Assembly (NCBI GenBank): GCA_021739695.1
Contig: JAIPBM010000001.1
Coordinates: 62,001-126,000, forward strand
Direction: 5' to 3'
DNA length: 64,000 bases
Source of the DNA: Flavobacteriales bacterium
GTDB lineage: Bacteria; Bacteroidota; Bacteroidia; UBA10329
How positions within the stretch are numbered: position 1 is the first letter of the stretch; each line of letters opens with the position of its first letter. A model generated the notes under the pieces. The model saw only the letters and a program-made list of their open reading frames with translations. It was not told the DNA's origin and searched no databases. The position numbers and the translations under genes are program-made. This document shows positions 1-64,000 of the stretch, one piece after another.

Positions 1-143
1 CCCGTTTTACACACAACATTGGGTTTGCGGAAAAACCTCAAGTTTCAAAAAGTAATAGCTGGGATATGCCTCCTACGCAGGCTCCAAAAGAAGAGGTGAC
101 AAAAGAATCAGTATCTGACGCAAGCAAGTACATGCCGAAGTAA
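1..143 (+). CDS. C-terminal end of an unknown protein (5' truncated)
   Basis: An open frame entering from the left edge (first full codon at base 3) runs for 46 codons to a TAA at 141-143. The tail is hydrophilic and rich in Lys, Glu, Ser and Pro, ending in SKYMPK, which looks like a disordered C-terminus rather than a folded domain. It converges on the minus-strand outer-membrane gene that ends at 178. No family can be named from so little. It is called real because the frame is open to the edge and no competing gene covers it. Confidence 0.5.
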   Translation, partial: RFTHNIGFAEKPQVSKSNSWDMPPTQAPKEEVTKESVSDASKYMPK

Positions 144-177
144 TCAGAACTGTTCTTTCTCCTAACTCTTTCTTATT

Positions 178-3100
178 TCAGAAAAATGCTCGCACTTGCA
201 CGGTTCCTGTGTGCACCGCATTGTTCTTCTCGCTTTTCCGGCCACTGTATTGAATATTCACCTGCATGTTTTTGCCTACGCGTAGTTGTGCAAACGTGCT
301 CCAAGTATAGTTGAGCCCCGCCTTCAAGCCTTCAAGCAACTCGAATTCTACCGTGTTGCCAGTAGAGCCATCATATGAAATGCTGATGAAATTGAATGTG
401 GCATTGATGCTACCTCGCTGAAGAATATTGTACTTGCCATCAATCCCAGCATCGCGCAGAATGGCCTGTTCCGTTCCCACATTTTCAGGTTTGAAATTCA
501 ACTTATCTGCATAACGGAACTTGCCTCGTACGCGCCATTTTGTTCCTGGCTGAAATACCAACTGTGGTTCAATTTCGTAATACTGCACGTCCAATTTATT
601 GTTGGCAAAAAATGAATCAGTGATTTTCCAGCCGAATTCGCCACTGGCATTCAGCGTAAAGATCTTAGCGAGATTCCAACGGATTTTCAGCGTATGGGAA
701 GTGTTCGAGCGTGTTTCGAAACCATTGGCTAGGTAAACTTTACTCCGCGTATCTGAATACGTGTAATCAGCACCCACTTTAGAACTGCTTCGATTGAAGA
801 AGAAGGTATTTCTGAGGGATGATGCGAGCGTGACGAGCGTACTGTCTGAAACCGTGCTGAAAAATGGATCGAAGGCAGCTAGTAGATTATTACGCTGCGT
901 CTTTCTATCAATACGATAAACCAATTGGTCGGAGAATCGTGAAACAAATTTTCGAATTCCTGTCTTGCCTGCCCACACTACTTGCGGGCTCAGGTTGATG
1001 ACTTCGTTGAATTGCGTTGTGTAAACTTTTGTGAAATTATTGGTGGGCGTGAATACGCGAATATAGCGTGCCGTATCCTGATACACGGCCTGCACATATT
1101 CGTTCAATTCCTTAATTCCATTCTCGTTTTGATCTAGCCAACTGTAAGCGCCCTGCCCCGCAGGTACTTCCACATACGTGTATTCCTTCTTGCTTTCTAA
1201 TCCTGAACCAACTTCGTAAAATGTGGAAGAAGTGATGGCGCCTTTCAGCACTTTCAAATTATACTCCAAACGATTAACCAAAGTGTTGTCGGGACGATTG
1301 GTGCTCAATAAGGTGTCTTTCACAGAAAGTCTTCGGTAGGTCACCGTCAATTTCAAGATACTGTTCGGATTCTTGGCCAGTTCGCCTGTCAATCCTGCAC
1401 TTTCTCCAACACTCGAATACTTGAGTTGAGCATTTCCAGGCAACCAATCGTCCCGTCTTTGATAAAAAAGCGAGAAGCGATTTTTCCAGCTATCGGGACT
1501 TTTGATGTAAACCTTCGAGTCGTTCCATCGGTAACTCGTGCTCGATAGCGAATCGGCTGTGGAGATGAAGAAGCGGTTGTCTTCGAAAATATCGGTACCA
1601 CCCAAAACAAACCATTTGAATTTCTGCTGAACGCCTGCCTGAAATCGCCCAAAACGGTTGTTGGTCTCGGTTCCATTGGAAAAAATATGACTTCCGTTCA
1701 GGTCAAAACTGAATCCTTTATGGGCAATTTTGGCCGTAATGGCATTTTGGTACGCATTGAAAATGTTCTCATTCAGAAATGAACGGAATGAATATTCCAC
1801 ATCGACAATGTCTTTTCGGATAAAGCCAACACGTGCCGTGGATATGTACTGCGTGGTGTAAGCAGTTTGGCTTCGAAGATTCCAATCGCGGTCAAACTCT
1901 ACCGAACGGAAACGTTCAATTGGTCTAAACCGATCGTTGATATTCTCAAACTCAAGCCCAGATTTAATGGCCCATTTGGCCGAATCATCTAAAGGAATTA
2001 CATGGTCGTATTTCACTTTCACCCCGTAACCTACATTATCGTTGTTGTTCACGCTCGAAAAGCGATTCAGATCACTGTTCGATAAGGCGCCTTCTACTGC
2101 TACGTTTCCGTTCTTCCCTATTCGATACTCAGCGCCCAGCGTATAGAGCTGGTTCATTTTTGGGGTGATGATCTGCTGTGCTGGAATGTATCGGCCTTTG
2201 TGCGCACCCGTTATCGAATCTGGTGCTATCCACTGATAAACACGACCATTGGCAGCACTCTGAATCTGAACATAATCTCCGTTGCCAATTCCAACATCTG
2301 AAAATCGAACTTGATACAAAGCCTTGTTCGGGTCAATGCTGTAGATATAGATCTCTTGGAAGTAAACAGGAATGCTGTTCACGTTCACAGTTGTGTCTGC
2401 CTTCTGATATCGGACTTGGTCATTGTCAAATCCTACCGAATCGATGGCGGGGATGATGGCCAGCTGAACACTATCGCCAATGTCTTGCAAGAGCTGCAGT
2501 TGGTCTCCGGTCAGGTCGCCATTTAACAGGCTTGATTTTCCATCCTGTTCCGAATAAAGATTGAAATGAATTTTTGCGCGATTCTTTTCATAATCGGCAC
2601 TTGCGTGGAACAGCGATCGCGAATAGTTCCGCTCCGAATATTGGAACTCAACAATGATTCTCGAATCCTTTGTGATCAACCGCTTGGAAGTAAACGTCAA
2701 TTCAGCCGTATTGTAATCGATCACATAATCGTGTTCTTGGCCTCGTGTAAGTAATTGCCCGTCAATATAAACCCGTTCCGTTCCGGCAATGACGATGATG
2801 AACGATTCATTTTCCGCTCCGCGAAGGCGATATGGCCCTTGGTTACCTTCAACTCCCTGAACGATCTGCCTGTTGAATTTTCCGCGCGAAAGTGCTCCGC
2901 TACCTTTCACTTCCAAAAACCCAGGATGTTCGTCCGTTACCTTTTTCTTAATGATCGGAAACCGATGTTTGATGCTCAAACCCTGCGCCCTTTTTAGGAA
3001 GGTCATGAAGTAGCTGTTGGCTTGCTGAATCCGGAAATCGCCTGCGGTAAGTTCCGTTTCATCCGTAAAAATTTGAATATAGATCTGATCGAAATCCTGC

Positions 3101-3705
3101 AATTGTTGGGTGTTCCCTTCTGGCTGAAAAGGAATGTTATTGTCAGTGATGGAAGCGCGGATACCGATCTTTTGCGTCAACTGACCAGAAAGGTTCAGGT
3201 TCAAACTCGAACTCACGCCCAGATCCTGGTTGTTTCCGATAGTAATGCCTCGCGAAATAGAACCACTCTTGCTCAAAGTTCCCAGATCGAACAACTGATC
3301 GGCCGTTCCCGGTTTTACCGTGTAGCTGAACGGATTCTGCGGCACATCTCGAATGTCTCTGATCAGCGATGGGTCTTTATTGAAAGTTCTTTCAGAATAG
3401 AGCGAAGGAAAAACCCGATAACTAGCCACAACAGATGAACCGATCATCGATTCATCGAGCATCAATTTTCCAGAATACCATTCCAAATTGTACTTGGTCG
3501 AATCAATGGAAATCCCGTTTAAGGTCAGCTCGAAACTCGTTGGAACAATACTCAGCGTATCAAGCATGATCGTATCATTGGTCAGCTCGATGGTCCGATT
3601 GCGCAGGCTGCTAAGATTCTGACCCCAAACGGGTAGAATAAAAAGCATAGTCACTAATGTGAGTATAGGTCTTAACAATCGTATATGGCCAATAGGAACC
3701 GGCAA
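178..3705 (-). CDS. Very large outer-membrane beta-barrel protein of unknown function
   Basis: The 1175-residue product has an N-terminal hydrophobic segment ending in VWGQ, a plausible Sec signal. A long barrel-like body follows, with alternating aromatic and polar strands, and the chain ends in Phe (VQVRAFF), as many outer-membrane proteins do. Around residues 145-205 is a conserved-looking stretch with SKSGSISRGITIGNNQD and ITDNNIPFQPEGNTQQ, a style I associate with large uncharacterised Bacteroidota surface proteins. It is shorter than gliding protein SprA and I do not call it SprA. The longest frame starts at a TTG (3705). A TTG at 3678 would give a compact 20-residue signal peptide, so the start is uncertain. 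A TATACTTG box at 3711-3718 lies just upstream. Function is not known. Confidence 0.8.
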   Translation of the reverse strand: MPVPIGHIRLLRPILTLVTMLFILPVWGQNLSSLRNRTIELTNDTIMLDTLSIVPTSFELTLNGISIDSTKYNLEWYSGKLMLDESMIGSSVVASYRVFPSLYSERTFNKDPSLIRDIRDVPQNPFSYTVKPGTADQLFDLGTLSKSGSISRGITIGNNQDLGVSSSLNLNLSGQLTQKIGIRASITDNNIPFQPEGNTQQLQDFDQIYIQIFTDETELTAGDFRIQQANSYFMTFLKRAQGLSIKHRFPIIKKKVTDEHPGFLEVKGSGALSRGKFNRQIVQGVEGNQGPYRLRGAENESFIIVIAGTERVYIDGQLLTRGQEHDYVIDYNTAELTFTSKRLITKDSRIIVEFQYSERNYSRSLFHASADYEKNRAKIHFNLYSEQDGKSSLLNGDLTGDQLQLLQDIGDSVQLAIIPAIDSVGFDNDQVRYQKADTTVNVNSIPVYFQEIYIYSIDPNKALYQVRFSDVGIGNGDYVQIQSAANGRVYQWIAPDSITGAHKGRYIPAQQIITPKMNQLYTLGAEYRIGKNGNVAVEGALSNSDLNRFSSVNNNDNVGYGVKVKYDHVIPLDDSAKWAIKSGLEFENINDRFRPIERFRSVEFDRDWNLRSQTAYTTQYISTARVGFIRKDIVDVEYSFRSFLNENIFNAYQNAITAKIAHKGFSFDLNGSHIFSNGTETNNRFGRFQAGVQQKFKWFVLGGTDIFEDNRFFISTADSLSSTSYRWNDSKVYIKSPDSWKNRFSLFYQRRDDWLPGNAQLKYSSVGESAGLTGELAKNPNSILKLTVTYRRLSVKDTLLSTNRPDNTLVNRLEYNLKVLKGAITSSTFYEVGSGLESKKEYTYVEVPAGQGAYSWLDQNENGIKELNEYVQAVYQDTARYIRVFTPTNNFTKVYTTQFNEVINLSPQVVWAGKTGIRKFVSRFSDQLVYRIDRKTQRNNLLAAFDPFFSTVSDSTLVTLASSLRNTFFFNRSSSKVGADYTYSDTRSKVYLANGFETRSNTSHTLKIRWNLAKIFTLNASGEFGWKITDSFFANNKLDVQYYEIEPQLVFQPGTKWRVRGKFRYADKLNFKPENVGTEQAILRDAGIDGKYNILQRGSINATFNFISISYDGSTGNTVEFELLEGLKAGLNYTWSTFAQLRVGKNMQVNIQYSGRKSEKNNAVHTGTVQVRAFF

Positions 3706-3765
3706 TTGAACAAGTATAACGCAATAAATTCTGAGAAGTATGTGACGAGTGGTTTGCTCTTTATC

Positions 3766-4101
3766 TTATCCCACTACCGATCCGTTCGGCAATTTGTTTT
3801 CTGGACCAAGAAGTACCACATCGTCTGCTTCGGGAGTTGCTCCCAGAACCAGCACTTCACTTTTAAATCCTGCCACTTTCTTGGACGGAAAATTGAAAAC
3901 AGCCACAATCTGTCGCCCAACCAATTCTTCCGCTGTGTAGCGCTTGGTTACCTGTGCGCTACTCTGTTTTGTGCCAAGCGTACCGAAATCTATCGTGAGT
4001 TTATAGGCCGGTTTTCTTGCTTCTGGGAAAGGCTCAACTGTAGTAATTGTTCCAACCCGCAGGTCAATTTTCTGAAAGTCTTCGAACGTGGCATTTTCCA
4101 T
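3766..4101 (-). CDS. csaA: tRNA-binding domain protein, CsaA family
   Basis: The 111-residue product is a single EMAP/tRNA-binding OB fold. Early in the chain it has DFQKIDLRVGTI, followed by the KPAYKLTIDFG strand and the SSAQVT loop, all hallmarks of CsaA. CsaA acts in the cytoplasm, binds tRNA-like RNA as a dimer, and has been described as an export-related chaperone in Bacillus. Length matches the family (about 110). It lies 60 bases downstream of the large outer-membrane gene start region and is divergent from the desaturase. A -7 box lies 5 bases before the ATG. Confidence 0.9.
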   Translation of the reverse strand: MENATFEDFQKIDLRVGTITTVEPFPEARKPAYKLTIDFGTLGTKQSSAQVTKRYTAEELVGRQIVAVFNFPSKKVAGFKSEVLVLGATPEADDVVLLGPENKLPNGSVVG

Positions 4102-4106
4102 GGAAG

Positions 4107-4114
4107 CAAAGATA
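4107..4114 (-). promoter_or_regulatory. -7 box of the csaA promoter
   Basis: On the minus strand the sequence is TATCTTTG, a perfect match to the Bacteroidota -7 consensus TAnnTTTG. Only five bases (4102-4106) separate it from the csaA ATG, so transcription would begin at or within a few bases of the start codon. Confidence 0.6.
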
Positions 4115-4232
4115 CTTCAAGCTTCATGCAAGGCATCTATGGTCTCTAGTTGACATAAGTCAAATTTCGTTCTCAAATTTCGCTTGTTCCCTATTACATT
4201 CGCAACGTATTGAAATATTCACCAATAGATAT

Positions 4233-5465
4233 ATGGCCTATTTAAGTCAAACGTTAAATGAAGCTGCCGAAGGAAAAACCTTTGCGCTGAAGTCTAAATA
4301 CGCACTATTTCTTGTTGCAACTGGCGTGTTGCTCCTGCCTATTCCGTGGTTAGTAGTGGTCATCGCCCTCACCATGCTTTGGGTGGGCATCATTGGATGG
4401 ACCTACAAAACCGCTCCAGCAAAATGGTTGACTGCCAAAACAGATGCGGCAACGCTTTGGTTGGCACGAAAGATCATGAAAGATGAGCGCGACAGCCCAT
4501 ACCTCTATTCCTATATCGGAATCGGAATTATTGCGCCAATTCTGTTCTTTGGTTCGTACTACATTCAGGTAACCTATTTAGGCGCCAACGAATCTTGGGG
4601 TTGGAAGAACTGGTTGGCGGCATTGGCTTACAACGTGCTCAATTACGGCCCGTATTTCGCATTTTTCTCGAAGGTAGCCACCATGATCCACAAGGAAGGA
4701 CATACTCCGAAAGGCATGTTCAAGGGTGCTTTTGGCATTTTCAACAATTTTCACGGACACGTACTTTCCTTGCTTTACGGTCACGTTCCACAAGGTTACC
4801 CAATGGGGCACATGCGTATCCATCACAAGCATGATAATGCAGCCGATGATGTCACCTCCACCATCTTTTACGACCGTTCGCACGCAGCACGTTTCCTCAT
4901 ATATCTCTTCGAATTCTCGCTCTTTTGGACCGGGCTTTCCGTAGCCAATTACCATTACAAAAAAGGCAAAATGGAAGAGTTCCGAAAGATGGTTTACGGG
5001 ATGATCGCTTTTTACGGATTCATGGCTTTGGTGATGTACATCAACTTCTGGTTTGGTGTGGCGTATCTTCTCATTCCGCACATGAGTTGCATTTTCCTCC
5101 TTGCAGCCATCAACTACACGTGGCACGCTTGGACTGATCCATCTGAACCGAAAAACATTTACAAAAACAGCATCACCGTACTTTCTGGTCAATACAACGT
5201 TTACAACGAGGATTATCACGTGGAGCATCACAAGCGTCCGCAAACGCATTGGACAGAATATCCGATCAATTATGCTAAGCACATTGAAGAATACAAGTCA
5301 AATCGTGCAGTCATTTTTCAGGACACGCAGGCATTTGAAGTCTTCTTTCTCATTCTGTTCAATGATTTTGAGAAGATGGCAGATAAGTTTGTTGACCTCA
5401 ATGGAGACATGAGCCGTGATGAAATCATTGCGTTGCTTAAACACCGATTACAACCCGTTCATTGA
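4233..5465 (+). CDS. Membrane-bound fatty acid desaturase / alkane-hydroxylase-like di-iron enzyme
   Basis: The ATG at 4233 gives 410 residues; the open frame extends upstream to 4047 but that part would overlap the divergent csaA promoter. Three histidine clusters typical of membrane di-iron desaturases and hydroxylases are visible: HKEGH (153-157), HMRIHHKH (193-200) and HVEHH (329-333). Hydrophobic segments near 25-55, 93-115, 225-240 and 255-295 would place the histidines on the cytoplasmic side. The expected chemistry is O2-dependent desaturation or hydroxylation of a lipid chain. The motif order is closer to the fatty acid desaturase family than to classical AlkB, and the substrate cannot be read from sequence. 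It stands alone, divergent from csaA and just ahead of the his leader. Confidence 0.85.
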   Translation: MAYLSQTLNEAAEGKTFALKSKYALFLVATGVLLLPIPWLVVVIALTMLWVGIIGWTYKTAPAKWLTAKTDAATLWLARKIMKDERDSPYLYSYIGIGIIAPILFFGSYYIQVTYLGANESWGWKNWLAALAYNVLNYGPYFAFFSKVATMIHKEGHTPKGMFKGAFGIFNNFHGHVLSLLYGHVPQGYPMGHMRIHHKHDNAADDVTSTIFYDRSHAARFLIYLFEFSLFWTGLSVANYHYKKGKMEEFRKMVYGMIAFYGFMALVMYINFWFGVAYLLIPHMSCIFLLAAINYTWHAWTDPSEPKNIYKNSITVLSGQYNVYNEDYHVEHHKRPQTHWTEYPINYAKHIEEYKSNRAVIFQDTQAFEVFFLILFNDFEKMADKFVDLNGDMSRDEIIALLKHRLQPVH

Positions 5466-5502
5466 TTGGAAAGGATTTCTTTCGTTAATTAGCGGCTCAA
5501 TT

Positions 5503-5556
5503 ATGAACAGAACACACCATCACCATCATCTTACCTACTCGGAAAACCCGGAGTAA
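5503..5556 (+). CDS. hisL: Histidine operon leader peptide
   Basis: A 17-residue frame, MNRTHHHHHLTYSENPE, begins at ATG 5503 and stops at TAA 5554. Codons 5-9 (5515-5529) are five consecutive His codons in mixed form (CAC CAT CAC CAT CAT). It sits between the desaturase stop and hisG, upstream of a strong terminator hairpin. This is the arrangement of ribosome-stalling attenuation: when charged tRNA-His is scarce the ribosome waits on the His run and changes the RNA folding downstream. No Shine-Dalgarno sequence is visible, as is normal for this phylum. A run of five His codons immediately before a his operon is very unlikely by chance. Confidence 0.88.
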   Translation: MNRTHHHHHLTYSENPE

Positions 5557-5609
5557 GCTGATGCATTGATGCCAATTAAAAGGATTTATCAAGCCCCATC
5601 GGAACTCCG
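5537..5609 (+). promoter_or_regulatory. Candidate antiterminator/anti-antiterminator pairings of the his attenuator
   Basis: Segment 1 (ACTCGG, 5537-5542) can pair with segment 2 (CCCGGAGT, 5547-5554) with a two-base bulge. Part of segment 2 (CGGAGT, 5549-5554) is also perfectly complementary to ACTCCG at 5604-5609, which forms the loop and part of the 3' arm of the terminator. A ribosome stalled on the His run would cover segment 1 and free segment 2 to break the terminator. The pairings are seen; the switching is inferred, and the 6-bp helices are modest. Confidence 0.5.
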
Positions 5610-5622
5610 ATGGGGCTTTTTT
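5591..5622 (+). terminator. Attenuator terminator upstream of hisG
   Basis: A perfect 11-12 bp stem (5591/5592-5602 with 5607-5617/5618) carries a GCCCC/GGGGC core, has a 4-base loop (AACT), and is followed by six T residues (5617-5622). It lies 15 bases before the hisG ATG, so termination here would shut off the whole his operon. Confidence 0.9.
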
Positions 5623-5637
5623 GTTGAATGAACTGAC

Positions 5638-6492
5638 ATGGAAAAACTAAGAATAGCGATACAGAAAAACGGGCGGTTAAGCGAGAAGAGTCTCCAGCTT
5701 CTGGCAGACTGCGGCATCCGCGTGAATAACGGAGGCAAACTGAAGGCCGATGCTGCCAATTTCCCCTTGGAAGTACTTTTTCTACGTGATGATGATATTT
5801 CGCAATACGTGGAAGAAGGAGTGGCCGATGTAGGCATGTTGGGCGAGAACACGGTTCTTGAAAAAGACAAGAATGTGGAAATTGTGCGGCAATTGGGCTT
5901 TGCCAAATGCAGGCTTTCATTGGCCGTCTCTAAAGAGGTGAATTACACTGGAACCAATTGGTTTGAAGGAAAGAAAGTAGCCACGAGTTATCCGAAAATA
6001 TTAGGCGACTACTTCAAAAATAAAGGCGTGAATGCCACCATTGAAGTCATCAGCGGAAGTGTGGAAATTGCCCCAGGAATCGGTTTGGCCGAAGGAATTT
6101 GCGACATCGTAAGTACAGGAAGTACGCTTTTGGCAAACGGACTGAAGGAAGTGGAGCAAGTATTGACGAGTCAAGCCGTGCTCATCGCCAATCCGAATCT
6201 ATCTGAGGGAAAGAAGGCGCTTTTGGAAAGCATCATGTTCCGAATGAACGCGGTTCAGAAGGCATCAGAGAACAAATACATTCTCCTCAACGCACCGAAT
6301 GCGAAGCTTAAAGAGATAACCGCAGTTCTTCCCGGCATGAAAAGCCCGACCATTTTGCCGTTGGCCGAAGAAGGTTGGAGCAGCCTCCATAGCGTGGTGA
6401 AGGAAGATGAATTCTGGGAAGTGATTGACAAACTGAAAGCCCTTGGCGCAGAGGGAATTCTTGTGTGTCCAATTGAAAAAATGATTCTGTGA
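5638..6492 (+). CDS. hisG: ATP phosphoribosyltransferase, long form
   Basis: Catalyses the first step of histidine synthesis, joining ATP and PRPP to give phosphoribosyl-ATP. The 284-residue length and a C-terminal ACT-like regulatory domain (about 210-284, around LPGMKSPTILPL) mark the long, self-contained form that does not need HisZ. The PRPP-binding stretch VEIAPGIGLAEGICDIVSTG lies near 139-158. The N-terminus MEKLRIAIQKNGRL is typical. It is the first gene of an eight-enzyme operon behind the attenuator, and its TGA overlaps the hisD ATG. Long-form HisG is normally feedback-inhibited by histidine through the C-terminal domain. Confidence 0.97.
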   Translation: MEKLRIAIQKNGRLSEKSLQLLADCGIRVNNGGKLKADAANFPLEVLFLRDDDISQYVEEGVADVGMLGENTVLEKDKNVEIVRQLGFAKCRLSLAVSKEVNYTGTNWFEGKKVATSYPKILGDYFKNKGVNATIEVISGSVEIAPGIGLAEGICDIVSTGSTLLANGLKEVEQVLTSQAVLIANPNLSEGKKALLESIMFRMNAVQKASENKYILLNAPNAKLKEITAVLPGMKSPTILPLAEEGWSSLHSVVKEDEFWEVIDKLKALGAEGILVCPIEKMIL

Positions 6493-7772
6493 TGAAGGTA
6501 TTCCGCAATCCAGCCCGAAGTGAGTGGGCCACTATTTCGCAGCGACCAAGCATCGATATGTCTGAGCTTCAACCAAAGGTGCAATCCGTTTTGGATGAAG
6601 TGAAAAACCGTGGAGATAAGGCTTTGCTGGAACTCACCGCCAAGTTCGATGGCGTTGAATTGAAATCATTGAAGATGGATATTCCAGAAGTGGTTGAACT
6701 CGATGAAAAGCTCAAATTTGCTATTGATGTAGCTTGGAATAATATCCACAAATTCCATTCAGCGCAGCAATCAATTCCTGAAAAAGTTGAAACTACCCAA
6801 GGCGTTTTCTGCTGGCGAAAAAGCATTGCCATCGAAAAAGTAGGGCTTTACATCCCGGGTGGAAGCGCGCCTTTGTTCTCCACTTTACTGATGCTCGGAA
6901 TTCCAGCCATCATTGCAGGAAGCAAAGAAATTGTGGTCTGTACTCCTCCGAGAAAAGACGGTTCTGTTGACAGCGCCATTCTTTATGTGGCGCAAAAACT
7001 TGCTTTGAAACATATTTTTACCATTGGTGGTGCTCAGGCAATTGCCGCAATGGCTTCAGGCACCGAAACCATCCCCAAAGTGGACAAGATTTTTGGCCCT
7101 GGAAATCAGTATGTGACCATGGCGAAGCAACTGGTGAAGCAGCAAGGTGTGGCAATTGACATGCCTGCAGGACCAAGCGAAGTGCTGGTGATTGCTGATG
7201 AAAGTTGTGAACCTGCTTTTGTGGCTGCCGACCTGTTGAGTCAAGCTGAGCACGGACCGGATAGTCAAGTGGTGTTGGTAGTAATACAAAGTGAGAAAGT
7301 CGTTACTGAAATTCTTTCTGAAGTTGATGAACAATTGAATCTACTTCCACGAAAAGACATCGCAAAAATGGCATTGGGAAATAGTTCCGTGATTGTGGTG
7401 AATTCACCCGAAGAAGCGATGGCTTTCTCAAATCAATACGCTCCAGAACACTTGATTCTTGCAACAAAAAACGCGGATGAGTTGGCCGAGAAAGTGGTGA
7501 ACGCTGGCAGCGTTTTCATCGGAAATTACAGCTGCGAAAGCGCGGGAGATTACGCCAGTGGAACGAATCACACATTGCCAACTAACGGTTATGCGCGCAG
7601 CTACAGTGGTGTTTCATTGGACAGCTTCGTGAAGAAAGTGACCTTCCAAAAATTGAGTGCCGAAGGCATTCAGAATATCGGTCCAGCGATTGAGACAATG
7701 GCTGCGGCAGAACAACTCGATGCGCACCGAAATGCCGTTTCAATCCGATTAAAGAAGTTGAACAATGGTTGA
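6492..7772 (+). CDS. hisD: Histidinol dehydrogenase
   Basis: Carries out the last two steps of histidine synthesis, NAD-dependent oxidation of histidinol to histidine, using zinc. Visible signatures include GPGNQYVTMAKQLV, DMPAGPSEVLVIAD, the zinc-ligand region LLSQAEHGPDSQ, YAPEHLIL and ASGTNHTLPT. I chose the ATG at 6492, which overlaps the hisG stop by one base and gives 426 residues; a GTG at 6489 would add one residue. Length fits the family (about 430). Translation is probably coupled to hisG. Confidence 0.97.
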   Translation: MKVFRNPARSEWATISQRPSIDMSELQPKVQSVLDEVKNRGDKALLELTAKFDGVELKSLKMDIPEVVELDEKLKFAIDVAWNNIHKFHSAQQSIPEKVETTQGVFCWRKSIAIEKVGLYIPGGSAPLFSTLLMLGIPAIIAGSKEIVVCTPPRKDGSVDSAILYVAQKLALKHIFTIGGAQAIAAMASGTETIPKVDKIFGPGNQYVTMAKQLVKQQGVAIDMPAGPSEVLVIADESCEPAFVAADLLSQAEHGPDSQVVLVVIQSEKVVTEILSEVDEQLNLLPRKDIAKMALGNSSVIVVNSPEEAMAFSNQYAPEHLILATKNADELAEKVVNAGSVFIGNYSCESAGDYASGTNHTLPTNGYARSYSGVSLDSFVKKVTFQKLSAEGIQNIGPAIETMAAAEQLDAHRNAVSIRLKKLNNG

Positions 7773-8799
7773 TATTCAGAAATTGATTCGGCCAAATGTG
7801 CGGAATCTGAAACCGTACAGCAGTGCCCGCGATGAGTTCAAAGGCTCGGCTTCTGTGTGGTTGGATGCCAATGAAAACCCGAATGATAATGGCCTAAACC
7901 GTTACCCCGATCCATTACAGAAAAAGCTGAAAGCCCGTATTTCTGAACTAAAGAACATTTCAGCGGAAAACATCTTTCTTGGCAATGGAAGCGATGAAGC
8001 AATCGACCTGCTTTTTCGTGGGTTTTGTGAACCCGGAAATGACAAAGCATTGATCTGTTCGCCAACCTATGGCATGTATCAAGTGAGTGCCGACATCAAC
8101 GATGTGGAGGTGATTGATGTGCTGCTAACTTCCGATTGGCAGCTAAACATGGAAGGCATCCAAAAGCATTTTAGTGATTCGAATCTGAAACTCATTTTCA
8201 TCTGTTCACCCAACAATCCAACGGGAAACAGCATGAACAGGGAAGATGTGCTTGCACTCATTTCCGCATTCAATGGCTTGGTGGTGATCGATGAGGCCTA
8301 CATCGATTTTTCCAAGGAAGAATCGTTCACAAAGGAATTGGGGAGCTTCAACAACCTAGTGATTCTCCAAACCCTCAGCAAAGCGTGGGGTTTGGCGGGC
8401 ATCCGATTGGGAATGGCGTTGGCAAACACGGAAGTAATTGACGTCCTGAACCGAATCAAACCACCTTATAACGTCAATCAACTCACGCAGGAGGTTGCCT
8501 TGAAAGAATTGGCTGATGAGGCAAGTTTTAAGAACGAAGTTGAAGCGATTCTTGCAGAAAGAACGCGCTTGACAAAAGAGCTTTCACGATTGAAAAACGT
8601 GCTGCATATCTATCCTTCCGATGCCAATTTCCTGTTAGTGAAATTCACCGAACCAAAGGCGGTTTATGATGCATTGACAGAGAAACGAATTGTTGTTCGT
8701 GACCGTTCCAAAGTTGCTGAAGGCTGTCTGCGAATTACGGTGGGAACAAGCGAAGAGAACTCCCAGTTGATCAACGAATTGATGAAATTACAATCATGA
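7765..8799 (+). CDS. hisC: Histidinol-phosphate aminotransferase
   Basis: PLP enzyme of fold type I converting imidazole acetol phosphate and glutamate to histidinol phosphate. Seen are the substrate loop CSPNNPTGN, the DEAYIDF segment, and the Schiff-base lysine context [13 protein letters not shown]. 344 residues is normal for HisC. The start overlaps hisD by eight bases and the stop overlaps hisB in an ATGA arrangement, consistent with a tightly coupled operon. Confidence 0.96.
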
Positions 8800-9881
8800 A
8801 AAAGGTCTTATTTATTGATAGGGACGGAACAATCATCAAGGAGCCCACTGACGAGCAGATTGATAGCTTCGAGAAGTTGGAGTTCTATCCTGGGGCAATT
8901 TCAAATCTATCGCGAATTGCGAAGGAGTTGGATTACGAATTGGTTATGGTCACCAATCAAGATGGATTGGGAACCGATTCCTTTCCTGAAGATACCTTTT
9001 GGCCTGTTCATAATTTGATGATGCAAACCCTGGAAGGCGAAGGAATTCGTTTTTCGGAAGTATTGATTGACCGTAGTTTTCCTGCTGATCATGCACCCAC
9101 TCGAAAGCCTCGAACGGGATTGCTGACACACTTCATCAAAGGCAATTACGACCTAAAGAATTCGTTCGTAATCGGGGACCGAAAAACAGATATTGAATTG
9201 GCCGAGAACCTTGGAGCGCAGGCTATTTTCATTTCTTCTGAGAAAATTGATTGTGCACTTTTCACTACTTCTTGGGACGAGGTCTATCGCTTTCTGAAGT
9301 CGCAACCAAGATTGGGCTCCGTTCATCGAAAAACGTCAGAAACGGACATAAAAATTGAGTTGAATCTAGATGGTTCTGGAAAATCAAGCATGGAAACAGG
9401 GCTCGGATTCTTTGATCATATGTTGGAGCAACTGGCGAAGCACGGAAATATGGATCTGTCGGTGAAAGTTGCTGGTGATTTGCACATTGACGAGCATCAC
9501 ACGATTGAAGATGTGGCGCTGGCTTTGGGTGAAGCTTTTGACCAAGCCCTCGGTTCGCGAAAAGGTATTCAGCGCTATGGTTTTCTGCTTCCAATGGATG
9601 ATTGTCTCGCACAGGTCGCCATCGATTTTGGCGGTCGACCGTGGTGTGTTTGGGAAGCCGATTTTAAACGTGAGAAAATCGGAGAAATGCCAACCGAAAT
9701 GTTCTCGCATTTCTTCAAATCGTTCTCAGATAAAGCGCGTTGCAACCTCAACATCAAAGCCGAAGGACAGAACGAACATCATAAGATTGAGGCGATTTAC
9801 AAGGCTTGGGCACGTGCCATTAGAATGGCGGTTTCTCAAACTGAAGACGGAGCAATGCCATCTACAAAAGGAGTTTTATGA
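8796..9881 (+). CDS. hisB: Bifunctional histidinol-phosphatase / imidazoleglycerol-phosphate dehydratase
   Basis: Two-domain fusion of 361 residues. The N-terminal HAD phosphatase shows FIDRDGT with nucleophile Asp8 and Asp10. The C-terminal IGP dehydratase (from about residue 168) has DEHHTIEDV and the matching [15 protein letters not shown] histidine motif for manganese. Enterobacterial HisB phosphatase domains carry a Cys/His zinc loop just before a CRKP motif. Here the corresponding loop (residues 92-105, [14 protein letters not shown]) has no cysteine, so the zinc site appears lost. The rest of the HAD core looks intact. The gene overlaps hisC and hisH by four bases on each side. Confidence 0.96.
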
Positions 9882-10459
9882 TCGCTATTGTCAAATACAA
9901 CGCAGGCAACATCCGTTCGGTGTCGAACTCGCTGCATCGATTAGGTGTAGATGCAATCGTTACCGATGATCCAACATTGCTTCGCGAAGCGGGTAAAGTG
10001 ATTTTTCCTGGTGTTGGTGAGGCCAGTTCGGCCATGAAATACCTACGCGAAAGAGGCTTGGATGAAGTGCTGAAAAACCTGCATCAACCGTTTCTCGGAA
10101 TTTGTCTAGGGTTGCAATTGATGTGCAAACATTCAGAAGAAGGTGATACCGAATGCCTTGGCATTTTCAGCGAGAACGTCAAGAGGTTTCCTGCTTCAAA
10201 AGAGAAAGTGCCCCATATGGGTTGGAATAATTGTGCTGAATTGAAAGTTCCACTTTTCGAGAAAATTTCAACTGAAGACGATTTCTATTTCGTGCACAGT
10301 TATTATGCGGAATTAAGCTCGCAGACCACCGCGCAGTGCGATTACATTCTGCCGTTTTCGGCTGCTTTGCAAAAGGATAATTTCCACGCTGTTCAATTCC
10401 ATCCTGAGAAGTCGGCCGATGTCGGGCAGCAACTCATCAAGAACTTTCTGATGCTATGA
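9878..10459 (+). CDS. hisH: Imidazole glycerol phosphate synthase, glutaminase subunit
   Basis: Class I glutamine amidotransferase (193 residues) that supplies ammonia to HisF. The nucleophile is Cys76 in GICLGLQ, and the His-Glu pair is in VQFHPEKS near the C-terminus. The [11 protein letters not shown] oxyanion-region motif is present. It overlaps hisB (ATGA) and hisA by four bases. Its partner hisF lies one gene further on, beyond an inserted four-helix-bundle gene. Confidence 0.96.
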
Positions 10460-11178
10460 GAATCATTCCTGCCATTGATATCATTGACGGAAAGTGCGTG
10501 CGGCTTTCGCAAGGTGATTACGCTCAGAAAACCGAGTACAACGAAAATCCGCTGGAAGTCGCCAAGCAGTTTGAAGCTGCAGGATTAGAATATTTGCATC
10601 TGGTTGATCTGGATGGCGCGAAAGCCAAGAAAGTGGTCAACTGGAAAGTGCTGGAAACAATCACTTCTCAAACCAATCTGAACGTGGATTTTGGTGGAGG
10701 TTTGCGCACAAGGGAAGACGTTGAAACGGTATTCGACTGCGGAGCGAAACAGATCACGGCTGGAAGTATTGCTGTGAACGACCGTGAAACAGTTTTGGGT
10801 TGGATTTCCGAGTTCGGAGCGGAGAAAATTATTCTTGGAGCCGATGCCAAAAACGGTCGCATTGCAACACATGGTTGGTTGGATGATTCGGGTTTGGACG
10901 CTATCGAATTCATCGCTGCTTATCAGCAAGAAGGAATTGAATATGTGGTCTGTACTGATATCGCCAAAGATGGCATGCTCGAAGGGCCGTCCATTGAGCT
11001 ATACATGCAGATTCTGAAGAAGAATGCTGGCTTGAAATTGATTGCTAGCGGTGGTGTTTCTTCGCTTGAAGACCTCATCAAGTTGAAGGAGATTGGTTGT
11101 GAAGCTGCAATTGTAGGTAAGGCGATTTATGAAGGAAGAATTCAGATTTTAGATTTACGATTTTACAAGTACGATTAG
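10456..11178 (+). CDS. hisA: ProFAR isomerase with a repeat-derived C-terminus
   Basis: TIM-barrel isomerase that opens the ribose of ProFAR by Amadori rearrangement. Catalytic Asp8 is in [10 protein letters not shown] and the second Asp is in [10 protein letters not shown]; phosphate loops [12 protein letters not shown] and SGGVSSLED are present. The body follows the family up to [10 protein letters not shown]. The last residues, [11 protein letters not shown] plus the TAG, are encoded from 11143 onward by the AT-rich inverted repeat that borders the inserted element. The C-terminal helix is therefore probably not ancestral, although the 240-residue length remains normal and the enzyme should work. 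Confidence 0.94.
11145..11165 (+). repeat. Left inverted repeat of the element inside the his operon
   Basis: GATTTTAGATTT (11145-11156) is a perfect inverted match to 11626-11637, and the adjoining ACGATTTTA (11157-11165) is a perfect inverted match to 11610-11618. A third inner pair, TGATTTTAA (11179-11187), matches 11590-11598. This arm lies inside the 3' end of hisA. Confidence 0.75.
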
Positions 11179-11215
11179 TGATTTTAAATCTTGGAAGTAC
11201 GTTTTTAGATTGACC

Positions 11216-11593
11216 ATGAATTCAAATACGCTGAAGGACCGAACTAAGCAGTTTTCGATTGATACTGCCAAGTATTTGTACAAATTACCGAAGGACGCTA
11301 CCTTTTTGGCTTATCATAGGCAACTGGTGAGATGTTCGAGTTCGGTCGGTGCCAATTATCGGGCTGCCTGTAGAGCAAAATCTGACAGGGATTTCTTGAA
11401 TAAGCTGAAAATTGTTGAGGAAGAATGCGATGAAAGCATGTTCTTTCTCGAACTCATCAACGAACTAACTGACGTTGAAAACGAAACAAACATGCGGCTT
11501 CAAATGGAAGCAAATGAATTGCTATCAATCATTGTAGCCTCAATCAATACCGTAAGAAAACGTCTGAACTCTTCGAGTAACTCCAAAACTTAA
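11216..11593 (+). CDS. Four-helix-bundle protein (23S rRNA IVS-protein / Avd-like family)
   Basis: 125 residues from ATG 11216 (a TTG at 11210 is possible), mostly amphipathic helices. The conserved middle, VRCSSSVGANYRAACRAKSD, is the signature of the four-helix-bundle family. That family was first seen in proteins encoded by 23S rRNA intervening sequences and is related to Avd of diversity-generating retroelements. Such proteins form pentameric barrels with a basic surface that can bind nucleic acid; their free-standing function is not known. The gene lies in the his operon between inverted repeats and is probably transcribed with it. It has no known role in histidine synthesis. Confidence 0.88.
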   Translation: MNSNTLKDRTKQFSIDTAKYLYKLPKDATFLAYHRQLVRCSSSVGANYRAACRAKSDRDFLNKLKIVEEECDESMFFLELINELTDVENETNMRLQMEANELLSIIVASINTVRKRLNSSSNSKT

Positions 11594-11609
11594 AATCAAG
11601 GGCCCATTC

Positions 11610-11637
11610 TAAAATCGTATTTCTAAAATCTAAAATC
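11610..11637 (+). repeat. Right inverted repeat of the element inside the his operon
   Basis: TAAAATCGT (11610-11618) and AAATCTAAAATC (11626-11637) mirror the left arm, with a 7-base spacer absent on the left. The arm ends two bases before the TTG that must serve as the hisF start. Confidence 0.75.
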
Positions 11638-11638
11638 C

Positions 11639-12391
11639 TTGTTAAAGAAACGCATCATTCCTTGCCTCGACATCAAAGATGGCCGCACCGTGAAAGGTGT
11701 CAATTTCGTGGATATCCGCGATGCGGGTGATCCTGTGGAATTGGCTAAGGTCTATGTTCAGCAAGGAGCCGATGAATTGGTATTTCTCGACATCACAGCC
11801 ACAGTTGAAGGCCGCAAAACCTTCGCAGAACTGGTCGGACATATTGCGAAAGAGATCAACATTCCATTCACCGTTGGTGGTGGAATCAGTTCCATTTCTG
11901 ACGTGGAGAAATTATTGGCGGCTGGTGCAGATAAAGTGAGTATCAACTCATCGGCCGTCAAACGACCAGAACTCATTTCAGAACTCGCACAGCAGTTCGG
12001 AAACCAATGTGTAGTGGTGGCAATCGATGCTGGAAAAGTAGATGGCAAATGGCGTGTTTTCACGCATGGCGGAAGAACCGCAACCGATTTGGATGTGTTT
12101 GAATGGGCGAAAGAAGCGGAACAGCGCGGTGCTGGCGAATTGCTGGTCACCTCGATGGAAAATGATGGAACGAAAAGCGGTTTCGCCATCGAACTATTGA
12201 AGGAATTGAATGCTATTACCACTATTCCGATCATCGCATCGGGCGGAGCTGGAAACGCAGAGCATTTTGCAGAAGTTTTTGAACAAACAGGCGTAGATGC
12301 CGCGTTGGCCGCAAGTATTTTTCACTTTGGAGAAGTGCCGATTCCGCAACTCAAAAACGAATTAAGAACAAAAGGAATTCCCGTAAGATGA
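11639..12391 (+). CDS. hisF: Imidazole glycerol phosphate synthase, cyclase subunit (TTG start)
   Basis: TIM-barrel cyclase that uses ammonia from HisH to close the imidazole ring. The catalytic residues are in [15 protein letters not shown] and [11 protein letters not shown], and the [14 protein letters not shown] motif is present. The family starts with M-L-x-K-R-I-I-P. Here that fits only if TTG 11639 is the start, because the frame is closed by a stop at 11624-11626 and has no ATG between. The TTG touches the right edge of the inverted repeat, so the insertion probably removed the original start. 250 residues, normal. It overlaps hisIE by four bases. Confidence 0.95.
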
Positions 12392-12978
12392 AGGTAGATT
12401 TTAGCAAAGGTGATGGATTGGTTCCCGCCATCATTCAGCATTACGCCACCAAAACGGTGCTGATGTTGGGTTACATGAACGAAGAAGCGCTTGCCAAAAC
12501 ACAAGAGTTGGGAAAGGTGACTTTCTATTCGCGCAGCAAGAACCGATTGTGGACGAAAGGCGAAGAATCGGGCAATTTCCTTCTGTTGAAATCGATGGAG
12601 GTTGACTGCGACAACGACACACTGCTCATTCAAGCAGATCCGATTGGTCCGACTTGCCATAACGGAACGGACACATGTTTTGGAAATGCCAATGCAAGTG
12701 GTTTTGTCCATCAATTGCAGCGAATTATCGAGGGTCGAAAAGCCAATCCATCCGAGAAATCCTACACAACTTCTTTGTTCGAAAAAGGCATCAATAAGAT
12801 TGCGCAGAAAGTGGGCGAAGAAGCGATTGAAACCGTGATTGAAGCGAAAGACGATAACGATGAGCTGTTCCTGAACGAATCTGCCGACCTGCTCTTTCAT
12901 TATTTGGTTTTGCTAACAGCAAAAGGCAAATCGTTAGAAGATGTGGAAGCGGTTTTGAAAGCGAGACATCAAGCCTGA
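12388..12978 (+). CDS. hisI: Bifunctional phosphoribosyl-AMP cyclohydrolase / phosphoribosyl-ATP pyrophosphatase
   Basis: Fusion of HisI and HisE (often called hisIE), 196 residues, catalysing steps 2 and 3 of the pathway. The N-terminal cyclohydrolase has [10 protein letters not shown], the [18 protein letters not shown] loop and metal ligands in DCDNDTLL and [11 protein letters not shown]. The C-terminal pyrophosphatase (about 110-196) shows [20 protein letters not shown] with acidic metal-binding residues. It is the last gene of the operon, overlapping hisF by four bases. Confidence 0.96.
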
Positions 12979-13009
12979 AATTGTACTTTCGGAGTAAACC
13001 ATCCTTGAT

Positions 13010-13993
13010 ATGAAAACTGCTTTCGTTACAGGTGCCACAGGCTTTCTCGGCATCAATCTGGTTCAACAACTTTTAGCTGACGGTTGGCAAGTCACAGCTC
13101 TACATCGCAAAACTTCTGATCTTACTTATCTGAATCGGTTTGATGTGACCTTGGTTGAAGGCGCGATTACCGATTGGGAATCGTTGATGAAGGTTATGCC
13201 GGATTCGCCAGATGCAGTTTTTCATGTAGCGGCTAATACTTCCATGTGGTCGAAATGGAACGACCAACAGTTTCAAGACAATGTGATCGGCACTCGGAAT
13301 ATGGTGGAGATTGCGTTGCAGAAAAAGGCCAAACGATTCATTCATACTTCGTCCATTTCGGCTTGGGGGCATCATGATCATGAGATGGATGAAACCGAGC
13401 AATCGAATGCCATAAACAGTCCGGTGAATTACAACAAGACCAAGTATTTGGCGGAGTTGGAAGTTGATAAGGCGATTGCCAATGGATTGGATGCCGTGCT
13501 GGTTAATCCGTGCGACATTATGGGTCCGTACGATTCGCACAATTGGGCACAGGTAATTCAGGCGGTTTACAACAATGACGTGCCAGGAATTCCGCCCGGA
13601 AATGCAGTCATCTGCCACGTGTGCGACATTGCGCGTGCGCATATTTCGGCCTACGAAAAAGGAAGAACTGGTGAACGGTATTTGCTTGGCGGTCAGGATG
13701 TGACGCTCAAGGAGATTTTCAATACGATAGAGCGATTCATGGATAAGAAGGAATCGCAATTTGTGATGCCTAAGTGGGTGATGAAAGCTGTGATTCCGTT
13801 CTACACGCTTCAGTCAAAACTGAATGGAAAAGAACCGATTCTTACTCCAGAGAAGTTCATTGAATTGACCGTTCCAAAGCATGTGCGTTCGGGAAAGGCA
13901 ATTTCGGAACTGAACTACAGCATGTCGTCTTTAGAAGACTCGATACGCGATTCGTATGAATGGTTGAAGCAGGAAAACCTGCTGGCCCGATAA
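13010..13993 (+). CDS. NAD(P)-dependent epimerase/reductase, dihydroflavonol-4-reductase-like
   Basis: Extended short-chain dehydrogenase of 327 residues. The nucleotide-binding motif VTGATGFLGINL is at the N-terminus. An HTSSISAWG segment supplies the catalytic Ser, and VNYNKTKYLAE carries the Tyr-x-x-x-Lys pair. This subgroup includes dihydroflavonol reductase-like and aldehyde reductase-like enzymes; bacterial substrates are mostly unknown. It begins 31 bases after hisIE on the same strand and may be co-transcribed, but nothing ties it to histidine. The gene is followed by the structured region at 14011-14132, which contains a terminator-like hairpin. Confidence 0.85.
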   Translation: MKTAFVTGATGFLGINLVQQLLADGWQVTALHRKTSDLTYLNRFDVTLVEGAITDWESLMKVMPDSPDAVFHVAANTSMWSKWNDQQFQDNVIGTRNMVEIALQKKAKRFIHTSSISAWGHHDHEMDETEQSNAINSPVNYNKTKYLAELEVDKAIANGLDAVLVNPCDIMGPYDSHNWAQVIQAVYNNDVPGIPPGNAVICHVCDIARAHISAYEKGRTGERYLLGGQDVTLKEIFNTIERFMDKKESQFVMPKWVMKAVIPFYTLQSKLNGKEPILTPEKFIELTVPKHVRSGKAISELNYSMSSLEDSIRDSYEWLKQENLLAR

Positions 13994-14010
13994 CTGAAGC
14001 TTGCTACTTG

Positions 14011-14132
14011 AGCGCGTTAAGGATGGAAGCGACATCCTTTTTTCATTCACTTGCATTTCGAGGCCCTCAGTGACCGTTATGAAAAAAGATATAGCGGACA
14101 GCCTGACCCCGATTTTCTTCGGGGGAACGCCC
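14011..14132 (+). ncRNA. Candidate multibranched structured RNA (unclassified)
   Basis: Complementary segments nest into one closed fold. P1 is GCGTT (14013-14017) with AACGC (14126-14130). P2 is AAGGATG (14018-14024) with CATCCTT (14032-14038), loop GAAGCGA. P3 is TTTTTCAT-type pairing of 14039-14046 with 14079-14086 (8 bp), continued by TCACT/AGTGA (14047-14051 with 14069-14073). P4 is CCCCGA (14107-14112) with TCGGGG (14119-14124). The single-stranded joins carry distinctive GATATAGCGGACAGCCTGA. It follows the reductase stop by 17 bases and precedes an OmpA-type gene. It could be a 3'-end processing or terminator element, a cis-regulatory leader or a dispersed repeat. The pairings are seen; RNA function is inferred. 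Confidence 0.55.
14018..14043 (+). terminator. Hairpin with T-run after the reductase gene
   Basis: A 7-bp stem, AAGGATG/CATCCTT, with loop GAAGCGA is followed by a run of seven T (14037-14043). On its own it would be a moderate intrinsic terminator for the his/reductase transcript. It is also helix P2 of the larger fold described at 14011-14132. Confidence 0.55.
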
Positions 14133-14229
14133 AAATGGAAATTAACATGTTGGTGTTGAATACGAACAGGTTTTGTTCCAGCGAGCCGAAGGTGCTGGGG
14201 TAACTTTGAACGAATCTAAGCTCATATTC

Positions 14230-15282
14230 ATGTACACGCTATCCAAAAGACTTTTGATCATCTTCCTTCCTGCCATTTTGCTGACTTCGTGTGTGGCAGA
14301 AAGACGGTTTCAGGATGAGGTTTCTGCCAGAGCCAAGGCGGAGGAAGAGCGCGCAAGGCTTAAATCTGAGAATATTGACCTGAATGCGATGAATGCTGAC
14401 CTTACAGATCGGATGAAAGACTACGATCGGCAGTTGGTGCATTTAAGAAAAGACACTGCGGTGATGTCGACATCGTTGAATCGAATGACGATTAACTACG
14501 ATAAGTTGAACCAAACGTACGAGAAGCTTCTGGACCAAATGGGCAAGCTGCGCGAAGGAAATGCGGAGGATACCAAGCGACTAACGCGCGAATTGCAGGA
14601 TGCGCGTAAAGACATTCAGGTGGGCGAAGATGAACTGCGCGAATTGGAATTGACACTTGCCAAGAAGGAAGGTAATTTGGATGTTGTGGGAGCAGAACTG
14701 GAAAGATCTAAAGCGGAATTGGAGGATAAGCGATTGCAGTTGATGGCGCGTTCTAAGCGGATAAATGAACTGGAAGGCGTGTTGGCCAGAAAGGATAGTG
14801 CTGTGGTAGCTTTGAAGAATAATATTGCGAATGCATTGCTTGGTTTTGCCGATCAGGGATTGACGGTTGAGCAGAAGAACGGAAAGGTTTACGTTTCGTT
14901 GGAAGAGCAGTTGTTGTTCAAGTCTGGAAGTTGGGTTGTTGATAGCAAAGGAAAAGAGGCGCTCATCAAACTTGGTAAAGTGCTGCAAACGCAACCGGAA
15001 GTGGGGATTTTGGTTGAAGGACACACGGATAATGTTCCTTACGGAGGAAACGGAAACGTGGCCGACAACTGGGATCTTTCTGCAAAACGCGCTACTTCGA
15101 TTGTCAAACTGCTGATGGAGAACAGCTCCATCAACCCAACGCAATTGACCGCAGCCGGCCGATCGGAATACTTGCCGCTTGATTCTGCTGATACAAAAGA
15201 GGCTCGTGCTAAGAATCGTAGAACAGAGATCATTATCACGCCAAAATTGAACGAGTTGTTCAAGATTTTGGAGGGAAACTGA
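14230..15282 (+). CDS. OmpA-family peptidoglycan-binding lipoprotein
   Basis: From ATG 14230 the product is 350 residues. The signal peptide ends in lipobox LLTSC with acylated Cys21, so it is a lipoprotein anchored to a membrane. Residues 25-220 are a long charged heptad-like coiled coil. The C-terminal OmpA domain (about 225-340) contains LLFKSGSWVVD, VEGHTDNVPYGG and AKNRRTEI, whose Asp and Arg bind diaminopimelate in peptidoglycan. The layout suggests a spacer or tether between the envelope and the wall. The open frame extends 19 codons upstream, but the signal peptide fixes the start at 14230. Confidence 0.88.
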   Translation: MYTLSKRLLIIFLPAILLTSCVAERRFQDEVSARAKAEEERARLKSENIDLNAMNADLTDRMKDYDRQLVHLRKDTAVMSTSLNRMTINYDKLNQTYEKLLDQMGKLREGNAEDTKRLTRELQDARKDIQVGEDELRELELTLAKKEGNLDVVGAELERSKAELEDKRLQLMARSKRINELEGVLARKDSAVVALKNNIANALLGFADQGLTVEQKNGKVYVSLEEQLLFKSGSWVVDSKGKEALIKLGKVLQTQPEVGILVEGHTDNVPYGGNGNVADNWDLSAKRATSIVKLLMENSSINPTQLTAAGRSEYLPLDSADTKEARAKNRRTEIIITPKLNELFKILEGN

Positions 15283-15303
15283 TACTAAACGTCATTTCCA
15301 GCG

Positions 15304-16461
15304 ATGACCACGTTGAGATATACAATCTTGCTTTTGTTGGCATCGAACGTGGTTTTTGGCCAATTTCAAAAGAAAGACATCGCGCTTACTCCGCCACTTG
15401 GATGGAACACGTGGAACACTTTCCATTGTGATGTGAACGAGAAACTGATCATGGGTGCGGCTGATGCCATGGTCAGCTCAGGCATGAAAGATGCGGGATA
15501 TGAATATGTGGTGATTGATGATTGCTGGCAGATTGGCCGCGACTCTACCGGAAAGATCATTGCAGATCCAGAACGATTTCCTTCGGGAATCAAAGCTTTG
15601 GCCGATTATGTCCATTCTAAAGGATTGAAATTCGGAATTTACTCGGATGCGGGAACCATGACATGCGCCAAACGCCCAGGTAGTCTTGGATATGAGAAAA
15701 TGGACGCGCAGACCTACAGTGATTGGGGCGTTGATTATCTGAAATTCGATTGGTGTCATACACGAAAATTGAAACCAAGCGAAACCTATCCCATCATGGG
15801 GAAAGAACTTTCATTGGTTGATCGGGACATCGTTTTCTCCATCTGCAATTGGGGCGTTGATGATCCTTGGCTTTGGGCAGGCGAATCGGGACATCTATGG
15901 CGAACAACAGGCGACATAACCCCGCATTTCAGTGGGTTTAAGATTCCCTTCTTTCAAACCGTTGTTTCCATCATCGACCGCCAAGCAAAGCTTTATCCTT
16001 ACGCTAAACCTGGAGCATGGAATGATCCTGACATGATGGAAGTAGGCAACGGACTGAGCCAACGCGAGGATCGCGCTCATTTCAGCATGTGGTGCATGAT
16101 GGCCGCTCCGCTCATGGCCGGAAATGACATAAGAACAATGTCGGCAGAAGTGACAGAAATCTTGACCAACAGGGAAATGATCGCTATTGATCAAGACCTG
16201 TTGGGAAAGCAAGGCCAACGCATCATTGATAATGGAAATCACGAGGTCTGGGTGAAGGAATTATCAGATGGCGGAAAAGCCATTTGCTTCTTCAATCGTT
16301 CCAAGAAACCATGGACTATCTCGCCAAATTGGAACATGCTCGGAATTGATGCAACCAAAGAACTGAGAGACGTTTGGAAGCATGCTGATGTTGGCGCGGC
16401 TGGTTCAATTTCTTCAATCACTATTGAGGGACATGACGTGGTGGTCTATCGCGTCAAGTAG
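15304..16461 (+). CDS. Secreted GH27 alpha-galactosidase-like glycoside hydrolase
   Basis: The 385-residue enzyme begins with a signal peptide ending near VVFGQ, then the GH27 opening PPLGWNTWNTF. IDDCWQ, YSDAGTMTC and the nucleophile region VDYLKFDWC (Asp149) follow. The likely acid/base Asp204 lies in RTTGDI. GH27 enzymes retain configuration and release terminal alpha-galactose or alpha-N-acetylgalactosamine, or beta-L-arabinopyranose in some members. There is no CBM or PUL-type SusCD pair nearby, so it acts as a lone periplasmic or exported enzyme. It starts 21 bases after the OmpA gene. Confidence 0.92.
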   Translation: MTTLRYTILLLLASNVVFGQFQKKDIALTPPLGWNTWNTFHCDVNEKLIMGAADAMVSSGMKDAGYEYVVIDDCWQIGRDSTGKIIADPERFPSGIKALADYVHSKGLKFGIYSDAGTMTCAKRPGSLGYEKMDAQTYSDWGVDYLKFDWCHTRKLKPSETYPIMGKELSLVDRDIVFSICNWGVDDPWLWAGESGHLWRTTGDITPHFSGFKIPFFQTVVSIIDRQAKLYPYAKPGAWNDPDMMEVGNGLSQREDRAHFSMWCMMAAPLMAGNDIRTMSAEVTEILTNREMIAIDQDLLGKQGQRIIDNGNHEVWVKELSDGGKAICFFNRSKKPWTISPNWNMLGIDATKELRDVWKHADVGAAGSISSITIEGHDVVVYRVK

Positions 16462-16521
16462 TCCGTTTAATTCAAAACTTTAGAGCAGATTTTTATTGCG
16501 AAAGGAGATTACCCCTCTGCT

Positions 16522-16543
16522 AACCCGTTATTCTCAGGGTTTT
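16522..16543 (+). terminator. Weak terminator after the GH27 gene
   Basis: AACCC (16522-16526) pairs with GGGTT (16537-16541) around a 10-base loop and runs into TTTT. The stem is short, so confidence is low. It sits in the 129-base space between the convergent GH27 and carbonic anhydrase genes. Confidence 0.3.
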
Positions 16544-16590
16544 CAAAATGCTTCTTATCCGAACCTGTGATGATGGCGTTGATTTTCACA

Positions 16591-17235
16591 TTAACCATTC
16601 GTTGTGCCCAGATCATAAATTTCCTGGATGCCCTTCAGTCTCTCCTCAAAATCGATATTCAGATCTATCAGATTCCCCGTTTTCACATCGAAAACCCAGC
16701 CGTGTACATGAGGGTAGCCAGTGGTCAGATATGCTTTCTGTACCACAGCTGTTTTGATCACATTCATGCATTGCTCATATACGTTCAATTCCACCAGTCG
16801 ATTGTATTTTCCGTTCTCATCTGCAATGCAATTGAGCTCATTCTTATGCAGCCGATATACATCTCGGATATTTCGCAGCCAAGGATTCAAGATTCCTAGA
16901 TCCGCAGCTTGCATAGCTGCTTTTACACCACCACAGAAATAGTGTCCGCAGACGACCACATGCTTCACTTTGAGGTGGGCTACAGCATATTCAATCACCG
17001 AAGCAGAACTGCCATCGTTATTGGGAACCAAATTGGCCACGTTTCGGTGGACAAACATCTGTCCGGGTTCCACACCGGTCATCTCTTCAGCTGTTACGCG
17101 ACTATCGCTGCAACCGATATAAAGAATATCGGGGTTTTGGCCTTCGGAGAGATGTTCAAAAAAGTCAGCGTTATTGGCTTTTTTCTCAGCAACCCATTTC
17201 TGGTTGTTCTTGAATACGTCTTCGTAAAGGCTCAT
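16591..17235 (-). CDS. Beta-class carbonic anhydrase
   Basis: Zinc enzyme interconverting CO2 and bicarbonate in the cytoplasm. The zinc ligands are visible: Cys42 with the Asp44/Arg46 dyad in GCSDSR, then His98 and Cys101 in GHYFCGG. The 214-residue length and the C-terminal VFDVKTGNLIDL fit the beta class. It lies 24 bases downstream of an MBL-fold hydrolase gene on the same strand and is probably its operon partner. Roles in pH balance or carboxylation supply are likely. Confidence 0.95.
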   Translation of the reverse strand: MSLYEDVFKNNQKWVAEKKANNADFFEHLSEGQNPDILYIGCSDSRVTAEEMTGVEPGQMFVHRNVANLVPNNDGSSASVIEYAVAHLKVKHVVVCGHYFCGGVKAAMQAADLGILNPWLRNIRDVYRLHKNELNCIADENGKYNRLVELNVYEQCMNVIKTAVVQKAYLTTGYPHVHGWVFDVKTGNLIDLNIDFEERLKGIQEIYDLGTTNG

Positions 17236-17259
17236 TAAAATATGATATTTAGATGGTTA

Positions 17260-18360
17260 TTACTTCAATGGTTCCCACCAGCAAGTGGATGGTTCGCTTT
17301 CAAATATGGTTATTTCCCCAATTTGTGGAGTAGAAATATTCTGATTTTTGGCTTCCGCTTCACGCGTAAACCGCTCAATACTTTCTTTCCAAGGATGAAG
17401 CGCCAACGCAAAACCTGCCCAATGAACAGGAATGGCCACGTTCACTTTGGCATCATTTGCGGCCTGTACCGCTTCTTCGGGATACATGTGAATGGCGTGC
17501 CACAGTTCGTTGTACTGGCCGTTTTCCATAAAACCCCAATCGAACGGGCCGTATTTCACACCCACTTCTTTGAAATGGTGCTGATAACCGCCATCGCCAC
17601 TCCAATAAACCCGATGCTTTTCAGCGATGAAAACCCAACCGCCCCAAAGCGACTGAGCACGGTCGAATGGGCCACGGCCTGAGAAATGTCGCGATGGCGT
17701 ATAAGCGATCTTGATGCCTTCAAATTCCATTTCCTGCCACCAATCGAATTCGGTGATCTGATCTGATGGAATTTTCCATCGTTCCAGGTGGCGGCCAATT
17801 CCCAATCCAACAAACCACTTATCGACTTTCGGCATCAGTTTCCGAACGCTTTTAAGATCGATGTGGTCGTAATGATCGTGCGTAAAAAGCACTGCGTCAA
17901 TCTTCGGAAGCTGATCAATCACATCAATTGAATTTTCCGAAAACCGTTTAGTTTTGATCGGTGCTATGGGTGAAGCATCCGACCCCAACATCGGGTCGAT
18001 GAGAAGGTTTTTTCCATTCAGTTGGAGCAACAGCACAGAATGTCCATACCAGATGAATTTTGGTTTCTCCGGTTCAGCATTCCACTTCGTTTCATCAAAC
18101 GGAATAATTGGAATTGGTTTTTCTGGCATCCGCAGCTGCCTGTCTTTGAATTGCGCCCGAATCAGACCTGGCATCGTTTTCAGATTTACGTCCATCGTGG
18201 TTTCGGTGAGGTTTTCAAAAATCGTTCCCTTCCAATTTTTGGAGTGTGCGTACTTCTGTTTGTGTCTTTTCCTCAATCTTCCACCAAACTGCGGACTGAA
18301 CAGCAAAAGCACCAATAAGATTGGCGAGAATTTAAGAAGCGCTATTACAATTGAGAACAT
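17260..18360 (-). CDS. Membrane-anchored MBL-fold hydrolase (NAPE-PLD/UlaG-like)
   Basis: 366 residues with an N-terminal hydrophobic anchor (about 5-22) followed by a basic patch. The metallo-beta-lactamase core carries WYGHSVLLL, DPMLGSDASP and the metal motif THDHYDHID, then SRHFSGRG, GDGGY and the late histidine region VHWAGFAL. The arrangement resembles NAPE-phospholipase-D-like proteins that act on phospholipids or acyl substrates, but the substrate is not predictable. Two metal ions are expected. It is upstream of carbonic anhydrase in the same direction. Confidence 0.85.
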   Translation of the reverse strand: MFSIVIALLKFSPILLVLLLFSPQFGGRLRKRHKQKYAHSKNWKGTIFENLTETTMDVNLKTMPGLIRAQFKDRQLRMPEKPIPIIPFDETKWNAEPEKPKFIWYGHSVLLLQLNGKNLLIDPMLGSDASPIAPIKTKRFSENSIDVIDQLPKIDAVLFTHDHYDHIDLKSVRKLMPKVDKWFVGLGIGRHLERWKIPSDQITEFDWWQEMEFEGIKIAYTPSRHFSGRGPFDRAQSLWGGWVFIAEKHRVYWSGDGGYQHHFKEVGVKYGPFDWGFMENGQYNELWHAIHMYPEEAVQAANDAKVNVAIPVHWAGFALALHPWKESIERFTREAEAKNQNISTPQIGEITIFESEPSTCWWEPLK

Positions 18361-18424
18361 TGATCCGGACGGTTGAAGAACTTAATCCGTATTAATGCGG
18401 GAACCAACAAATTGTTCCAGCTTC

Positions 18425-19051
18425 TTATTTGATGAAGGCGAACTTCTTTCCTTGATATCGTTCCAATTTCACCAACTTGTGGAAATTGGTCAGCATTCTG
18501 AAGGGACTTTCTTCAATGACAGAATTGGCGACCCAAGCTGGAATGCTGCCTCCAGGATCACCCAAATAGTAGTATTCCAAAGAAGTATGGGTAGCATCAA
18601 TTCGTTTGAATTTCCAAGTGCCTGTGCCTTTGTTCAAACGAACAATTCCAGATTGCTCGGGATAAGCACCGGGAACCATTTTAGCTTCAATCGTCACAGT
18701 TTTTTCAGCTGCATTGTATGAATATTCAAGGCCAAAGGCTCCATCGCGATCCGTAACTGGCCATGGAGCTTTGAGCTGTAGATAATGCGTTTGCGAAGAT
18801 TCGTCTTGTTTCACCTTCACCACTTTTTCGCAGTCTGGGAAAAGTTCGTTCAAATGGTCAATATCGCGCAGCACAGCAATGCAGGTTTCTAATGGTGCAC
18901 TAAAAACCGTTTCTGCTCTAACTGCTTTTAGGGAATAACCTTCCTCATGGCGCGTAAAGAGTTTGATTCCATCTTTGTCCTTCTTCAATTCCCAAGTTGA
19001 ATCGTGCAACGGAAGAATAGCAATCAGCAGAAGGATGGATAAGGATTTCAT
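18425..19051 (-). CDS. Secreted START-domain lipid-binding protein
   Basis: 208 residues with a short signal peptide (cleavage near LLLIAILPLHD). A START/SRPBCC-type domain fills the rest: DKDGIKLFTRHEEG, the helix near APLETCIAVLRDIDHLNELFP, LKAPWPVTDRDG and PGGSIPAWVAN before the C-terminal helix. START domains hold lipids or other hydrophobic ligands in a deep cavity. The start codon overlaps the purN stop by four bases, so the two are co-transcribed, though the functional link is unclear. Confidence 0.85.
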   Translation of the reverse strand: MKSLSILLLIAILPLHDSTWELKKDKDGIKLFTRHEEGYSLKAVRAETVFSAPLETCIAVLRDIDHLNELFPDCEKVVKVKQDESSQTHYLQLKAPWPVTDRDGAFGLEYSYNAAEKTVTIEAKMVPGAYPEQSGIVRLNKGTGTWKFKRIDATHTSLEYYYLGDPGGSIPAWVANSVIEESPFRMLTNFHKLVKLERYQGKKFAFIK

Positions 19052-19617
19052 GGGGTTGAAATGAACTGTTCTATTTGTACTGGAAAGTTAGCGTATTCCA
19101 ACGCATGAATTTTGGCCGCTATTGTGTCTGCTGTATCTTTTTTTTCTACCGCACAGGTTGCTTGAAAAAGCACGCGTCCTTTGTCGTATTCCTCATTCAC
19201 CAAATGAATGGTGATGCCCGTTTCTGTTTCTCCCGCTTCCTTCACAGCCCTGTGCACGTTCATGCCGTACATTCCTTTTCCACCGAATTTGGGCAACAAT
19301 GCTGGATGCACATTGATCATTTTATCTGAGTACGCTCTGATCAGATATTCAGGTACGAGCCACATGAATCCTGCAAGTACAACGAAGTCAATCTTTCGTG
19401 CTTGAAGTTCCTCTAAAACCTTGTTGCTTTCGTAAAATTCACCCCGATTGAAAGTGAAGGTTTCAACTCCTGCCTTCGCTGCTTTTCCGAGAACAGGCGC
19501 ATCTTTTTTATTTGAAAGCACAAGGGACACCGCGATGCTCGGATGTCCCTTGAAATGGTGCATGATGCGTTCGGCATTAGTGCCTGAACCTGATGCGAAT
19601 ATGGCAATACGTTGCAT
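19048..19617 (-). CDS. purN: Phosphoribosylglycinamide formyltransferase
   Basis: Transfers the formyl group from 10-formyl-THF to GAR in purine synthesis. Seen are the N-terminal FASGSGTNAERI phosphate loop, VVLAGFMWLVP, the catalytic NVHPALLPKFGGKGMYG with Asn and His, and TETGITIHLVNEEYDKG with the catalytic Asp. 189 residues, normal for PurN. A -7 box lies four bases before the ATG. Confidence 0.96.
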   Translation of the reverse strand: MQRIAIFASGSGTNAERIMHHFKGHPSIAVSLVLSNKKDAPVLGKAAKAGVETFTFNRGEFYESNKVLEELQARKIDFVVLAGFMWLVPEYLIRAYSDKMINVHPALLPKFGGKGMYGMNVHRAVKEAGETETGITIHLVNEEYDKGRVLFQATCAVEKKDTADTIAAKIHALEYANFPVQIEQFISTP

Positions 19618-19621
19618 GCCG

Positions 19622-19629
19622 CAAAAGTA
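19622..19629 (-). promoter_or_regulatory. -7 box of the purN promoter
   Basis: The minus strand reads TACTTTTG, a perfect TAnnTTTG box. Four bases (19618-19621) separate it from the purN ATG, predicting a transcript with little or no 5' leader. Confidence 0.6.
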
Positions 19630-19638
19630 ACGAAGGGC

Positions 19639-19971
19639 TTAATGCGAATCCTTCTTGCAGCAACTATGTAAATTCTCGTAAGCTTCTTTGGTTGCTTTGC
19701 TTTCATCCGCATCGTATCCAACTTCGTTGATTGCCACTCGGATGTCGTCAATCGTTGTCTTGTTGGTTTTATAACTGACAGTGACGATTGCCGTTTTTAC
19801 ATCCAAATCGGCTGCTGTTACGCCTTTGGTAAAGGCCAGTTGCTTTTCGATTGTTTCCTTGCACATATCACAAACTGCAGATGTTTGGATTTCTACTGTT
19901 TCGATACTTTTCTGAGCATGCGCCACGCTGAAAGAAAGCGTGAGAATGATTCCAATAAGTATGTTTTTCAT
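19639..19971 (-). CDS. Secreted heavy-metal-associated (HMA) domain protein
   Basis: 110 residues with a signal peptide (cleaved near VAHAQ) and one ferredoxin-like HMA domain. The metal-binding CDMC pair is Cys34 and Cys37, and the C-terminal tail HSCCKK holds further potential ligands. HMA proteins bind soft metals, mostly Cu(I) and sometimes Zn, Cd or Hg. It starts six bases after the TonB-receptor stop, so the pair is an operon. A periplasmic metal chaperone receiving metal from the receptor is the simplest reading. Confidence 0.88.
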   Translation of the reverse strand: MKNILIGIILTLSFSVAHAQKSIETVEIQTSAVCDMCKETIEKQLAFTKGVTAADLDVKTAIVTVSYKTNKTTIDDIRVAINEVGYDADESKATKEAYENLHSCCKKDSH

Positions 19972-19977
19972 GTCGAT

Positions 19978-22188
19978 TTATTTAAGTCTATAACGTAATC
20001 CGAGATAAGGGTTGATTCCCATTGAACTGCCCCAAACCAACGATGCATCAAAGAACGAACCATAAGGATCATCTGCGGCAATAATGGGATTTTTCTGACG
20101 GAAATTGGTCAAGTTTTCTGCACCAACATACAGGTCGAACCACTTGAAACGCTTGGTTACTTGCAAATTGAGGATTGGATACCAAGGCGATTTTTCCTCC
20201 AATCGGTATTGTTCCGGATTTGATGCCGTTGAAGGAATCCTCGCTGGACCATTCACCGTGGCGTTGAGGTCAAATTGCCACTTGTTGAAGTTGGTGGCGT
20301 AGCTCAACGTGGTCAGGAATTTATGCTGTTTGGTCAGCATTCTGCGTTGCAACTGTCCATCGGTATTCGTCCACACGTCATTCCATTTATAGGCCACTTT
20401 TATTTCAAATCGTTTGATCGGTTCATAAGTAACATCTGCCTGCAAAGCGTTTGAGTAAGAGCGGCCTTTCAGATTATAAACATTGACCGTTTGCGCTCCG
20501 GCATCTAGGTCAAGAATTACTTGGTTCTCAAAATCGGTTCGATAGAAACTGGCGTAAACCGAAGCAGGACGCCCAAGAATTTTGAACTGATGGGAGGCAC
20601 TAAATCCGTAATTCCAAGAAATTTCAGGATTCAGATTTTCAAGAATGTTCACCTTGCGAGAACTCGCCATTAGCGTGCTGCTTTCAGCAAAAACGTTGGT
20701 TGTTCGATAGCCTCTTCCGCCCGTCAAACGCAACACGGTTTTGTCTGTTGGATTGTATTTCAGATGAAGTCTTGGCGTGTAGAACCAACCGTATTTCGAG
20801 TTGTAATCCGTTCTAAAACCGGCAACTGCTGAGAATTTTTCCTTTACACGGAACGTGTATTCTGCATAAATCCCTGGCACAATTTCTTCACGTCCGAAGG
20901 TGCTGTCATTGAAAGCTTCAGCATAGTTATCATAGTTGAACGAGGCTCCAGATTTCACACTGTGTTTGTCAGACTTCCAGCCCTTCAAGAAAATTAAATT
21001 GGCATTAGCCGTTTTCTGAACACCGTCATAGGATTTGAGTCCGAAATAGGAATGCTGGTCATGGTAACGCCAATTGGTTATAATAGCAACGCTCATGTCA
21101 TTCACAGTCGGAACCGAATAACCTGTTTTTGTGTGAATATTTGCTAAGCGATTTGTGATCTGAATACCGTAGGGAAGTGAAGTTTCAATGCCGTTTGCTG
21201 GTCGGAAACCGACCTGTCCGCCAATTTTATTATCGTACAATCCATGGATGACAATTTGTCCCTCTACATGTTTGCCCGAAAACTTCCAGCGATTAAGCAG
21301 GTTATATTGTTGCGAACGTGGAATATCAAGAAAACCGTCTTTGTTCATGTCGTTTTCGCGCAAAACCGTGCTTGCATGTGCGTTGATGTTCATGCCAACT
21401 TTCTCGTTGAAAACGTATCCAGATTGGACGTTTGCCTCTAGCCTTCCACCTACGTTTCCGTACACATTCACAAATAGTTTTTCGGCCTGATCGGGTTTGA
21501 AATATTCGAGATTGATCTGTCCGACCATGCTTTCATATCCGTTAGAAACGGAGCCTGGACCTTTGATGATCTGAATGCTTTCAATCCACGTTCCGGGAAT
21601 AAAACCCATCCCGTAGTTGGATGAAAGTCCGCGAATCAGCGGAACATTTTCGGCCTGAATCTGTGTGTAAACGCCATCCAATCCAAGCATCTGAATTTTT
21701 CGTGCGCCAGAAACCGCATCCGAAAAAACAACATCTACCGAAGCGTTCGTTTCGAAGCTTTCGCTAAGGTTGCAGCAGGCGGCTTTGCCCAATTCGTGAC
21801 TATTGATGCTTTCGGCTATAACAGGATCAAGCAGTTTGAAACTACTTCCGGCCTGTCGTTCTGTTACCGTCACCTCGCTCAACTGAACGGATTGTTGCAG
21901 ATGGATTTCAATCTCCTTTTTGGCGTTTTTCACCAAGATGGTATCGGATTGATATCCTACAAAACTGACCACCAATTTTGCTGGAAGCGCTTTCGGGTTT
22001 TCAATCGTGAATTCGCCATTGACATCGGTTGCCGTACCAATGGTGGTGCCCAACCAAAATACGCTGGCTCCGATTAGCGGACTATGTCCATTTTCGCCCT
22101 CTTCGTGGACGTGTCCGTTCATGGATTGCCCGCGGACATTTACTATGATGAGCGCTTGCATTGCTGCAAGCAGTATGATTTTTTTCAT
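19978..22188 (-). CDS. TonB-dependent outer-membrane receptor, probable metal-related
   Basis: 736 residues: signal peptide to about GQ (21), a carboxypeptidase-like regulatory domain (about 22-105, with LIGASVFWLGTTIGTATD), a plug (about 115-240) and a 22-strand barrel closing in YLGLRYRLK. The plug contains an unusual vicinal pair in KAACCNLSESFET. The N-terminal GHVHEEGENGH stretch is His-rich. With an HMA protein downstream and a cysteine-rich small protein upstream, copper or another soft metal, or a metallophore, is the likely cargo; this is inference. The gene is preceded by a long nested stem (22193-22250). Confidence 0.9.
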   Translation of the reverse strand: MKKIILLAAMQALIIVNVRGQSMNGHVHEEGENGHSPLIGASVFWLGTTIGTATDVNGEFTIENPKALPAKLVVSFVGYQSDTILVKNAKKEIEIHLQQSVQLSEVTVTERQAGSSFKLLDPVIAESINSHELGKAACCNLSESFETNASVDVVFSDAVSGARKIQMLGLDGVYTQIQAENVPLIRGLSSNYGMGFIPGTWIESIQIIKGPGSVSNGYESMVGQINLEYFKPDQAEKLFVNVYGNVGGRLEANVQSGYVFNEKVGMNINAHASTVLRENDMNKDGFLDIPRSQQYNLLNRWKFSGKHVEGQIVIHGLYDNKIGGQVGFRPANGIETSLPYGIQITNRLANIHTKTGYSVPTVNDMSVAIITNWRYHDQHSYFGLKSYDGVQKTANANLIFLKGWKSDKHSVKSGASFNYDNYAEAFNDSTFGREEIVPGIYAEYTFRVKEKFSAVAGFRTDYNSKYGWFYTPRLHLKYNPTDKTVLRLTGGRGYRTTNVFAESSTLMASSRKVNILENLNPEISWNYGFSASHQFKILGRPASVYASFYRTDFENQVILDLDAGAQTVNVYNLKGRSYSNALQADVTYEPIKRFEIKVAYKWNDVWTNTDGQLQRRMLTKQHKFLTTLSYATNFNKWQFDLNATVNGPARIPSTASNPEQYRLEEKSPWYPILNLQVTKRFKWFDLYVGAENLTNFRQKNPIIAADDPYGSFFDASLVWGSSMGINPYLGLRYRLK

Positions 22189-22192
22189 AATT

Positions 22193-22250
22193 ACAGTTTT
22201 GATGACTACTAAAAAGCGCGCTCCAAGTGTGTCGGAGCAATCAAAACTGT
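22193..22250 (-). promoter_or_regulatory. Nested stem-loop leader in front of the TonB receptor
   Basis: A perfect 11-bp inverted repeat, ACAGTTTTGAT (22193-22203) with ATCAAAACTGT (22240-22250), encloses a second hairpin, GCTCC (22220-22224) with GGAGC (22234-22238). In the transcript (minus strand) the inner hairpin is followed by GCGC and TTTTT, terminator-like. The outer 3' arm ends four bases before the receptor ATG, so it could hide the translation start. It fills the space between the receptor and the upstream cysteine-rich gene. The structure is seen; a regulatory role is inferred. Confidence 0.6.
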
Positions 22251-22254
22251 GGTA

Positions 22255-22659
22255 TCAGATCAGGTAGGTTTCCAGAAGAATATGCCGTTCTATAGACGGT
22301 AAGATGTCTGTTTCTTCAAAGAGGCGAAAACAGAAGTTTTCAGCACAATTCAGGTCGGCAAAAACCTGATGCAACGGCACAAAACGGAATGCCGAGGCAA
22401 ATGTCTTTGAACTTGTTTCAGTCGCGGTGGCTGGAACATCTTCTTTGAAATAGAAGGATTCGTAATCGCAACAGGTTCTTTTTACCGCGTCTTCATCCGC
22501 TCGTTCGCAACTATCAGAACAACTATCAATCGTTTGATTGATGGCCAATTTATGTTCACCACTCATCCCGCAGACCATGTGGTCAACGTAAAATCCCATG
22601 CTGCTCAATAGAATGAGCAACGACAAGATGAATGATGATATGGCTTTCAGCACTTTCAC
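22255..22659 (-). CDS. HYC_CC_PP-like cysteine-rich secreted protein
   Basis: 134 residues from a GTG start, with a hydrophobic N-terminus (about 5-28). Conserved-looking metal-ligand spots follow: HMVCGM, a Cys-rich stretch DSCSDSCE, a vicinal pair in TCCDYE, and another NCAENFC near the end. This resembles the small Bacteroidota family named for HYC, CC and PP motifs, often beside heavy-metal transport genes. It is the first gene of the receptor/HMA locus, 66 bases ahead of the receptor. Metal sensing or binding in the periplasm is a guess. A TACCTTTG -7 box lies four bases before the GTG. Confidence 0.72.
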   Translation of the reverse strand: MKVLKAISSFILSLLILLSSMGFYVDHMVCGMSGEHKLAINQTIDSCSDSCERADEDAVKRTCCDYESFYFKEDVPATATETSSKTFASAFRFVPLHQVFADLNCAENFCFRLFEETDILPSIERHILLETYLI

Positions 22660-22663
22660 GTTA

Positions 22664-22671
22664 CAAAGGTA
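22664..22671 (-). promoter_or_regulatory. -7 box of the cysteine-rich gene / metal locus
   Basis: The minus strand reads TACCTTTG, matching TAnnTTTG exactly, with four bases before the GTG start. This is probably the promoter of the three-gene metal locus. Confidence 0.55.
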
Positions 22672-22677
22672 CGAAAC

Positions 22678-23247
22678 TCAAACTCCAAGGTTCGTTCTGA
22701 ATAGTTTAACGGCAATTGCCAGTAATATTATTCCGAACACTTTTCTCAGCACATTTATGCCGCCCGTGCCTAGGAAACGCTCAATGTGCCGAGTTGTTTT
22801 GAGAACCAGATAGACCAGCCCGATATTGATAACGATGGCCACAAGAATATTGATGACCTGATATTCTGCGCGCAGTGAAAGTAGCGTTGTAAGTGTACCG
22901 GCCCCAGCAATGAGCGGAAAAGCCAATGGTACCACAGAAGCGGTTGAAGGGCTTTCATCTTCCTTATATAATTGGATACCCAGAATCATTTCCAACGCGA
23001 TAAAGAAGATAACAAGCGAACCAGCAATGGCGAAATCGCTTACTCCAATACCTATCAGGTTCAACATGCTTTTTCCTACAAATAGGAAAACAATCATCAG
23101 TACAAGTGCTACGATAGTGGCCAAACCAGAACGGATGTGGCCGTTTTTCTGCCGAAGTTGAATAATGATCGGCACGCTACCGACAATATCAATCACAGCA
23201 AAGAGAATCATGGTTGCGGTGACTATTTCTTTGAAATTCAATTGCAT
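22678..23247 (-). CDS. MarC-family integral membrane protein
   Basis: 189 residues from ATG 23247; an upstream extension to 23301 is possible but lies across a promoter box. Six hydrophobic segments, the early DIVGSVPIII motif and the mid-chain PLAFPLIAGAGTLTT motif with its helix-breaking prolines are typical of MarC (UPF0056). E. coli MarC was once linked to multiple antibiotic resistance but this was not upheld; related NAAT proteins have been tied to neutral amino acid transport. It is monocistronic with its own promoter. Confidence 0.9.
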   Translation of the reverse strand: MQLNFKEIVTATMILFAVIDIVGSVPIIIQLRQKNGHIRSGLATIVALVLMIVFLFVGKSMLNLIGIGVSDFAIAGSLVIFFIALEMILGIQLYKEDESPSTASVVPLAFPLIAGAGTLTTLLSLRAEYQVINILVAIVINIGLVYLVLKTTRHIERFLGTGGINVLRKVFGIILLAIAVKLFRTNLGV

Positions 23248-23271
23248 GATAATCTGTTTTGAATGGGCGCG

Positions 23272-23279
23272 CAAAAGTA
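23272..23279 (-). promoter_or_regulatory. -7 box of the marC-like gene
   Basis: TACTTTTG on the minus strand, 24 bases before the ATG at 23247, so this gene would have an ordinary short leader. The position argues for the ATG at 23247 over the longer frame. Confidence 0.55.
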
Positions 23280-23323
23280 GATTTCGCTCCGCGCCTCGCA
23301 ACCCTTAAAACGTTAAAAGAACG

Positions 23324-24691
23324 TTAACCGAAAAGTTGCGCAAACACGTCATTCACCTTAGACACGGCAACGACTTCAATCGATTTTGTCTTCATCACGT
23401 TCGCATCCGCATTGCGCTTGGAGATGAAAATGCGCTTCATCCCCATTTTGGAAGCTTCTTCAATGCGCTGCTCAATTCTGTTCACGGGACGAATTTCTCC
23501 ACTCAACCCAACTTCTGCAGCAAAACAGTTATCAGGTTGAATCGGTAGATCCGCGTTCGATGAAAGAATGGCGCAAATAACGCCCAGATCCAATGCTGGG
23601 TCGTCCACTTTCAAACCTCCAGTTATATTTAGGAAGACGTCTTTTGAGCCCAGATTGAAGCCACAACGCTTCTCCAACACGGCCAAAAGCATGTTCAATC
23701 TGCGCATGTCAAAGCCAGTACAAGATCGTTGAGGCGTTCCGTACACTGCTGAACTGACTAAGGCTTGCGATTCAATAAGCATCGGTCTTATTCCTTCCAG
23801 CGTGGCGGATATCGTTACTCCGCTCAATGGTTCATCACGATCTGGAACGAGAATGCGACTTGGGTCAGAAACTGCTTCCAATCCTGCTGATTTCATCTCA
23901 TAAATACCCAATTCTGGTGTGGAACCAAAACGGTTTTTTACTGCTCTTACGATGCGATACAGGTGATGGCGATCCCCTTCAAACTGAAGCACCGTATCAA
24001 CCATATGTTCCAAGATTTTTGGCCCCGCAATAGAACCATCTTTGGTGATGTGTCCGACCAGAATTACTGGCGTATCGGATTCTTTCGCGAACCTTAGAAA
24101 CTCTCCAGTGCACTCTCGAATTTGCGAAACGCTTCCGGGAGTTGATTCAATCAATTCAGAATAAACCGTCTGAATAGAATCTACAATAATGACTTCTGGT
24201 TGTAGCTTTTTAATCTGTTTGAAAAGCTTGAAAGTGGAAGTTTCGGTGAGGATGTAGCATTCGGAATTTCGAATCCCGATGCGTTCCGCTCGCATTTTTA
24301 TCTGTCCTTCGCTTTCCTCGCCAGATATGTAGAGGATCTTCTTTCCGGTCCATTGAAGCGCCAATTGAAGAAGTAACGTGGATTTCCCGATGCCAGGTTC
24401 ACCACCTATTAGCGTAAGAGAACCAGGAACTAAACCGCCTCCAAGCACACGGTCAAATTCAGAATCAGGTGTTTTATAACGCGTTTCAGGATTGGCCTCA
24501 ATCTCCGTAATAGAACGGATCTCATACTGTTTTCCGGCACTTCCGAGTTTTGGAGTGTCATTGGAGGATTTTGGAGAAACCACCTCTTCAACGTAGGTGT
24601 TCCATTCGCCACAAGAAGTGCATTTCCCTTCCCATTTGGGAGAAGAATGACCACAATTCTGACAGAAAAAATTGGTTTTGACTTTAGCCAT
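23324..24691 (-). CDS. radA: DNA repair protein RadA (Sms)
   Basis: 455 residues. The N-terminal zinc finger uses Cys10, Cys13, Cys24 and Cys27; the RecA-like ATPase has the Walker A loop GGEPGIGKSTLL (about 92-103); the RadA-specific KNRFG motif follows; the C-terminus is Lon-protease-like but without protease activity in this family (LNITGGLKVDDPALDL). RadA is a DnaB-type helicase that promotes branch migration in recombination and repair. The start at MAKVKTNFFC gives the expected short lead before the zinc finger. A CATCTTTG near-consensus box is seven bases upstream. Confidence 0.97.
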   Translation of the reverse strand: MAKVKTNFFCQNCGHSSPKWEGKCTSCGEWNTYVEEVVSPKSSNDTPKLGSAGKQYEIRSITEIEANPETRYKTPDSEFDRVLGGGLVPGSLTLIGGEPGIGKSTLLLQLALQWTGKKILYISGEESEGQIKMRAERIGIRNSECYILTETSTFKLFKQIKKLQPEVIIVDSIQTVYSELIESTPGSVSQIRECTGEFLRFAKESDTPVILVGHITKDGSIAGPKILEHMVDTVLQFEGDRHHLYRIVRAVKNRFGSTPELGIYEMKSAGLEAVSDPSRILVPDRDEPLSGVTISATLEGIRPMLIESQALVSSAVYGTPQRSCTGFDMRRLNMLLAVLEKRCGFNLGSKDVFLNITGGLKVDDPALDLGVICAILSSNADLPIQPDNCFAAEVGLSGEIRPVNRIEQRIEEASKMGMKRIFISKRNADANVMKTKSIEVVAVSKVNDVFAQLFG

Positions 24692-24711
24692 GTAGGGCCA
24701 AAGATGGGGAA

Positions 24712-25152
24712 TTAGTCGGCTTTACTGAATTCTCGGATAACGTAACTACCACCGCTTCCTTCCTGATCTGTGGTCGCCAAGCGCATCACGTCATTGTCAA
24801 TCTTGTCAATCGTCCATTTACCGTTTGACACTTGAGAAATCACCTTCGGATTCATCGTTGATGGGGTTATGCCAGAGATTTCAACAACCGCATCAAGAAA
24901 CTCAGAAGTCGTTTTGTATTGACCGCGACCACCAACTGTTGGTTGTGGTAGTGGACTGTTTGGGTCATAAACAAGAATGGTTAATTCCCCTCCCTCAAAA
25001 TTCCAAATGTAATAATTTGGGTCGCTGATGTCGTTGATCCAAAACAACTGCCACCTACCTTCGAGTTTGCCAATATTGGTTTTGCTGCATGAATTAAAAG
25101 TCATGCTTACAGCGACAAACAATACAACGGAAAAGAAACGAGTAGCTCTCAT
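24712..25152 (-). CDS. Lipocalin-like lipoprotein of unknown function
   Basis: 146 residues. The signal peptide ends in the lipobox-like TFNSC with Cys22 as the probable lipidated residue. The mature part begins with LEGRWQLFWIND and alternates short strands, similar in style to lipocalin-like proteins of Bacteroidota (the L-x-G-x-W opening). No enzyme motif is visible. It lies 20 bases upstream of radA in the same direction and may share its transcript. Confidence 0.7.
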   Translation of the reverse strand: MRATRFFSVVLFVAVSMTFNSCSKTNIGKLEGRWQLFWINDISDPNYYIWNFEGGELTILVYDPNSPLPQPTVGGRGQYKTTSEFLDAVVEISGITPSTMNPKVISQVSNGKWTIDKIDNDVMRLATTDQEGSGGSYVIREFSKAD

Positions 25153-25191
25153 TGGTCGAAAAAATCAGTTAGTAAATATAGGTACAAGTAT

Positions 25192-26202
25192 CTAAAGTGT
25201 CGATTTTTCCGTGCGGCTATTGTATAGCGGCATGAAGATCAATGATGCGACTCCGAACGAAACGATCATAATGGTCTGAGCCACCCAAATAATCCATCCC
25301 ATGGCGAATCCAGCCTCATATCCGATTCCGTAGAGTGCAAGTGTTTGAGCAACGGCAACTGGGTAAACTCCGATTCCGCCTTGGACGAGCACAATACTGA
25401 AACTGGCCATAACGAATGAGGCCAATACAGCCGAAATGGACCCTCCACTTGTTTCAGGTAATGCTAGGAATGGCATGTAATACATGGCCAAATACATAAG
25501 CCAAATAAAAATTGTGTGAGCTACGAACGGCCATTTTTTTTCCATTTTGGCGATGGACATTACGCCTTCAAACAAGCCTAGAATAAGAGCACGTATTTTA
25601 GAAATGTATGTGTTTTCAGATTTCGAAATGATGCGCCAGCCTATGACGGACGCAACAATGCCGCAAATAGCAAGAACTGCCAATTTGATGACAAGCTCAG
25701 AGATTGAGTTGGTCTTCATGAACTCTGCCATCAGATCGCTAAGTGCATCTTGCAACCGGGAAAGTTGTAGGACAACAACCGTTGCCACGATTATTAGCAG
25801 CACGATCATATCAGCAACTCGCTCAGCCACAACGGTACCAAACAGTTTCTCGAACGAGACTTTTTCATAACGAGCCACCATGACGCATCGCCAGACTTCT
25901 CCGAACCTAGGCAGCACAATATTGGCCACATAACCGATCATGACGCCAAAGAAATTGTTCAAGAATTTGGTCTTATACCCCAACGGCTCCATGGTGTATT
26001 TCCATCTGTAGGCTCGACTAAAATGGCTGAGGATTCCAAACGTGACGCTCAATCCAACCCAGAAGTAATTGGCGTTGGCGAAAGAATCAACAATCTGATC
26101 TATCTGCTCTTGCGAAAGTTGAGTGAACTGATACCAAATAACGTAAACCCCAATACTGAGAGGCACGATCACCTTAAGAACGTTGACTACCTTCTCCTTC
26201 AA
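25192..26202 (-). CDS. Flippase-like integral membrane protein (lysylphosphatidylglycerol synthase TM / UPF0104 family)
   Basis: 336 residues with about eight hydrophobic helices. Typical family spots are SHFSRAYRWKYTMEPLG near residues 60-76, the VLPRFGEVWRCVMVARYEKV stretch and the VQGGIGVYPVAVAQ loop. These match the transmembrane half of MprF-like proteins and AglD homologues, without a catalytic soluble domain. The family is thought to move lipids or lipid-linked substrates across the membrane. It is the third gene of a panC-panD-flippase operon, 11 bases after panD. Confidence 0.85.
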   Translation of the reverse strand: MKEKVVNVLKVIVPLSIGVYVIWYQFTQLSQEQIDQIVDSFANANYFWVGLSVTFGILSHFSRAYRWKYTMEPLGYKTKFLNNFFGVMIGYVANIVLPRFGEVWRCVMVARYEKVSFEKLFGTVVAERVADMIVLLIIVATVVVLQLSRLQDALSDLMAEFMKTNSISELVIKLAVLAICGIVASVIGWRIISKSENTYISKIRALILGLFEGVMSIAKMEKKWPFVAHTIFIWLMYLAMYYMPFLALPETSGGSISAVLASFVMASFSIVLVQGGIGVYPVAVAQTLALYGIGYEAGFAMGWIIWVAQTIMIVSFGVASLIFMPLYNSRTEKSTL

Positions 26203-26213
26203 AAAATCGAGGT

Positions 26214-26564
26214 TTATACGAGTCGGTTAGTTGCCGTATCTGGAAAAACCAAGTTCGGTTTGAACGTTTTCGCCTCTTCGAAATCCATCGTTCCATAACT
26301 AATTATGATGATGATGTCTCCGACAGCTACACGTCTGGCGGCAGGTCCGTTGAGGCAAATTCCTCCAGCATTCCGTTCACCGGTAATGACATAGGTTTCC
26401 AACCGTTCGCCATTGTTGATGTTCACGATCTGCACCTTTTCTCCTTCAATGATATTGGCTGCCTCCATTAAATTGGGGTCAATGGTTATGCTTCCAATGT
26501 AATTCAGGTCGGCTTCAGTGACCGTTACCCTATGAATCTTGCTCTTTAATACCTGTATGTGCAT
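26214..26564 (-). CDS. panD: Aspartate 1-decarboxylase
   Basis: Pyruvoyl enzyme making beta-alanine from aspartate for pantothenate. Starting at ATG 26564 the product is 116 residues, and the self-cleavage pair falls at Gly24-Ser25 (YIGSITI), the same numbering as E. coli PanD. This supports that start over a TTG nine bases upstream. [20 protein letters not shown] is the conserved region around the active site. It lies 15 bases after panC. A TAATTTTG box lies six bases before the ATG, so it may also have its own promoter. Confidence 0.96.
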
Positions 26565-26570
26565 GGGCCG

Positions 26571-26578
26571 CAAAATTA
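26571..26578 (-). promoter_or_regulatory. -7 box in front of panD
   Basis: TAATTTTG on the minus strand, six bases before the panD ATG and directly after the panC stop. It would give panD and the flippase gene an internal promoter with almost no leader. Confidence 0.5.
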
Positions 26579-26579
26579 G

Positions 26580-27437
26580 TTATTTCACTTGCATGTTATC
26601 AATGAGTCGAACACCTTCTATCCAAGCGGCAACGCAAGCCTGAATTTGGAGTGAATCGTTCGTGGCCTGAGCTAATGTTACAGGATCTACCAATTCAAGA
26701 TATTCAAGTTCGAGCCCTTCACTTTCACTAAGCGATTTTCTTGCATCATACAACACTAGATCCAACGCTGAATCTTGTTCTGCAAAGTGAGATCTGATCT
26801 CTCTGAGACTCCGACTAATAGCTATCGCTCGCTCTTTTCCAGATTCGGAAAGTCGCACATTGCGCGAGCTCATTGCCAAACCTGACACTTCGCGCGTAGT
26901 TGGGCATCCAACGATTTTGGTCGCATAACCCAGTTTGTCTGACATGTATTTAACGATGGCCAATTGCTGGAAATCCTTTTCACCGAAGTAAGCTGAGTCG
27001 GGCATTACAATGTCAAAAAGACGTGTGACCACCTGCACCACTCCATTGAAATGCCCTGGTCTATTGGGACCTTCCATCATCAGGTCCAATCCATCCATCT
27101 CGTACGTTTTGGTTTCGTTTGTTGGATATATTTCCAACGCATTCGGAAAGAACATCACATCTGCCCCTACTTCGGAAAGTAATTTAAGGTCTGCTTCGAA
27201 TGTTCGCGGGTAATTATCCAGATCTGAGGTCTCATTGAATTGTGTCGGATTCACAAACACGGATACCACCGTCACGTCATTGTTTTTTCTAGACTCGCGG
27301 ACCAACGCCATGTGACCCTCGTGTAAAGCCCCCATGGTGGGAACAAACCCAACCGTTTCTCCAGCGACTTTCTTTTGCCGCGAAAAAGTTGACATTTCTG
27401 CCGCAGTGGTAATCACCAACGTGGTGGGATTTGACAT
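26580..27437 (-). CDS. panC: Pantothenate synthetase
   Basis: Joins pantoate and beta-alanine using ATP. 285 residues with VPTMGALHEGHMALV (HIGH-type nucleotide motif), SVFVNPTQF, FGEKDFQQLAIV and GLAMSSRNVRLS (KMSKS-type loop). First gene of the panC-panD-flippase operon and divergent from the GT5 protein at 27584. Confidence 0.97.
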   Translation of the reverse strand: MSNPTTLVITTAAEMSTFSRQKKVAGETVGFVPTMGALHEGHMALVRESRKNNDVTVVSVFVNPTQFNETSDLDNYPRTFEADLKLLSEVGADVMFFPNALEIYPTNETKTYEMDGLDLMMEGPNRPGHFNGVVQVVTRLFDIVMPDSAYFGEKDFQQLAIVKYMSDKLGYATKIVGCPTTREVSGLAMSSRNVRLSESGKERAIAISRSLREIRSHFAEQDSALDLVLYDARKSLSESEGLELEYLELVDPVTLAQATNDSLQIQACVAAWIEGVRLIDNMQVK

Positions 27438-27525
27438 TATTTGATGGCGCTAAAATGGAAGCTTGCAAATGTCTGAAAAATATCGTATAAGAGGATGCTA
27501 GACTTTCTGAAAGCCGCGTCATTAC

Positions 27526-27556
27526 TTGCATTCAGCGCATTTTCTTTGTAAATTTG
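27526..27556 (+). promoter_or_regulatory. Promoter of the GT5-domain gene
   Basis: TTG at 27526-27528 and TAAATTTG at 27549-27556 are separated by 20 bases, matching the Bacteroidota pattern of a TTTG-like -33 element and a TAnnTTTG -7 element. The start codon is 27 bases downstream. This is the best two-part promoter I found in the window. Confidence 0.7.
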
Positions 27557-27583
27557 CACCCTATTTCACCAAAAAATAAAAAC

Positions 27584-28414
27584 ATGTCGCAAAAGGAGAG
27601 AGTGCTGTTCGTATCCCAAGAAGTTGTACCATATCTACCAGAAAGTCACATAGGAAAAATAGGAAGGCATCTTCCGCAAGGAACCCAAGAGAGGGGTCGG
27701 GAAATAAGAACATTCATGCCTCGTTTCGGCTGCATCAACGAACGAAGAAACCAATTGCACGAAGTGATTCGTCTTTCAGGAATGAATCTGATCATTGACG
27801 ATACGGATCATCCATTGATCATCAAAGTTGCTTCCATTCAGCCTGCTAGAATGCAGGTTTACTTCATAGACAACGAAGAGTATTTTCAGCGAAAATTCTT
27901 CATGAATGGTAAAGACGGTAAGTTCTTTACTGATAATGATGAGCGCGCCATCTTTTTCTGTCGTGGTGTAATTGAAACGGTTAAGAAACTTGGATGGGCA
28001 CCGAACGTTATTCACTGTCATGGTTGGATGACTGCTCTTTTACCATTTCTGATCAAAACTGTCTACAAAGACGACCCATTGTTCGAGAATTCTAAAATCG
28101 TTTACTCGGTTTATAATGATGCTTTTGAAGGATCGTTGGATGCTAGAATGGCTGAGAAAGTGAAATTCGACACGCTTACGGATGAAGACGTTACTGCCTT
28201 TGCAGATGCTACATATTTGGGTCTGACAAAAGCTGCTATCAAATATGCTGATGCGGTGATTATCGGAAACGAAGAACTTACACCTGAAGCGGCTGCTGCC
28301 ATTACAGGAGCAGACAAGCCAATGCTTGGTTTCAAGGATGAAGACAATTATCTGGATGCGTATTCTGAGTTCTACACAGAAGTATTGGCAAATGAGTCAG
28401 TGCTAGCTGATTAA
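27584..28414 (+). CDS. Glycogen/starch synthase N-terminal (GT5) domain protein
   Basis: 276 residues from ATG 27584. It corresponds to the N-terminal half of glycogen synthase: VLFVSQEVVPY opens the chain, followed by HLPQGTQERGREIRTFMPRF, then VIHCHGWMTALLP and KIVYSVYNDAF. In GlgA the equivalent opening carries the KxGGL ADP-glucose loop; here it reads ESHIGKIGRHLP, so the glycine-rich loop is altered. The whole C-terminal GT-B domain is absent. It may be a non-catalytic or regulatory glucan-binding protein. It has its own promoter and is followed by a strong hairpin terminator. The length is complete, with no sign of a frameshift downstream. Confidence 0.8.
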   Translation: MSQKERVLFVSQEVVPYLPESHIGKIGRHLPQGTQERGREIRTFMPRFGCINERRNQLHEVIRLSGMNLIIDDTDHPLIIKVASIQPARMQVYFIDNEEYFQRKFFMNGKDGKFFTDNDERAIFFCRGVIETVKKLGWAPNVIHCHGWMTALLPFLIKTVYKDDPLFENSKIVYSVYNDAFEGSLDARMAEKVKFDTLTDEDVTAFADATYLGLTKAAIKYADAVIIGNEELTPEAAAAITGADKPMLGFKDEDNYLDAYSEFYTEVLANESVLAD

Positions 28415-28447
28415 TAGTTGTTTTCACAGTTTGCATAATAATCTTTG

Positions 28448-28478
28448 AAGCGGAGGGTTATACCCTCCGCTTACTTGT
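28448..28478 (+). terminator. Strong hairpin between the GT5 gene and the DUF4270 gene
   Basis: AAGCGGAGGGT (28448-28458) pairs perfectly with ACCCTCCGCTT (28462-28472), an 11-bp stem with a 3-base loop, followed by ACTTGTTTT. The T-run is interrupted but the stem is strong. It ends about a dozen bases before the DUF4270 start, so it could also act as an attenuator for that gene. Confidence 0.75.
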
Positions 28479-28489
28479 TTTATAGAATC

Positions 28490-29797
28490 ATGGATCTTAT
28501 CAGAAAGTACTTGCTATTGGGCCTGATGGCCATGGTAATGTTAAACGCGTGCAAGGAACCTGATGGTATTGGTCTTGAAGTGCTACCTGATGGGGAAAAA
28601 ATGCCCATCGCATGGGACGAGACATTTTCCATTGAGGCTCGGACGGTATACTATGACTCTGTTCAGACATCTGGGTTGCAATCTGGGACTTATTTGATCG
28701 GTGATTTTGGCGATCCTATATTTGGGCGTGTAACATCAACGTTCTACGGGCAATTCCAATTACCAACTACGAATCCTGAATTCAGCTCACAGGCTGTGTG
28801 CGATTCCATTATTCTGAACCTCGTTTATCTTGGGGCATACGGAAGCATCGACAAATTGAAAGGAACAATGAGATTCGGTGTGTATGAACTTGCGCAGGAT
28901 CTGTATGACACGCGTGATTCTACCTATTATTCAACCTCTGACATTACATTGGGAACGCAGCTGGCCGATGTAACTTTCCGTCCTGACCTGTACTCTGAAG
29001 TTCCAGCTGGTGCAGATACTCTGCCACCATCTCTACGGATTGCGCTAGACCGAGATCTTGGAGACAGAATTCTTCGCTCCACAAATTTGGCTTCTGACGA
29101 TATTTTCTGGGAAGAATTTGAAGGTCTTTGCGTGAAGTCACTGGCATCAACCATGCCTGATGGTTTTGGTTCTATCTTGTATTTCAATATTGCTTCTACG
29201 AATTCTAGACTTGAAATGTACTACCATGATGAGGCTGACACCACGGAGATGATGTTTAATATCGTCAATCCGAATGGTATTCATACTCGTTTTCAACATG
29301 AGTTTCCAAGTGAAATTACCACTGCTGTAGCCGACAGTACCGTTGCTGGCGCCAATACGCTCTACATTCAGTCAATGGCGGGTCTTCGGATGAAACTTGA
29401 CATTCCATACCTGACCGAATTGAATCAATTGGGCGCTGTGGCAATCAACAAGGCAGAGCTTGTAGTTCCGATTGATGAAAGTGTTATTACAGAATTCGGC
29501 TATCCTGAAAAGTTGAGCATTACCGGCATCGATTCAAGTGGAAATTCAACCATTCTAACTGATTTCTTCGAAGGAACCGATTACTACGGTGGAGTTTACG
29601 ATTCCGAGAATAAGGAGTATGTATTCAATATAGCGCGATACGTTCAATATGTGCTCAATCATCCAGAAAAACCTAATTACGGCTTGTATGTGGTCAATTC
29701 TGGTAATGCCGTTAACGCTCGCAGAGGGGTTTTCAATGGTCCGAACCATCCCGATAAACCCCTAAAACTAAGAATGACTTACACCATTATAGAATAA
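28490..29797 (+). CDS. DUF4270 lipoprotein
   Basis: 435 residues from ATG 28490; the frame extends to a TTG at 28445 but that would run through the terminator hairpin. The signal peptide ends in LNAC with lipidated Cys21, followed by KEPDGIGLEVLPDG, the usual opening of DUF4270 proteins. The rest is beta-rich with repeated short strands and ends in LKLRMTYTII. The function of DUF4270 is unknown. In Bacteroidota it is often found next to a GT5-domain gene and glmS, as here; glmS follows after only four bases. Confidence 0.87.
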   Translation: MDLIRKYLLLGLMAMVMLNACKEPDGIGLEVLPDGEKMPIAWDETFSIEARTVYYDSVQTSGLQSGTYLIGDFGDPIFGRVTSTFYGQFQLPTTNPEFSSQAVCDSIILNLVYLGAYGSIDKLKGTMRFGVYELAQDLYDTRDSTYYSTSDITLGTQLADVTFRPDLYSEVPAGADTLPPSLRIALDRDLGDRILRSTNLASDDIFWEEFEGLCVKSLASTMPDGFGSILYFNIASTNSRLEMYYHDEADTTEMMFNIVNPNGIHTRFQHEFPSEITTAVADSTVAGANTLYIQSMAGLRMKLDIPYLTELNQLGAVAINKAELVVPIDESVITEFGYPEKLSITGIDSSGNSTILTDFFEGTDYYGGVYDSENKEYVFNIARYVQYVLNHPEKPNYGLYVVNSGNAVNARRGVFNGPNHPDKPLKLRMTYTIIE

Positions 29798-29801
29798 TGC
29801 C

Positions 29802-31646
29802 ATGTGTGGAATTGTTGCTTACATCGGAAAACAGGAAGCGTACCCAATTCTTATAAAAGGCCTTAAACGGCTTGAATATCGTGGTTATGACAGTGCTGGT
29901 ATCTGTCTGCTGAACACTCAGCTCAATGTCTACAAATGCAAAGGCAAAGTATCTGACCTGGAAAAATTTGCGTCCGGCATGGACATTTCGGGTTCGATCG
30001 GAATTGGTCATACCCGTTGGGCCACCCATGGAGAGCCAAATGATGTAAACGCCCATCCTCACTATTCCGGTAATGAGCGATTGGCCATCATTCATAATGG
30101 AATCATCGAGAATTATGACTCGTTGAAAAAGGAATTGGCCAAACGCGGACATGTTTTCAAAAGTGATACGGACACGGAAGTGCTCATCCATTTGATAGAA
30201 GATGTACAGGCGAATGAAAACCTCCAATTGGCAGAAGCCGTGAGAGTTGCCTTGACGCAAGTTGTCGGAGCTTATGCCATTGCAGTTTTAGATAAGACGG
30301 ATTCCAATGTGATCATTGGAGCCAAAAAAGGAAGTCCGATGGTAGTGGGAATTGGAGCAGATAAGAAGGAATTCTTCCTTGCTTCTGATGCTACACCGAT
30401 TATCGAATATACCAAAGAAGTAGTTTATTTAGAAGACGAGCAGATAGTTGAACTACGAGTTGGCCAAGATCCGGTAATACGATCTATCGAAAACGAGGTG
30501 TTCACACCATACATCCATGAATTGGAGATGAAGCTGGAAGCGTTGGAAAAAGGCGGATACGAACATTTCATGCTCAAAGAAATATTCGAACAACCGCGCT
30601 CAATATCTGACAGTATGCGCGGTAGATATCACGTAAACGCTGGCACTGTCAGTTTGGGTGGGATCATAGACTACGAACAGAAAATGGCCAATGCCAAACG
30701 CATCATTATTGTGGCGTGCGGAACATCTTGGCATGCAGGTCTTGTAGGCGAGTATTTGATTGAAGATCTAGCTCGAATTCCTGTTGAAGTGGAATATGCG
30801 TCAGAGTTCAGATATAGGAATCCTATCATTACTGAGGAAGATGTTGTCATCGCCATTTCACAATCTGGAGAAACAGCAGATACACTTGCTGCTCTTGAAT
30901 TGGCTAAATCGAAAGGAGCAACAATCATTGGCGTCTGTAATGTTGTAGGTTCTACAATTTCAAGAGTTACCGATGCGGGTTCTTACACGCACGCTGGTCC
31001 TGAAATTGGTGTAGCTTCAACTAAGGCATTCACATCTCAGGTTACTGTTTTGTTGTTAATGGCGTTGAGATTGGCACATAAAAGAGGTTCCATTCCTGAA
31101 TCGCGATTTCATCGCATTCTTGCAGCTCTTGAAAAAATACCCGCTCAGGTAGAAGAGACCCTTCAATCGGCAGATCTTGTCAAATACATTGCTTGTCAAT
31201 ATAAAGATGCACGCAACTTTTTATACCTCGGAAGAGGCTACAATTTCCCTGTTGCGTTGGAAGGTGCTCTGAAACTCAAAGAGATCTCTTACATCCATGC
31301 TGAAGGTTATCCTGCCGCGGAAATGAAGCACGGACCAATTGCACTTATTGATGAGGAAATGCCCGTTGTTGTGATTGCCACTAGCAAAGGTTCTTATGAG
31401 AAGGTGATCAGCAACATTCAGGAAGTGAAAGCCCGAAAAGGAAAAATCATTGTTGTAGTTACCAAAGGAGATACATCAGCAGCAGAATTGGCCGATCACG
31501 TAATTGAAATACCAGATACGGAGGAGGAATTGGTTCCGATTCTCGCTTCAGTTCCCCTTCAATTATTATCGTATTACATTGCGGTGATGCGCGGATGTAA
31601 TGTTGATCAACCTCGGAATTTGGCCAAATCGGTTACTGTAGAATAG
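29802..31646 (+). CDS. glmS: Glutamine-fructose-6-phosphate aminotransferase
   Basis: Makes glucosamine-6-phosphate, the entry to UDP-GlcNAc for wall and surface polymers. The N-terminal Ntn glutaminase has nucleophile Cys2 (MCGIVAYIG) and GHTRWATHG. Two SIS sugar-isomerase domains follow (CGTSWHAG; SQSGETADT; the C-terminal AEMKHGPIALID), and the chain ends in DQPRNLAKSVTVE, the typical GlmS tail. 614 residues, full length. It is translated just behind the DUF4270 gene. Confidence 0.98.
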   Translation: MCGIVAYIGKQEAYPILIKGLKRLEYRGYDSAGICLLNTQLNVYKCKGKVSDLEKFASGMDISGSIGIGHTRWATHGEPNDVNAHPHYSGNERLAIIHNGIIENYDSLKKELAKRGHVFKSDTDTEVLIHLIEDVQANENLQLAEAVRVALTQVVGAYAIAVLDKTDSNVIIGAKKGSPMVVGIGADKKEFFLASDATPIIEYTKEVVYLEDEQIVELRVGQDPVIRSIENEVFTPYIHELEMKLEALEKGGYEHFMLKEIFEQPRSISDSMRGRYHVNAGTVSLGGIIDYEQKMANAKRIIIVACGTSWHAGLVGEYLIEDLARIPVEVEYASEFRYRNPIITEEDVVIAISQSGETADTLAALELAKSKGATIIGVCNVVGSTISRVTDAGSYTHAGPEIGVASTKAFTSQVTVLLLMALRLAHKRGSIPESRFHRILAALEKIPAQVEETLQSADLVKYIACQYKDARNFLYLGRGYNFPVALEGALKLKEISYIHAEGYPAAEMKHGPIALIDEEMPVVVIATSKGSYEKVISNIQEVKARKGKIIVVVTKGDTSAAELADHVIEIPDTEEELVPILASVPLQLLSYYIAVMRGCNVDQPRNLAKSVTVE

Positions 31647-31737
31647 TCTGAATCAAACAAGGCTTTTAAACACAAGTTTACCGACCAAAACGGTGCATTC
31701 CTAAGTTCAGAGGGGTTTAGTGAGACCGGAATTAATC

Positions 31738-32184
31738 CTATTTCCTCTTCTTCTGAAAGAACAGCCTGAGCAGATCGGCACAATCATCAGCCATTACACC
31801 ACTCTTCAACTTCGTTTTGGGGTGAAGGAGGTTGCCAACAGTAGAGAAGCCGCGCTTTTCATCGCTGGCACCATAGACAACCGCATCGGCCTGGCTCCAG
31901 AACAAGGCTCCGGCACACATCACACAGGGTTCGAGCGTTACATAAACGGTGCAGCCTTTCAGGTATTTGCCACCAATGTAATCGGCCGCTGAGGTAATGG
32001 CCTGCATTTCGGCATGGGCCGTCACATCATTCAATGCTTCTGTCAGATTATGAGTTCGGGCAATCACACGTTTGTTGGCCACCACCACCACGCCCACAGG
32101 CACTTCGTCCCGTTCAAATGCCTTGTGCGCCTCTTTCAAGGCCTCCTTCATAAAATGCTCGTCAGAAAACACACTTAACTCCAT
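31738..32184 (-). CDS. tadA: tRNA adenosine(34) deaminase / nucleoside deaminase
   Basis: 148 residues of the cytidine-deaminase fold. The zinc site is His57-Ala-Glu59 and PCVMC (Cys87, Cys90). The family converts A34 to inosine in tRNA-Arg(ACG). Guanine deaminase relatives share the fold, so TadA is favoured by length and context but not proven. It is convergent with glmS and divergent from aspS. Confidence 0.9.
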   Translation of the reverse strand: MELSVFSDEHFMKEALKEAHKAFERDEVPVGVVVVANKRVIARTHNLTEALNDVTAHAEMQAITSAADYIGGKYLKGCTVYVTLEPCVMCAGALFWSQADAVVYGASDEKRGFSTVGNLLHPKTKLKSGVMADDCADLLRLFFQKKRK

Positions 32185-32265
32185 GCGCTAAAGGAAAAGA
32201 TTTTAGACGTCAGAACACAGCCATCATACGATTGAGTATTGAAACCATCCCGCTCATAGAGATAC

Positions 32266-32294
32266 TTTTTTCGAATTTCCTTTTTTCGAATTTC
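32266..32294 (+). repeat. Short tandem direct repeat upstream of aspS
   Basis: TTTTTTCGAATTTC occurs twice in tandem (32266-32279 and 32281-32294), with a third partial TTTTCGAAAG copy just after. The block is T-rich and lies in the presumed -33 and upstream region of the aspS promoter. Confidence 0.6.
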
Positions 32295-32312
32295 TTTCTT
32301 TTCGAAAGAACG

Positions 32313-32320
32313 TACCTTCG
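32313..32320 (+). promoter_or_regulatory. -7 box of the aspS promoter (TAnnTTCG variant)
   Basis: TACCTTCG lies 20 bases before the aspS ATG. The same TAnnTTCG variant occurs before cysC and deoC in this window, so it may be an accepted local form of the -7 box. Confidence 0.45.
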
Positions 32321-32340
32321 CGCCCTGAAAATCAAGCACA

Positions 32341-34092
32341 ATGCATCGTTCACATACTTGCGGAGAATTAAGGGCAGAACACATCGGTTCTGAAGTGACA
32401 TTAAGCGGTTGGGTCCAACGTGGCCGCGACCTTGGCGGAATGACCTTTATCGACCTCCGCGATAGATACGGCATCACGCAATTGGCCTTCAATCTTGACG
32501 TGAATAAGGAACTCTGCATGCAAGCACGTTCTCTGGGTCGCGAATTCGTGATCAAGGTAACCGGAAACGTGGCCGAGCGCGAAAGCAAGAACAAGAACAT
32601 GCTTACAGGCGATGTAGAAATCATCGTCAACAAATTGGAAGTGCTGAACTCAGCCAAAACGCCTCCTTTTACCATCGAAGACAATACAGATGGTGGCGAG
32701 GAGATCCGGATGAAATACCGCTACTTAGACCTTCGCAGAGGGAAAATGCGCAAGAACCTGGAGTTGCGTCACCGTCTTTCCATCGAAACACGGAAATACA
32801 TGGATGAACATGGCTTTCTGGAAGTGGAAACGCCTTACCTCATCAAAAGCACTCCCGAAGGAGCACGCGATTTCGTAGTGCCATCACGCATGAACGCAGG
32901 ACAATTCTACGCCCTACCGCAAAGCCCACAGACCTTTAAGCAATTGCTGATGGTTTCGGGTTTCGATAAATACTATCAGATCGTTCGTTGCTTCCGCGAT
33001 GAAGATTTAAGAGCGGACCGTCAGCCAGAATTCACACAGCTAGATTGTGAAATGGCTTTTGTAGAGCAGGAAGACATTCTGAACATGTTCGAAGGCCTGA
33101 CCCGTCACCTGTTCAAAACCGTAAAAGGGATTGAATTGGAGCAATTTCCACGTATGGAATATGCCGATGCCATGCGCCTTTATGGTTCAGACAAGCCGGA
33201 TATCCGCTTCGGAATGCAATTCGTAGAACTGAACGAAGTTGCCAAAGGACAAGGTTTCGGAGTATTCGATAATGCTGAGTTGGTGGTTGGCATCAACGTG
33301 AAAGGCGGAAACGTTTTCACTAGAAAGCAGATCGATGAACTGACCGAATTCGTGAAACGACCACAGATCGGAGCCACGGGCCTCATCTATTGCCGTCACA
33401 ACGATGACGGAACCTTGAAGAGTTCTGTCGATAAGTTTTTTGCAGAAGACAAACTAGCCGATTGGAGTTGTGCCCTAAGTTCTGAGGCAGGCGACCTGAT
33501 GTTCGTGATGGCCGGAATGGAGGAGAAAGTGAGAAAGCAACTCTCAGAGTTACGTCTTCACGTGGCAGCCATGCAAGGCCTGATGGACCCCGCAGTGTTT
33601 GCCCCACTGTGGGTGGTCAACTTCCCATTATTGGAATGGGACGAGGAAACCAATCGTTTCCATGCTATGCATCATCCGTTCACCTCGGCCAAACCAGAAG
33701 ATCTGCATCTGATGGAAAAAGAGCCAGGGAAGGTTCGTGCCAATGCCTACGATATGGTCATCAACGGAACAGAGATAGGTGGAGGGTCCATCCGTATTCA
33801 CGATAGAGGTCAGCAAAAACACATGTTCGATCTGCTCGGATTCACCGAAGAAGAGGCTAAGAACCAATTCGGATTCCTGATGGATGCCTTCGAATTCGGA
33901 GCACCGCCACATGGTGGTCTTGCTTTCGGATTTGACCGCCTTTCGGCCATCTTCGGAGGTCAAAAAGACATTAGAGACTTCATCGCATTCCCCAAAAACA
34001 ATGCAGGACGAGACGTGATGATCGATTCACCATCGGTGATTTCGGAGGAGCAGTTAAAGGAGTTGGGGATTAGAACCACTGCACTTAAATAA
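32341..34092 (+). CDS. aspS: Aspartyl-tRNA synthetase
   Basis: 583-residue class II synthetase. The N-terminal OB anticodon domain (about 1-105) has [15 protein letters not shown]. The catalytic core shows motif 2 ([21 protein letters not shown]) in part as [14 protein letters not shown], the bacterial GAD insertion (about 290-420), and motif 3 [15 protein letters not shown]. The bacterial-type insertion and length fit AspRS of the D or D/N type. There is no Asn/Gln discrimination evidence in the window. Confidence 0.98.
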
Positions 34093-34146
34093 CCAAACAA
34101 GAAAATGCATGTTGCTTTACCGAGTAGAACACTCAGAAAATAAAAA

Positions 34147-35031
34147 ATGGCAGTAGTAAGTGTAGTTATCAGAACCTACAACGAAGAAAAACATCTTTAT
34201 GAGTTGCTACGGGCCGTTAGCGATCAGAAATCGCTTCATACTATTGAGATTGTCATGGTCGATTCTGGTTCAACCGATAAGACCTTACAGATTGCCAACT
34301 CATTCGGAGTAACCTTGGTCAATATTAAAAAGAGCGACTTTACATTCGGACGCTCCTTAAACTTTGGCTGCAATGCGGCTAAAGGCGATTACCTCATTTT
34401 TATTTCTGGTCATTGTATTCCAGAGAATAATCAATGGATTGTCAATTTGGTCAAACCTTTTGAAAATCCTGAGATTGCTATGAGCTATGGTCGTCAGATA
34501 GGAACAGATGACACCAAGTTCAGTGAGCATCAGATATTTGCCAAGTATTTTCCAGAATATGACAAGATACCGCAGGAAGGATTTTTTAGCAACAATGCTA
34601 ACTCCGCTATTCGAAAATCGCTTTGGAAGGAATTACCTTTCGATGAAGAATTGACTGGACTTGAAGACATGTATTGGTCTAAAGAAATGTGCAATCGAGG
34701 TTTTAAGATTGCATATAGTTCGAAGGCTGCTGTTTATCACATCCACGAAGAAAGTTGGAGGCAGGTAAGGATCAGGTATGAGCGAGAAGCAATTGCTCTC
34801 CAGGCAATCATGCCAGAGATTCACCTTTCCATTTGGGACTTTATGAGATACGTGACGGCTGGCGTTTTTTCAGATGTTTCCAAGGCTTTGGAACAGAAGA
34901 AGTTACTTGGAAACTTTTTCAGCATCGTGGCTTTCCGTACCTGTCAATTCTACGGTTCGTATCGTGGAAATCATGAACATCGCAAACTGTCAAAGCATAG
35001 AAAAGAGACTTACTTCTATCCAACCAAATGA
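34147..35031 (+). CDS. Glycosyltransferase family 2
   Basis: 294 residues with a GT-A fold: VSVVIRTYNEEKHL opens the chain, VMVDSGSTDKT holds the first nucleotide-binding Asp, and LIFISGHCIPEN replaces the usual DxD region. LTGLEDMYWSKEM is the acceptor/catalytic stretch. The SGHCIP variant occurs in a GT2 branch of polysaccharide clusters. The donor sugar is unknown. It is the first gene of the long plus-strand polysaccharide region and overlaps the MBL-fold gene by four bases. Confidence 0.88.
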   Translation: MAVVSVVIRTYNEEKHLYELLRAVSDQKSLHTIEIVMVDSGSTDKTLQIANSFGVTLVNIKKSDFTFGRSLNFGCNAAKGDYLIFISGHCIPENNQWIVNLVKPFENPEIAMSYGRQIGTDDTKFSEHQIFAKYFPEYDKIPQEGFFSNNANSAIRKSLWKELPFDEELTGLEDMYWSKEMCNRGFKIAYSSKAAVYHIHEESWRQVRIRYEREAIALQAIMPEIHLSIWDFMRYVTAGVFSDVSKALEQKKLLGNFFSIVAFRTCQFYGSYRGNHEHRKLSKHRKETYFYPTK

Positions 35032-35819
35032 AAGGATTGAACATAACGGCTCTCGGACAAACGGGATACCTGATGGAATACGCGAATACGCGAATTCTAA
35101 TTGACCCGTATTTGTCTGAATACGTTGCAGACAAGTATGGCGTTCATTTGAAACGAATGAGCCCCTCAGCTATTTCCCCCGCTGAACTGATGGATATTGA
35201 CATCATTCTCATTACCCATGCGCACGAAGATCATTGTGACCCACTGACGCTCAATGCACTCATTCTGAACAATCCATCTGCGCGGATTTTCGGAAGCTAC
35301 AACTGCCTTGATATACTGAAGGAAAACGATATTGATACGACTTCCTTCCATGTTTCGGACGATGCTTCAGGTGTAAAAACAGGAGATACAGACATCAGTA
35401 TCGTAGCTCTGCCATCTGCCCACACCAAGCTTGAGTATAATGAACATGGGAATTCCAAGTTTTTAGGTTACCTGATCAGATTCGGTGACATTGTTCTCTA
35501 TCATGCTGGAGACACTATACCACACGAAATAATAACGGAAAGGCTGTCAACCAAAACAATCGATTGGGCATTTCTTCCAATCAATGAGCAAAATCACTTC
35601 AGAGATAGAGAAGGAATTATTGGCAACATGTCGCCAAAAGAGGCATTGCTTTGGGCCAAAGAACTTCGGGTTAAAAACCTTATCCCAACTCATTGGGATA
35701 CTTTTGAACCGAATTCAACCGATCCAGACGAGTTGAATCTACTTTATGAGAAAGGACAATATGATTTCAACCTGAAATGGTTGGAGATAGATAAATCAAT
35801 TTCAATCAATTTATTATGA
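35028..35819 (+). CDS. UlaG-like MBL-fold hydrolase of the CMP cassette
   Basis: 263 residues. ALGQTGYLMEYANTRILIDP begins the fold, THAHEDHCDP is the metal motif, and YHAGDTIPH and PTHWDTFEPN supply later ligands. UlaG is a manganese lactonase acting on ascorbate-6-phosphate, and relatives hydrolyse lactones, cyclic phosphates or amides. Here it overlaps both neighbours by four bases, tying it to a GT2 and a cytidylyltransferase. A lactonase or phosphodiesterase step on an acidic sugar intermediate is possible but not shown. Confidence 0.82.
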   Translation: MKGLNITALGQTGYLMEYANTRILIDPYLSEYVADKYGVHLKRMSPSAISPAELMDIDIILITHAHEDHCDPLTLNALILNNPSARIFGSYNCLDILKENDIDTTSFHVSDDASGVKTGDTDISIVALPSAHTKLEYNEHGNSKFLGYLIRFGDIVLYHAGDTIPHEIITERLSTKTIDWAFLPINEQNHFRDREGIIGNMSPKEALLWAKELRVKNLIPTHWDTFEPNSTDPDELNLLYEKGQYDFNLKWLEIDKSISINLL

Positions 35820-36496
35820 CGTATAAAACAGTTGCGTTGTTGCCAATGAAGGCAAACAGTGAGCGCGTAGTAGGAAAAAATTTCAAAAATTTTGCTGGAA
35901 AACCATTGTTCAAATGGGTGTTGGAAGCGCTTTTGGCGGTTGACGAAATCGAAAAAGTAATCATCAATACAGACGCGCGGCACATCTTAGCTGACAACGG
36001 CCTTGTTGAAACTGATCGCATTATTATCCGCGACCGACCAATTGAAATTCAAGGCGATTTTGTTTCCATGAACAGGGTTATTGAAGACGACATCAAAAAC
36101 GTTGCGTCCGAATCTTACCTCATGACGCATACAACCAACCCAAATATCTCTGCAAACACCTTTGCAAAGGCAATAGAAGAGTACCAAAAAGGATTGGCAG
36201 CAGGATTCGATAGTCTATTCTCTGTAACGAAACAACAGACCCGCTTTTATCGCGAGGATGGAAGTGCAGTGAATCACGACCCAAATGTGCTTCTCAGAAC
36301 ACAGGATCTAGAAGCTTGGTTTGAGGAAAATTCTTGCTTGTACGTATTCTCAAACAAAGCTTTCGAACAAACAAATGCACGTATAGGTAAGAAACCAATG
36401 TTGTTTGAAACACCACGCTTCGAGTCTATCGACATTGATGATGCTCAAAGTTGGAAACTAGCAGAATTGGTTAAAAAATCACTTTTAAACGGTTAA
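35816..36496 (+). CDS. Cytidylyltransferase of the acylneuraminate (NeuA) family
   Basis: 226 residues. The N-terminal loop LLPMKANSERVVGKNFKNF with GKPLFKWVLEA is the CTP-binding signature of CMP-sialate synthetase-like enzymes, and LMTHTTNPNISA and FESIDIDDAQSW supply the later acidic metal ligands. Family members join CMP to 2-keto sugar acids such as Neu5Ac, legionaminic acid, pseudaminic acid or Kdo. No NeuB-type synthase or NeuC epimerase is present in the window, so the activated compound is unknown. It overlaps the MBL gene and lies five bases before the dehydrogenase. Confidence 0.86.
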   Translation: MTYKTVALLPMKANSERVVGKNFKNFAGKPLFKWVLEALLAVDEIEKVIINTDARHILADNGLVETDRIIIRDRPIEIQGDFVSMNRVIEDDIKNVASESYLMTHTTNPNISANTFAKAIEEYQKGLAAGFDSLFSVTKQQTRFYREDGSAVNHDPNVLLRTQDLEAWFEENSCLYVFSNKAFEQTNARIGKKPMLFETPRFESIDIDDAQSWKLAELVKKSLLNG

Positions 36497-36500
36497 GAAA

Positions 36501-37433
36501 ATGAAAGTTCTTGTCACATGTCCCCCCATGTTGGGAATGATAGACGAATTCAGAGATCAATTTGCAGAAAAAGGCATTGAGTTGATTGCTCCGAATGTAG
36601 TGCAAACACTTTCTGAAGAACAACTGATGGAAATACTTCCTGGTGTTGACGGTTGGATAATCGGTGACGACCCCGCTACCGAAAGAGTGTTTGAAGCTGG
36701 CAAAAAAGGAAACCTTAAGGCTGCGGTAAAATGGGGAGTTGGCGTTGACAATGTCGATTTCAAAGCCTGCGAAAAACTCGGCATTCCAATCATAAACACT
36801 CCAAACATGTTCGGAGCAGAAGTGGCTGATATTGCCGTTTCTTATGTAATTGGTCTTGCGCGCGAAACTTATGCCATAGACAGGGGTGTACGGAATAACC
36901 AATGGCCAAAGCCTGCTGGCATATCATTGACAGGGAAACACGTTGCATTGGTAGGATTCGGAGATATTGGGAAAGCTGTTGCAAAGCGTCTTCACGCCTT
37001 CGATATGTTCGTCCATGTTTATGATCCACTTGCCGAAAAACGATCAGAGGACCTCGTGCGTTACGGTTTTGACACATGGCCAAACGGACTTGGTGCCTGT
37101 GATTTTGTGGTTACTACTTGTGCCCTTAACCAACACACCAAGCACATGATTAATCAGGAAACTCTTTCTCTGATGAAAAATGATGTGAGAATTGTGAATG
37201 TATCAAGAGGCCCAATCATTGACGAGAATGCGCTGATTAATGCAATTGAAAGCGGGAAAGTTCACTCTGTAGGATTGGATGTGTTTGAAGTTGAGCCTTT
37301 ACCGCAAGATTCAAAACTACGAACGTATGATAAAGCCATTTTTGGAACTCACAATGGTTCGAACACCAAAGATGCCGTAATGAGAGCAAGCCATAAAGCT
37401 ATCTCGCTACTATTTGGATTCCTCAAGGTTTAA
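36501..37433 (+). CDS. D-isomer 2-hydroxyacid dehydrogenase (phosphoglycerate dehydrogenase-like)
   Basis: 310 residues. The NAD domain has VALVGFGDIGKAVAKRL, and the catalytic Arg, Glu and His regions are VNVSRGPIIDENAL, DVFEVEPLP and GTHNGSNTKDA. It lacks the ACT or ASB regulatory C-terminal domains of SerA, so it is a compact enzyme. In this position, between a cytidylyltransferase and an SDR, it is more likely to act on a sugar acid or a hydroxy acid precursor than in serine synthesis. Confidence 0.86.
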   Translation: MKVLVTCPPMLGMIDEFRDQFAEKGIELIAPNVVQTLSEEQLMEILPGVDGWIIGDDPATERVFEAGKKGNLKAAVKWGVGVDNVDFKACEKLGIPIINTPNMFGAEVADIAVSYVIGLARETYAIDRGVRNNQWPKPAGISLTGKHVALVGFGDIGKAVAKRLHAFDMFVHVYDPLAEKRSEDLVRYGFDTWPNGLGACDFVVTTCALNQHTKHMINQETLSLMKNDVRIVNVSRGPIIDENALINAIESGKVHSVGLDVFEVEPLPQDSKLRTYDKAIFGTHNGSNTKDAVMRASHKAISLLFGFLKV

Positions 37434-37436
37434 ATT

Positions 37437-38174
37437 ATGGAGAAAAAAGTAGTTCTTATCACTGGAGCCTCTGGTGGAATCGGAAGCTCAATTGCCAAAA
37501 TCTATAAAGAAAATGGTTTTTATGTTGTGGGTGTAAGTCGCTCAGAACCAAATCACCAGTACGTTGATAAAAACTACGCTATTGACCTCGACCGCTTAGT
37601 AGAAGACGCCACCTATTTTGAGGCCTGGGCAAAAACCTATTCCAAAGAGATTGGTAGGCTAGATGTTCTCATAAATAATTCGGCAGCACAGATATTAGCA
37701 CCTATTGATGAGTTGACACACGAAGCTTGGCGCAAAACGCTGAATGTTAACCTTAGCGCTCCTTTTGTTCTTTCTAAGTTTTTCGTTCCTATGCTGGAGC
37801 TGAATGGTGGTTGCATCATCAATATAGGGAGTATTCATGCAAAGCAAACCAAACCACGATTTGTTGCTTATGCCACAAGCAAGGCTGGCTTGGTGGGTCT
37901 TACTCAAGCCCTATCAATCGATTTAAAAGATCGGGTTCGAGTAAATTGTATTAGCCCAGCAGCTGTAGAAACCGAAATGTTGAAAGAGGGTTTTAAAGAT
38001 GATGAAGCTGGTTACAACCTGCTAAAAAGCTACCATCCGATAAACCGAATTGGCCAACCAGAAGAAATTGCAGAACTATGCCTGTTCCTTTCCTCTGATA
38101 AATGCAAATTCCTGACCGGTGCAAACCTTGAAGTGGATGGAGGCATCAGTAAACGGTTGCATGATCCATCATAA
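37437..38174 (+). CDS. Short-chain dehydrogenase/reductase of the CMP cassette
   Basis: 245 residues. LITGASGGIGSSIAK is the NAD(P) loop, LINNSAAQ the NNAG-type motif, and IGSIHAKQTKPRFVAYATSK holds catalytic Ser, Tyr and Lys. CMP-legionaminate clusters of Campylobacter contain a similar SDR (PtmA) beside the CMP transferase, which gives a precedent for this pairing. It starts three bases after the dehydrogenase gene. Substrate unknown. Confidence 0.87.
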   Translation: MEKKVVLITGASGGIGSSIAKIYKENGFYVVGVSRSEPNHQYVDKNYAIDLDRLVEDATYFEAWAKTYSKEIGRLDVLINNSAAQILAPIDELTHEAWRKTLNVNLSAPFVLSKFFVPMLELNGGCIINIGSIHAKQTKPRFVAYATSKAGLVGLTQALSIDLKDRVRVNCISPAAVETEMLKEGFKDDEAGYNLLKSYHPINRIGQPEEIAELCLFLSSDKCKFLTGANLEVDGGISKRLHDPS

Positions 38175-38194
38175 TTAGCGCAATCTTGGAGTAG

Positions 38195-39631
38195 ATGAAA
38201 AATCTCTTTAAACGTGCTTGGGAATCTCCTACGATAACTACTTGGTTTAGTTATTTCGCGAAATCCGGAAGCCTACTCTTCGTTTTGCCTTTGGTGCTTA
38301 CCCAGTTCCAGACGGAAGAGGTTGCCGTCTGGTATTTATTTGCCAGCATTATATCAATGGGTGGTTTAGCTGATTTCGGTTTCAGTTCAACGTTCATTAG
38401 GTTAATCGCCATGGCGTTGGGGGGAGCAAGAGATGTTCTGGTTATAAAAAAGCATGCAAATCCTCAAAGTAATACTGGCGCTGAGAATTGGGAGTTGGTC
38501 AGTAAGCTTTTCAGTACTATGAAGGTCATTTATATAGCTGTCGCCTCTACAGCGTTCATCTGTTTGGCCATTTTTGGCACACTGGCGCTTAAACGCCCAA
38601 TCTCTCAGGTCAATGATCAACAATTTGCTTGGTTAGCATGGGGAATATTGATTGCCGCAACAACAGTTGATTTCTATGGGAAAATCTACTCAAACTACTT
38701 AGAGGGGCTTTTTAAAATCGCGTTGGTCAGAAGGGTTGAAACGGTTTTTAAAGTGTTGAACATATTGAGCAATATTGGTGTTCTTTTGTATTCACCATCT
38801 CTACTAAATCTTGTTGCAGTAAACTCCTTTTGGATAGTAACAAACACCGTCAGAAACCGAATGCTCGCTGTCAGGGTTTATGATGGTAAACTATCCAAAT
38901 TCGCAAATCATCCTTTTGAATTGTCATTTTTTAAAAAAGTTTGGAAACCGGCCTGGAGAGGTGGTATTTCAGGTTTAATGTCAAATGGTTTGACAAATTT
39001 GACAGGTGTATTATACGCTCAAATGGCAAGCTCTGAAATGCTTGCATCTTACTTGCTAGCACTTAGGATTATTACGGAAGTCAAACGCGTGTCAAACGCC
39101 CCTTTCTACAGCAAGATTCCATTCTTGGTCAGGACAAGAGCAAAGGGACAAATAGACAAGTTGATTACTGATGCGCAGAAAGGGATGCTGTTATCCTATT
39201 TGGTGTTTGTTCTATTTGTTATTTTGTTGGCATTTCTCGGACGTCCATTGCTTACGATTCTTAACAGCAATGTTGAATTTGCAGACCCGCTCCTTTGGTT
39301 CCTATTATCAATCGCCTTTCTTGCTCACAGATACGGTGCTATGCACATGCAATTATATTTGACCACAAATCACGTTATATCGCATATAGCTGATGGGATA
39401 TCTGGTTTCATATTTATTGTAAGTTCAAGTCTTCTTTTGAACTGGGTTGGTGTTTATGCCTTTCCTTTGGGAATGTTAACTGGATATTTAGGGTTTTATT
39501 CATGGATGGCGGCTAAATACTCTCTTGAATCCATGAATATTGGTTTTTGGGAGTTTGAGAAAAAAGCACTTGCTCCGCCTTTGCTTTTAATGACTATTTA
39601 CGTACTAATATTCTTATACATTTGCGCATGA
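38195..39631 (+). CDS. Polysaccharide flippase, Wzx-like
   Basis: 478 residues with about 12 to 14 hydrophobic segments in the MATE/MOP style. The N-terminal SYFAKSGSLLFVLPLVLTQF and EEVAVWYLFASIISMGGLADFG resemble O-antigen and EPS flippases. It would move undecaprenyl-linked repeat units to the periplasmic face. It sits between the CMP cassette and sugar-modifying oxidoreductases, and its stop overlaps the next ATG. Confidence 0.85.
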   Translation: MKNLFKRAWESPTITTWFSYFAKSGSLLFVLPLVLTQFQTEEVAVWYLFASIISMGGLADFGFSSTFIRLIAMALGGARDVLVIKKHANPQSNTGAENWELVSKLFSTMKVIYIAVASTAFICLAIFGTLALKRPISQVNDQQFAWLAWGILIAATTVDFYGKIYSNYLEGLFKIALVRRVETVFKVLNILSNIGVLLYSPSLLNLVAVNSFWIVTNTVRNRMLAVRVYDGKLSKFANHPFELSFFKKVWKPAWRGGISGLMSNGLTNLTGVLYAQMASSEMLASYLLALRIITEVKRVSNAPFYSKIPFLVRTRAKGQIDKLITDAQKGMLLSYLVFVLFVILLAFLGRPLLTILNSNVEFADPLLWFLLSIAFLAHRYGAMHMQLYLTTNHVISHIADGISGFIFIVSSSLLLNWVGVYAFPLGMLTGYLGFYSWMAAKYSLESMNIGFWEFEKKALAPPLLLMTIYVLIFLYICA

Positions 39632-40596
39632 AATTGATTGGAATTATCGGGTGCGGGGCTGTTACAGAGAGTTTCTATCTTAAGGTCTTTCCCAATTTCG
39701 CTGGGTTTAAGCTTGCTTACCTTGCAGACATGAACGTTGAACAAGCTAACAGGCTTGCCAGCATTGTGGGAGCCACAGTACTTGACACGGACTCTTTAAT
39801 TCAGAAATCTGACATCGTAATAGTCTGTACGCCACCCTCCTCGCATTTTGTACTGGCTAAGCAAGCTTTAGATGCTGGTAAAACCGTAATATGTGAAAAA
39901 CCTTTCGTACCAAGCGCAACACTTGCAAGCGAGCTGATACTGAAATCAAAAGAAAAGAACAGTAAATTATATGTTGCTCATTTTCGGAGAGCCTTCCCTT
40001 CCGTACTTTTGGCTAAGAGCCTGATTAAATCAGTGGGATACGGAAGATTGAAGCATATTAATGTGTCAGAAGGTGGGCGGTTTACATGGAAAGCCAAGTC
40101 GGACTATTTTGCAACTGATTCATTGGGAGGAGTTATTCTTGATACTGGCTCTCATACAATAGACATGGCTTTGTTCATGGCTGGATTGGATGATGTGAGT
40201 AATTTAGGAGTTCAGGTCCTCTCAATAAAAAAAGACAAGGAAGAACCAGCTCATGAAGTGAGTGCAGAACTTGCCTTGAAATTGCTAGATCAAGCAGAAT
40301 CTATTGATGTAAGTTTACATCTATCCCGTTATCAAATCTTGGCAAATCAAATTGTTTACACTTTTGAAAAAGGAAAGATTATTGTTCCAATCGCACCTGG
40401 CAATTTTGTTAAACTGGATAACGGCCATAAGACCATTGTCAGATCGTTAGGAAATACACATTCAGCAATTGAAGGCTTCTTTAAACAATACCAACAAATA
40501 CTTTATCAGGTGAATGACCACCATTTTGATGCCGCTAAATTTTACAATCTCACCAACGTATTAGAACAACTAAGTAACATAGAAGGGCAACAATGA
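39628..40596 (+). CDS. Gfo/Idh/MocA-family sugar oxidoreductase
   Basis: 322 residues from ATG 39628, overlapping the flippase stop by four bases; a TTG six bases earlier is less likely. The Rossmann loop is IGIIGCGAVTESF, and the conserved ICEKPF lysine motif and GGVILDTGSHTIDMALF with the catalytic His are visible. Such enzymes oxidise or reduce nucleotide-linked or free sugars. It overlaps the downstream epimerase by four bases, which suggests a joint role in making one unusual sugar. Confidence 0.88.
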   Translation: MKLIGIIGCGAVTESFYLKVFPNFAGFKLAYLADMNVEQANRLASIVGATVLDTDSLIQKSDIVIVCTPPSSHFVLAKQALDAGKTVICEKPFVPSATLASELILKSKEKNSKLYVAHFRRAFPSVLLAKSLIKSVGYGRLKHINVSEGGRFTWKAKSDYFATDSLGGVILDTGSHTIDMALFMAGLDDVSNLGVQVLSIKKDKEEPAHEVSAELALKLLDQAESIDVSLHLSRYQILANQIVYTFEKGKIIVPIAPGNFVKLDNGHKTIVRSLGNTHSAIEGFFKQYQQILYQVNDHHFDAAKFYNLTNVLEQLSNIEGQQ

Positions 40597-41675
40597 AGAT
40601 AGCGGTAATAGGAGCTGCAGGGTTTGTAGGGCAGGTGCTGATTTCTGATTTGAACCAGATGGGTATTGTTCCCACCACCATTACCAGAGGCAACGGTCTG
40701 TTCATGTTGAACGGAAAATCTATTAACAATATACTTTTTCATCAGGTAAGCAATCAAACCGAAAAGTTCGATGTGGTCATTAATTTGGCTTTCCCAACTG
40801 GAGACAAGTCATATCAGATTAAGCAACTCAATGATGGGCTAATAGAGGTGATAAAGAAATTATCACACGAATCTACAAAAGTCATTCACACATCTACGCT
40901 GGCTGTATTTGGTTTCGATCTGAGTCATCCGATAAGGGCTGAGGTTATAGAATCCCGAAGGGATTACCAATATGTCGAAAGCAAAATTTATTTTGAAAAC
41001 GCGTTGCGAAAGCAGTTCAGTAGGAATGAAGTTCACATAGTGAGACTGGGCAACGTTTGGGGGCCTAGTTCTAAGAACTGGACGGTGCCGTTGTTGAATA
41101 ACATATTATATGGGCTACCAACCGCTGTATATCAGAAAGATGGATTCTCGAATACGACTGATGTGGCAAATGTTTCTAGCTACTTGCGATTTTTGGCATC
41201 TGAAAATAATTTGGGGAGTCACACTCATTTTCATCACTTAGCTGAATTTAGTAATGTCAAATGGTCACATTGGCTTAGAAAGTTCAGCGATTTGGTTGAC
41301 ATGCCGGTCGAGTATCTATATAACCCACCTAGTATTTCCGAGAATAAATCGGTTTACCAAGATGTGGTAACCCAGATTAAAAGCAATTCTCCCAAACGCA
41401 TGTTTAAAGATCTGTATAAAAGCAGAATGGCAGGTTCGGTTATGAGGTCGTTGGTATCAAGACTTCCAACCAACATCATATTGAAAATGGAGAAAGAAAA
41501 TGTTTTTTCACCACGAAAGGATGATGTTGCGGGAATGGAAGTATTCTTTGAGATTATGGGTTCTGACATTCGTTTTGAAAGTTCCACCGTTGAAGGTTGG
41601 AAGCCTGAAGTTAATCAAGAGCAATCTTGGAATGTAGTCAAAGATTGGGTTGAAGACATTAAGGTTCTCTATTAA
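40593..41675 (+). CDS. NAD-dependent epimerase/dehydratase
   Basis: 360 residues. IAVIGAAGFVGQVLI is the nucleotide loop, HTSTLAVFG the catalytic Ser/Thr region, and YQYVESKIYFENAL the Tyr-x-x-x-Lys region (YVESK). VRLGNVWGPSSKNW follows, as in extended SDRs. The C-terminal 100 residues diverge from well-known sugar epimerases. It is translated behind the Gfo/Idh gene. Substrate unknown. Confidence 0.84.
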   Translation: MKIAVIGAAGFVGQVLISDLNQMGIVPTTITRGNGLFMLNGKSINNILFHQVSNQTEKFDVVINLAFPTGDKSYQIKQLNDGLIEVIKKLSHESTKVIHTSTLAVFGFDLSHPIRAEVIESRRDYQYVESKIYFENALRKQFSRNEVHIVRLGNVWGPSSKNWTVPLLNNILYGLPTAVYQKDGFSNTTDVANVSSYLRFLASENNLGSHTHFHHLAEFSNVKWSHWLRKFSDLVDMPVEYLYNPPSISENKSVYQDVVTQIKSNSPKRMFKDLYKSRMAGSVMRSLVSRLPTNIILKMEKENVFSPRKDDVAGMEVFFEIMGSDIRFESSTVEGWKPEVNQEQSWNVVKDWVEDIKVLY

Positions 41676-41683
41676 ATTATCTC

Positions 41684-42511
41684 ATGTTAGATAAGATTTC
41701 ACGAAAGAGAAGGTCATTGTCAAATCCTAGGTATTGGTGGTCGTACAATGTATTTCCACTTACGCCCAACGATCAAACCCTAAAGGGTCTGGAAAATAAA
41801 CATGCAGGCAAACGGTGTTTCATAATTGGAAATGGCCCGAGTTTAAATAAGCTAGACCTCAAGCGTCTTCAGAACGAGTACACATTTGGGACAAATGCAA
41901 TTTATCTTAACCATGATAAAATGGGCTTCTACCCAACATACTATGCTGTTGAAGATCACTTTGTGGCTGAGGACCGTGCCGATGAAATAAACAAATACAA
42001 GGAAAGCTTGAAATTCTTTCCCAATTATGTAAAGCATTGCATTACTCCAGATGAGAAGACGCTATTCGTTAACTTCTTAGTGACTTATCCGAAAAATGAC
42101 ACCCCTCCCAGTTTTTCCACAAATGCGGCAGTTACCACTTATTTTGGTGGTACCGTCTCGTACCTATGTATGCAGCTAGCTTATTTTATGGGGTTTACGG
42201 AGGTTTACCTTATTGGATTTGACCATTCCTATGTTATTCCTGAATCTGCAAAAATCGAAGGTGCGAACATAACCTCTACAGAAGACGACCCTAATCATTT
42301 TGTACCAGGGTATTTTGGTAAGGGTTTGCGTTGGCACGATCCTAAAACCGACCGAATGGAGCAATCTTATAGAGGAGCAAAAAAAGCATTTGAGAAAGCG
42401 GGGAGAAAAATCCAAAACGCCACCTCTGGGGGTATGTTAGAGGTTTTTGAAAGAGTCGATTACAATAACCTGTTCAATTCGTCTCAGCCACTTACTAAAG
42501 TAGTGAAGTAA
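41684..42511 (+). CDS. DUF115 / MptE-like protein, possible CMP-sugar transferase (copy 1)
   Basis: 275 residues. CFIIGNGPSLNKLDLKRL begins a Rossmann-like domain, FGTNAIYLN follows, and GGTVSYLCMQLAYFMGF leads into VYLIGFDHSY. This GNGPSL plus LIGFDHSY frame recalls both DUF115 proteins and the GT42 sialyltransferases of the CstI type, which have similar GNGPSL and IDFY stretches. A role as a transferase using the product of the CMP cassette is a hypothesis only. A paralogue lies at 45821. It starts eight bases after the epimerase. Confidence 0.75.
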   Translation: MLDKISRKRRSLSNPRYWWSYNVFPLTPNDQTLKGLENKHAGKRCFIIGNGPSLNKLDLKRLQNEYTFGTNAIYLNHDKMGFYPTYYAVEDHFVAEDRADEINKYKESLKFFPNYVKHCITPDEKTLFVNFLVTYPKNDTPPSFSTNAAVTTYFGGTVSYLCMQLAYFMGFTEVYLIGFDHSYVIPESAKIEGANITSTEDDPNHFVPGYFGKGLRWHDPKTDRMEQSYRGAKKAFEKAGRKIQNATSGGMLEVFERVDYNNLFNSSQPLTKVVK

Positions 42512-42520
42512 GATTCTTAG

Positions 42521-43408
42521 ATGACAACGAAAAGAAAAGTTGGCGTTTTTATTAATAGGCTCAGGATTTTCCTAACAGGTGCTAACCTGGATAGAAGACT
42601 CTTTTTTGTAACAGGCAGAAGCAAATGTGGTACAACTTGGCTTGGAAGAATGCTTAGTTCGCACATTCTAATCCATTGTGACATCAACGAGAACAACCTG
42701 ACTCATCAGGATAAGAAGGTGACTTTCTTTAATGATGATGAATTCTTTCTCCATTCTCAAGCACAGACGTTTTATCATGAAAGGGAAAATAACCTTATCA
42801 AGTCAGCAGCTCAGAAGAAACTCATTTATGACTGTCCTAAACCCACTGCTATCACATTTGGAGATAAGACTCCGCGACAACACATTCCAACTTTAACAAA
42901 GATTTTCCCGAAGGCACCTATCATCTTCATGGTAAGAGACCCACGGGATATGATTGTGTCATTGGCGTTTCATAACAAAAAGCTTTCTCCAAATGAGGTC
43001 GGTGAATTTTCTGAATACGAAACTGACAAAGTAGATTTCCGCTTTGTACAAAACCACATACTGAACTACAAGACCCATGATGACCTTATGACAGCCATAC
43101 GCGCAAAGGAGACGGGTTGTAACGTGCTGGTAATTCGTTACGAAGACCTTAAGACCAATTGCGAAAAAACCTTAGCAAATTGCTTCAAACATTTAGGAGT
43201 TAGGAGCCCCACATTTTACACCAGGTATATTGTTAAGAAAAACTCTTTTAAATCCTACACCAAGGGGCGGAGTGCCGGTCAACAGGATGAAAAGAGCTTT
43301 TACAGGAAAGGAATAATTGGTGATTGGAAAAACCACCTTACAGCAGAGAGCAGAGCCTTCATTGAAAATGAGTTAGGCGAGGAAATGAGACAAATGGGTT
43401 ACTTATAA
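42521..43408 (+). CDS. PAPS-dependent sulfotransferase
   Basis: 295 residues. The 5'-phosphosulfate loop is TGRSKCGTTWLGRML (31-45), and the 3'-phosphate motif is IFMVRDPRDMIVSLAFH with Arg and Ser. Near the C-terminus RKGIIGDWKNHLT is the GxxGxWK-like PAPS-binding segment. Such enzymes move sulfate from PAPS to hydroxyls of sugars. Its donor would be made by CysD, CysN and CysC, all encoded at 59399-62214 in the same region. It lies nine bases after the DUF115 gene. Confidence 0.92.
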   Translation: MTTKRKVGVFINRLRIFLTGANLDRRLFFVTGRSKCGTTWLGRMLSSHILIHCDINENNLTHQDKKVTFFNDDEFFLHSQAQTFYHERENNLIKSAAQKKLIYDCPKPTAITFGDKTPRQHIPTLTKIFPKAPIIFMVRDPRDMIVSLAFHNKKLSPNEVGEFSEYETDKVDFRFVQNHILNYKTHDDLMTAIRAKETGCNVLVIRYEDLKTNCEKTLANCFKHLGVRSPTFYTRYIVKKNSFKSYTKGRSAGQQDEKSFYRKGIIGDWKNHLTAESRAFIENELGEEMRQMGYL

Positions 43409-43421
43409 GAAATCTATTCCC

Positions 43422-44321
43422 GTGGTAAGAAAAACAACAGTTTCTGTACTGATTAACAATTACAATTACGGGGAATACATAGGTGCCGCAATAAATTCAG
43501 TTTTGTCTCAAACCTATGATGGGCCCATAGAAATTATCGCGTATGATGATGGTTCTACTGATGATTCACTTAATGTTCTAAAGAGTTACGGAAAGACCGT
43601 GTCAATCCTAACAAATGATGTCAAGGACCTTGGGAAGTACCCTTCTTGGCATCAACTACAGGCTATCGAACATGCGTTTGAAGTCTCAACTGGGGACATC
43701 ATTTTTCTACTTGATAGTGATGACCTATTCGAACCTAATAAAGTAAGTGATGTTGTTAGTAAATTCTCACATTGCCCGAATGCCGTTGCCGTTCAGCATC
43801 AATTCCAAATGATGGACGGTAATGGGATGGCTTTAAAACTGGAAAAGCGTCCGTTCGTGTACGGAATTGATCATCTTCATGCCATTTTCTTTATTGGTCG
43901 GCTTGATTTTTTTTTCTCGCAAACTAGTGCATTGGCTTTCAAACGGTCATTTCTTGAAAACGTTCTACCCCTCAAACGCGATGAATTGGATTTTCTTTGG
44001 CCGGATTTAAGGCTTACACGTCTTGCCATTTTTCATGGAACCGTGGAAACTATTCCTAGGAAGCTGGGGCAATACCGCGTTCATGGAGTTAATGACTCTG
44101 ACAAGTTGAAGGATAAAGAATTTAAGCAAAAGTTTGACCTTCAACAAAAAGCATATTTCAAACAACTGTGTGAATGCTATGGTGAAACACGCACACTTGA
44201 TGAAAAAGGAAAGTTGAACTCTATTTTGCGAGTTTTACTGGTTGTATTCAGTTCCAAAATGAAGCCAATCGGAAAGCTAATCTTCATCTACACATACATT
44301 AAGTATTTGCAGAGCAAGTAG
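43422..44321 (+). CDS. Glycosyltransferase family 2 (GTG start)
   Basis: 299 residues from GTG 43422. VSVLINNYNYGEYIGAAINS opens the GT-A fold, IAYDDGSTDDSL carries the first nucleotide Asp, and FLLDSDDLFEPNKV is a clear DxD-type metal motif. The later LGQYRVHGVNDSD is typical of EPS GT2 enzymes. No closer ATG suits the fold, so GTG is taken. Donor and acceptor are unknown. Confidence 0.88.
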   Translation: MVRKTTVSVLINNYNYGEYIGAAINSVLSQTYDGPIEIIAYDDGSTDDSLNVLKSYGKTVSILTNDVKDLGKYPSWHQLQAIEHAFEVSTGDIIFLLDSDDLFEPNKVSDVVSKFSHCPNAVAVQHQFQMMDGNGMALKLEKRPFVYGIDHLHAIFFIGRLDFFFSQTSALAFKRSFLENVLPLKRDELDFLWPDLRLTRLAIFHGTVETIPRKLGQYRVHGVNDSDKLKDKEFKQKFDLQQKAYFKQLCECYGETRTLDEKGKLNSILRVLLVVFSSKMKPIGKLIFIYTYIKYLQSK

Positions 44322-44344
44322 TCTAAAGAAGGCGCATAGCTGGT

Positions 44345-45640
44345 ATGAAAAGATTCGCTTTCATTTTCCTTGTCGTTTTAATTAGTCCTGAGAAGTATTT
44401 TCAGGACAACATGGTGGTGCGACTAATTCCTGGAGTCCTAACGATTGGCTTAGTTCTATTAAACATGGGTCACCGGAAGGTTCGTAACATTAAATACTCA
44501 ACGCCAGGGATTTTACTACTTACGATGGCGATGTTGGTTATTGGAGTCATACGCGATAATTCGCCAGATAAAAGTTGGCTGTTCAATACTTTTGAAGTAT
44601 TAGTGTATATCTCGTTGGCAGTTGGCTTTGTTCAAACAGCAAAAAGACACCTCTACAACCCTAGTCCCGCCAATTGTCATCGGTTTTTAGTTTGGTCCAT
44701 TTACATTCCTATTTTCTTACTTCTCGTAATCAATCTACTTGGGTTTGCCGTTGGATTAAAATCCGAAAGTGCTGAAGGAATGGATATCGGTAAGGCAGTG
44801 ATGCTCTCATCCATTGGAATCGATATTGACCGAGCCAGTTTTCCTTTTGCTCCTTCTTTCAACACCTACGGGGCAATAGTCGGGCTCTTGCTACTAATCA
44901 GCTTATTCATGCTAGAGTATTTTAACCGTTATCGGATATTGATGTTGATGGGGATTGGTGTCTCAATCACAACCCTGTTTGTACTTGACACCCGATCAGC
45001 CATGCTCTATCCATTCCTCATTTATGGAGGGTTTAAGTTTTGGGGCAAAAGAGGGGAATGGTTTGGCGGCAGTAAGCTCGTTCCTGTGATTATGCTTCTA
45101 GGTGCCCCAACACTTCTTCTAATACTGACAATTTTGACTCAAATCCCCGAAGCTTCCTTTATAGCGCGAACATCATCTGACCTCCAATCAGCAAATTCCC
45201 GGAGCATAATCTGGTTTATTTCAATGAAGGAATTCCTTGATTTCAAGCTCGTCCATCTATTCGGTTATGGCCAATTTGGACACTACGCTTCTGGAGCATC
45301 TTTTGAGTGGAGTGGGTGGTTTTCGGAGTGGGGAGATAATGCGGCTTTAGTCACTCCGCACAACACATTTTTCTCGGTGCTATTTGATTTCGGCTATTTC
45401 GGGTTAGTAGTTCTCGTTACGTTGCAGTATAGGTTGATCCATTGGTTAAAGGTGGCTTCAGGTAGCTATTATGGGCTTAGCACATTAATTCTAGCAGTGC
45501 TCGTATATTGGAATTTGATAGGTGTCACCGAAACTTTTTTCGGATTCTACAGCGCACATAAAATCAGAATTCTTACTCTACTGTTTTTCCTTGCGCATTT
45601 TCTGAGCATTAATGCGAAACGTAAAAACAGTTACGCATAA
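44345..45640 (+). CDS. O-antigen/EPS polymerase, Wzy-like
   Basis: 431 residues with about 10 to 11 hydrophobic segments and a large periplasmic loop before the last helices. TRSAMLYPFLIYGG and ARTSSDLQSANSRSIIW are Arg-rich loops like those of the O-antigen ligase/Wzy family, and LVTPHNTFFSVLFDFGYFG contains the HNTFL-like family motif. Polymerase is favoured over ligase by its place between the flippase and the Wza/Wzc genes. Confidence 0.82.
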   Translation: MKRFAFIFLVVLISPEKYFQDNMVVRLIPGVLTIGLVLLNMGHRKVRNIKYSTPGILLLTMAMLVIGVIRDNSPDKSWLFNTFEVLVYISLAVGFVQTAKRHLYNPSPANCHRFLVWSIYIPIFLLLVINLLGFAVGLKSESAEGMDIGKAVMLSSIGIDIDRASFPFAPSFNTYGAIVGLLLLISLFMLEYFNRYRILMLMGIGVSITTLFVLDTRSAMLYPFLIYGGFKFWGKRGEWFGGSKLVPVIMLLGAPTLLLILTILTQIPEASFIARTSSDLQSANSRSIIWFISMKEFLDFKLVHLFGYGQFGHYASGASFEWSGWFSEWGDNAALVTPHNTFFSVLFDFGYFGLVVLVTLQYRLIHWLKVASGSYYGLSTLILAVLVYWNLIGVTETFFGFYSAHKIRILTLLFFLAHFLSINAKRKNSYA

Positions 45641-45683
45641 AACTGTAAGGTTCCCTTGTAATCATCTAGATTATCCTGAAGTT

Positions 45684-45716
45684 ACCGAACAAACATAAGT
45701 TGTGAGGTTGTTCGGT
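45684..45716 (+). repeat. Inverted repeat after the polymerase gene
   Basis: ACCGAACAA (45684-45692) pairs perfectly with TTGTTCGGT (45708-45716) around a 15-base loop. No T-run follows directly. It could be a weak terminator or an operator in the 180-base gap between the polymerase and the second DUF115 gene. Confidence 0.5.
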
Positions 45717-45762
45717 TAAAGAAATTAAACCCAAACCACTGATTTTGTCTTAACTGTCTGAT

Positions 45763-45770
45763 TATCTTTG
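45763..45770 (+). promoter_or_regulatory. -7 box in front of the second DUF115 gene
   Basis: TATCTTTG matches TAnnTTTG exactly, with TTTTG about 15 bases upstream (shorter spacing than usual). The ATG at 45821 follows 50 bases later. It would give the DUF115/WecG module its own transcript. Confidence 0.45.
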
Positions 45771-45820
45771 CCTTTTCAGATTGGCAAAAGGGAGATATTA
45801 GCACGAATTCACAATAATAA

Positions 45821-46609
45821 ATGTTTGATTATCGAAGGCTTAATCCACAGCGAATCTTTGGGGCCGCAAAGAGGCGGTTTATTGAATTTCCGCATTCACT
45901 GGCATGGCGTTTCTCAAAAAAATCCATGGACAATAAGAACAAAATTCGAGACTATAGGAATAAACACCTAGGAGAGACGCTCTATCTGTTGGCCAACGGA
46001 CCATCTATAAAAAAAACAGACCTCAAGGCGCTAAAAGGTAGGACCGTAATGTGTATGAATCGATTCTACATCAAGTTTAGTGAATTAGGCTACACTCCAA
46101 ACTACCTTGTTTGCATTGAGGAAACCGTATTGGAAAGATTCAGCGAAGATTTTCAAAATCTATCGATCCCTATTTTCATTAATTGGAGAACACGCAATGA
46201 GATACCCAATGGGATATACTTAAAAGAATCCTTTGACATTGTCCCATTTTTTCAAAAAGACATGACCTTACCGGCAAATTCAGGAGGTACAGTTACATAT
46301 GTTTGTTTACAATTGGCGTACTACATGGGATTCCATAAGGTAGTGATACTTGGTATGGATCACTCATTTAAAGAAAAAGGAATTGCTGGAAAGGCTGAAA
46401 TTAGAAAAGAGGAGAAAGACGAGAGCCATTTCGACCCCAATTATTTCCCAAAAGGTATGAAGTGGATAATTCCGGATCTTGTAAAATCTGAGTTGTCTTA
46501 TTCTATTGCAAGGAACGAATTTGAAACCAATGGTAGACAAATAGTTGATGCTACAATTGGAGGCAAATGCGAGGTGTTTGAAAAAATCAGCACAGAAAGT
46601 GTATACTGA
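45821..46609 (+). CDS. DUF115 / MptE-like protein, possible CMP-sugar transferase (copy 2)
   Basis: 262 residues, a diverged paralogue of the protein at 41684. LYLLANGPSIKKTDLKAL corresponds to the GNGPSL loop, MCMNRFYIKF to its FGTNAIYL, and GGTVTYVCLQLAYYMGF with VVILGMDHSF to the later motifs. It has its own upstream promoter box and overlaps the downstream WecG-like gene. Two copies imply two different acceptors or donors in one polymer. Function unproven. Confidence 0.75.
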   Translation: MFDYRRLNPQRIFGAAKRRFIEFPHSLAWRFSKKSMDNKNKIRDYRNKHLGETLYLLANGPSIKKTDLKALKGRTVMCMNRFYIKFSELGYTPNYLVCIEETVLERFSEDFQNLSIPIFINWRTRNEIPNGIYLKESFDIVPFFQKDMTLPANSGGTVTYVCLQLAYYMGFHKVVILGMDHSFKEKGIAGKAEIRKEEKDESHFDPNYFPKGMKWIIPDLVKSELSYSIARNEFETNGRQIVDATIGGKCEVFEKISTESVY

Positions 46610-47351
46610 GCAACATAGGAGGGACATCAAGGGAGTACCAATTGACGTAAGATGCAAAACACGGGTTTTTGATGAACTGGATGAGGCATGTTCTAAAGAA
46701 GGATGCCCAAAACTTGTTTACTTCCTCAATGCCCATTGTGTTAATCAAGCATTTAGCGACACAAGCTATCTAGAGACACTCCATAGAGCAGATTATGTGC
46801 TTAATGATGGTATTGGAGTTGATATAGGAGCTTGGTTTCATGGGTTCAAATTCAAGGAGAATTTAGTGGGAACCGATTTCATCCCAGATTATATACACCA
46901 CATCAGGAACAAACCTCTTAGGGTTTTCTTCTTCGGAGCTAAACCCGAGGTGCTAAAGGCGTTACTTTCTAAGTACAAGCGCATCTACCCCAACCTTGTC
47001 ATCTCAGGGCTTGATGGCTATTCACTGCCAATAATGAGTAAGATGACAGTTCAGACGATAAATGATTTTAAAGCAGACATTGTGGTTCTCGGGCTTGGAG
47101 TTCCTCTTCAGGAAAAATGGGCTGATTCGTGCTCAAAGGACTTGGGTACAGTAAAAGTGATTTTTGCTGGAGGGGCAGTTCTTGATAATATGTCAGACTC
47201 TATAAAGCGAGCTCCTAAATGGGTGCGCAGATTGAAGTCTGAATGGTTATTTAGAATATATTTGGAGCCTATAAGGCTTGGTAAGCGGTACTTTTTTGGC
47301 ATTCCCCAATATTTCATCAACATTGTTTTTCGAACTAGAAGGAGACTGTGA
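46599..47351 (+). CDS. WecG/TagA/CpsF-family glycosyltransferase
   Basis: 250 residues from GTG 46599, overlapping the DUF115 stop by 11 bases; the frame is open further upstream to 46545, inside the DUF115 gene. Family motifs are LNAHCVNQAF, YVLNDGIGVDIG (donor/acceptor loop) and VVLGLGVPLQEKW, then FAGGAVLDNMSDSIKRAPKW. GT26 enzymes add ManNAc-type or glucuronic-type sugars to lipid-linked primers at the inner face of the membrane. Confidence 0.92.
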   Translation: MYTEQHRRDIKGVPIDVRCKTRVFDELDEACSKEGCPKLVYFLNAHCVNQAFSDTSYLETLHRADYVLNDGIGVDIGAWFHGFKFKENLVGTDFIPDYIHHIRNKPLRVFFFGAKPEVLKALLSKYKRIYPNLVISGLDGYSLPIMSKMTVQTINDFKADIVVLGLGVPLQEKWADSCSKDLGTVKVIFAGGAVLDNMSDSIKRAPKWVRRLKSEWLFRIYLEPIRLGKRYFFGIPQYFINIVFRTRRRL

Positions 47352-47432
47352 TAGTTTTAAGACCAATTCACCAATAGCCATTACACATTCTAATTTCTTT
47401 GCCCTGCATTCATTAAATCGACTAAACATCCT

Positions 47433-48542
47433 GTGAACCATAAATTGATTCTATATGGACTGCTTAGCATGGTGCTTCAATCGAGTTGTACAACGCGTAG
47501 TATCAAACCCTCGTCAAAGGAAGTTAAAACCACCCCAAACACAACTATTCATTGTTGCTTAAAAGAGGCATATGAAGATTATTTCCCTATTGGCGTTGCT
47601 GTAGAACCTTGGTCTCTACAGAATGACGAAGGGGAACTCATCAAACAGGAATTCTCAAGTATTACCGCTGAAAACCGCATGAAGATGCACCATCTTCGGA
47701 AAAGCGCCACAGATTATAACTGGCTTCCGGCAGATAACATTGCAGAATTCGCCCAAAAGAACGGACTATTGCTGAGAGGACATACCCTATGCTGGCATGA
47801 CCGGATTCCAGAATGGTTTTTCGTTGACAGATTGGGAAAGGAACTTTCTAAAGAACAACTGCTTGCACGGCTCGAAACGCATATCACAGATGTTGTATCG
47901 CGTTACAAGGGACAGGTTTATGCTTGGGATGTGGTAAACGAAGCTATCTCCAACAAAGACTCGGAGTTCATTGAGCCTTCGCGATTTCAAAAAATATGTG
48001 GTAACGGTTACATTGCAACCGCTTTCAAGTTTGCTCATGACGCTGACCCAAATGCTAGACTTTACTACAATGAAAATGGGTTTCTTCAGGAGGACAAACG
48101 AAAAAAAATATGTGCGTTAGTTAAATCGTTAAAAAACGAAGGCGTTCCTATACATGGGATTGGCATACAGGGTCACTGGTCAATATATGAGCCTACAGAA
48201 TCACAATTAAGAGAAGTCCTAGAAGAAGTTTGCTCTTTGGGGCTGAAGGTTCAAATTACAGAACTTGATATTTCAGTCCTATCAAAAGAGGACATGAAAA
48301 AACAACATGGTAGCATCAAGCCAATGACTGAGGAGCAGGAAACTCGCCAAGCCGAGACTTATAACATGCTATTTAGAGTCTTCAGGGAATATAACCGACA
48401 TATCGATGGAGTAACTTTTTGGAATGTATCAGATAGACACAGTTGGAGAGATACAGAAAATTTCAAATCATACCCTCTCTTATTTGACCAAAACCTAAAG
48501 CCAAAGAAAGCATACCAGGCAATCTTAGACTTTATGAAATAA
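47433..48542 (+). CDS. GH10 endo-xylanase-like lipoprotein
   Basis: 369 residues from GTG 47433. The signal peptide ends in LQSSC with lipidated Cys19. The GH10 barrel follows: ITAENRMKMHHL, GHTLCWHDRIPEWF, acid/base Glu170 in WDVVNEA, and nucleophile Glu277 in QITELDIS; VTFWNVSDRHSW closes the active site. GH10 enzymes cut beta-1,4-xylan and related backbones. It is inside a polysaccharide synthesis cluster rather than a xylan utilisation locus, with no SusCD pair nearby, so it may trim or release the cell's own polymer. Confidence 0.92.
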   Translation: MNHKLILYGLLSMVLQSSCTTRSIKPSSKEVKTTPNTTIHCCLKEAYEDYFPIGVAVEPWSLQNDEGELIKQEFSSITAENRMKMHHLRKSATDYNWLPADNIAEFAQKNGLLLRGHTLCWHDRIPEWFFVDRLGKELSKEQLLARLETHITDVVSRYKGQVYAWDVVNEAISNKDSEFIEPSRFQKICGNGYIATAFKFAHDADPNARLYYNENGFLQEDKRKKICALVKSLKNEGVPIHGIGIQGHWSIYEPTESQLREVLEEVCSLGLKVQITELDISVLSKEDMKKQHGSIKPMTEEQETRQAETYNMLFRVFREYNRHIDGVTFWNVSDRHSWRDTENFKSYPLLFDQNLKPKKAYQAILDFMK

Positions 48543-48736
48543 CAACAGTTTTGAAATACTCTCCTCAGGAGTTCCTTCGCTTCGGCCAAAAATTAAAGCA
48601 TTTGGCACCTTCAAATTCGCCCAATTGAGTATTATATGCTAATTATGGGAGAGTTTATTTTTTGGCATTGAGACTATAATAAAACGCCATTAAATTAGGT
48701 CGAAAATTTAGCACCACCTACTGATTCCCATAAGAA

Positions 48737-49831
48737 ATGACACACAAAAAGGCGCTTATTACAGGTATAACAGGACAGGATGGTGCCTACCTCTCCGAGT
48801 TATTACTCAGTAAGGGCTATGAAGTGCACGGCATAAAAAGAAGAGCTTCTCTGTTTAATACAGAAAGAATTGACCATCTGTATCAAGATCTTCATCAAGA
48901 AGATGTACGGTTTAAGTTACATTATGGAGAACTTTCTGATTCGATGAACTTGGCAAAAATCATCAAAGACGTAGAGCCCGATGAAATCTACAACCTTGGA
49001 GCCATGTCACATGTCAAGGTAAGTTTCGATTTGCCAGAATATACCGCCAATGTAGATGGTTTGGCAACCGTACGACTTCTAGAAGCAGTAAGATTGTTAG
49101 GTTTAAGCAAGAAGACAAAAATTTATCAGGCCTCTACGTCTGAACTTTTTGGCCTTACTATCGAAAGCCCACAAAATGAAAAAACAGCTTTTTATCCACG
49201 TTCTCCTTACGCCATTGCAAAACTCTATGCGTATTGGACAATTGTGAACTATCGTGAAGCTTACGGTATGTACGCGTGTAATGGAATCCTTTTCAACCAT
49301 GAATCTCCACGGAGAGGAGAAACATTTGTTACAAGAAAAATCACACGGGCTGTGGCTAGAATTGCTCTAGGTTCATCCGAAATTCTCTATCTCGGTAATT
49401 TGGATGCAAAAAGAGATTGGGGTCATGCCAAAGACTATGTAAACGCCATGTTTCTTATGCTTCAGCAGGAAGAGGCTAAAGATTATGTAATTGCCACGGG
49501 GATTTGCACAAGTATCAGAGACTTCCTCACCTTGGCCTTCAGCGAGGTTGGGGTTACACTAGAGTTTCAAGGAAAAGGGAAAGAAGAAGTTGGGGTTATC
49601 GCCAAAAGCGAAAATGCAACCCTTCCTCTGCGCGTAGGACAATTGGTAATGAAAGTAGACCCAAATTATTTTAGACCTACTGAAACAGGTGACCTGAAAG
49701 GAGATGCTTCTAAAGCTCATAAAGAATTAAAGTGGTTTCCAGAATATAATCTTGAATTACTTGTTGCCGAAATGATGCAGGCCGACCTAAATTTGGCCAA
49801 AGCAGAAATTCGTTCAAAATTGAATACCTAG
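48737..49831 (+). CDS. gmd: GDP-mannose 4,6-dehydratase
   Basis: 364 residues. [20 protein letters not shown] is the NADP loop, STSELFG supplies the catalytic Thr/Ser and Glu, [10 protein letters not shown] (Tyr and Lys) completes the triad, and [16 protein letters not shown] is the GMD-specific stretch. It turns GDP-mannose into GDP-4-keto-6-deoxymannose, the precursor of GDP-L-fucose. fcl follows after five bases. The 194-base space upstream has no gene; I see only a T-rich stretch and possible weak promoter elements. Confidence 0.97.
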
Positions 49832-49836
49832 CCGAT

Positions 49837-50784
49837 ATGTCCATCGATAAGGCATCGAAAATATACGTAGCTGGGCACCAAGGCATGGTTGGCTCAGCCA
49901 TTGTAAGAAGCCTTGAAGAGCATGGCTTTAAAAACATTGTCACACGTACTTCCGGTCAACTAGATCTCCGGAATCAAGCCGCAACAAGCGATTTCTTTGA
50001 AAAGGAAAAGCCTTCATTCGTTTTTCTGGCGGCAGCAAAAGTTGGAGGTATTCAAGCAAACAACACGTATCGGGCAGAGTTCTTATACGACAACTTGATG
50101 ATTGCTTCGAATGTGATTCATGCTTCATACTTACAGAAAGTCGAGAAATTGCTGTTTCTCGGCTCTTCATGCATTTATCCAAGATTGGCAGAACAACCAA
50201 TCAAAGAATCAGCCCTATTGACTGGATCGCTCGAACCCACAAACGAACCGTATGCTATTGCCAAAATAGCAGGGATAAAACTTTGTCAAGAATACCGTCA
50301 TCAGTACGGCTGTAATTTCATTTCGGCCATGCCTACTAATCTTTATGGGCCAAATGACAATTACGACCTGAACAATTCGCATGTACTTCCTGCATTGCTC
50401 AGGAAATTTCATGAGGCCAAGTTGAATGGAGTTTCTAAAATAGAAGTTTGGGGTTCTGGAACCCCAAAACGAGAATTTTTGCACGTCAATGATCTTGCCC
50501 AAGCATGTATCTTCTTAATGGAAAACTACAACGGAAGCGAACCGATAAATGTTGGATCTGGCAAGGAGGTTACCATTCGAGAACTAGCAGAAACAATCAG
50601 TTCTATAGTAGGGTTTCAGGGAAACTTAGTATTCGACTCCTCTAAACCTGATGGTACCCCGAGAAAATTAATGGATATCAGCAAGCTAGAAGAGATGGGA
50701 TGGAAACATCAAATTAATCTAACTGAGGGTATTTCCTCAGTTTACAAACTCTATTCCGCTTCTGGTGGAGTTGCACGTCATTGA
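49837..50784 (+). CDS. fcl: GDP-L-fucose synthase
   Basis: 315 residues. [18 protein letters not shown] is the Rossmann loop, LGSSCIYP the catalytic Ser region, and [13 protein letters not shown] holds Tyr and Lys. [20 protein letters not shown] is the family-specific substrate stretch. It epimerises and reduces the Gmd product to GDP-L-fucose. Together with gmd this shows that fucose is a likely constituent of the surface polymer. Confidence 0.97.
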
Positions 50785-50868
50785 TTTGTGATGCCCATTT
50801 GTTATCATCTTGCTGGGACTTGAAAACTTGTGCTTAAATAACGGCATTCAATCTCCGAACTCAACTAG

Positions 50869-50876
50869 TATATTTG
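50869..50876 (+). promoter_or_regulatory. -7 box of the wza-wzc promoter
   Basis: TATATTTG matches TAnnTTTG exactly and is four bases (CGCC) before the wza ATG, so the export genes probably have a promoter of their own and a transcript with almost no leader. No good -33 element was found at the usual distance. Confidence 0.5.
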
Positions 50877-50880
50877 CGCC

Positions 50881-51645
50881 ATGAAAATCCGCTCGGCAGT
50901 CCTACTTTTGCTGTTGTCCCTTATCGTATTGCTTTCTCAATCTTGCATTACGCGAAAAGACATCTCTTACTTCCAAGATATTTCAGACACATTGTCCACA
51001 CAAACAATTGGTCAGAATTTTGAAGCCACCCTACAGTCTGGAGACCTTCTCTCCATTCATGTTACCAGCCTGAGTAAAGAGGCCAGTAGTTTTTTCAATG
51101 TCGTTGGTGAAAATACCGACCAACAAGTGGCCAATACGTATTTGGTAGATGCACTCGGAAACATTGAAATGCCGCTGATTGGTACCGTGAAAGTTGCTGG
51201 TAAAACAACGCAAATTGCGAAAGGCGAAATCAAGGACTTGCTAGAAAAGTATTTGAATAATCCGACAGTAAACCTAAGAATCAGGAACTTCAAAGTCACC
51301 GTATTGGGCGAGGTACAAAACCCTGGTGTCTATACAATTCCGAATGAAAAAATCACCTTAGTAGAAGCCTTAGGATTGGCTGGGGATATGACCATCTTTG
51401 CTAGAAGAGTCAATGTTTTGGTCATCAGGGAAGAAAGTGGTAAGCGAGAATTCATGAAACTTGACCTAACCTCGAAAGGATTTTTCGAGTCAGAATATTA
51501 CTACCTACACAGCAACGATATTCTGTATGTCGAACCAGGAAAAGGCAAGTTTGCCTCGGCCGATGCTTGGTATAAGATTTTGCCGATTGTGTTCAGTGGT
51601 CTCACAGCGCTTGGGCTTTTCCTATCAAGAGTCAGTTTCCAATAA
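50881..51645 (+). CDS. wza: Polysaccharide export lipoprotein, Wza-like
   Basis: 254 residues. The signal peptide ends in LSQSC with lipidated Cys22. The PES domain (about 45-130) has LQSGDLLSIHVTSL, and an SLBB domain follows (VTVLGEVQNPGVYTIPNEKITLVEAL). The C-terminal YKILPIVFSGLTALGLFLSR is a hydrophobic helix. Wza forms the outer-membrane export channel and works with Wzc. The wzc start lies 12 bases downstream. Confidence 0.92.
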   Translation: MKIRSAVLLLLLSLIVLLSQSCITRKDISYFQDISDTLSTQTIGQNFEATLQSGDLLSIHVTSLSKEASSFFNVVGENTDQQVANTYLVDALGNIEMPLIGTVKVAGKTTQIAKGEIKDLLEKYLNNPTVNLRIRNFKVTVLGEVQNPGVYTIPNEKITLVEALGLAGDMTIFARRVNVLVIREESGKREFMKLDLTSKGFFESEYYYLHSNDILYVEPGKGKFASADAWYKILPIVFSGLTALGLFLSRVSFQ

Positions 51646-51657
51646 CCATTGAAATCA

Positions 51658-54066
51658 ATGTCGGACATTCAATCACCGTACCGCTCTGAAGAAGACGAGT
51701 TAGACCTAGGAAAGGCGTTCCAGCTTATTCTAGAAAACTGGAAGCTTTTTATTGTATTCATTCCGTTCGGACTTGTCTTAGCCGTGGGATATGTTTGGTA
51801 CGCTCATCCCGTATTTCAGATGCAGGCAACTGTTTTGGTTGAGGATGAGGGCAATGATATATCTCAAAGTATTTTGGATGAGGTAGGTGTACTTGGCAAA
51901 AAAAGAAATATTGAAAATGAGATTGCAATTCTTTCATCAAGAAGCATGATGGAAAGAGCTTTGACTCTTGAAGACCGAGGGGTAGATTATTCAGTCAACT
52001 TAGGGCTCAGAAAGCGAGACCTTTATGAAGAACTGCCTTTCCAATTGGATTATGTTCTTTCAGAAAACGTTCCTCAAACGTTCCAAATAAATGTGTTGGT
52101 AAGAGATGAAGATAATAGCGCAGAAGTCACCTTTTCATTCATCAATCCAAAGAGCAAGGAAGAAACCGAATTCGTGAATGACATTCAATTTGGGGAAGGA
52201 TTAGACAATGAACTTGGGCATTTCCGTTTTAACAAAACCGACTTTTTTGAGAAGATGGTTGTTGGCGATACGGCTCTTAGTCGAGATTATGAACTTACAG
52301 TTAGCAGCATTGATTTTCTAACAACTCTATACCTCGAAAACCTCAAAGTGGAGGAAGCTCGTGAAAAGGCTAGCATCTTGAGGTTAACACTTGAAGACAA
52401 TGTTCCTCAAAGAGGTGAGGACTTACTCGATGCGATTTTAAACGTTTATATCCAAGACAATATTCAGAAGAAAAATCAACTTGCTTCCAACTCCCTCAAA
52501 TTCATCGAGAATCAGCTTCAAATCATCACAAAGGAACTTGGAACAATTGAAGGGGACATTAAGCACTATAAAAGTAGCTCTGGCATTACTGATGTTAGTG
52601 AAGAAGCAGGGTTCTTTCTTGCACAAGTTGGTCAGTTAGATCGCTCCATGTCAGAACTCAATGTAAAACTAAGCATCATTGATTATTTAGAGGAATATAT
52701 TAAAAGTGACCAAAGTTTAGACAATGCATCCCCTTCAAGTTTAGGATTAACTGACCCACTTCTTACCAGTCTTATCGTTACATTAAGTGAACTTTCAGCT
52801 GAGCGACAGAGTCTGTTGGGTTTTACCAAACAGGATAACCCGCTCATTGCCTCAATTGACACCAAAATTCGAGAAACAAAAGAGGCTTTGATCAAGAATA
52901 TGTCCAGCATTAGGGGTAGTTTCTTAGCTTCTAAAGAAGAGCTGCAAAAGCAGCTGACTAAAGTGGAGGCGAAGGTTAGCCTGTTGCCTAAAGCCGAGTA
53001 TGAATTATTGGCATTGCAACGTCAGTACACGATAAAGGAAAGTCTGTATCTATTGCTGCTGGAAAAAAAATCTGAGAACTCCATCCTTCTCGCTTCGACT
53101 ATTTCTGACAACATGGTGCTCGATAAGGCACGTAGTTCCGACAAGCCTATCAGTCCAAAAAAGAACATCATTTATCTTTTAGGATTACTTGTTGGTTTCG
53201 GAATTCCTCTTGGTTATATCTTGCTTCTTCTCCTTTTTGATAATCGGATTAAAAGTCTGGATGACCTTAAACGAACGACACAGATTCCATTTTTAGGAAT
53301 TATTCCACACAACGGAGAGGCTGAATATTTAGTTGTTAGAGACAACAACAACTCTCCTATTGCTGAAGCATTTCGTTCTATTCGCACTAACCTTAATTTT
53401 CTTGTTACCGGTAACAACAGCTCTAAGGATGAGGGTCAACGGATTATTCAAGTTACATCAGCCATGGGTTCGGAAGGAAAGTCTTTCTTTTCAATCAATC
53501 TGGCTGCTTCACTGGCTTTGGGGGGAAGTAGAACTATTGTTGTTGGGCTCGATCTGAGAAAACCACGACTCGCAGAGTATTTTAAAGTTTCTAACACGGT
53601 TGGTGCCTCTTCTGTTTTGGCTGGTTTAACTGAACTGAAAGAAGCAGTAAAGCACTCCGGCCAAGAGAATTTGGACATATTAGTAGGTGGGCCAGTACCT
53701 CCAAACCCGTCAGAACTTCTTATGGGAGAAGGGCTAGCCACACTACTCAATAACCTTTCTAAAGAATACGATTATGTCGTAATTGACACCCCACCCATTG
53801 GACTGGTTACTGATAGCCTTATAATTGCTGAGCGCGCCACAACTACAATTTATGTTGTTAGGCAGGGAGCCACCAATAGCTCCACACTTCAGTATACAAA
53901 TGATCTATATAAGTCGAAAAAAATCAGAAGTCTCTCCATTGTACTAAATGACGTGAAGCGTTCACGATTTGGTTATGGATATGGGTACGGATATGGCTAT
54001 GGATATGGATATGCTGAAGAGGCTGATTCTAAATGGAGTTGGAATTCTTTGTTCGGTCGTAAGTAA
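51658..54066 (+). CDS. wzc: Polysaccharide co-polymerase and tyrosine autokinase, Wzc-like
   Basis: 802 residues from ATG 51658; a TTG nine bases upstream is less likely. The N-terminal Wzz domain has a first transmembrane helix near 28-50, a long coiled-coil periplasmic part, the GNVR-type LPKAEYELLALQRQY, and a second helix at IIYLLGLLVGFGIPLGY. The cytoplasmic kinase has Walker A SAMGSEGKSFF, Walker A' VVGLDLRKPRL and Walker B DYVVIDTPPIGLVTD. The tail has seven Gly-Tyr units (53971-54012), an unusually regular tyrosine cluster for autophosphorylation. Phosphorylation cycling controls polymer length and export. Confidence 0.95.
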   Translation: MSDIQSPYRSEEDELDLGKAFQLILENWKLFIVFIPFGLVLAVGYVWYAHPVFQMQATVLVEDEGNDISQSILDEVGVLGKKRNIENEIAILSSRSMMERALTLEDRGVDYSVNLGLRKRDLYEELPFQLDYVLSENVPQTFQINVLVRDEDNSAEVTFSFINPKSKEETEFVNDIQFGEGLDNELGHFRFNKTDFFEKMVVGDTALSRDYELTVSSIDFLTTLYLENLKVEEAREKASILRLTLEDNVPQRGEDLLDAILNVYIQDNIQKKNQLASNSLKFIENQLQIITKELGTIEGDIKHYKSSSGITDVSEEAGFFLAQVGQLDRSMSELNVKLSIIDYLEEYIKSDQSLDNASPSSLGLTDPLLTSLIVTLSELSAERQSLLGFTKQDNPLIASIDTKIRETKEALIKNMSSIRGSFLASKEELQKQLTKVEAKVSLLPKAEYELLALQRQYTIKESLYLLLLEKKSENSILLASTISDNMVLDKARSSDKPISPKKNIIYLLGLLVGFGIPLGYILLLLLFDNRIKSLDDLKRTTQIPFLGIIPHNGEAEYLVVRDNNNSPIAEAFRSIRTNLNFLVTGNNSSKDEGQRIIQVTSAMGSEGKSFFSINLAASLALGGSRTIVVGLDLRKPRLAEYFKVSNTVGASSVLAGLTELKEAVKHSGQENLDILVGGPVPPNPSELLMGEGLATLLNNLSKEYDYVVIDTPPIGLVTDSLIIAERATTTIYVVRQGATNSSTLQYTNDLYKSKKIRSLSIVLNDVKRSRFGYGYGYGYGYGYGYAEEADSKWSWNSLFGRK

Positions 54067-54238
54067 ATAATAAAGCTCAAACCAGAAGTAGTTATTTCGC
54101 AGAAATCAATGGACGGAATTTGAGCGATTCCAATTGCTTAAAGTTGCAACTGAATCAAATAGTCTTTACGAGTAAGCCGTTACCATTTCCGAGGAATACT
54201 AGAATCAATATCTGACTCATTATTGCCAAATTCTTTCT

Positions 54239-54583
54239 GTGAAACGCTCAATTAAATTATCCCAACTTCCAGAAATGGAAACGTCACATGGAGGAACCCA
54301 AAAGCGGTTTTTTATCTCGAAAGACGATTTACCCAACGCATTGACACAGATTGCCTACGGAACTTTTCAAATGGGCGAAAGTTGCCCTATGCACAAACAT
54401 CAAACTATGGATGAATACTTCTATTTCATCAAAGGCCATGGGACCTACTTGATTGACGATGAAGTGGTGGAAACAGAACCGTGTATGCTTGTGAATATTC
54501 CAGCAGAATCTAACCACCAGTTATTGGCAAACAAAAATGAATCTCTAGAATTCATCTATTGGGGAGTAGCAAAAACCAATTAA
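54239..54583 (+). CDS. Small cupin-domain protein
   Basis: 114 residues from GTG 54239; an ATG at 54275 would give 102. The cupin fold is shown by the first motif GESCPMHKHQTMDEYFYFIKG with His, His and Glu metal ligands, and NIPAESNHQLLANKNE with the later His. Cupins may be sugar isomerases, dioxygenases or binding proteins; WxcM-like and mannose-6-phosphate isomerase-like members occur in sugar clusters. It is separated from wzc by 172 bases without a gene. Function unassigned. Confidence 0.75.
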   Translation: MKRSIKLSQLPEMETSHGGTQKRFFISKDDLPNALTQIAYGTFQMGESCPMHKHQTMDEYFYFIKGHGTYLIDDEVVETEPCMLVNIPAESNHQLLANKNESLEFIYWGVAKTN

Positions 54584-54597
54584 GTCTTTGTTTAACT

Positions 54598-54795
54598 GAT
54601 TCCCCTAAAGTTTACCAGTTATACGTTTCACAGAGAAAGAATGAGAATGGGAGATGCACAGAAAGCTTTTTCTTCGAAGGGAATTCAAGCTGTTCCGCAA
54701 GTTCACCCAGACCAAGGTTTGCTTCTGTAAGCACACGGCATGTCGGAACATCTCTGTGTATCTCTGAGACTCTAAGTAAGCTCTGTGCAAATCTC
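54598..54795. repeat. Degenerate CTCTGTG-type inverted repeats around about 100 bases
   Basis: Two arms made of variants of CTCTGTG face each other. The left arm includes TTTCACAGAGAAAG (about 54627-54640) and GATGCACAGAAAG (about 54653-54665); the right arm includes ATCTCTGTGTATCTCTGAG (about 54750-54768) and GCTCTGTGC (about 54780-54788). The segment between has no convincing gene; frames crossing it on either strand look like chance. Similar CTCTGTG-rich arms border small gene insertions in some Bacteroidota, from memory. The 249-base gap holds nothing else that I can support. Confidence 0.45.
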
Positions 54796-54832
54796 AAGTG
54801 GCAAACTTTGGGGGAATCAGATTTGTTTACTA

Positions 54833-56512
54833 CTAAAACCCAACATTCAAGGTCAGATTAACCCAAGTGCTTTTGCTTTTAGCCGTACTTACATCAGGGA
54901 AAAAATAAGTACCGTCCGTGGAACCGGTAATATGGTTTACCATAAGTTGCGCTGAAAGATCGTTGATGATGTGATAGCGCACTTTAAACGTGATTCTATT
55001 GGTAGAAGCAACGGTCTGCGACATGAACCTAGCGCCAGTTAAATTAGAAGCATTGTTCCCAAAAACATGTTCTGGCCCTTTTCTCCATCTTTCGTATTCC
55101 ATAATCACACGCAGCTTTGCAATTGGTCTAAACTGAAGACCAACGATTATCTGATCGGCATTCTCTCCTAAGAAATTACCAAGTCCATAGTTTGCATGCG
55201 CATAAGTGGTAGTTGGGATGTAATGGCTATAAACTCCTGGGCGTGTTCTTGTATAGCTACCGTAAGCTTTCAGGTTCCATTTGGTGAACGGTCTTGTTTG
55301 CAATCCAAGCTGATATCCTAAAGAATTACGTTGGTTTTTAGAATCAAACATGGTGGATAGCCGTATTTCATCTATTAGAATACTGCCGTAAACCTGTCCC
55401 CATCCAAATACATCCCAACTCAGATCTGCATAAACCTGACTGTTTTGTCCAGCACTGTTATTCTGGCCATTAAAGCTTTGATCAAGAGCTGTGTAAAACA
55501 TCAATGGTATAAAATGACCGATGTTGAGATTATTATCTGCGATTATGACAGAGCTACCAAAGCTTAGAGAAAGATATTTCCAAAGACGAACCGTAATCAA
55601 GTTGGCCGCGAAGAATTTTTGATGAAAAACTTGCCTATATGCTCCATTTCCTGTGATGTACGAACGAGAACTGTCAACAATTTCAGAGTTCAACCATCCG
55701 ATAGTATAAGTTAGCTCTGCCCATTTTATTGGCTTCAACTGTAAATGGAATCGTGGAAAACTCGGTGGGCGCTTGGAGAGAATAACTTGATTTCTTCCAG
55801 CAGACCCCAATTCCAAATTATCCTTTAGAATTCCAACCTGTCCCCATTTCCATCCGTAAGTTATTCCTCCTCTCAATTCGTAATATTCTATTGCGCCATT
55901 TGTAGTTTTAGAACCACGATAAACCCCTCCCATTTCGGGACTAAGGTTTGGGCTACTGCTCCAATTCGGCTTTTCAACAAAATCAATTAGGCTGAAATAG
56001 AACCCGAAACCTTTACCTATACGTCCGAACATTTCACCTCCCCGCCAATGTTTCAATCTAAGATCTCCGTTAGTGTTTATTCCACCAAGGCCTGAAAATA
56101 TTGGGTTGACTGTGACCTGAAAAAGATCATTTGCGAAGTAGAAAAGGTCTAAACGCTTCTTGGTGTCTCGGTCAGCAAACATCCTTCGTTTAAAGAACTT
56201 TTTCTTCGGTATCACCTTCCCCATACCGATGTCTTTGCCAAATTCCTGCATCCAAAATCCAAGCTCCTTCTGTTGAATCGGATTCAACTTTGCAGATGTA
56301 TCTGCAGCCATGAGCATATCTGCAATTTCCTTCCTAGAGAGTGGTAATACAGCTGGATTATAATGCACTACACCTAAAACCCGTAGCTCTGAAAGAAAAT
56401 TGTAAACGTCCTCGTGATCTGTGTGATACGGAATGTATTGCGCCTTAGCTTCTCTTCGCAATCCGCAGAAAATGATCGTAAGCACCAAGATGAGTAAAGT
56501 AGTTGTTCTCAA
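54833..56512 (-). CDS. Capsule assembly protein, Wzi-like outer-membrane barrel
   Basis: 559 residues with a signal peptide ending near AKA(Q). The barrel has many amphipathic strands and finishes in LTLNVGF, with the terminal Phe typical of outer-membrane proteins. Within it, YYELRGGITYGWKWGQVGILKDNLELGSAG resembles, by its GQVGILKDNLELG part, the Wzi/capsule-assembly family that anchors capsule at the cell surface. It overlaps the initiating transferase gene by four bases on the minus strand, linking both to the same polymer. Confidence 0.85.
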   Translation of the reverse strand: MRTTTLLILVLTIIFCGLRREAKAQYIPYHTDHEDVYNFLSELRVLGVVHYNPAVLPLSRKEIADMLMAADTSAKLNPIQQKELGFWMQEFGKDIGMGKVIPKKKFFKRRMFADRDTKKRLDLFYFANDLFQVTVNPIFSGLGGINTNGDLRLKHWRGGEMFGRIGKGFGFYFSLIDFVEKPNWSSSPNLSPEMGGVYRGSKTTNGAIEYYELRGGITYGWKWGQVGILKDNLELGSAGRNQVILSKRPPSFPRFHLQLKPIKWAELTYTIGWLNSEIVDSSRSYITGNGAYRQVFHQKFFAANLITVRLWKYLSLSFGSSVIIADNNLNIGHFIPLMFYTALDQSFNGQNNSAGQNSQVYADLSWDVFGWGQVYGSILIDEIRLSTMFDSKNQRNSLGYQLGLQTRPFTKWNLKAYGSYTRTRPGVYSHYIPTTTYAHANYGLGNFLGENADQIIVGLQFRPIAKLRVIMEYERWRKGPEHVFGNNASNLTGARFMSQTVASTNRITFKVRYHIINDLSAQLMVNHITGSTDGTYFFPDVSTAKSKSTWVNLTLNVGF

Positions 56513-57882
56513 TATGCGTGTTTTTCTCCTTTATACATGTTCCAAACTGTTTGCAGTATGATCCGGATATCAAGCATAAAACTCCAATTTTCTATATACC
56601 AGATATCGTAATCTACGCGTTTCTGCATCTGAGATACCTGTTTGGTTTCTCCTCTTGCTCCATTCACCTGAGCCCACCCGGTAATTCCTGGTTTTACCAG
56701 ATGGCGTTGCAGGTAGTTGTCCACCACCTTTTTGGATTCAACATTTAGCGGTTCGGGGTGCGGCCGTGGGCCGATTACGCTCATATCGCCAAAAAGAACG
56801 TTGATGAACTGAGGTAACTCATCCAAATTAGACTTTCGCAGAAAGGCTCCGACCTTGGTAATTCTGGGATCGTTCTTTTTCGCCTGCTGATACTTCCCTT
56901 CCTTCACGTCTTCAGAATCCGTACTCATACTTCTAAATTTCAAGGCCTTGAATGGAATATTATTGAGCCCCCATCTTGCCTGTGAAAAGAATATCGGACC
57001 CTTTGAATCAAGCTTTATGAATATGGCTATAAGAATGAACAATGGCGGAAGCACCGTTATCAATAGCAAGCCACTGAAAATGATGTCAAACATTCTTTTC
57101 AACGTCTTGTAACGAAGTCGTTCCAACGGGTTTTTCCGTACGGCAATTATTGGAATGTCATCAAAGAATTGTACCTGATATCGTTCTGAATAGAACTTAA
57201 GACCTTGCGGAAGTACATATGGCTGAACTGTATGGGAAAGACATTCGGAAACCACTCGGTCAAGATCATCCTGACTCAAACTCCTCTCATCAATAAAAAC
57301 CCTGTTCGGTTTAGCTGAATCAATCAGTTCATCCAGCTGCCGTATCATCTCATCGATCGAATACCCTTTTTCACAATCAAGTCTTCCCATAATAGAATAG
57401 CCCATCCAAGGCCGTCTTCGAATAGCCTCATATATCTCCAAACTCACTTTAGAAGTGCCAACAAAAATTACTTTGTCCTTTCTGTTGGAACTGAGAAAAT
57501 GAAACAGCCTACGGAACAGGTATTTTCTCAAAAACAACAAAGGGAATAGAACTACGAAGAACGCTAAAAACCCGACCCGCTCATCTCCACCAGTATCTAC
57601 CAGAAACGCTGAGATAGTGTAAACAGCAACCATCATAATGGCAATCCGCATGGAGATCAACAGGTCTTGTGCCGCATTCTTCAATCGGAAATTGTTGTAA
57701 TAATCGAGATTGTCAACGAACTGAAACCATCCAAACAGTAGAATGAACCAATGAAGCAAGTCGCGCTTCCTTAAAGGAAAATTGAAATTGTGCGATAACC
57801 ACAAAGCAGCAACAAATGCTAATGAGACGCAAATGAGGTCTGATAAGAACCTAAGGGCTATGGAACGGTCGCGAAAGTTCAT
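56509..57882 (-). CDS. Undecaprenyl-phosphate sugar phosphotransferase, WcaJ-like
   Basis: 457 residues. Four to five N-terminal membrane segments precede a CoA-binding-like region (residues about 140-240). The catalytic PNPT domain follows: MFDIIFSGLLLITVLPPLF is the membrane helix, KALKFRSMSTDSE and LDELPQFINVLFGDMSVIGP carry the Asp-Glu and basic residues. This large monofunctional class transfers a hexose-1-phosphate, often glucose or galactose, to undecaprenyl phosphate and starts the repeat unit. It is upstream of the Wzi-like gene. Confidence 0.93.
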   Translation of the reverse strand: MNFRDRSIALRFLSDLICVSLAFVAALWLSHNFNFPLRKRDLLHWFILLFGWFQFVDNLDYYNNFRLKNAAQDLLISMRIAIMMVAVYTISAFLVDTGGDERVGFLAFFVVLFPLLFLRKYLFRRLFHFLSSNRKDKVIFVGTSKVSLEIYEAIRRRPWMGYSIMGRLDCEKGYSIDEMIRQLDELIDSAKPNRVFIDERSLSQDDLDRVVSECLSHTVQPYVLPQGLKFYSERYQVQFFDDIPIIAVRKNPLERLRYKTLKRMFDIIFSGLLLITVLPPLFILIAIFIKLDSKGPIFFSQARWGLNNIPFKALKFRSMSTDSEDVKEGKYQQAKKNDPRITKVGAFLRKSNLDELPQFINVLFGDMSVIGPRPHPEPLNVESKKVVDNYLQRHLVKPGITGWAQVNGARGETKQVSQMQKRVDYDIWYIENWSFMLDIRIILQTVWNMYKGEKHAY

Positions 57883-58004
57883 TTACAACTATTGCAAACA
57901 AATTTCGTCAATGTACGAGACATTCTGATGGTATTCCAACTGACCCTGTCTTTCATTCGAATTCGACAATTTTCCTGTTAATTCACGTAACACTGAGTGA
58001 ACAA

Positions 58005-59384
58005 TCATCGCTTCTGTAAAAGGTTGGTTGTAGAAACGCCTTCCACCAACGGAATAACAACTACTTCGTCCACCAAATCGCGGCCAACAATTTCTTGTGG
58101 AAGATAGTCTCCACCCTTTACAAGAATATTGGGCCTAAGTTCTTGAAGAAGCTCGAAAGGTGTGTCTTCCGAAAATACCATAATGGCATCCACAAAAGGT
58201 AACGCAGTCAGCGCTTCAACCCTTTGGTCAACGGAATTGACAGGTCGCGTTTCTCCTTTCAGTCGTTTGATGGAATCGTCAGAGTTCAATCCAACCACAA
58301 GCATATCGCCAAGGTCACGCGCTTCCTGCAATAACTTTCTATGTCCTTGATGCAACACATCGAAACAGCCGTTGGTGAAAACAACTTTTCTACCCGAGTT
58401 CTGGTGCTTGAAAACGGAGATGTCGCTATGAGAAATAATCTTAGAATGTCCTTTAAGAAATGCATCTAGTTCAGCACGGTGAACAACTGCTGTGCCCAAT
58501 TTACTTACAACAATGCCAGCTGCAGCGTTGGCAACGAAAGCACTTTCTGCCAACGATTTTCCTTCTGCTAAACTGACACCGAACGCTGCCAGCACGGTAT
58601 CTCCTGCTCCACTTACGTCATAAACTTCAAGTGCACGCGTTGGGATGTTCAAAACTCCATTCTCGGAAACAACGGTCATTCCATAGCTTGAACGGGTAGC
58701 AACAATATTCTGCACCTTGAACTGCCCACGGAGCTTATTGCAAAGCGCCACAACCATGTTGTCGTCATTCTTGATGCCTTTTCCGGCAATGGTCATTTCC
58801 AATTCGGCCAGGTTCGGAGTAATGAGAAATGCCCCTTCGTAACTCGTCCAATCGGACCGTTTAGGATCCACCAAAACGCGTTTCTGGTGTTGATTTGCTG
58901 CTTTGAAAATCAGTTCGAGAACCTCGTCCGACAGCGTTCCTTTGGCATAATCCGATAGAAGCACGATGTCTGATTTCGGAAGTTGCGCTAACAGATTGGC
59001 TTCAAATTCAGCCAATTGTTGTGTGGTCCAAATTAGGTCCTCTTCTCTATCAAATCTAACTATCTGCTGACCTGAAACCACACGGGTTTTTACAATGGTC
59101 GGCTGATCACTCTGAACAGCTGCGAATTGAACCCCTACTTTTTCACACGATTCAGCAACAATTCCTCCAGAAACGCAACCACCTACAAGTCCGAGCAAAA
59201 CGACCTGAGCTCCTAACGAAGATACGTTTGCAGCTACATTTCCAGCTCCTCCAAGGGTGCTCCACTCTCGGTCTACCTTAACAATCGGAACCGGTGCTTC
59301 TGGGCTGATACGCGTAACCTTTCCCGCCACATATTGGTCGAGCATGATGTCGCCAATTACCAATATGCGTGGTCGGGGTTCCAT
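58005..59384 (-). CDS. hldE: Bifunctional heptose-7-phosphate kinase / heptose-1-phosphate adenylyltransferase
   Basis: 459 residues. The N-terminal ribokinase-like kinase (about 1-315) has LGGAGNVAANVSSLGA and the PfkB signature DVSGAGDTVLAAFG. The C-terminal nucleotidyltransferase (about 328-459) has VFTNGCFDVLHQGHRKLL and GLNSDDSIKRLKG. Together they make ADP-heptose from heptose-7-phosphate (with GmhB, not seen here). Order kinase-then-transferase matches E. coli HldE. It is the last gene of the cysC-cysD-cysN-hldE operon, 14 bases after cysN, so heptose supply and sulfate activation appear co-expressed. Confidence 0.95.
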   Translation of the reverse strand: MEPRPRILVIGDIMLDQYVAGKVTRISPEAPVPIVKVDREWSTLGGAGNVAANVSSLGAQVVLLGLVGGCVSGGIVAESCEKVGVQFAAVQSDQPTIVKTRVVSGQQIVRFDREEDLIWTTQQLAEFEANLLAQLPKSDIVLLSDYAKGTLSDEVLELIFKAANQHQKRVLVDPKRSDWTSYEGAFLITPNLAELEMTIAGKGIKNDDNMVVALCNKLRGQFKVQNIVATRSSYGMTVVSENGVLNIPTRALEVYDVSGAGDTVLAAFGVSLAEGKSLAESAFVANAAAGIVVSKLGTAVVHRAELDAFLKGHSKIISHSDISVFKHQNSGRKVVFTNGCFDVLHQGHRKLLQEARDLGDMLVVGLNSDDSIKRLKGETRPVNSVDQRVEALTALPFVDAIMVFSEDTPFELLQELRPNILVKGGDYLPQEIVGRDLVDEVVVIPLVEGVSTTNLLQKR

Positions 59385-59398
59385 AAATTCAGTTAAAA

Positions 59399-60706
59399 TC
59401 AGACAATCATTCCAGCTCCAACAGTATTGTTGGTAGCCTCGTCAACTAAGATCAACGATCCTGTGTTTCGGTTCTTTCTATAACCATCAATAAACATTGG
59501 AACAGTTGTTCTAAGCGTAACTCTACCGATATCGTTCAAGCCAATCTGCTTGTCATCTTCAAGTTTCTGCATGGTATTGATGTTCATCTTATACTTGACA
59601 TCTTTTACAATGCATCGTGCATCGCGAGAAGTGTGTTTCAACGCATATTTTCCACCAACTTGCATCGGACGGTCGCTCATCCAGCACATCATCACGTCAA
59701 ACTCTTGCTCCTGTTTTGGCTGGTTTCCAACCTTTACAATCATGTCGCCTCGGCTGATATCAATATCATCTTCCAAGGTAATCGTGACGCTCATTGGCGG
59801 AAACGCCTTCTCAACAGGTCCATTCATAGAATCGATGGACTTGATCTTTGAAGTAAATCCTGAGGGAAGTACTGAAATCTCATCGCCTGCTCGGAAAATA
59901 CCACCAGCTACTCGGCCTGCATATCCACGATAATCGTGATATTCAGTTGTCATTGGCCGGACAACGTACTGAACAGGGAAACGTGAATCAATATGGTTCT
60001 GATCGCTTCCAATATGTACGTTCTCCAGAATGTGCATCAACGTTGGTCCCTGATACCAATCCATGTTTTTAGACCTATCCACCACATTGTCTCCCAGCAA
60101 GGCGCTGATAGGCACAAAGCGAACATCCTTTATATCCAATTTAGCAGAGAAGTCTTCAAAATCCTTCCGAACCTTTTCGTAGGCTTTCTCACTGAATCCC
60201 TCAAGGTCCATCTTATTCACGCAAACAACCACGTGCGGAATCTGAAGCAATGAAGCAATGAACGCGTGCCGTTTGGTTTGCTCAATTACACCATGTCGTG
60301 CGTCCACAAGGATGATGGCCAAGTTGGCTGTTGACGCTCCGGTTACCATGTTTCTAGTGTACTGGATGTGTCCTGGAGTATCAGCAATGATGAACTTTCG
60401 CTTTGGTGTGGCGAAATAACGATAAGCCACATCGATGGTGATTCCCTGCTCACGCTCAGCACGCAATCCGTCTGTAAGCAAAGCAAGATTCACGTACTCT
60501 TCGCCTTTACGGTCGCTTACGGCCTGAATGGCTTCCATCTGATCTTCAAAGATCGATTTGCTATCATAAAGCAAACGCCCGATCAGTGTGCTTTTACCAT
60601 CATCAACGCTTCCTGCGGTGGTGAAACGCAAAAGCTCCATATCCAGATAGCCAGTGCTGTCGTATTTTTCTATTGTTCCGTCTTCAGTCATCTTTTCTAA
60701 ACTCAA
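59399..60706 (-). CDS. cysN: Sulfate adenylyltransferase subunit 1 (GTPase)
   Basis: 435 residues. The EF-Tu-like GTPase has P-loop GSVDDGKST (32-40), DTPGHIQYTRNM (G3) and NKMDLEGF (G4). Two beta-barrel domains follow. It drives APS formation by CysD through GTP hydrolysis. There is no C-terminal CysC fusion; APS kinase is encoded separately just upstream. The length is a little shorter than E. coli CysN. It overlaps cysD by four bases. Confidence 0.96.
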   Translation of the reverse strand: MSLEKMTEDGTIEKYDSTGYLDMELLRFTTAGSVDDGKSTLIGRLLYDSKSIFEDQMEAIQAVSDRKGEEYVNLALLTDGLRAEREQGITIDVAYRYFATPKRKFIIADTPGHIQYTRNMVTGASTANLAIILVDARHGVIEQTKRHAFIASLLQIPHVVVCVNKMDLEGFSEKAYEKVRKDFEDFSAKLDIKDVRFVPISALLGDNVVDRSKNMDWYQGPTLMHILENVHIGSDQNHIDSRFPVQYVVRPMTTEYHDYRGYAGRVAGGIFRAGDEISVLPSGFTSKIKSIDSMNGPVEKAFPPMSVTITLEDDIDISRGDMIVKVGNQPKQEQEFDVMMCWMSDRPMQVGGKYALKHTSRDARCIVKDVKYKMNINTMQKLEDDKQIGLNDIGRVTLRTTVPMFIDGYRKNRNTGSLILVDEATNNTVGAGMIV

Positions 60707-61608
60707 AAATATCCTTGTTTCTTTCTGTCTTCCATTGCCGCTTCTGAACGTCTGTCGTCCGAACGTCCGCCTCTTTCTGTTACTCTTGTCGAAGCAACCT
60801 CATCAATGATGTCTTCCAATGTTGAAGCACTAGATAGCGTTGCTCCTGTACAGGTAAGGTCACCAATAGTCCGGAAGCGAACCTGCATCTCTTTCACCTC
60901 TTCATTGTCTTTCAGTTGCATGAAATCAGCATATGCCAAAAGATTTCCGTCACGTTCAAAACATTTACGCATGTGCGTGAAATAGAGACTAGGAATTGGA
61001 ATTTCTTCTAGCAAAATGTACTGCCACACGTCCATTTCAGTCCAGTTAGAAATTGGGAACACACGGAAGTGCTCGCCCATGTTTTTCTTACCGTTGAAGA
61101 TGTTCCAAAGCTCTGGGCGCTGATTTTTAGGGTCCCATTGTCCGAATTCGTCTCTGTGTGAGAAGAATCTTTCTTTGGCACGTGCCTTTTCCTCATCGCG
61201 TCTTGCTCCGCCAATAGCACAATCGAATTTGTGCTCTTCAATTGCATCCAACAATGGGGTAATCTGCAACGCATTTCTACTTGCGTTCACTCCTTTTTCC
61301 TCTACAACACGTCCTTTATCGATGCTCTCTTGAACTGAAGCCACAAGCAATCGGGCTCCAATGCGTTCTACCATCTCATCGCGGAATTCAATCGTTTCGG
61401 TGAAATTGTGGCCTGTATCAATGTGCATTAATGGAAATGGGATTTTTGCTGGCCAAAAAGCCTTCCGAGCCAAATGTGTTACCACAATTGAATCTTTTCC
61501 TCCGGAAAAAAGAAGAACCGGATTTTCGAATTGTGCGGCAACTTCGCGAAGCACATAAATTGATTCGGCTTCCAGTTCTCTCAGGTGTGTCAATTTGTAT
61601 GAATCCAT
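60703..61608 (-). CDS. cysD: Sulfate adenylyltransferase subunit 2
   Basis: 301 residues. The PP-loop is LLFSGGKDSIVVTHLARKAF, followed by MHIDTGHNF, GGARRDEEKARAKERFFS and FPISNWTEMDVWQYI, all standard for CysD. It adenylates sulfate to APS with CysN. It begins three bases after cysC. No APS/PAPS reductase or sulfite reductase is in the window, which favours a role in sulfation. Confidence 0.97.
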   Translation of the reverse strand: MDSYKLTHLRELEAESIYVLREVAAQFENPVLLFSGGKDSIVVTHLARKAFWPAKIPFPLMHIDTGHNFTETIEFRDEMVERIGARLLVASVQESIDKGRVVEEKGVNASRNALQITPLLDAIEEHKFDCAIGGARRDEEKARAKERFFSHRDEFGQWDPKNQRPELWNIFNGKKNMGEHFRVFPISNWTEMDVWQYILLEEIPIPSLYFTHMRKCFERDGNLLAYADFMQLKDNEEVKEMQVRFRTIGDLTCTGATLSSASTLEDIIDEVASTRVTERGGRSDDRRSEAAMEDRKKQGYF

Positions 61609-61611
61609 GAA

Positions 61612-62214
61612 CTATTGTTTGATCAGCGGCAGTACCGAATCATAAATTTGTTTGGCGCAATCTTCTACCGATCGACCAACGGTTTTTACATCTAAAAACG
61701 GATTCTCAGGAGCCTCAAAGGGCGCATCCAACCCAGTAAAATTCTTGATCTGTCCAGCTCGTGCTTTGGCGTAAAGCCCTTTGACATCACGCTTTTCGCA
61801 TTCTTCAAAAGGTGTATTCACGAAAACCTCCACCATATCATCGCCAAGAATGTCTTTTGCCTGCTGGCGGATGTCTTTTGTAGGACTCACAAAGCAATTC
61901 AATGTGACAATTCCGCAATTGACAAAAAGCTTCGACACTTCTGAAATCCTACGGATATTCTCCTTCCTATCTTCTTCCGAAAAACTCAGATTATTGTTGA
62001 TGCCAGAACGGATATTATCCCCATCCAAAACCTGAGTCAGTATGCCTTCTGCCGCCAACATTTGTTCTAAAGCAACGGCAATGGTGGTCTTTCCAGAACC
62101 CGATAACCCTGTCATCCAAACCACCAGCCCCTTTTGGTGCAATAGTGTTTCCTTATCAGACCGCTGCAAAATGCAGTCGAACGTTGTATGGATGTTATCT
62201 GGAGTGGTGCTCAT
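61612..62214 (-). CDS. cysC: Adenylyl-sulfate kinase
   Basis: 200 residues. The P-loop is GLSGSGKT (36-43), and DGDNIRSGINNNLSFSEEDR and the ENIRRISEV lid follow. It phosphorylates APS to PAPS, the universal sulfate donor. First gene of the cysC-cysD-cysN-hldE operon, divergent from deoC. Since the sulfotransferase at 42521 needs PAPS, the two parts of the region fit one another. Confidence 0.96.
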   Translation of the reverse strand: MSTTPDNIHTTFDCILQRSDKETLLHQKGLVVWMTGLSGSGKTTIAVALEQMLAAEGILTQVLDGDNIRSGINNNLSFSEEDRKENIRRISEVSKLFVNCGIVTLNCFVSPTKDIRQQAKDILGDDMVEVFVNTPFEECEKRDVKGLYAKARAGQIKNFTGLDAPFEAPENPFLDVKTVGRSVEDCAKQIYDSVLPLIKQ

Positions 62215-62223
62215 TTGGGCGCG

Positions 62224-62231
62224 CGAAGGTA
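62224..62231 (-). promoter_or_regulatory. -7 box of the cysC operon (TAnnTTCG variant)
   Basis: TACCTTCG on the minus strand, ten bases (62215-62223 plus) before the cysC ATG. It has the same form as the box before aspS. No clear -33 element is visible. Confidence 0.45.
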
Positions 62232-62287
62232 AGCAATTGCTTGTTTTTAAACGAATTCGCGTTTGGATGCTGCGTAGTCCGAATACT

Positions 62288-62295
62288 TAACTTCG
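62288..62295 (+). promoter_or_regulatory. -7 box of deoC (TAnnTTCG variant)
   Basis: TAACTTCG with TTTG at 62262-62265, spacing 22, and the ATG at 62315. The two-part arrangement is reasonable and divergent from the cysC promoter. Confidence 0.45.
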
Positions 62296-62314
62296 CATCA
62301 TTCATTTTAGAAAA

Positions 62315-63217
62315 ATGACCAATAATGAACTGTTAGCGTTGAAACGGCCGATCGATCAGGTTGGTGTAGAGGAGCGCGTTGCCCGTTTTCAGACCAGAAG
62401 CATCAAGAACGAGGCGAAAAACCAAGGCATGAAGATGGTCTTGAGCATGATTGACCTCACCACATTAGAAGGGAAAGACACTCCTGGAAAAGTGCGGCAG
62501 ATGTGCTACAAAGCGGCTCATTTGCATGATGCTTTGCCCGGACTTCCAACCGTTGCGGCTGTCTGCGTCTATCCAACACACGTAGCTACAGCAGTTGATG
62601 CGCTGAAAGGAACGGGTATCAAAGTAGCATCCGTTGCAACCGCTTTTCCATCAGGAAATTCATCCAGAGAAATCAAATTGGCTGACACCAAAATTGCGGT
62701 TGATGCGGGTGCGGGTGAGGTGGATATGGTCATTTCCAGAGGTGAATTCCTTTCTGGGAATTACAGTTTTGTGTTTGATGAGATTGCAGCTATCAAAGAG
62801 GCTTGTGGCAAAGCGCGCTTGAAAGTGATTCTGGAAACAGGCGAACTCTCTACCTTGGATAATGTGCGCCACGCAAGCGATATCGCCATGCTGGCCGGAG
62901 CCGATTTCATTAAAACCTCCACGGGAAAGATCAGTCCAGCGGCTACAATGTCTGTTACTTTGGTGATGCTAGAGGCCATTCGCGATTTCTACTATGAAAC
63001 CGGCAAAATGGTTGGAATGAAACCCGCTGGTGGCATCAGCAAAAGCAAACTGGCTCTTCACAACCTCGTGATGGTGAAAGAAACATTGGGTGATGCATGG
63101 CTGAGCAACGAATGGTTCCGTTTTGGCGCCAGTAGCTTGGCCAATGATGTGCTGATGCAATTAGCACGACAGGCTGATGGACGATATCAAGGATTGGATT
63201 ATTTCAGTAAAGATTGA
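62315..63217 (+). CDS. deoC: Deoxyribose-phosphate aldolase
   Basis: 300 residues, the longer form. The Schiff-base lysine is Lys200 in FIKTSTGK, the second active-site lysine is Lys236 in GMKPAGGI, and GEVDMVISRGEF and VILETGEL are present. It splits deoxyribose-5-phosphate into glyceraldehyde-3-phosphate and acetaldehyde in deoxynucleoside breakdown. The TGA overlaps the ATG of an aldehyde dehydrogenase, which could oxidise the acetaldehyde. Confidence 0.96.
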   Translation: MTNNELLALKRPIDQVGVEERVARFQTRSIKNEAKNQGMKMVLSMIDLTTLEGKDTPGKVRQMCYKAAHLHDALPGLPTVAAVCVYPTHVATAVDALKGTGIKVASVATAFPSGNSSREIKLADTKIAVDAGAGEVDMVISRGEFLSGNYSFVFDEIAAIKEACGKARLKVILETGELSTLDNVRHASDIAMLAGADFIKTSTGKISPAATMSVTLVMLEAIRDFYYETGKMVGMKPAGGISKSKLALHNLVMVKETLGDAWLSNEWFRFGASSLANDVLMQLARQADGRYQGLDYFSKD

Positions 63218-64000
63218 TGACAAAAAAGACAGAAACTAAGCTCGATTTCGGTTCAAAATGGGATTATTCGGCTGCGCCAGAGAGTGCAGACCATGCTTCC
63301 ATCAAGGAGGAGTACAGCCTATTTATCAACGGGAAATTTGTGAAAGCGGAGGGCGGGAAGAAGTTCGCTTCCATCAGTCCGAGCACCGAAAAGCACATCG
63401 CTTATTTCGCGGAAGCTTCTGATAAAGATGTGGATAAAGCGGTGAAAGCTGCGCGGAAAGCCTACAATGAAGTTTGGAGCGTAATGCCTCCGAAAGAACG
63501 GGCGAAATACATCTATCGCATTGCTCGATTGATACAGGAAAGAGCTCGTGAATTCGCTGTCTTGGAAAGCATCGATGGTGGAAAACCGATCCGCGAAAGC
63601 CGCGATGTGGATGTGCCAATTGCGGCAAATCACTTCTTCTACTATGCGGGTTGGGCAGATAAATTAGAGTACGCTTTTCCAGGTAAAACGGCCACACCAG
63701 TTGGTGTTGCCGGGCAGATCATTCCGTGGAATTTCCCTTTGTTGATGGCCGCGTGGAAGATCGCGCCAGCATTGGCCTGCGGTAATACAGTCGTGCTTAA
63801 ACCAGCCGAAACAACTCCATTAACTGCCATGAAATTGGCCGAACTCATTCACGATAGTGGATTGCCCGCTGGTGTGGTGAATATCGTGACGGGGGCAGGT
63901 GCAACTGGTGCAGCGATTGTCAATCACCCCGATGTGGACAAAGTTGCTTTTACTGGTTCAACTGGCGTTGGAAAGATCATTCAGAAAGCAATTGCTGGCA
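63217..64000 (+). CDS. Aldehyde dehydrogenase, 3' end beyond the window
   Basis: The ATG at 63217 overlaps the deoC TGA, and the frame stays open to the right edge (261 codons). [15 protein letters not shown] and [13 protein letters not shown] are the NAD-binding region, and the frame reaches [11 protein letters not shown] just before the edge. The catalytic Cys and Glu would lie beyond the window. Members of this size act on many aldehydes; the deoC pairing suggests acetaldehyde or similar. It is truncated only by the window. Confidence 0.93.

Follow-up and report, generated by a model that had tools for sequence, protein, structure and literature searches.

The structured element at positions 14014–14132 (+) of the window (the whole stretch of 64 000 nucleotides that was analysed) is almost certainly a copy of Flavo-1 (Rfam RF01705), an abundant catalogued element of Bacteroidota. 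We see about an even chance that Flavo-1 is a dispersed DNA repeat, similar to REPs and MITEs, which would be copied by a trans-acting factor recognising the fold of one DNA strand. A larger, covarying fold, avoidance of 5′ UTRs, the lack of a promoter of its own and the turnover of its sites turn what would have been an ‘unknown sRNA’ into a hypothesis of a structure-dependent DNA repeat that can be tested.

Identity and fold of the element

RF01705 is the sole Rfam match in the 64 kb window, at 14007–14112 (+) with 53.2 bits (E = 1.1e-8) against a gathering cut-off of 42 bits. A reading made from the sequence alone had described a structured element here and suggested a comparison with Flavo-1, which was exactly right. 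The stretch is more stable than shuffled sequence (z of −2.5 as RNA and −2.7 as DNA), although homology is the stronger proof of a structured element. That reading had also suggested that the element might be uncharacterised; it is already catalogued as a family and is not new as such, and no paper on its function was found in the literature searched. In Weinberg et al. (2010; PMC2864571), Flavo-1 comes from Bacteroidetes and is not listed as cis-regulatory, and both Rfam and that paper file it as a likely noncoding RNA. The features of the region are as follows.

13010–13993 (+), upstream gene, NAD-dependent epimerase/reductase-like (putative, from the ORF list); its stop codon is 20 nt before the element
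14007–14112 (+), match to RF01705, covering P2 only; P1 and P3 are outside the Rfam model
14014–14132 (+), complete extended Flavo-1, a three-way junction (cmsearch with model R1)
14014–14018 (+), P1 5′ arm GCGTT, the closing helix; partner 14126–14130
14020–14046 (+), P2 5′ strand (RNAalifold consensus, pair counts)
14047–14078 (+), variable apical part of P2 with an unrelated palindrome, TTCGAGGCCCTCAG, seen in other copies (comparison of 27, then 139 copies)
14079–14106 (+), P2 3′ strand, ATG-AAAAAA-GATATAGCGGACAGCCTGA (RNAalifold consensus, pair counts)
14107–14124 (+), P3 hairpin CCCCGA-TTTTCT-TCGGGG (91% paired)
14126–14130 (+), P1 3′ arm AACGC, then CC; partner 14014–14018
14201–14208 (+), TAACTTTG, promoter motif of the Bacteroidota −7 type for the OmpA-family gene, 3′ of the element (from the sequence; kept in orthologues without the element)
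14230–15282 (+), downstream OmpA-family gene (ORF list, orthologues in congeners)

The aligned copies, 80–160 nt in length, show that the conserved unit continues 3′ of where the Rfam model ends. P2 is a long imperfect hairpin in which 14020–14046 pairs with 14079–14104, the final GA of GATATAGCGGACAGCCTGA lying in the junction. Its 5′ strand runs through AGG, an A·G mismatch, UG, a GA-rich 3 × 3 internal loop, GC (half of a GC/GC step), a second 3 × 3 internal loop, AUC, a bulged C and a U-run that faces the A-run. GATATAGCGGACAGCCTGA had been taken as single-stranded, but it is the 3′ strand of P2. With DNA parameters the window sequence folds straight into the conserved P1–P2–P3 arrangement. 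With RNA parameters the minimum-free-energy fold of this copy includes a hairpin AAGGATG/CATCCTT, which had been proposed with the loop GAAGCGA; it is not conserved. Copies differ in the base that follows GAT: all four letters occur there, in step with the distant 3′ strand of P2 (GC, TA, AT and CG pairs), whereas the would-be partner of this base in the hairpin is still C in 90 of 92 copies. We reject the hairpin because the variable base follows its P2 partner while the hairpin partner stays constant.

Many copies have a second dispersed palindrome (TTCGAG..CTCAG type) within the apical loop of P2 and at times within P3 (window 14047–14078; L003, L005, L015 and L049), and the loops of Flavo-1 seem to harbour other repeats. 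In some copies the 5′ strand of P2 is interrupted close to the A·G mismatch by additional sequence that forms a hairpin, for example ACGGGCAAACCCGTGAGGTGCTACGCAG (L026, L112, L134, L136, L143 and L200, the last being the ompA site of congener G004).

Covariation

RNAalifold, run without a guide structure on 33 copies, returned exactly P1, P2 and P3, with double changes at 15 of 25 pairs. When 84 distinct copies from the genus were aligned by sequence anchors only, pairing was 94% in P1, 97% in P2 and 91% in P3, falling to 73% or less when the strands were slid by 1–3 columns (to 62% or less for P1), and several pairs surpassed all 500 shuffles, among them the third and fourth pairs of P3. The fifth pair of P1 is U–A in 54 and G–C in 26 of these copies, and the helix occurs as GCGTT/AACGC, GCGTG/CACGC, GCGCT/AGCGC, GCATT/AATGC and CCATG/CATGG; in P3 the whole hairpin is swapped between near-identical copies. 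The P2 mismatch is A·G in 73 and G·A in 13 of 92 copies.

Similar results were obtained further afield. Among 60 matches, the majority of which come from other genera and families, pairing holds in 97.4% of cells (99.7% in the 3′ arm of P1) and 204 cells carry double changes, against a shuffled mean of 48; having been made by fitting to the model, this alignment is biased to it, but the anchor-based counts agree. Compensatory change is seen even between orthologous copies (the rpsF site, in the home genome G000 and congener G001). Base pairing on the + strand is under selection. The covariance model and covariation test that had been suggested as a check thus yielded Bacteroidota homologues with compensatory changes in all three helices, and of the helices first proposed both GCGTT/AACGC, which covaries in the genus and in other lineages, and CCCCGA/TCGGGG were confirmed.

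Reach of the family

The window copy is one of 27 RF01705 matches in its own genome (4.24 Mb in 53 contigs). Congeners have 0 to 25 matches per genome, G007 being the one with none, and 35 of 296 genomes sampled from the phylum pass the RF01705 cut-off. The extended copies here mostly score 41–57 bits with RF01705, compared with 75–85 for the best Flavobacterium copies. R1, a covariance model of the full fold, was built from 33 copies that did not include the window copy; it finds that copy over the full model (1–91) at 14014–14132 (+) with 82.9 bits (E = 1.4e-17), and it has matches in 42 of the 296 genomes, a count obtained under a different threshold from the 35 of RF01705. Genome G151, from another family of the same class, has 54 copies by R1, and the Rfam search reported none there; ten of its loci tested with RF01705 score 29–37 bits, under the cut-off. 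P2 of this subtype carries GGAAAGCC...GGACTTGCAGCG. Neither the P1/P3 extension nor the low-scoring G151 subtype is covered by the Rfam model, and R1 provides a wider model for finding copies.

Named genomes were scanned for the 5′ half of Flavo-1, which gave at least 118 stretches, and in nearly all of the 80 readable loci the 5′ half is followed by P3 and an AACGC-type P1 arm; the same architecture is present in Flavobacteriaceae, Bacteroidales, Lentimicrobiaceae and Cytophagaceae. The strings that the sequence-only reading had named (AAGGAT...ATCC, TATAGCGGA and AACGCCC) are indeed found repeatedly in intergenic stretches across Bacteroidota. The window copy had no blastn match in plasmid and phage collections. 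Twelve IMG/VR contigs of putative viral nature (L390–L401) contain the 5′ motif, and several of these have a common long apical loop of ∼138 nt.

Position, orientation and promoters

Gene calls were simple longest-ORF calls. Of 113 copies in eight genomes, divergent genes flank 35 and convergent genes nine, ten overlap a predicted ORF and ten are at contig edges; with codirectional neighbours, 28 are sense and 21 antisense (23:14 is the ratio given for the genus). The genes beside the copies are unrelated housekeeping genes. The distance from the element to a stop codon is small, with medians of about 17–30 nt, and that to a start codon is ∼100 nt. Sense-to-antisense counts elsewhere are 13:21 for Rfam-type copies, 8:5 in G195, 18:22 at named loci and 4:17 in G151 (two sets, 2:10 and 2:7). 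A general antisense bias, suspected at first, was absent from the new sets except G151, where 17 of 21 codirectional copies are antisense; there is no consistent direction relative to genes, and the antisense bias is specific to the G151 lineage. Two complete genomes show no polarity with respect to the replication strand (18+/20− and 10+/12−, with the origin assumed to be near coordinate 1).

In the window, 69 nt separate the element from TAACTTTG on its 3′ side. The orthologous ompA promoter regions of five congeners have no Flavo-1, and the motif is retained, slightly altered, in congeners that lack the element. As TAACTTTG is 3′ of the element and is kept without it, the element is upstream of the ompA promoter and outside the leader. 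The same arrangement holds across the genus: of 45 sense cases, 32 have the −7 motif TAnnTT(T/C)G in the interval from the element to the start codon (shuffled mean 3.6, maximum 8), as do 20 of 32 divergent cases (mean 1.6 and maximum 6 after shuffling). The 100 nt on the 5′ side of the element show no enrichment in the genus (5 of 86, against a shuffled mean of 6.1). Enrichment in the non-genus sets is smaller and partly within the shuffled maximum; a strong promoter result is confined to the genus of the window.

Elsewhere in the window, an ORF at 11210–11593, between hisA-like and hisF-like genes of a histidine operon, resembles by eye a four-helix-bundle (S23-type) protein.

Turnover at orthologous sites

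Orthologous sites were found by using the beginnings of the downstream proteins as queries and were then read. The home genome shares Flavo-1 with G003 and G004 at the cysK site, with G001 and G008 at the rpsF site and with congeners at two further sites. At the atpD site the element is present in G004 and decayed in G001, and the ompA site of the window is also occupied in G004, where P2 carries an additional insertion. The site of an etfB-like gene has a copy in G008 and a 3′ remnant in G004, and that of a trkA-like gene a copy in G001 and a remnant in G004. The remaining orthologous sites are empty, including every site read in G007; the flanks at empty sites are too diverged to call target-site duplications.

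Copies within a genome that are 90–98% alike have flanks that are only ∼50% alike, no better than random, and the identity therefore ends at the borders of the element. No recent identical copies were found, the best pairs being 93% alike in the genus and 98% in G151. In most cases (cysK and atpD), orthologous copies resemble each other no better than copies picked at random from the two genomes, the exception being rpsF in G000 and G001; vertical inheritance, conversion and re-insertion are therefore inseparable at cysK and atpD. Overall, both copying and vertical inheritance have occurred.

Two other repeated or conserved sequences were seen near copies. Several congeners show strong conservation of CTGTCAGTTTGGCAGAC in a divergent promoter region (L014; orthologues L212, L213 and L050), and in two of these Flavo-1 is inserted beside it. 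A repeated palindrome, GGTTCGATGCATCGAACCC, adjoins the Flavo-1 remnant upstream of the etfB-like gene in G004 (L230) and is probably a separate repeat of that genome.

DNA or RNA

In alignment A2, 0.8% of standard pairs are G·U, compared with 6.6% in 12 tRNAs from the same DNA and ∼12% (manual count) in 12 cobalamin riboswitches from the same genomes. Among departures, G·U still outnumbers A·C (24:16 and 12:3), as for RNA. Refolding of 84 copies recovered 65% of conserved pairs with DNA parameters and 55% with RNA parameters; with DNA parameters the − strand refolded to 43%, and the + strand is also nearer to the conserved fold with RNA parameters. The controls gave 0.74 (DNA) versus 0.65 (RNA) for tRNA and 0.43 versus 0.65 for the cobalamin riboswitch; the refolding test is weak evidence because the tRNA controls also lean to DNA. 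On a transcript map of Flavobacterium psychrophilum (PMC9723704), Flavo-1 matches are sense or antisense and many are outside transcribed regions. Wobble depletion, orientation, promoter position and the transcript map favour selection on folded single-stranded DNA, each being non-decisive.

Alternative explanations

The sequence-only reading had suggested a dispersed RNA or an mRNA 3′ element. Flavo-1 is indeed dispersed, conserved and selected for its structure, but its action as RNA is not supported by promoter position, orientation or the divergent sites. An actual noncoding RNA or mRNA 3′ element in many copies, folded by read-through past the stop codon and acted on by a protein or RNase, is a less probable explanation that we nevertheless take seriously. 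Covariation with conserved GA-rich internal loops is what structured RNA typically shows, folding favours the + strand over the − strand with either parameter set, the upstream stop codon is close (median about 20–30 nt), and Rfam and Weinberg et al. (2010) class Flavo-1 as a likely noncoding RNA. However, antisense copies are overall as common as sense copies, the 35 divergent copies are in neither gene's expected transcript, the element has no promoter of its own, G·U pairs are very few and many F. psychrophilum copies are untranscribed (PMC9723704). A 3′-UTR role may still apply to a subset of copies. That the element is a 5′-UTR riboswitch or leader belonging to the OmpA-family gene, as its sense orientation upstream of that gene might suggest, has next to no chance of being correct: the promoter lies downstream of the element, here and across copies, five congeners do without the element and the neighbouring genes are unrelated. 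Promoter position, mixed orientation and site turnover together rule out such a switch and make an independent sRNA unlikely; the promoter test rejects the switch and an sRNA with its own promoter alike.

A bidirectional transcription terminator is very improbable. Its position just past stop codons and, as RNA, the AAGGATG/CATCCTT hairpin followed by a U-run look right for an intrinsic terminator; this hairpin is not conserved, however, and the excess of divergent over convergent sites (35 versus 9) is the opposite of what a terminator would need, and an intrinsic terminator was rejected. It is also rather unlikely that Flavo-1 is a BIME-like DNA site bound, to the benefit of the host, by a protein of chromosome structure or supercoiling that requires a cruciform to be extruded. 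This would agree with an orientation-neutral, intergenic position upstream of promoters, with partial retention at orthologous sites and with pairing kept in situ, but copy number varies from 0 to 27 inside one genus, the two complete genomes (with the origin assumed near coordinate 1) show no replichore bias, and free Watson–Crick exchange speaks against recognition of a duplex sequence.

Flavo-1 as a possible mobile DNA repeat

Under the dispersed DNA repeat that we favour, a factor acting in trans would recognise the fold formed by one DNA strand, and enzyme-driven copying would spread the element to new intergenic sites, where copies would persist, pass on vertically, change with compensation and decay. 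The copy numbers (27 here, 0 to 25 in congeners and 54 in G151) and the shared, lost or decayed sites support this explanation; against it, no mobilising gene was found. There is no Y1 transposase in the home genome, none of 20 Y1 loci has Flavo-1 beside it (flanks up to 1.5 kb, less at contig ends) and the high-copy genomes G109 and G163 are without a Y1 transposase. An identity as a RAYT/REP system was therefore rejected, and this genome offers no obvious RAYT-type Y1 transposase as the mover. The compensation at rpsF between G000 and G001 suggests that selection acts in situ; in the absence of gene conversion, a purely selfish repeat would have no need of it.

More tentatively, Flavo-1 may be a phylum-wide family of mobile DNA, subtypes under the Rfam cut-off such as the 54-copy G151 form included, with a single-stranded three-way junction that would be the target of an undescribed Bacteroidota enzyme other than a RAYT. 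Annotation pipelines that label Flavo-1 matches as sRNA genes may mislead.

Comparison with known systems

The element shares with Rfam Flavo-1 the imperfect hairpin P2, the AGCGG-type internal loops, the occurrence in Bacteroidota and the dispersion; it differs in that the Rfam model (76 positions) is without P1 and P3, and copies of the Flavobacterium type have AGC/GCU near their ends. REP and BIME sequences are likewise well established as dispersed, imperfect intergenic palindromes near 3′ ends that are orientation-neutral and in which the folding of one strand matters (see also the abstract of PMC3733652). Flavo-1, however, is a three-way junction of 80–160 nt rather than a palindrome of 20–40 nt, and no RAYT gene is present in the home genome or adjacent to copies elsewhere. 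REP/RAYT systems are recognised by palindromes of 20–40 nt with a GTAG or CGTC tag and by repeats that flank the RAYT gene. MITEs are recognised by a target-site duplication and by the terminal inverted repeats of a parent transposon. Like MITEs, BOX and RUP elements, Flavo-1 has unrelated flanks and both occupied and empty orthologous sites; neither terminal inverted repeats matching a known transposase nor a target-site duplication was made out at the sites read, and its internal fold covaries strongly.
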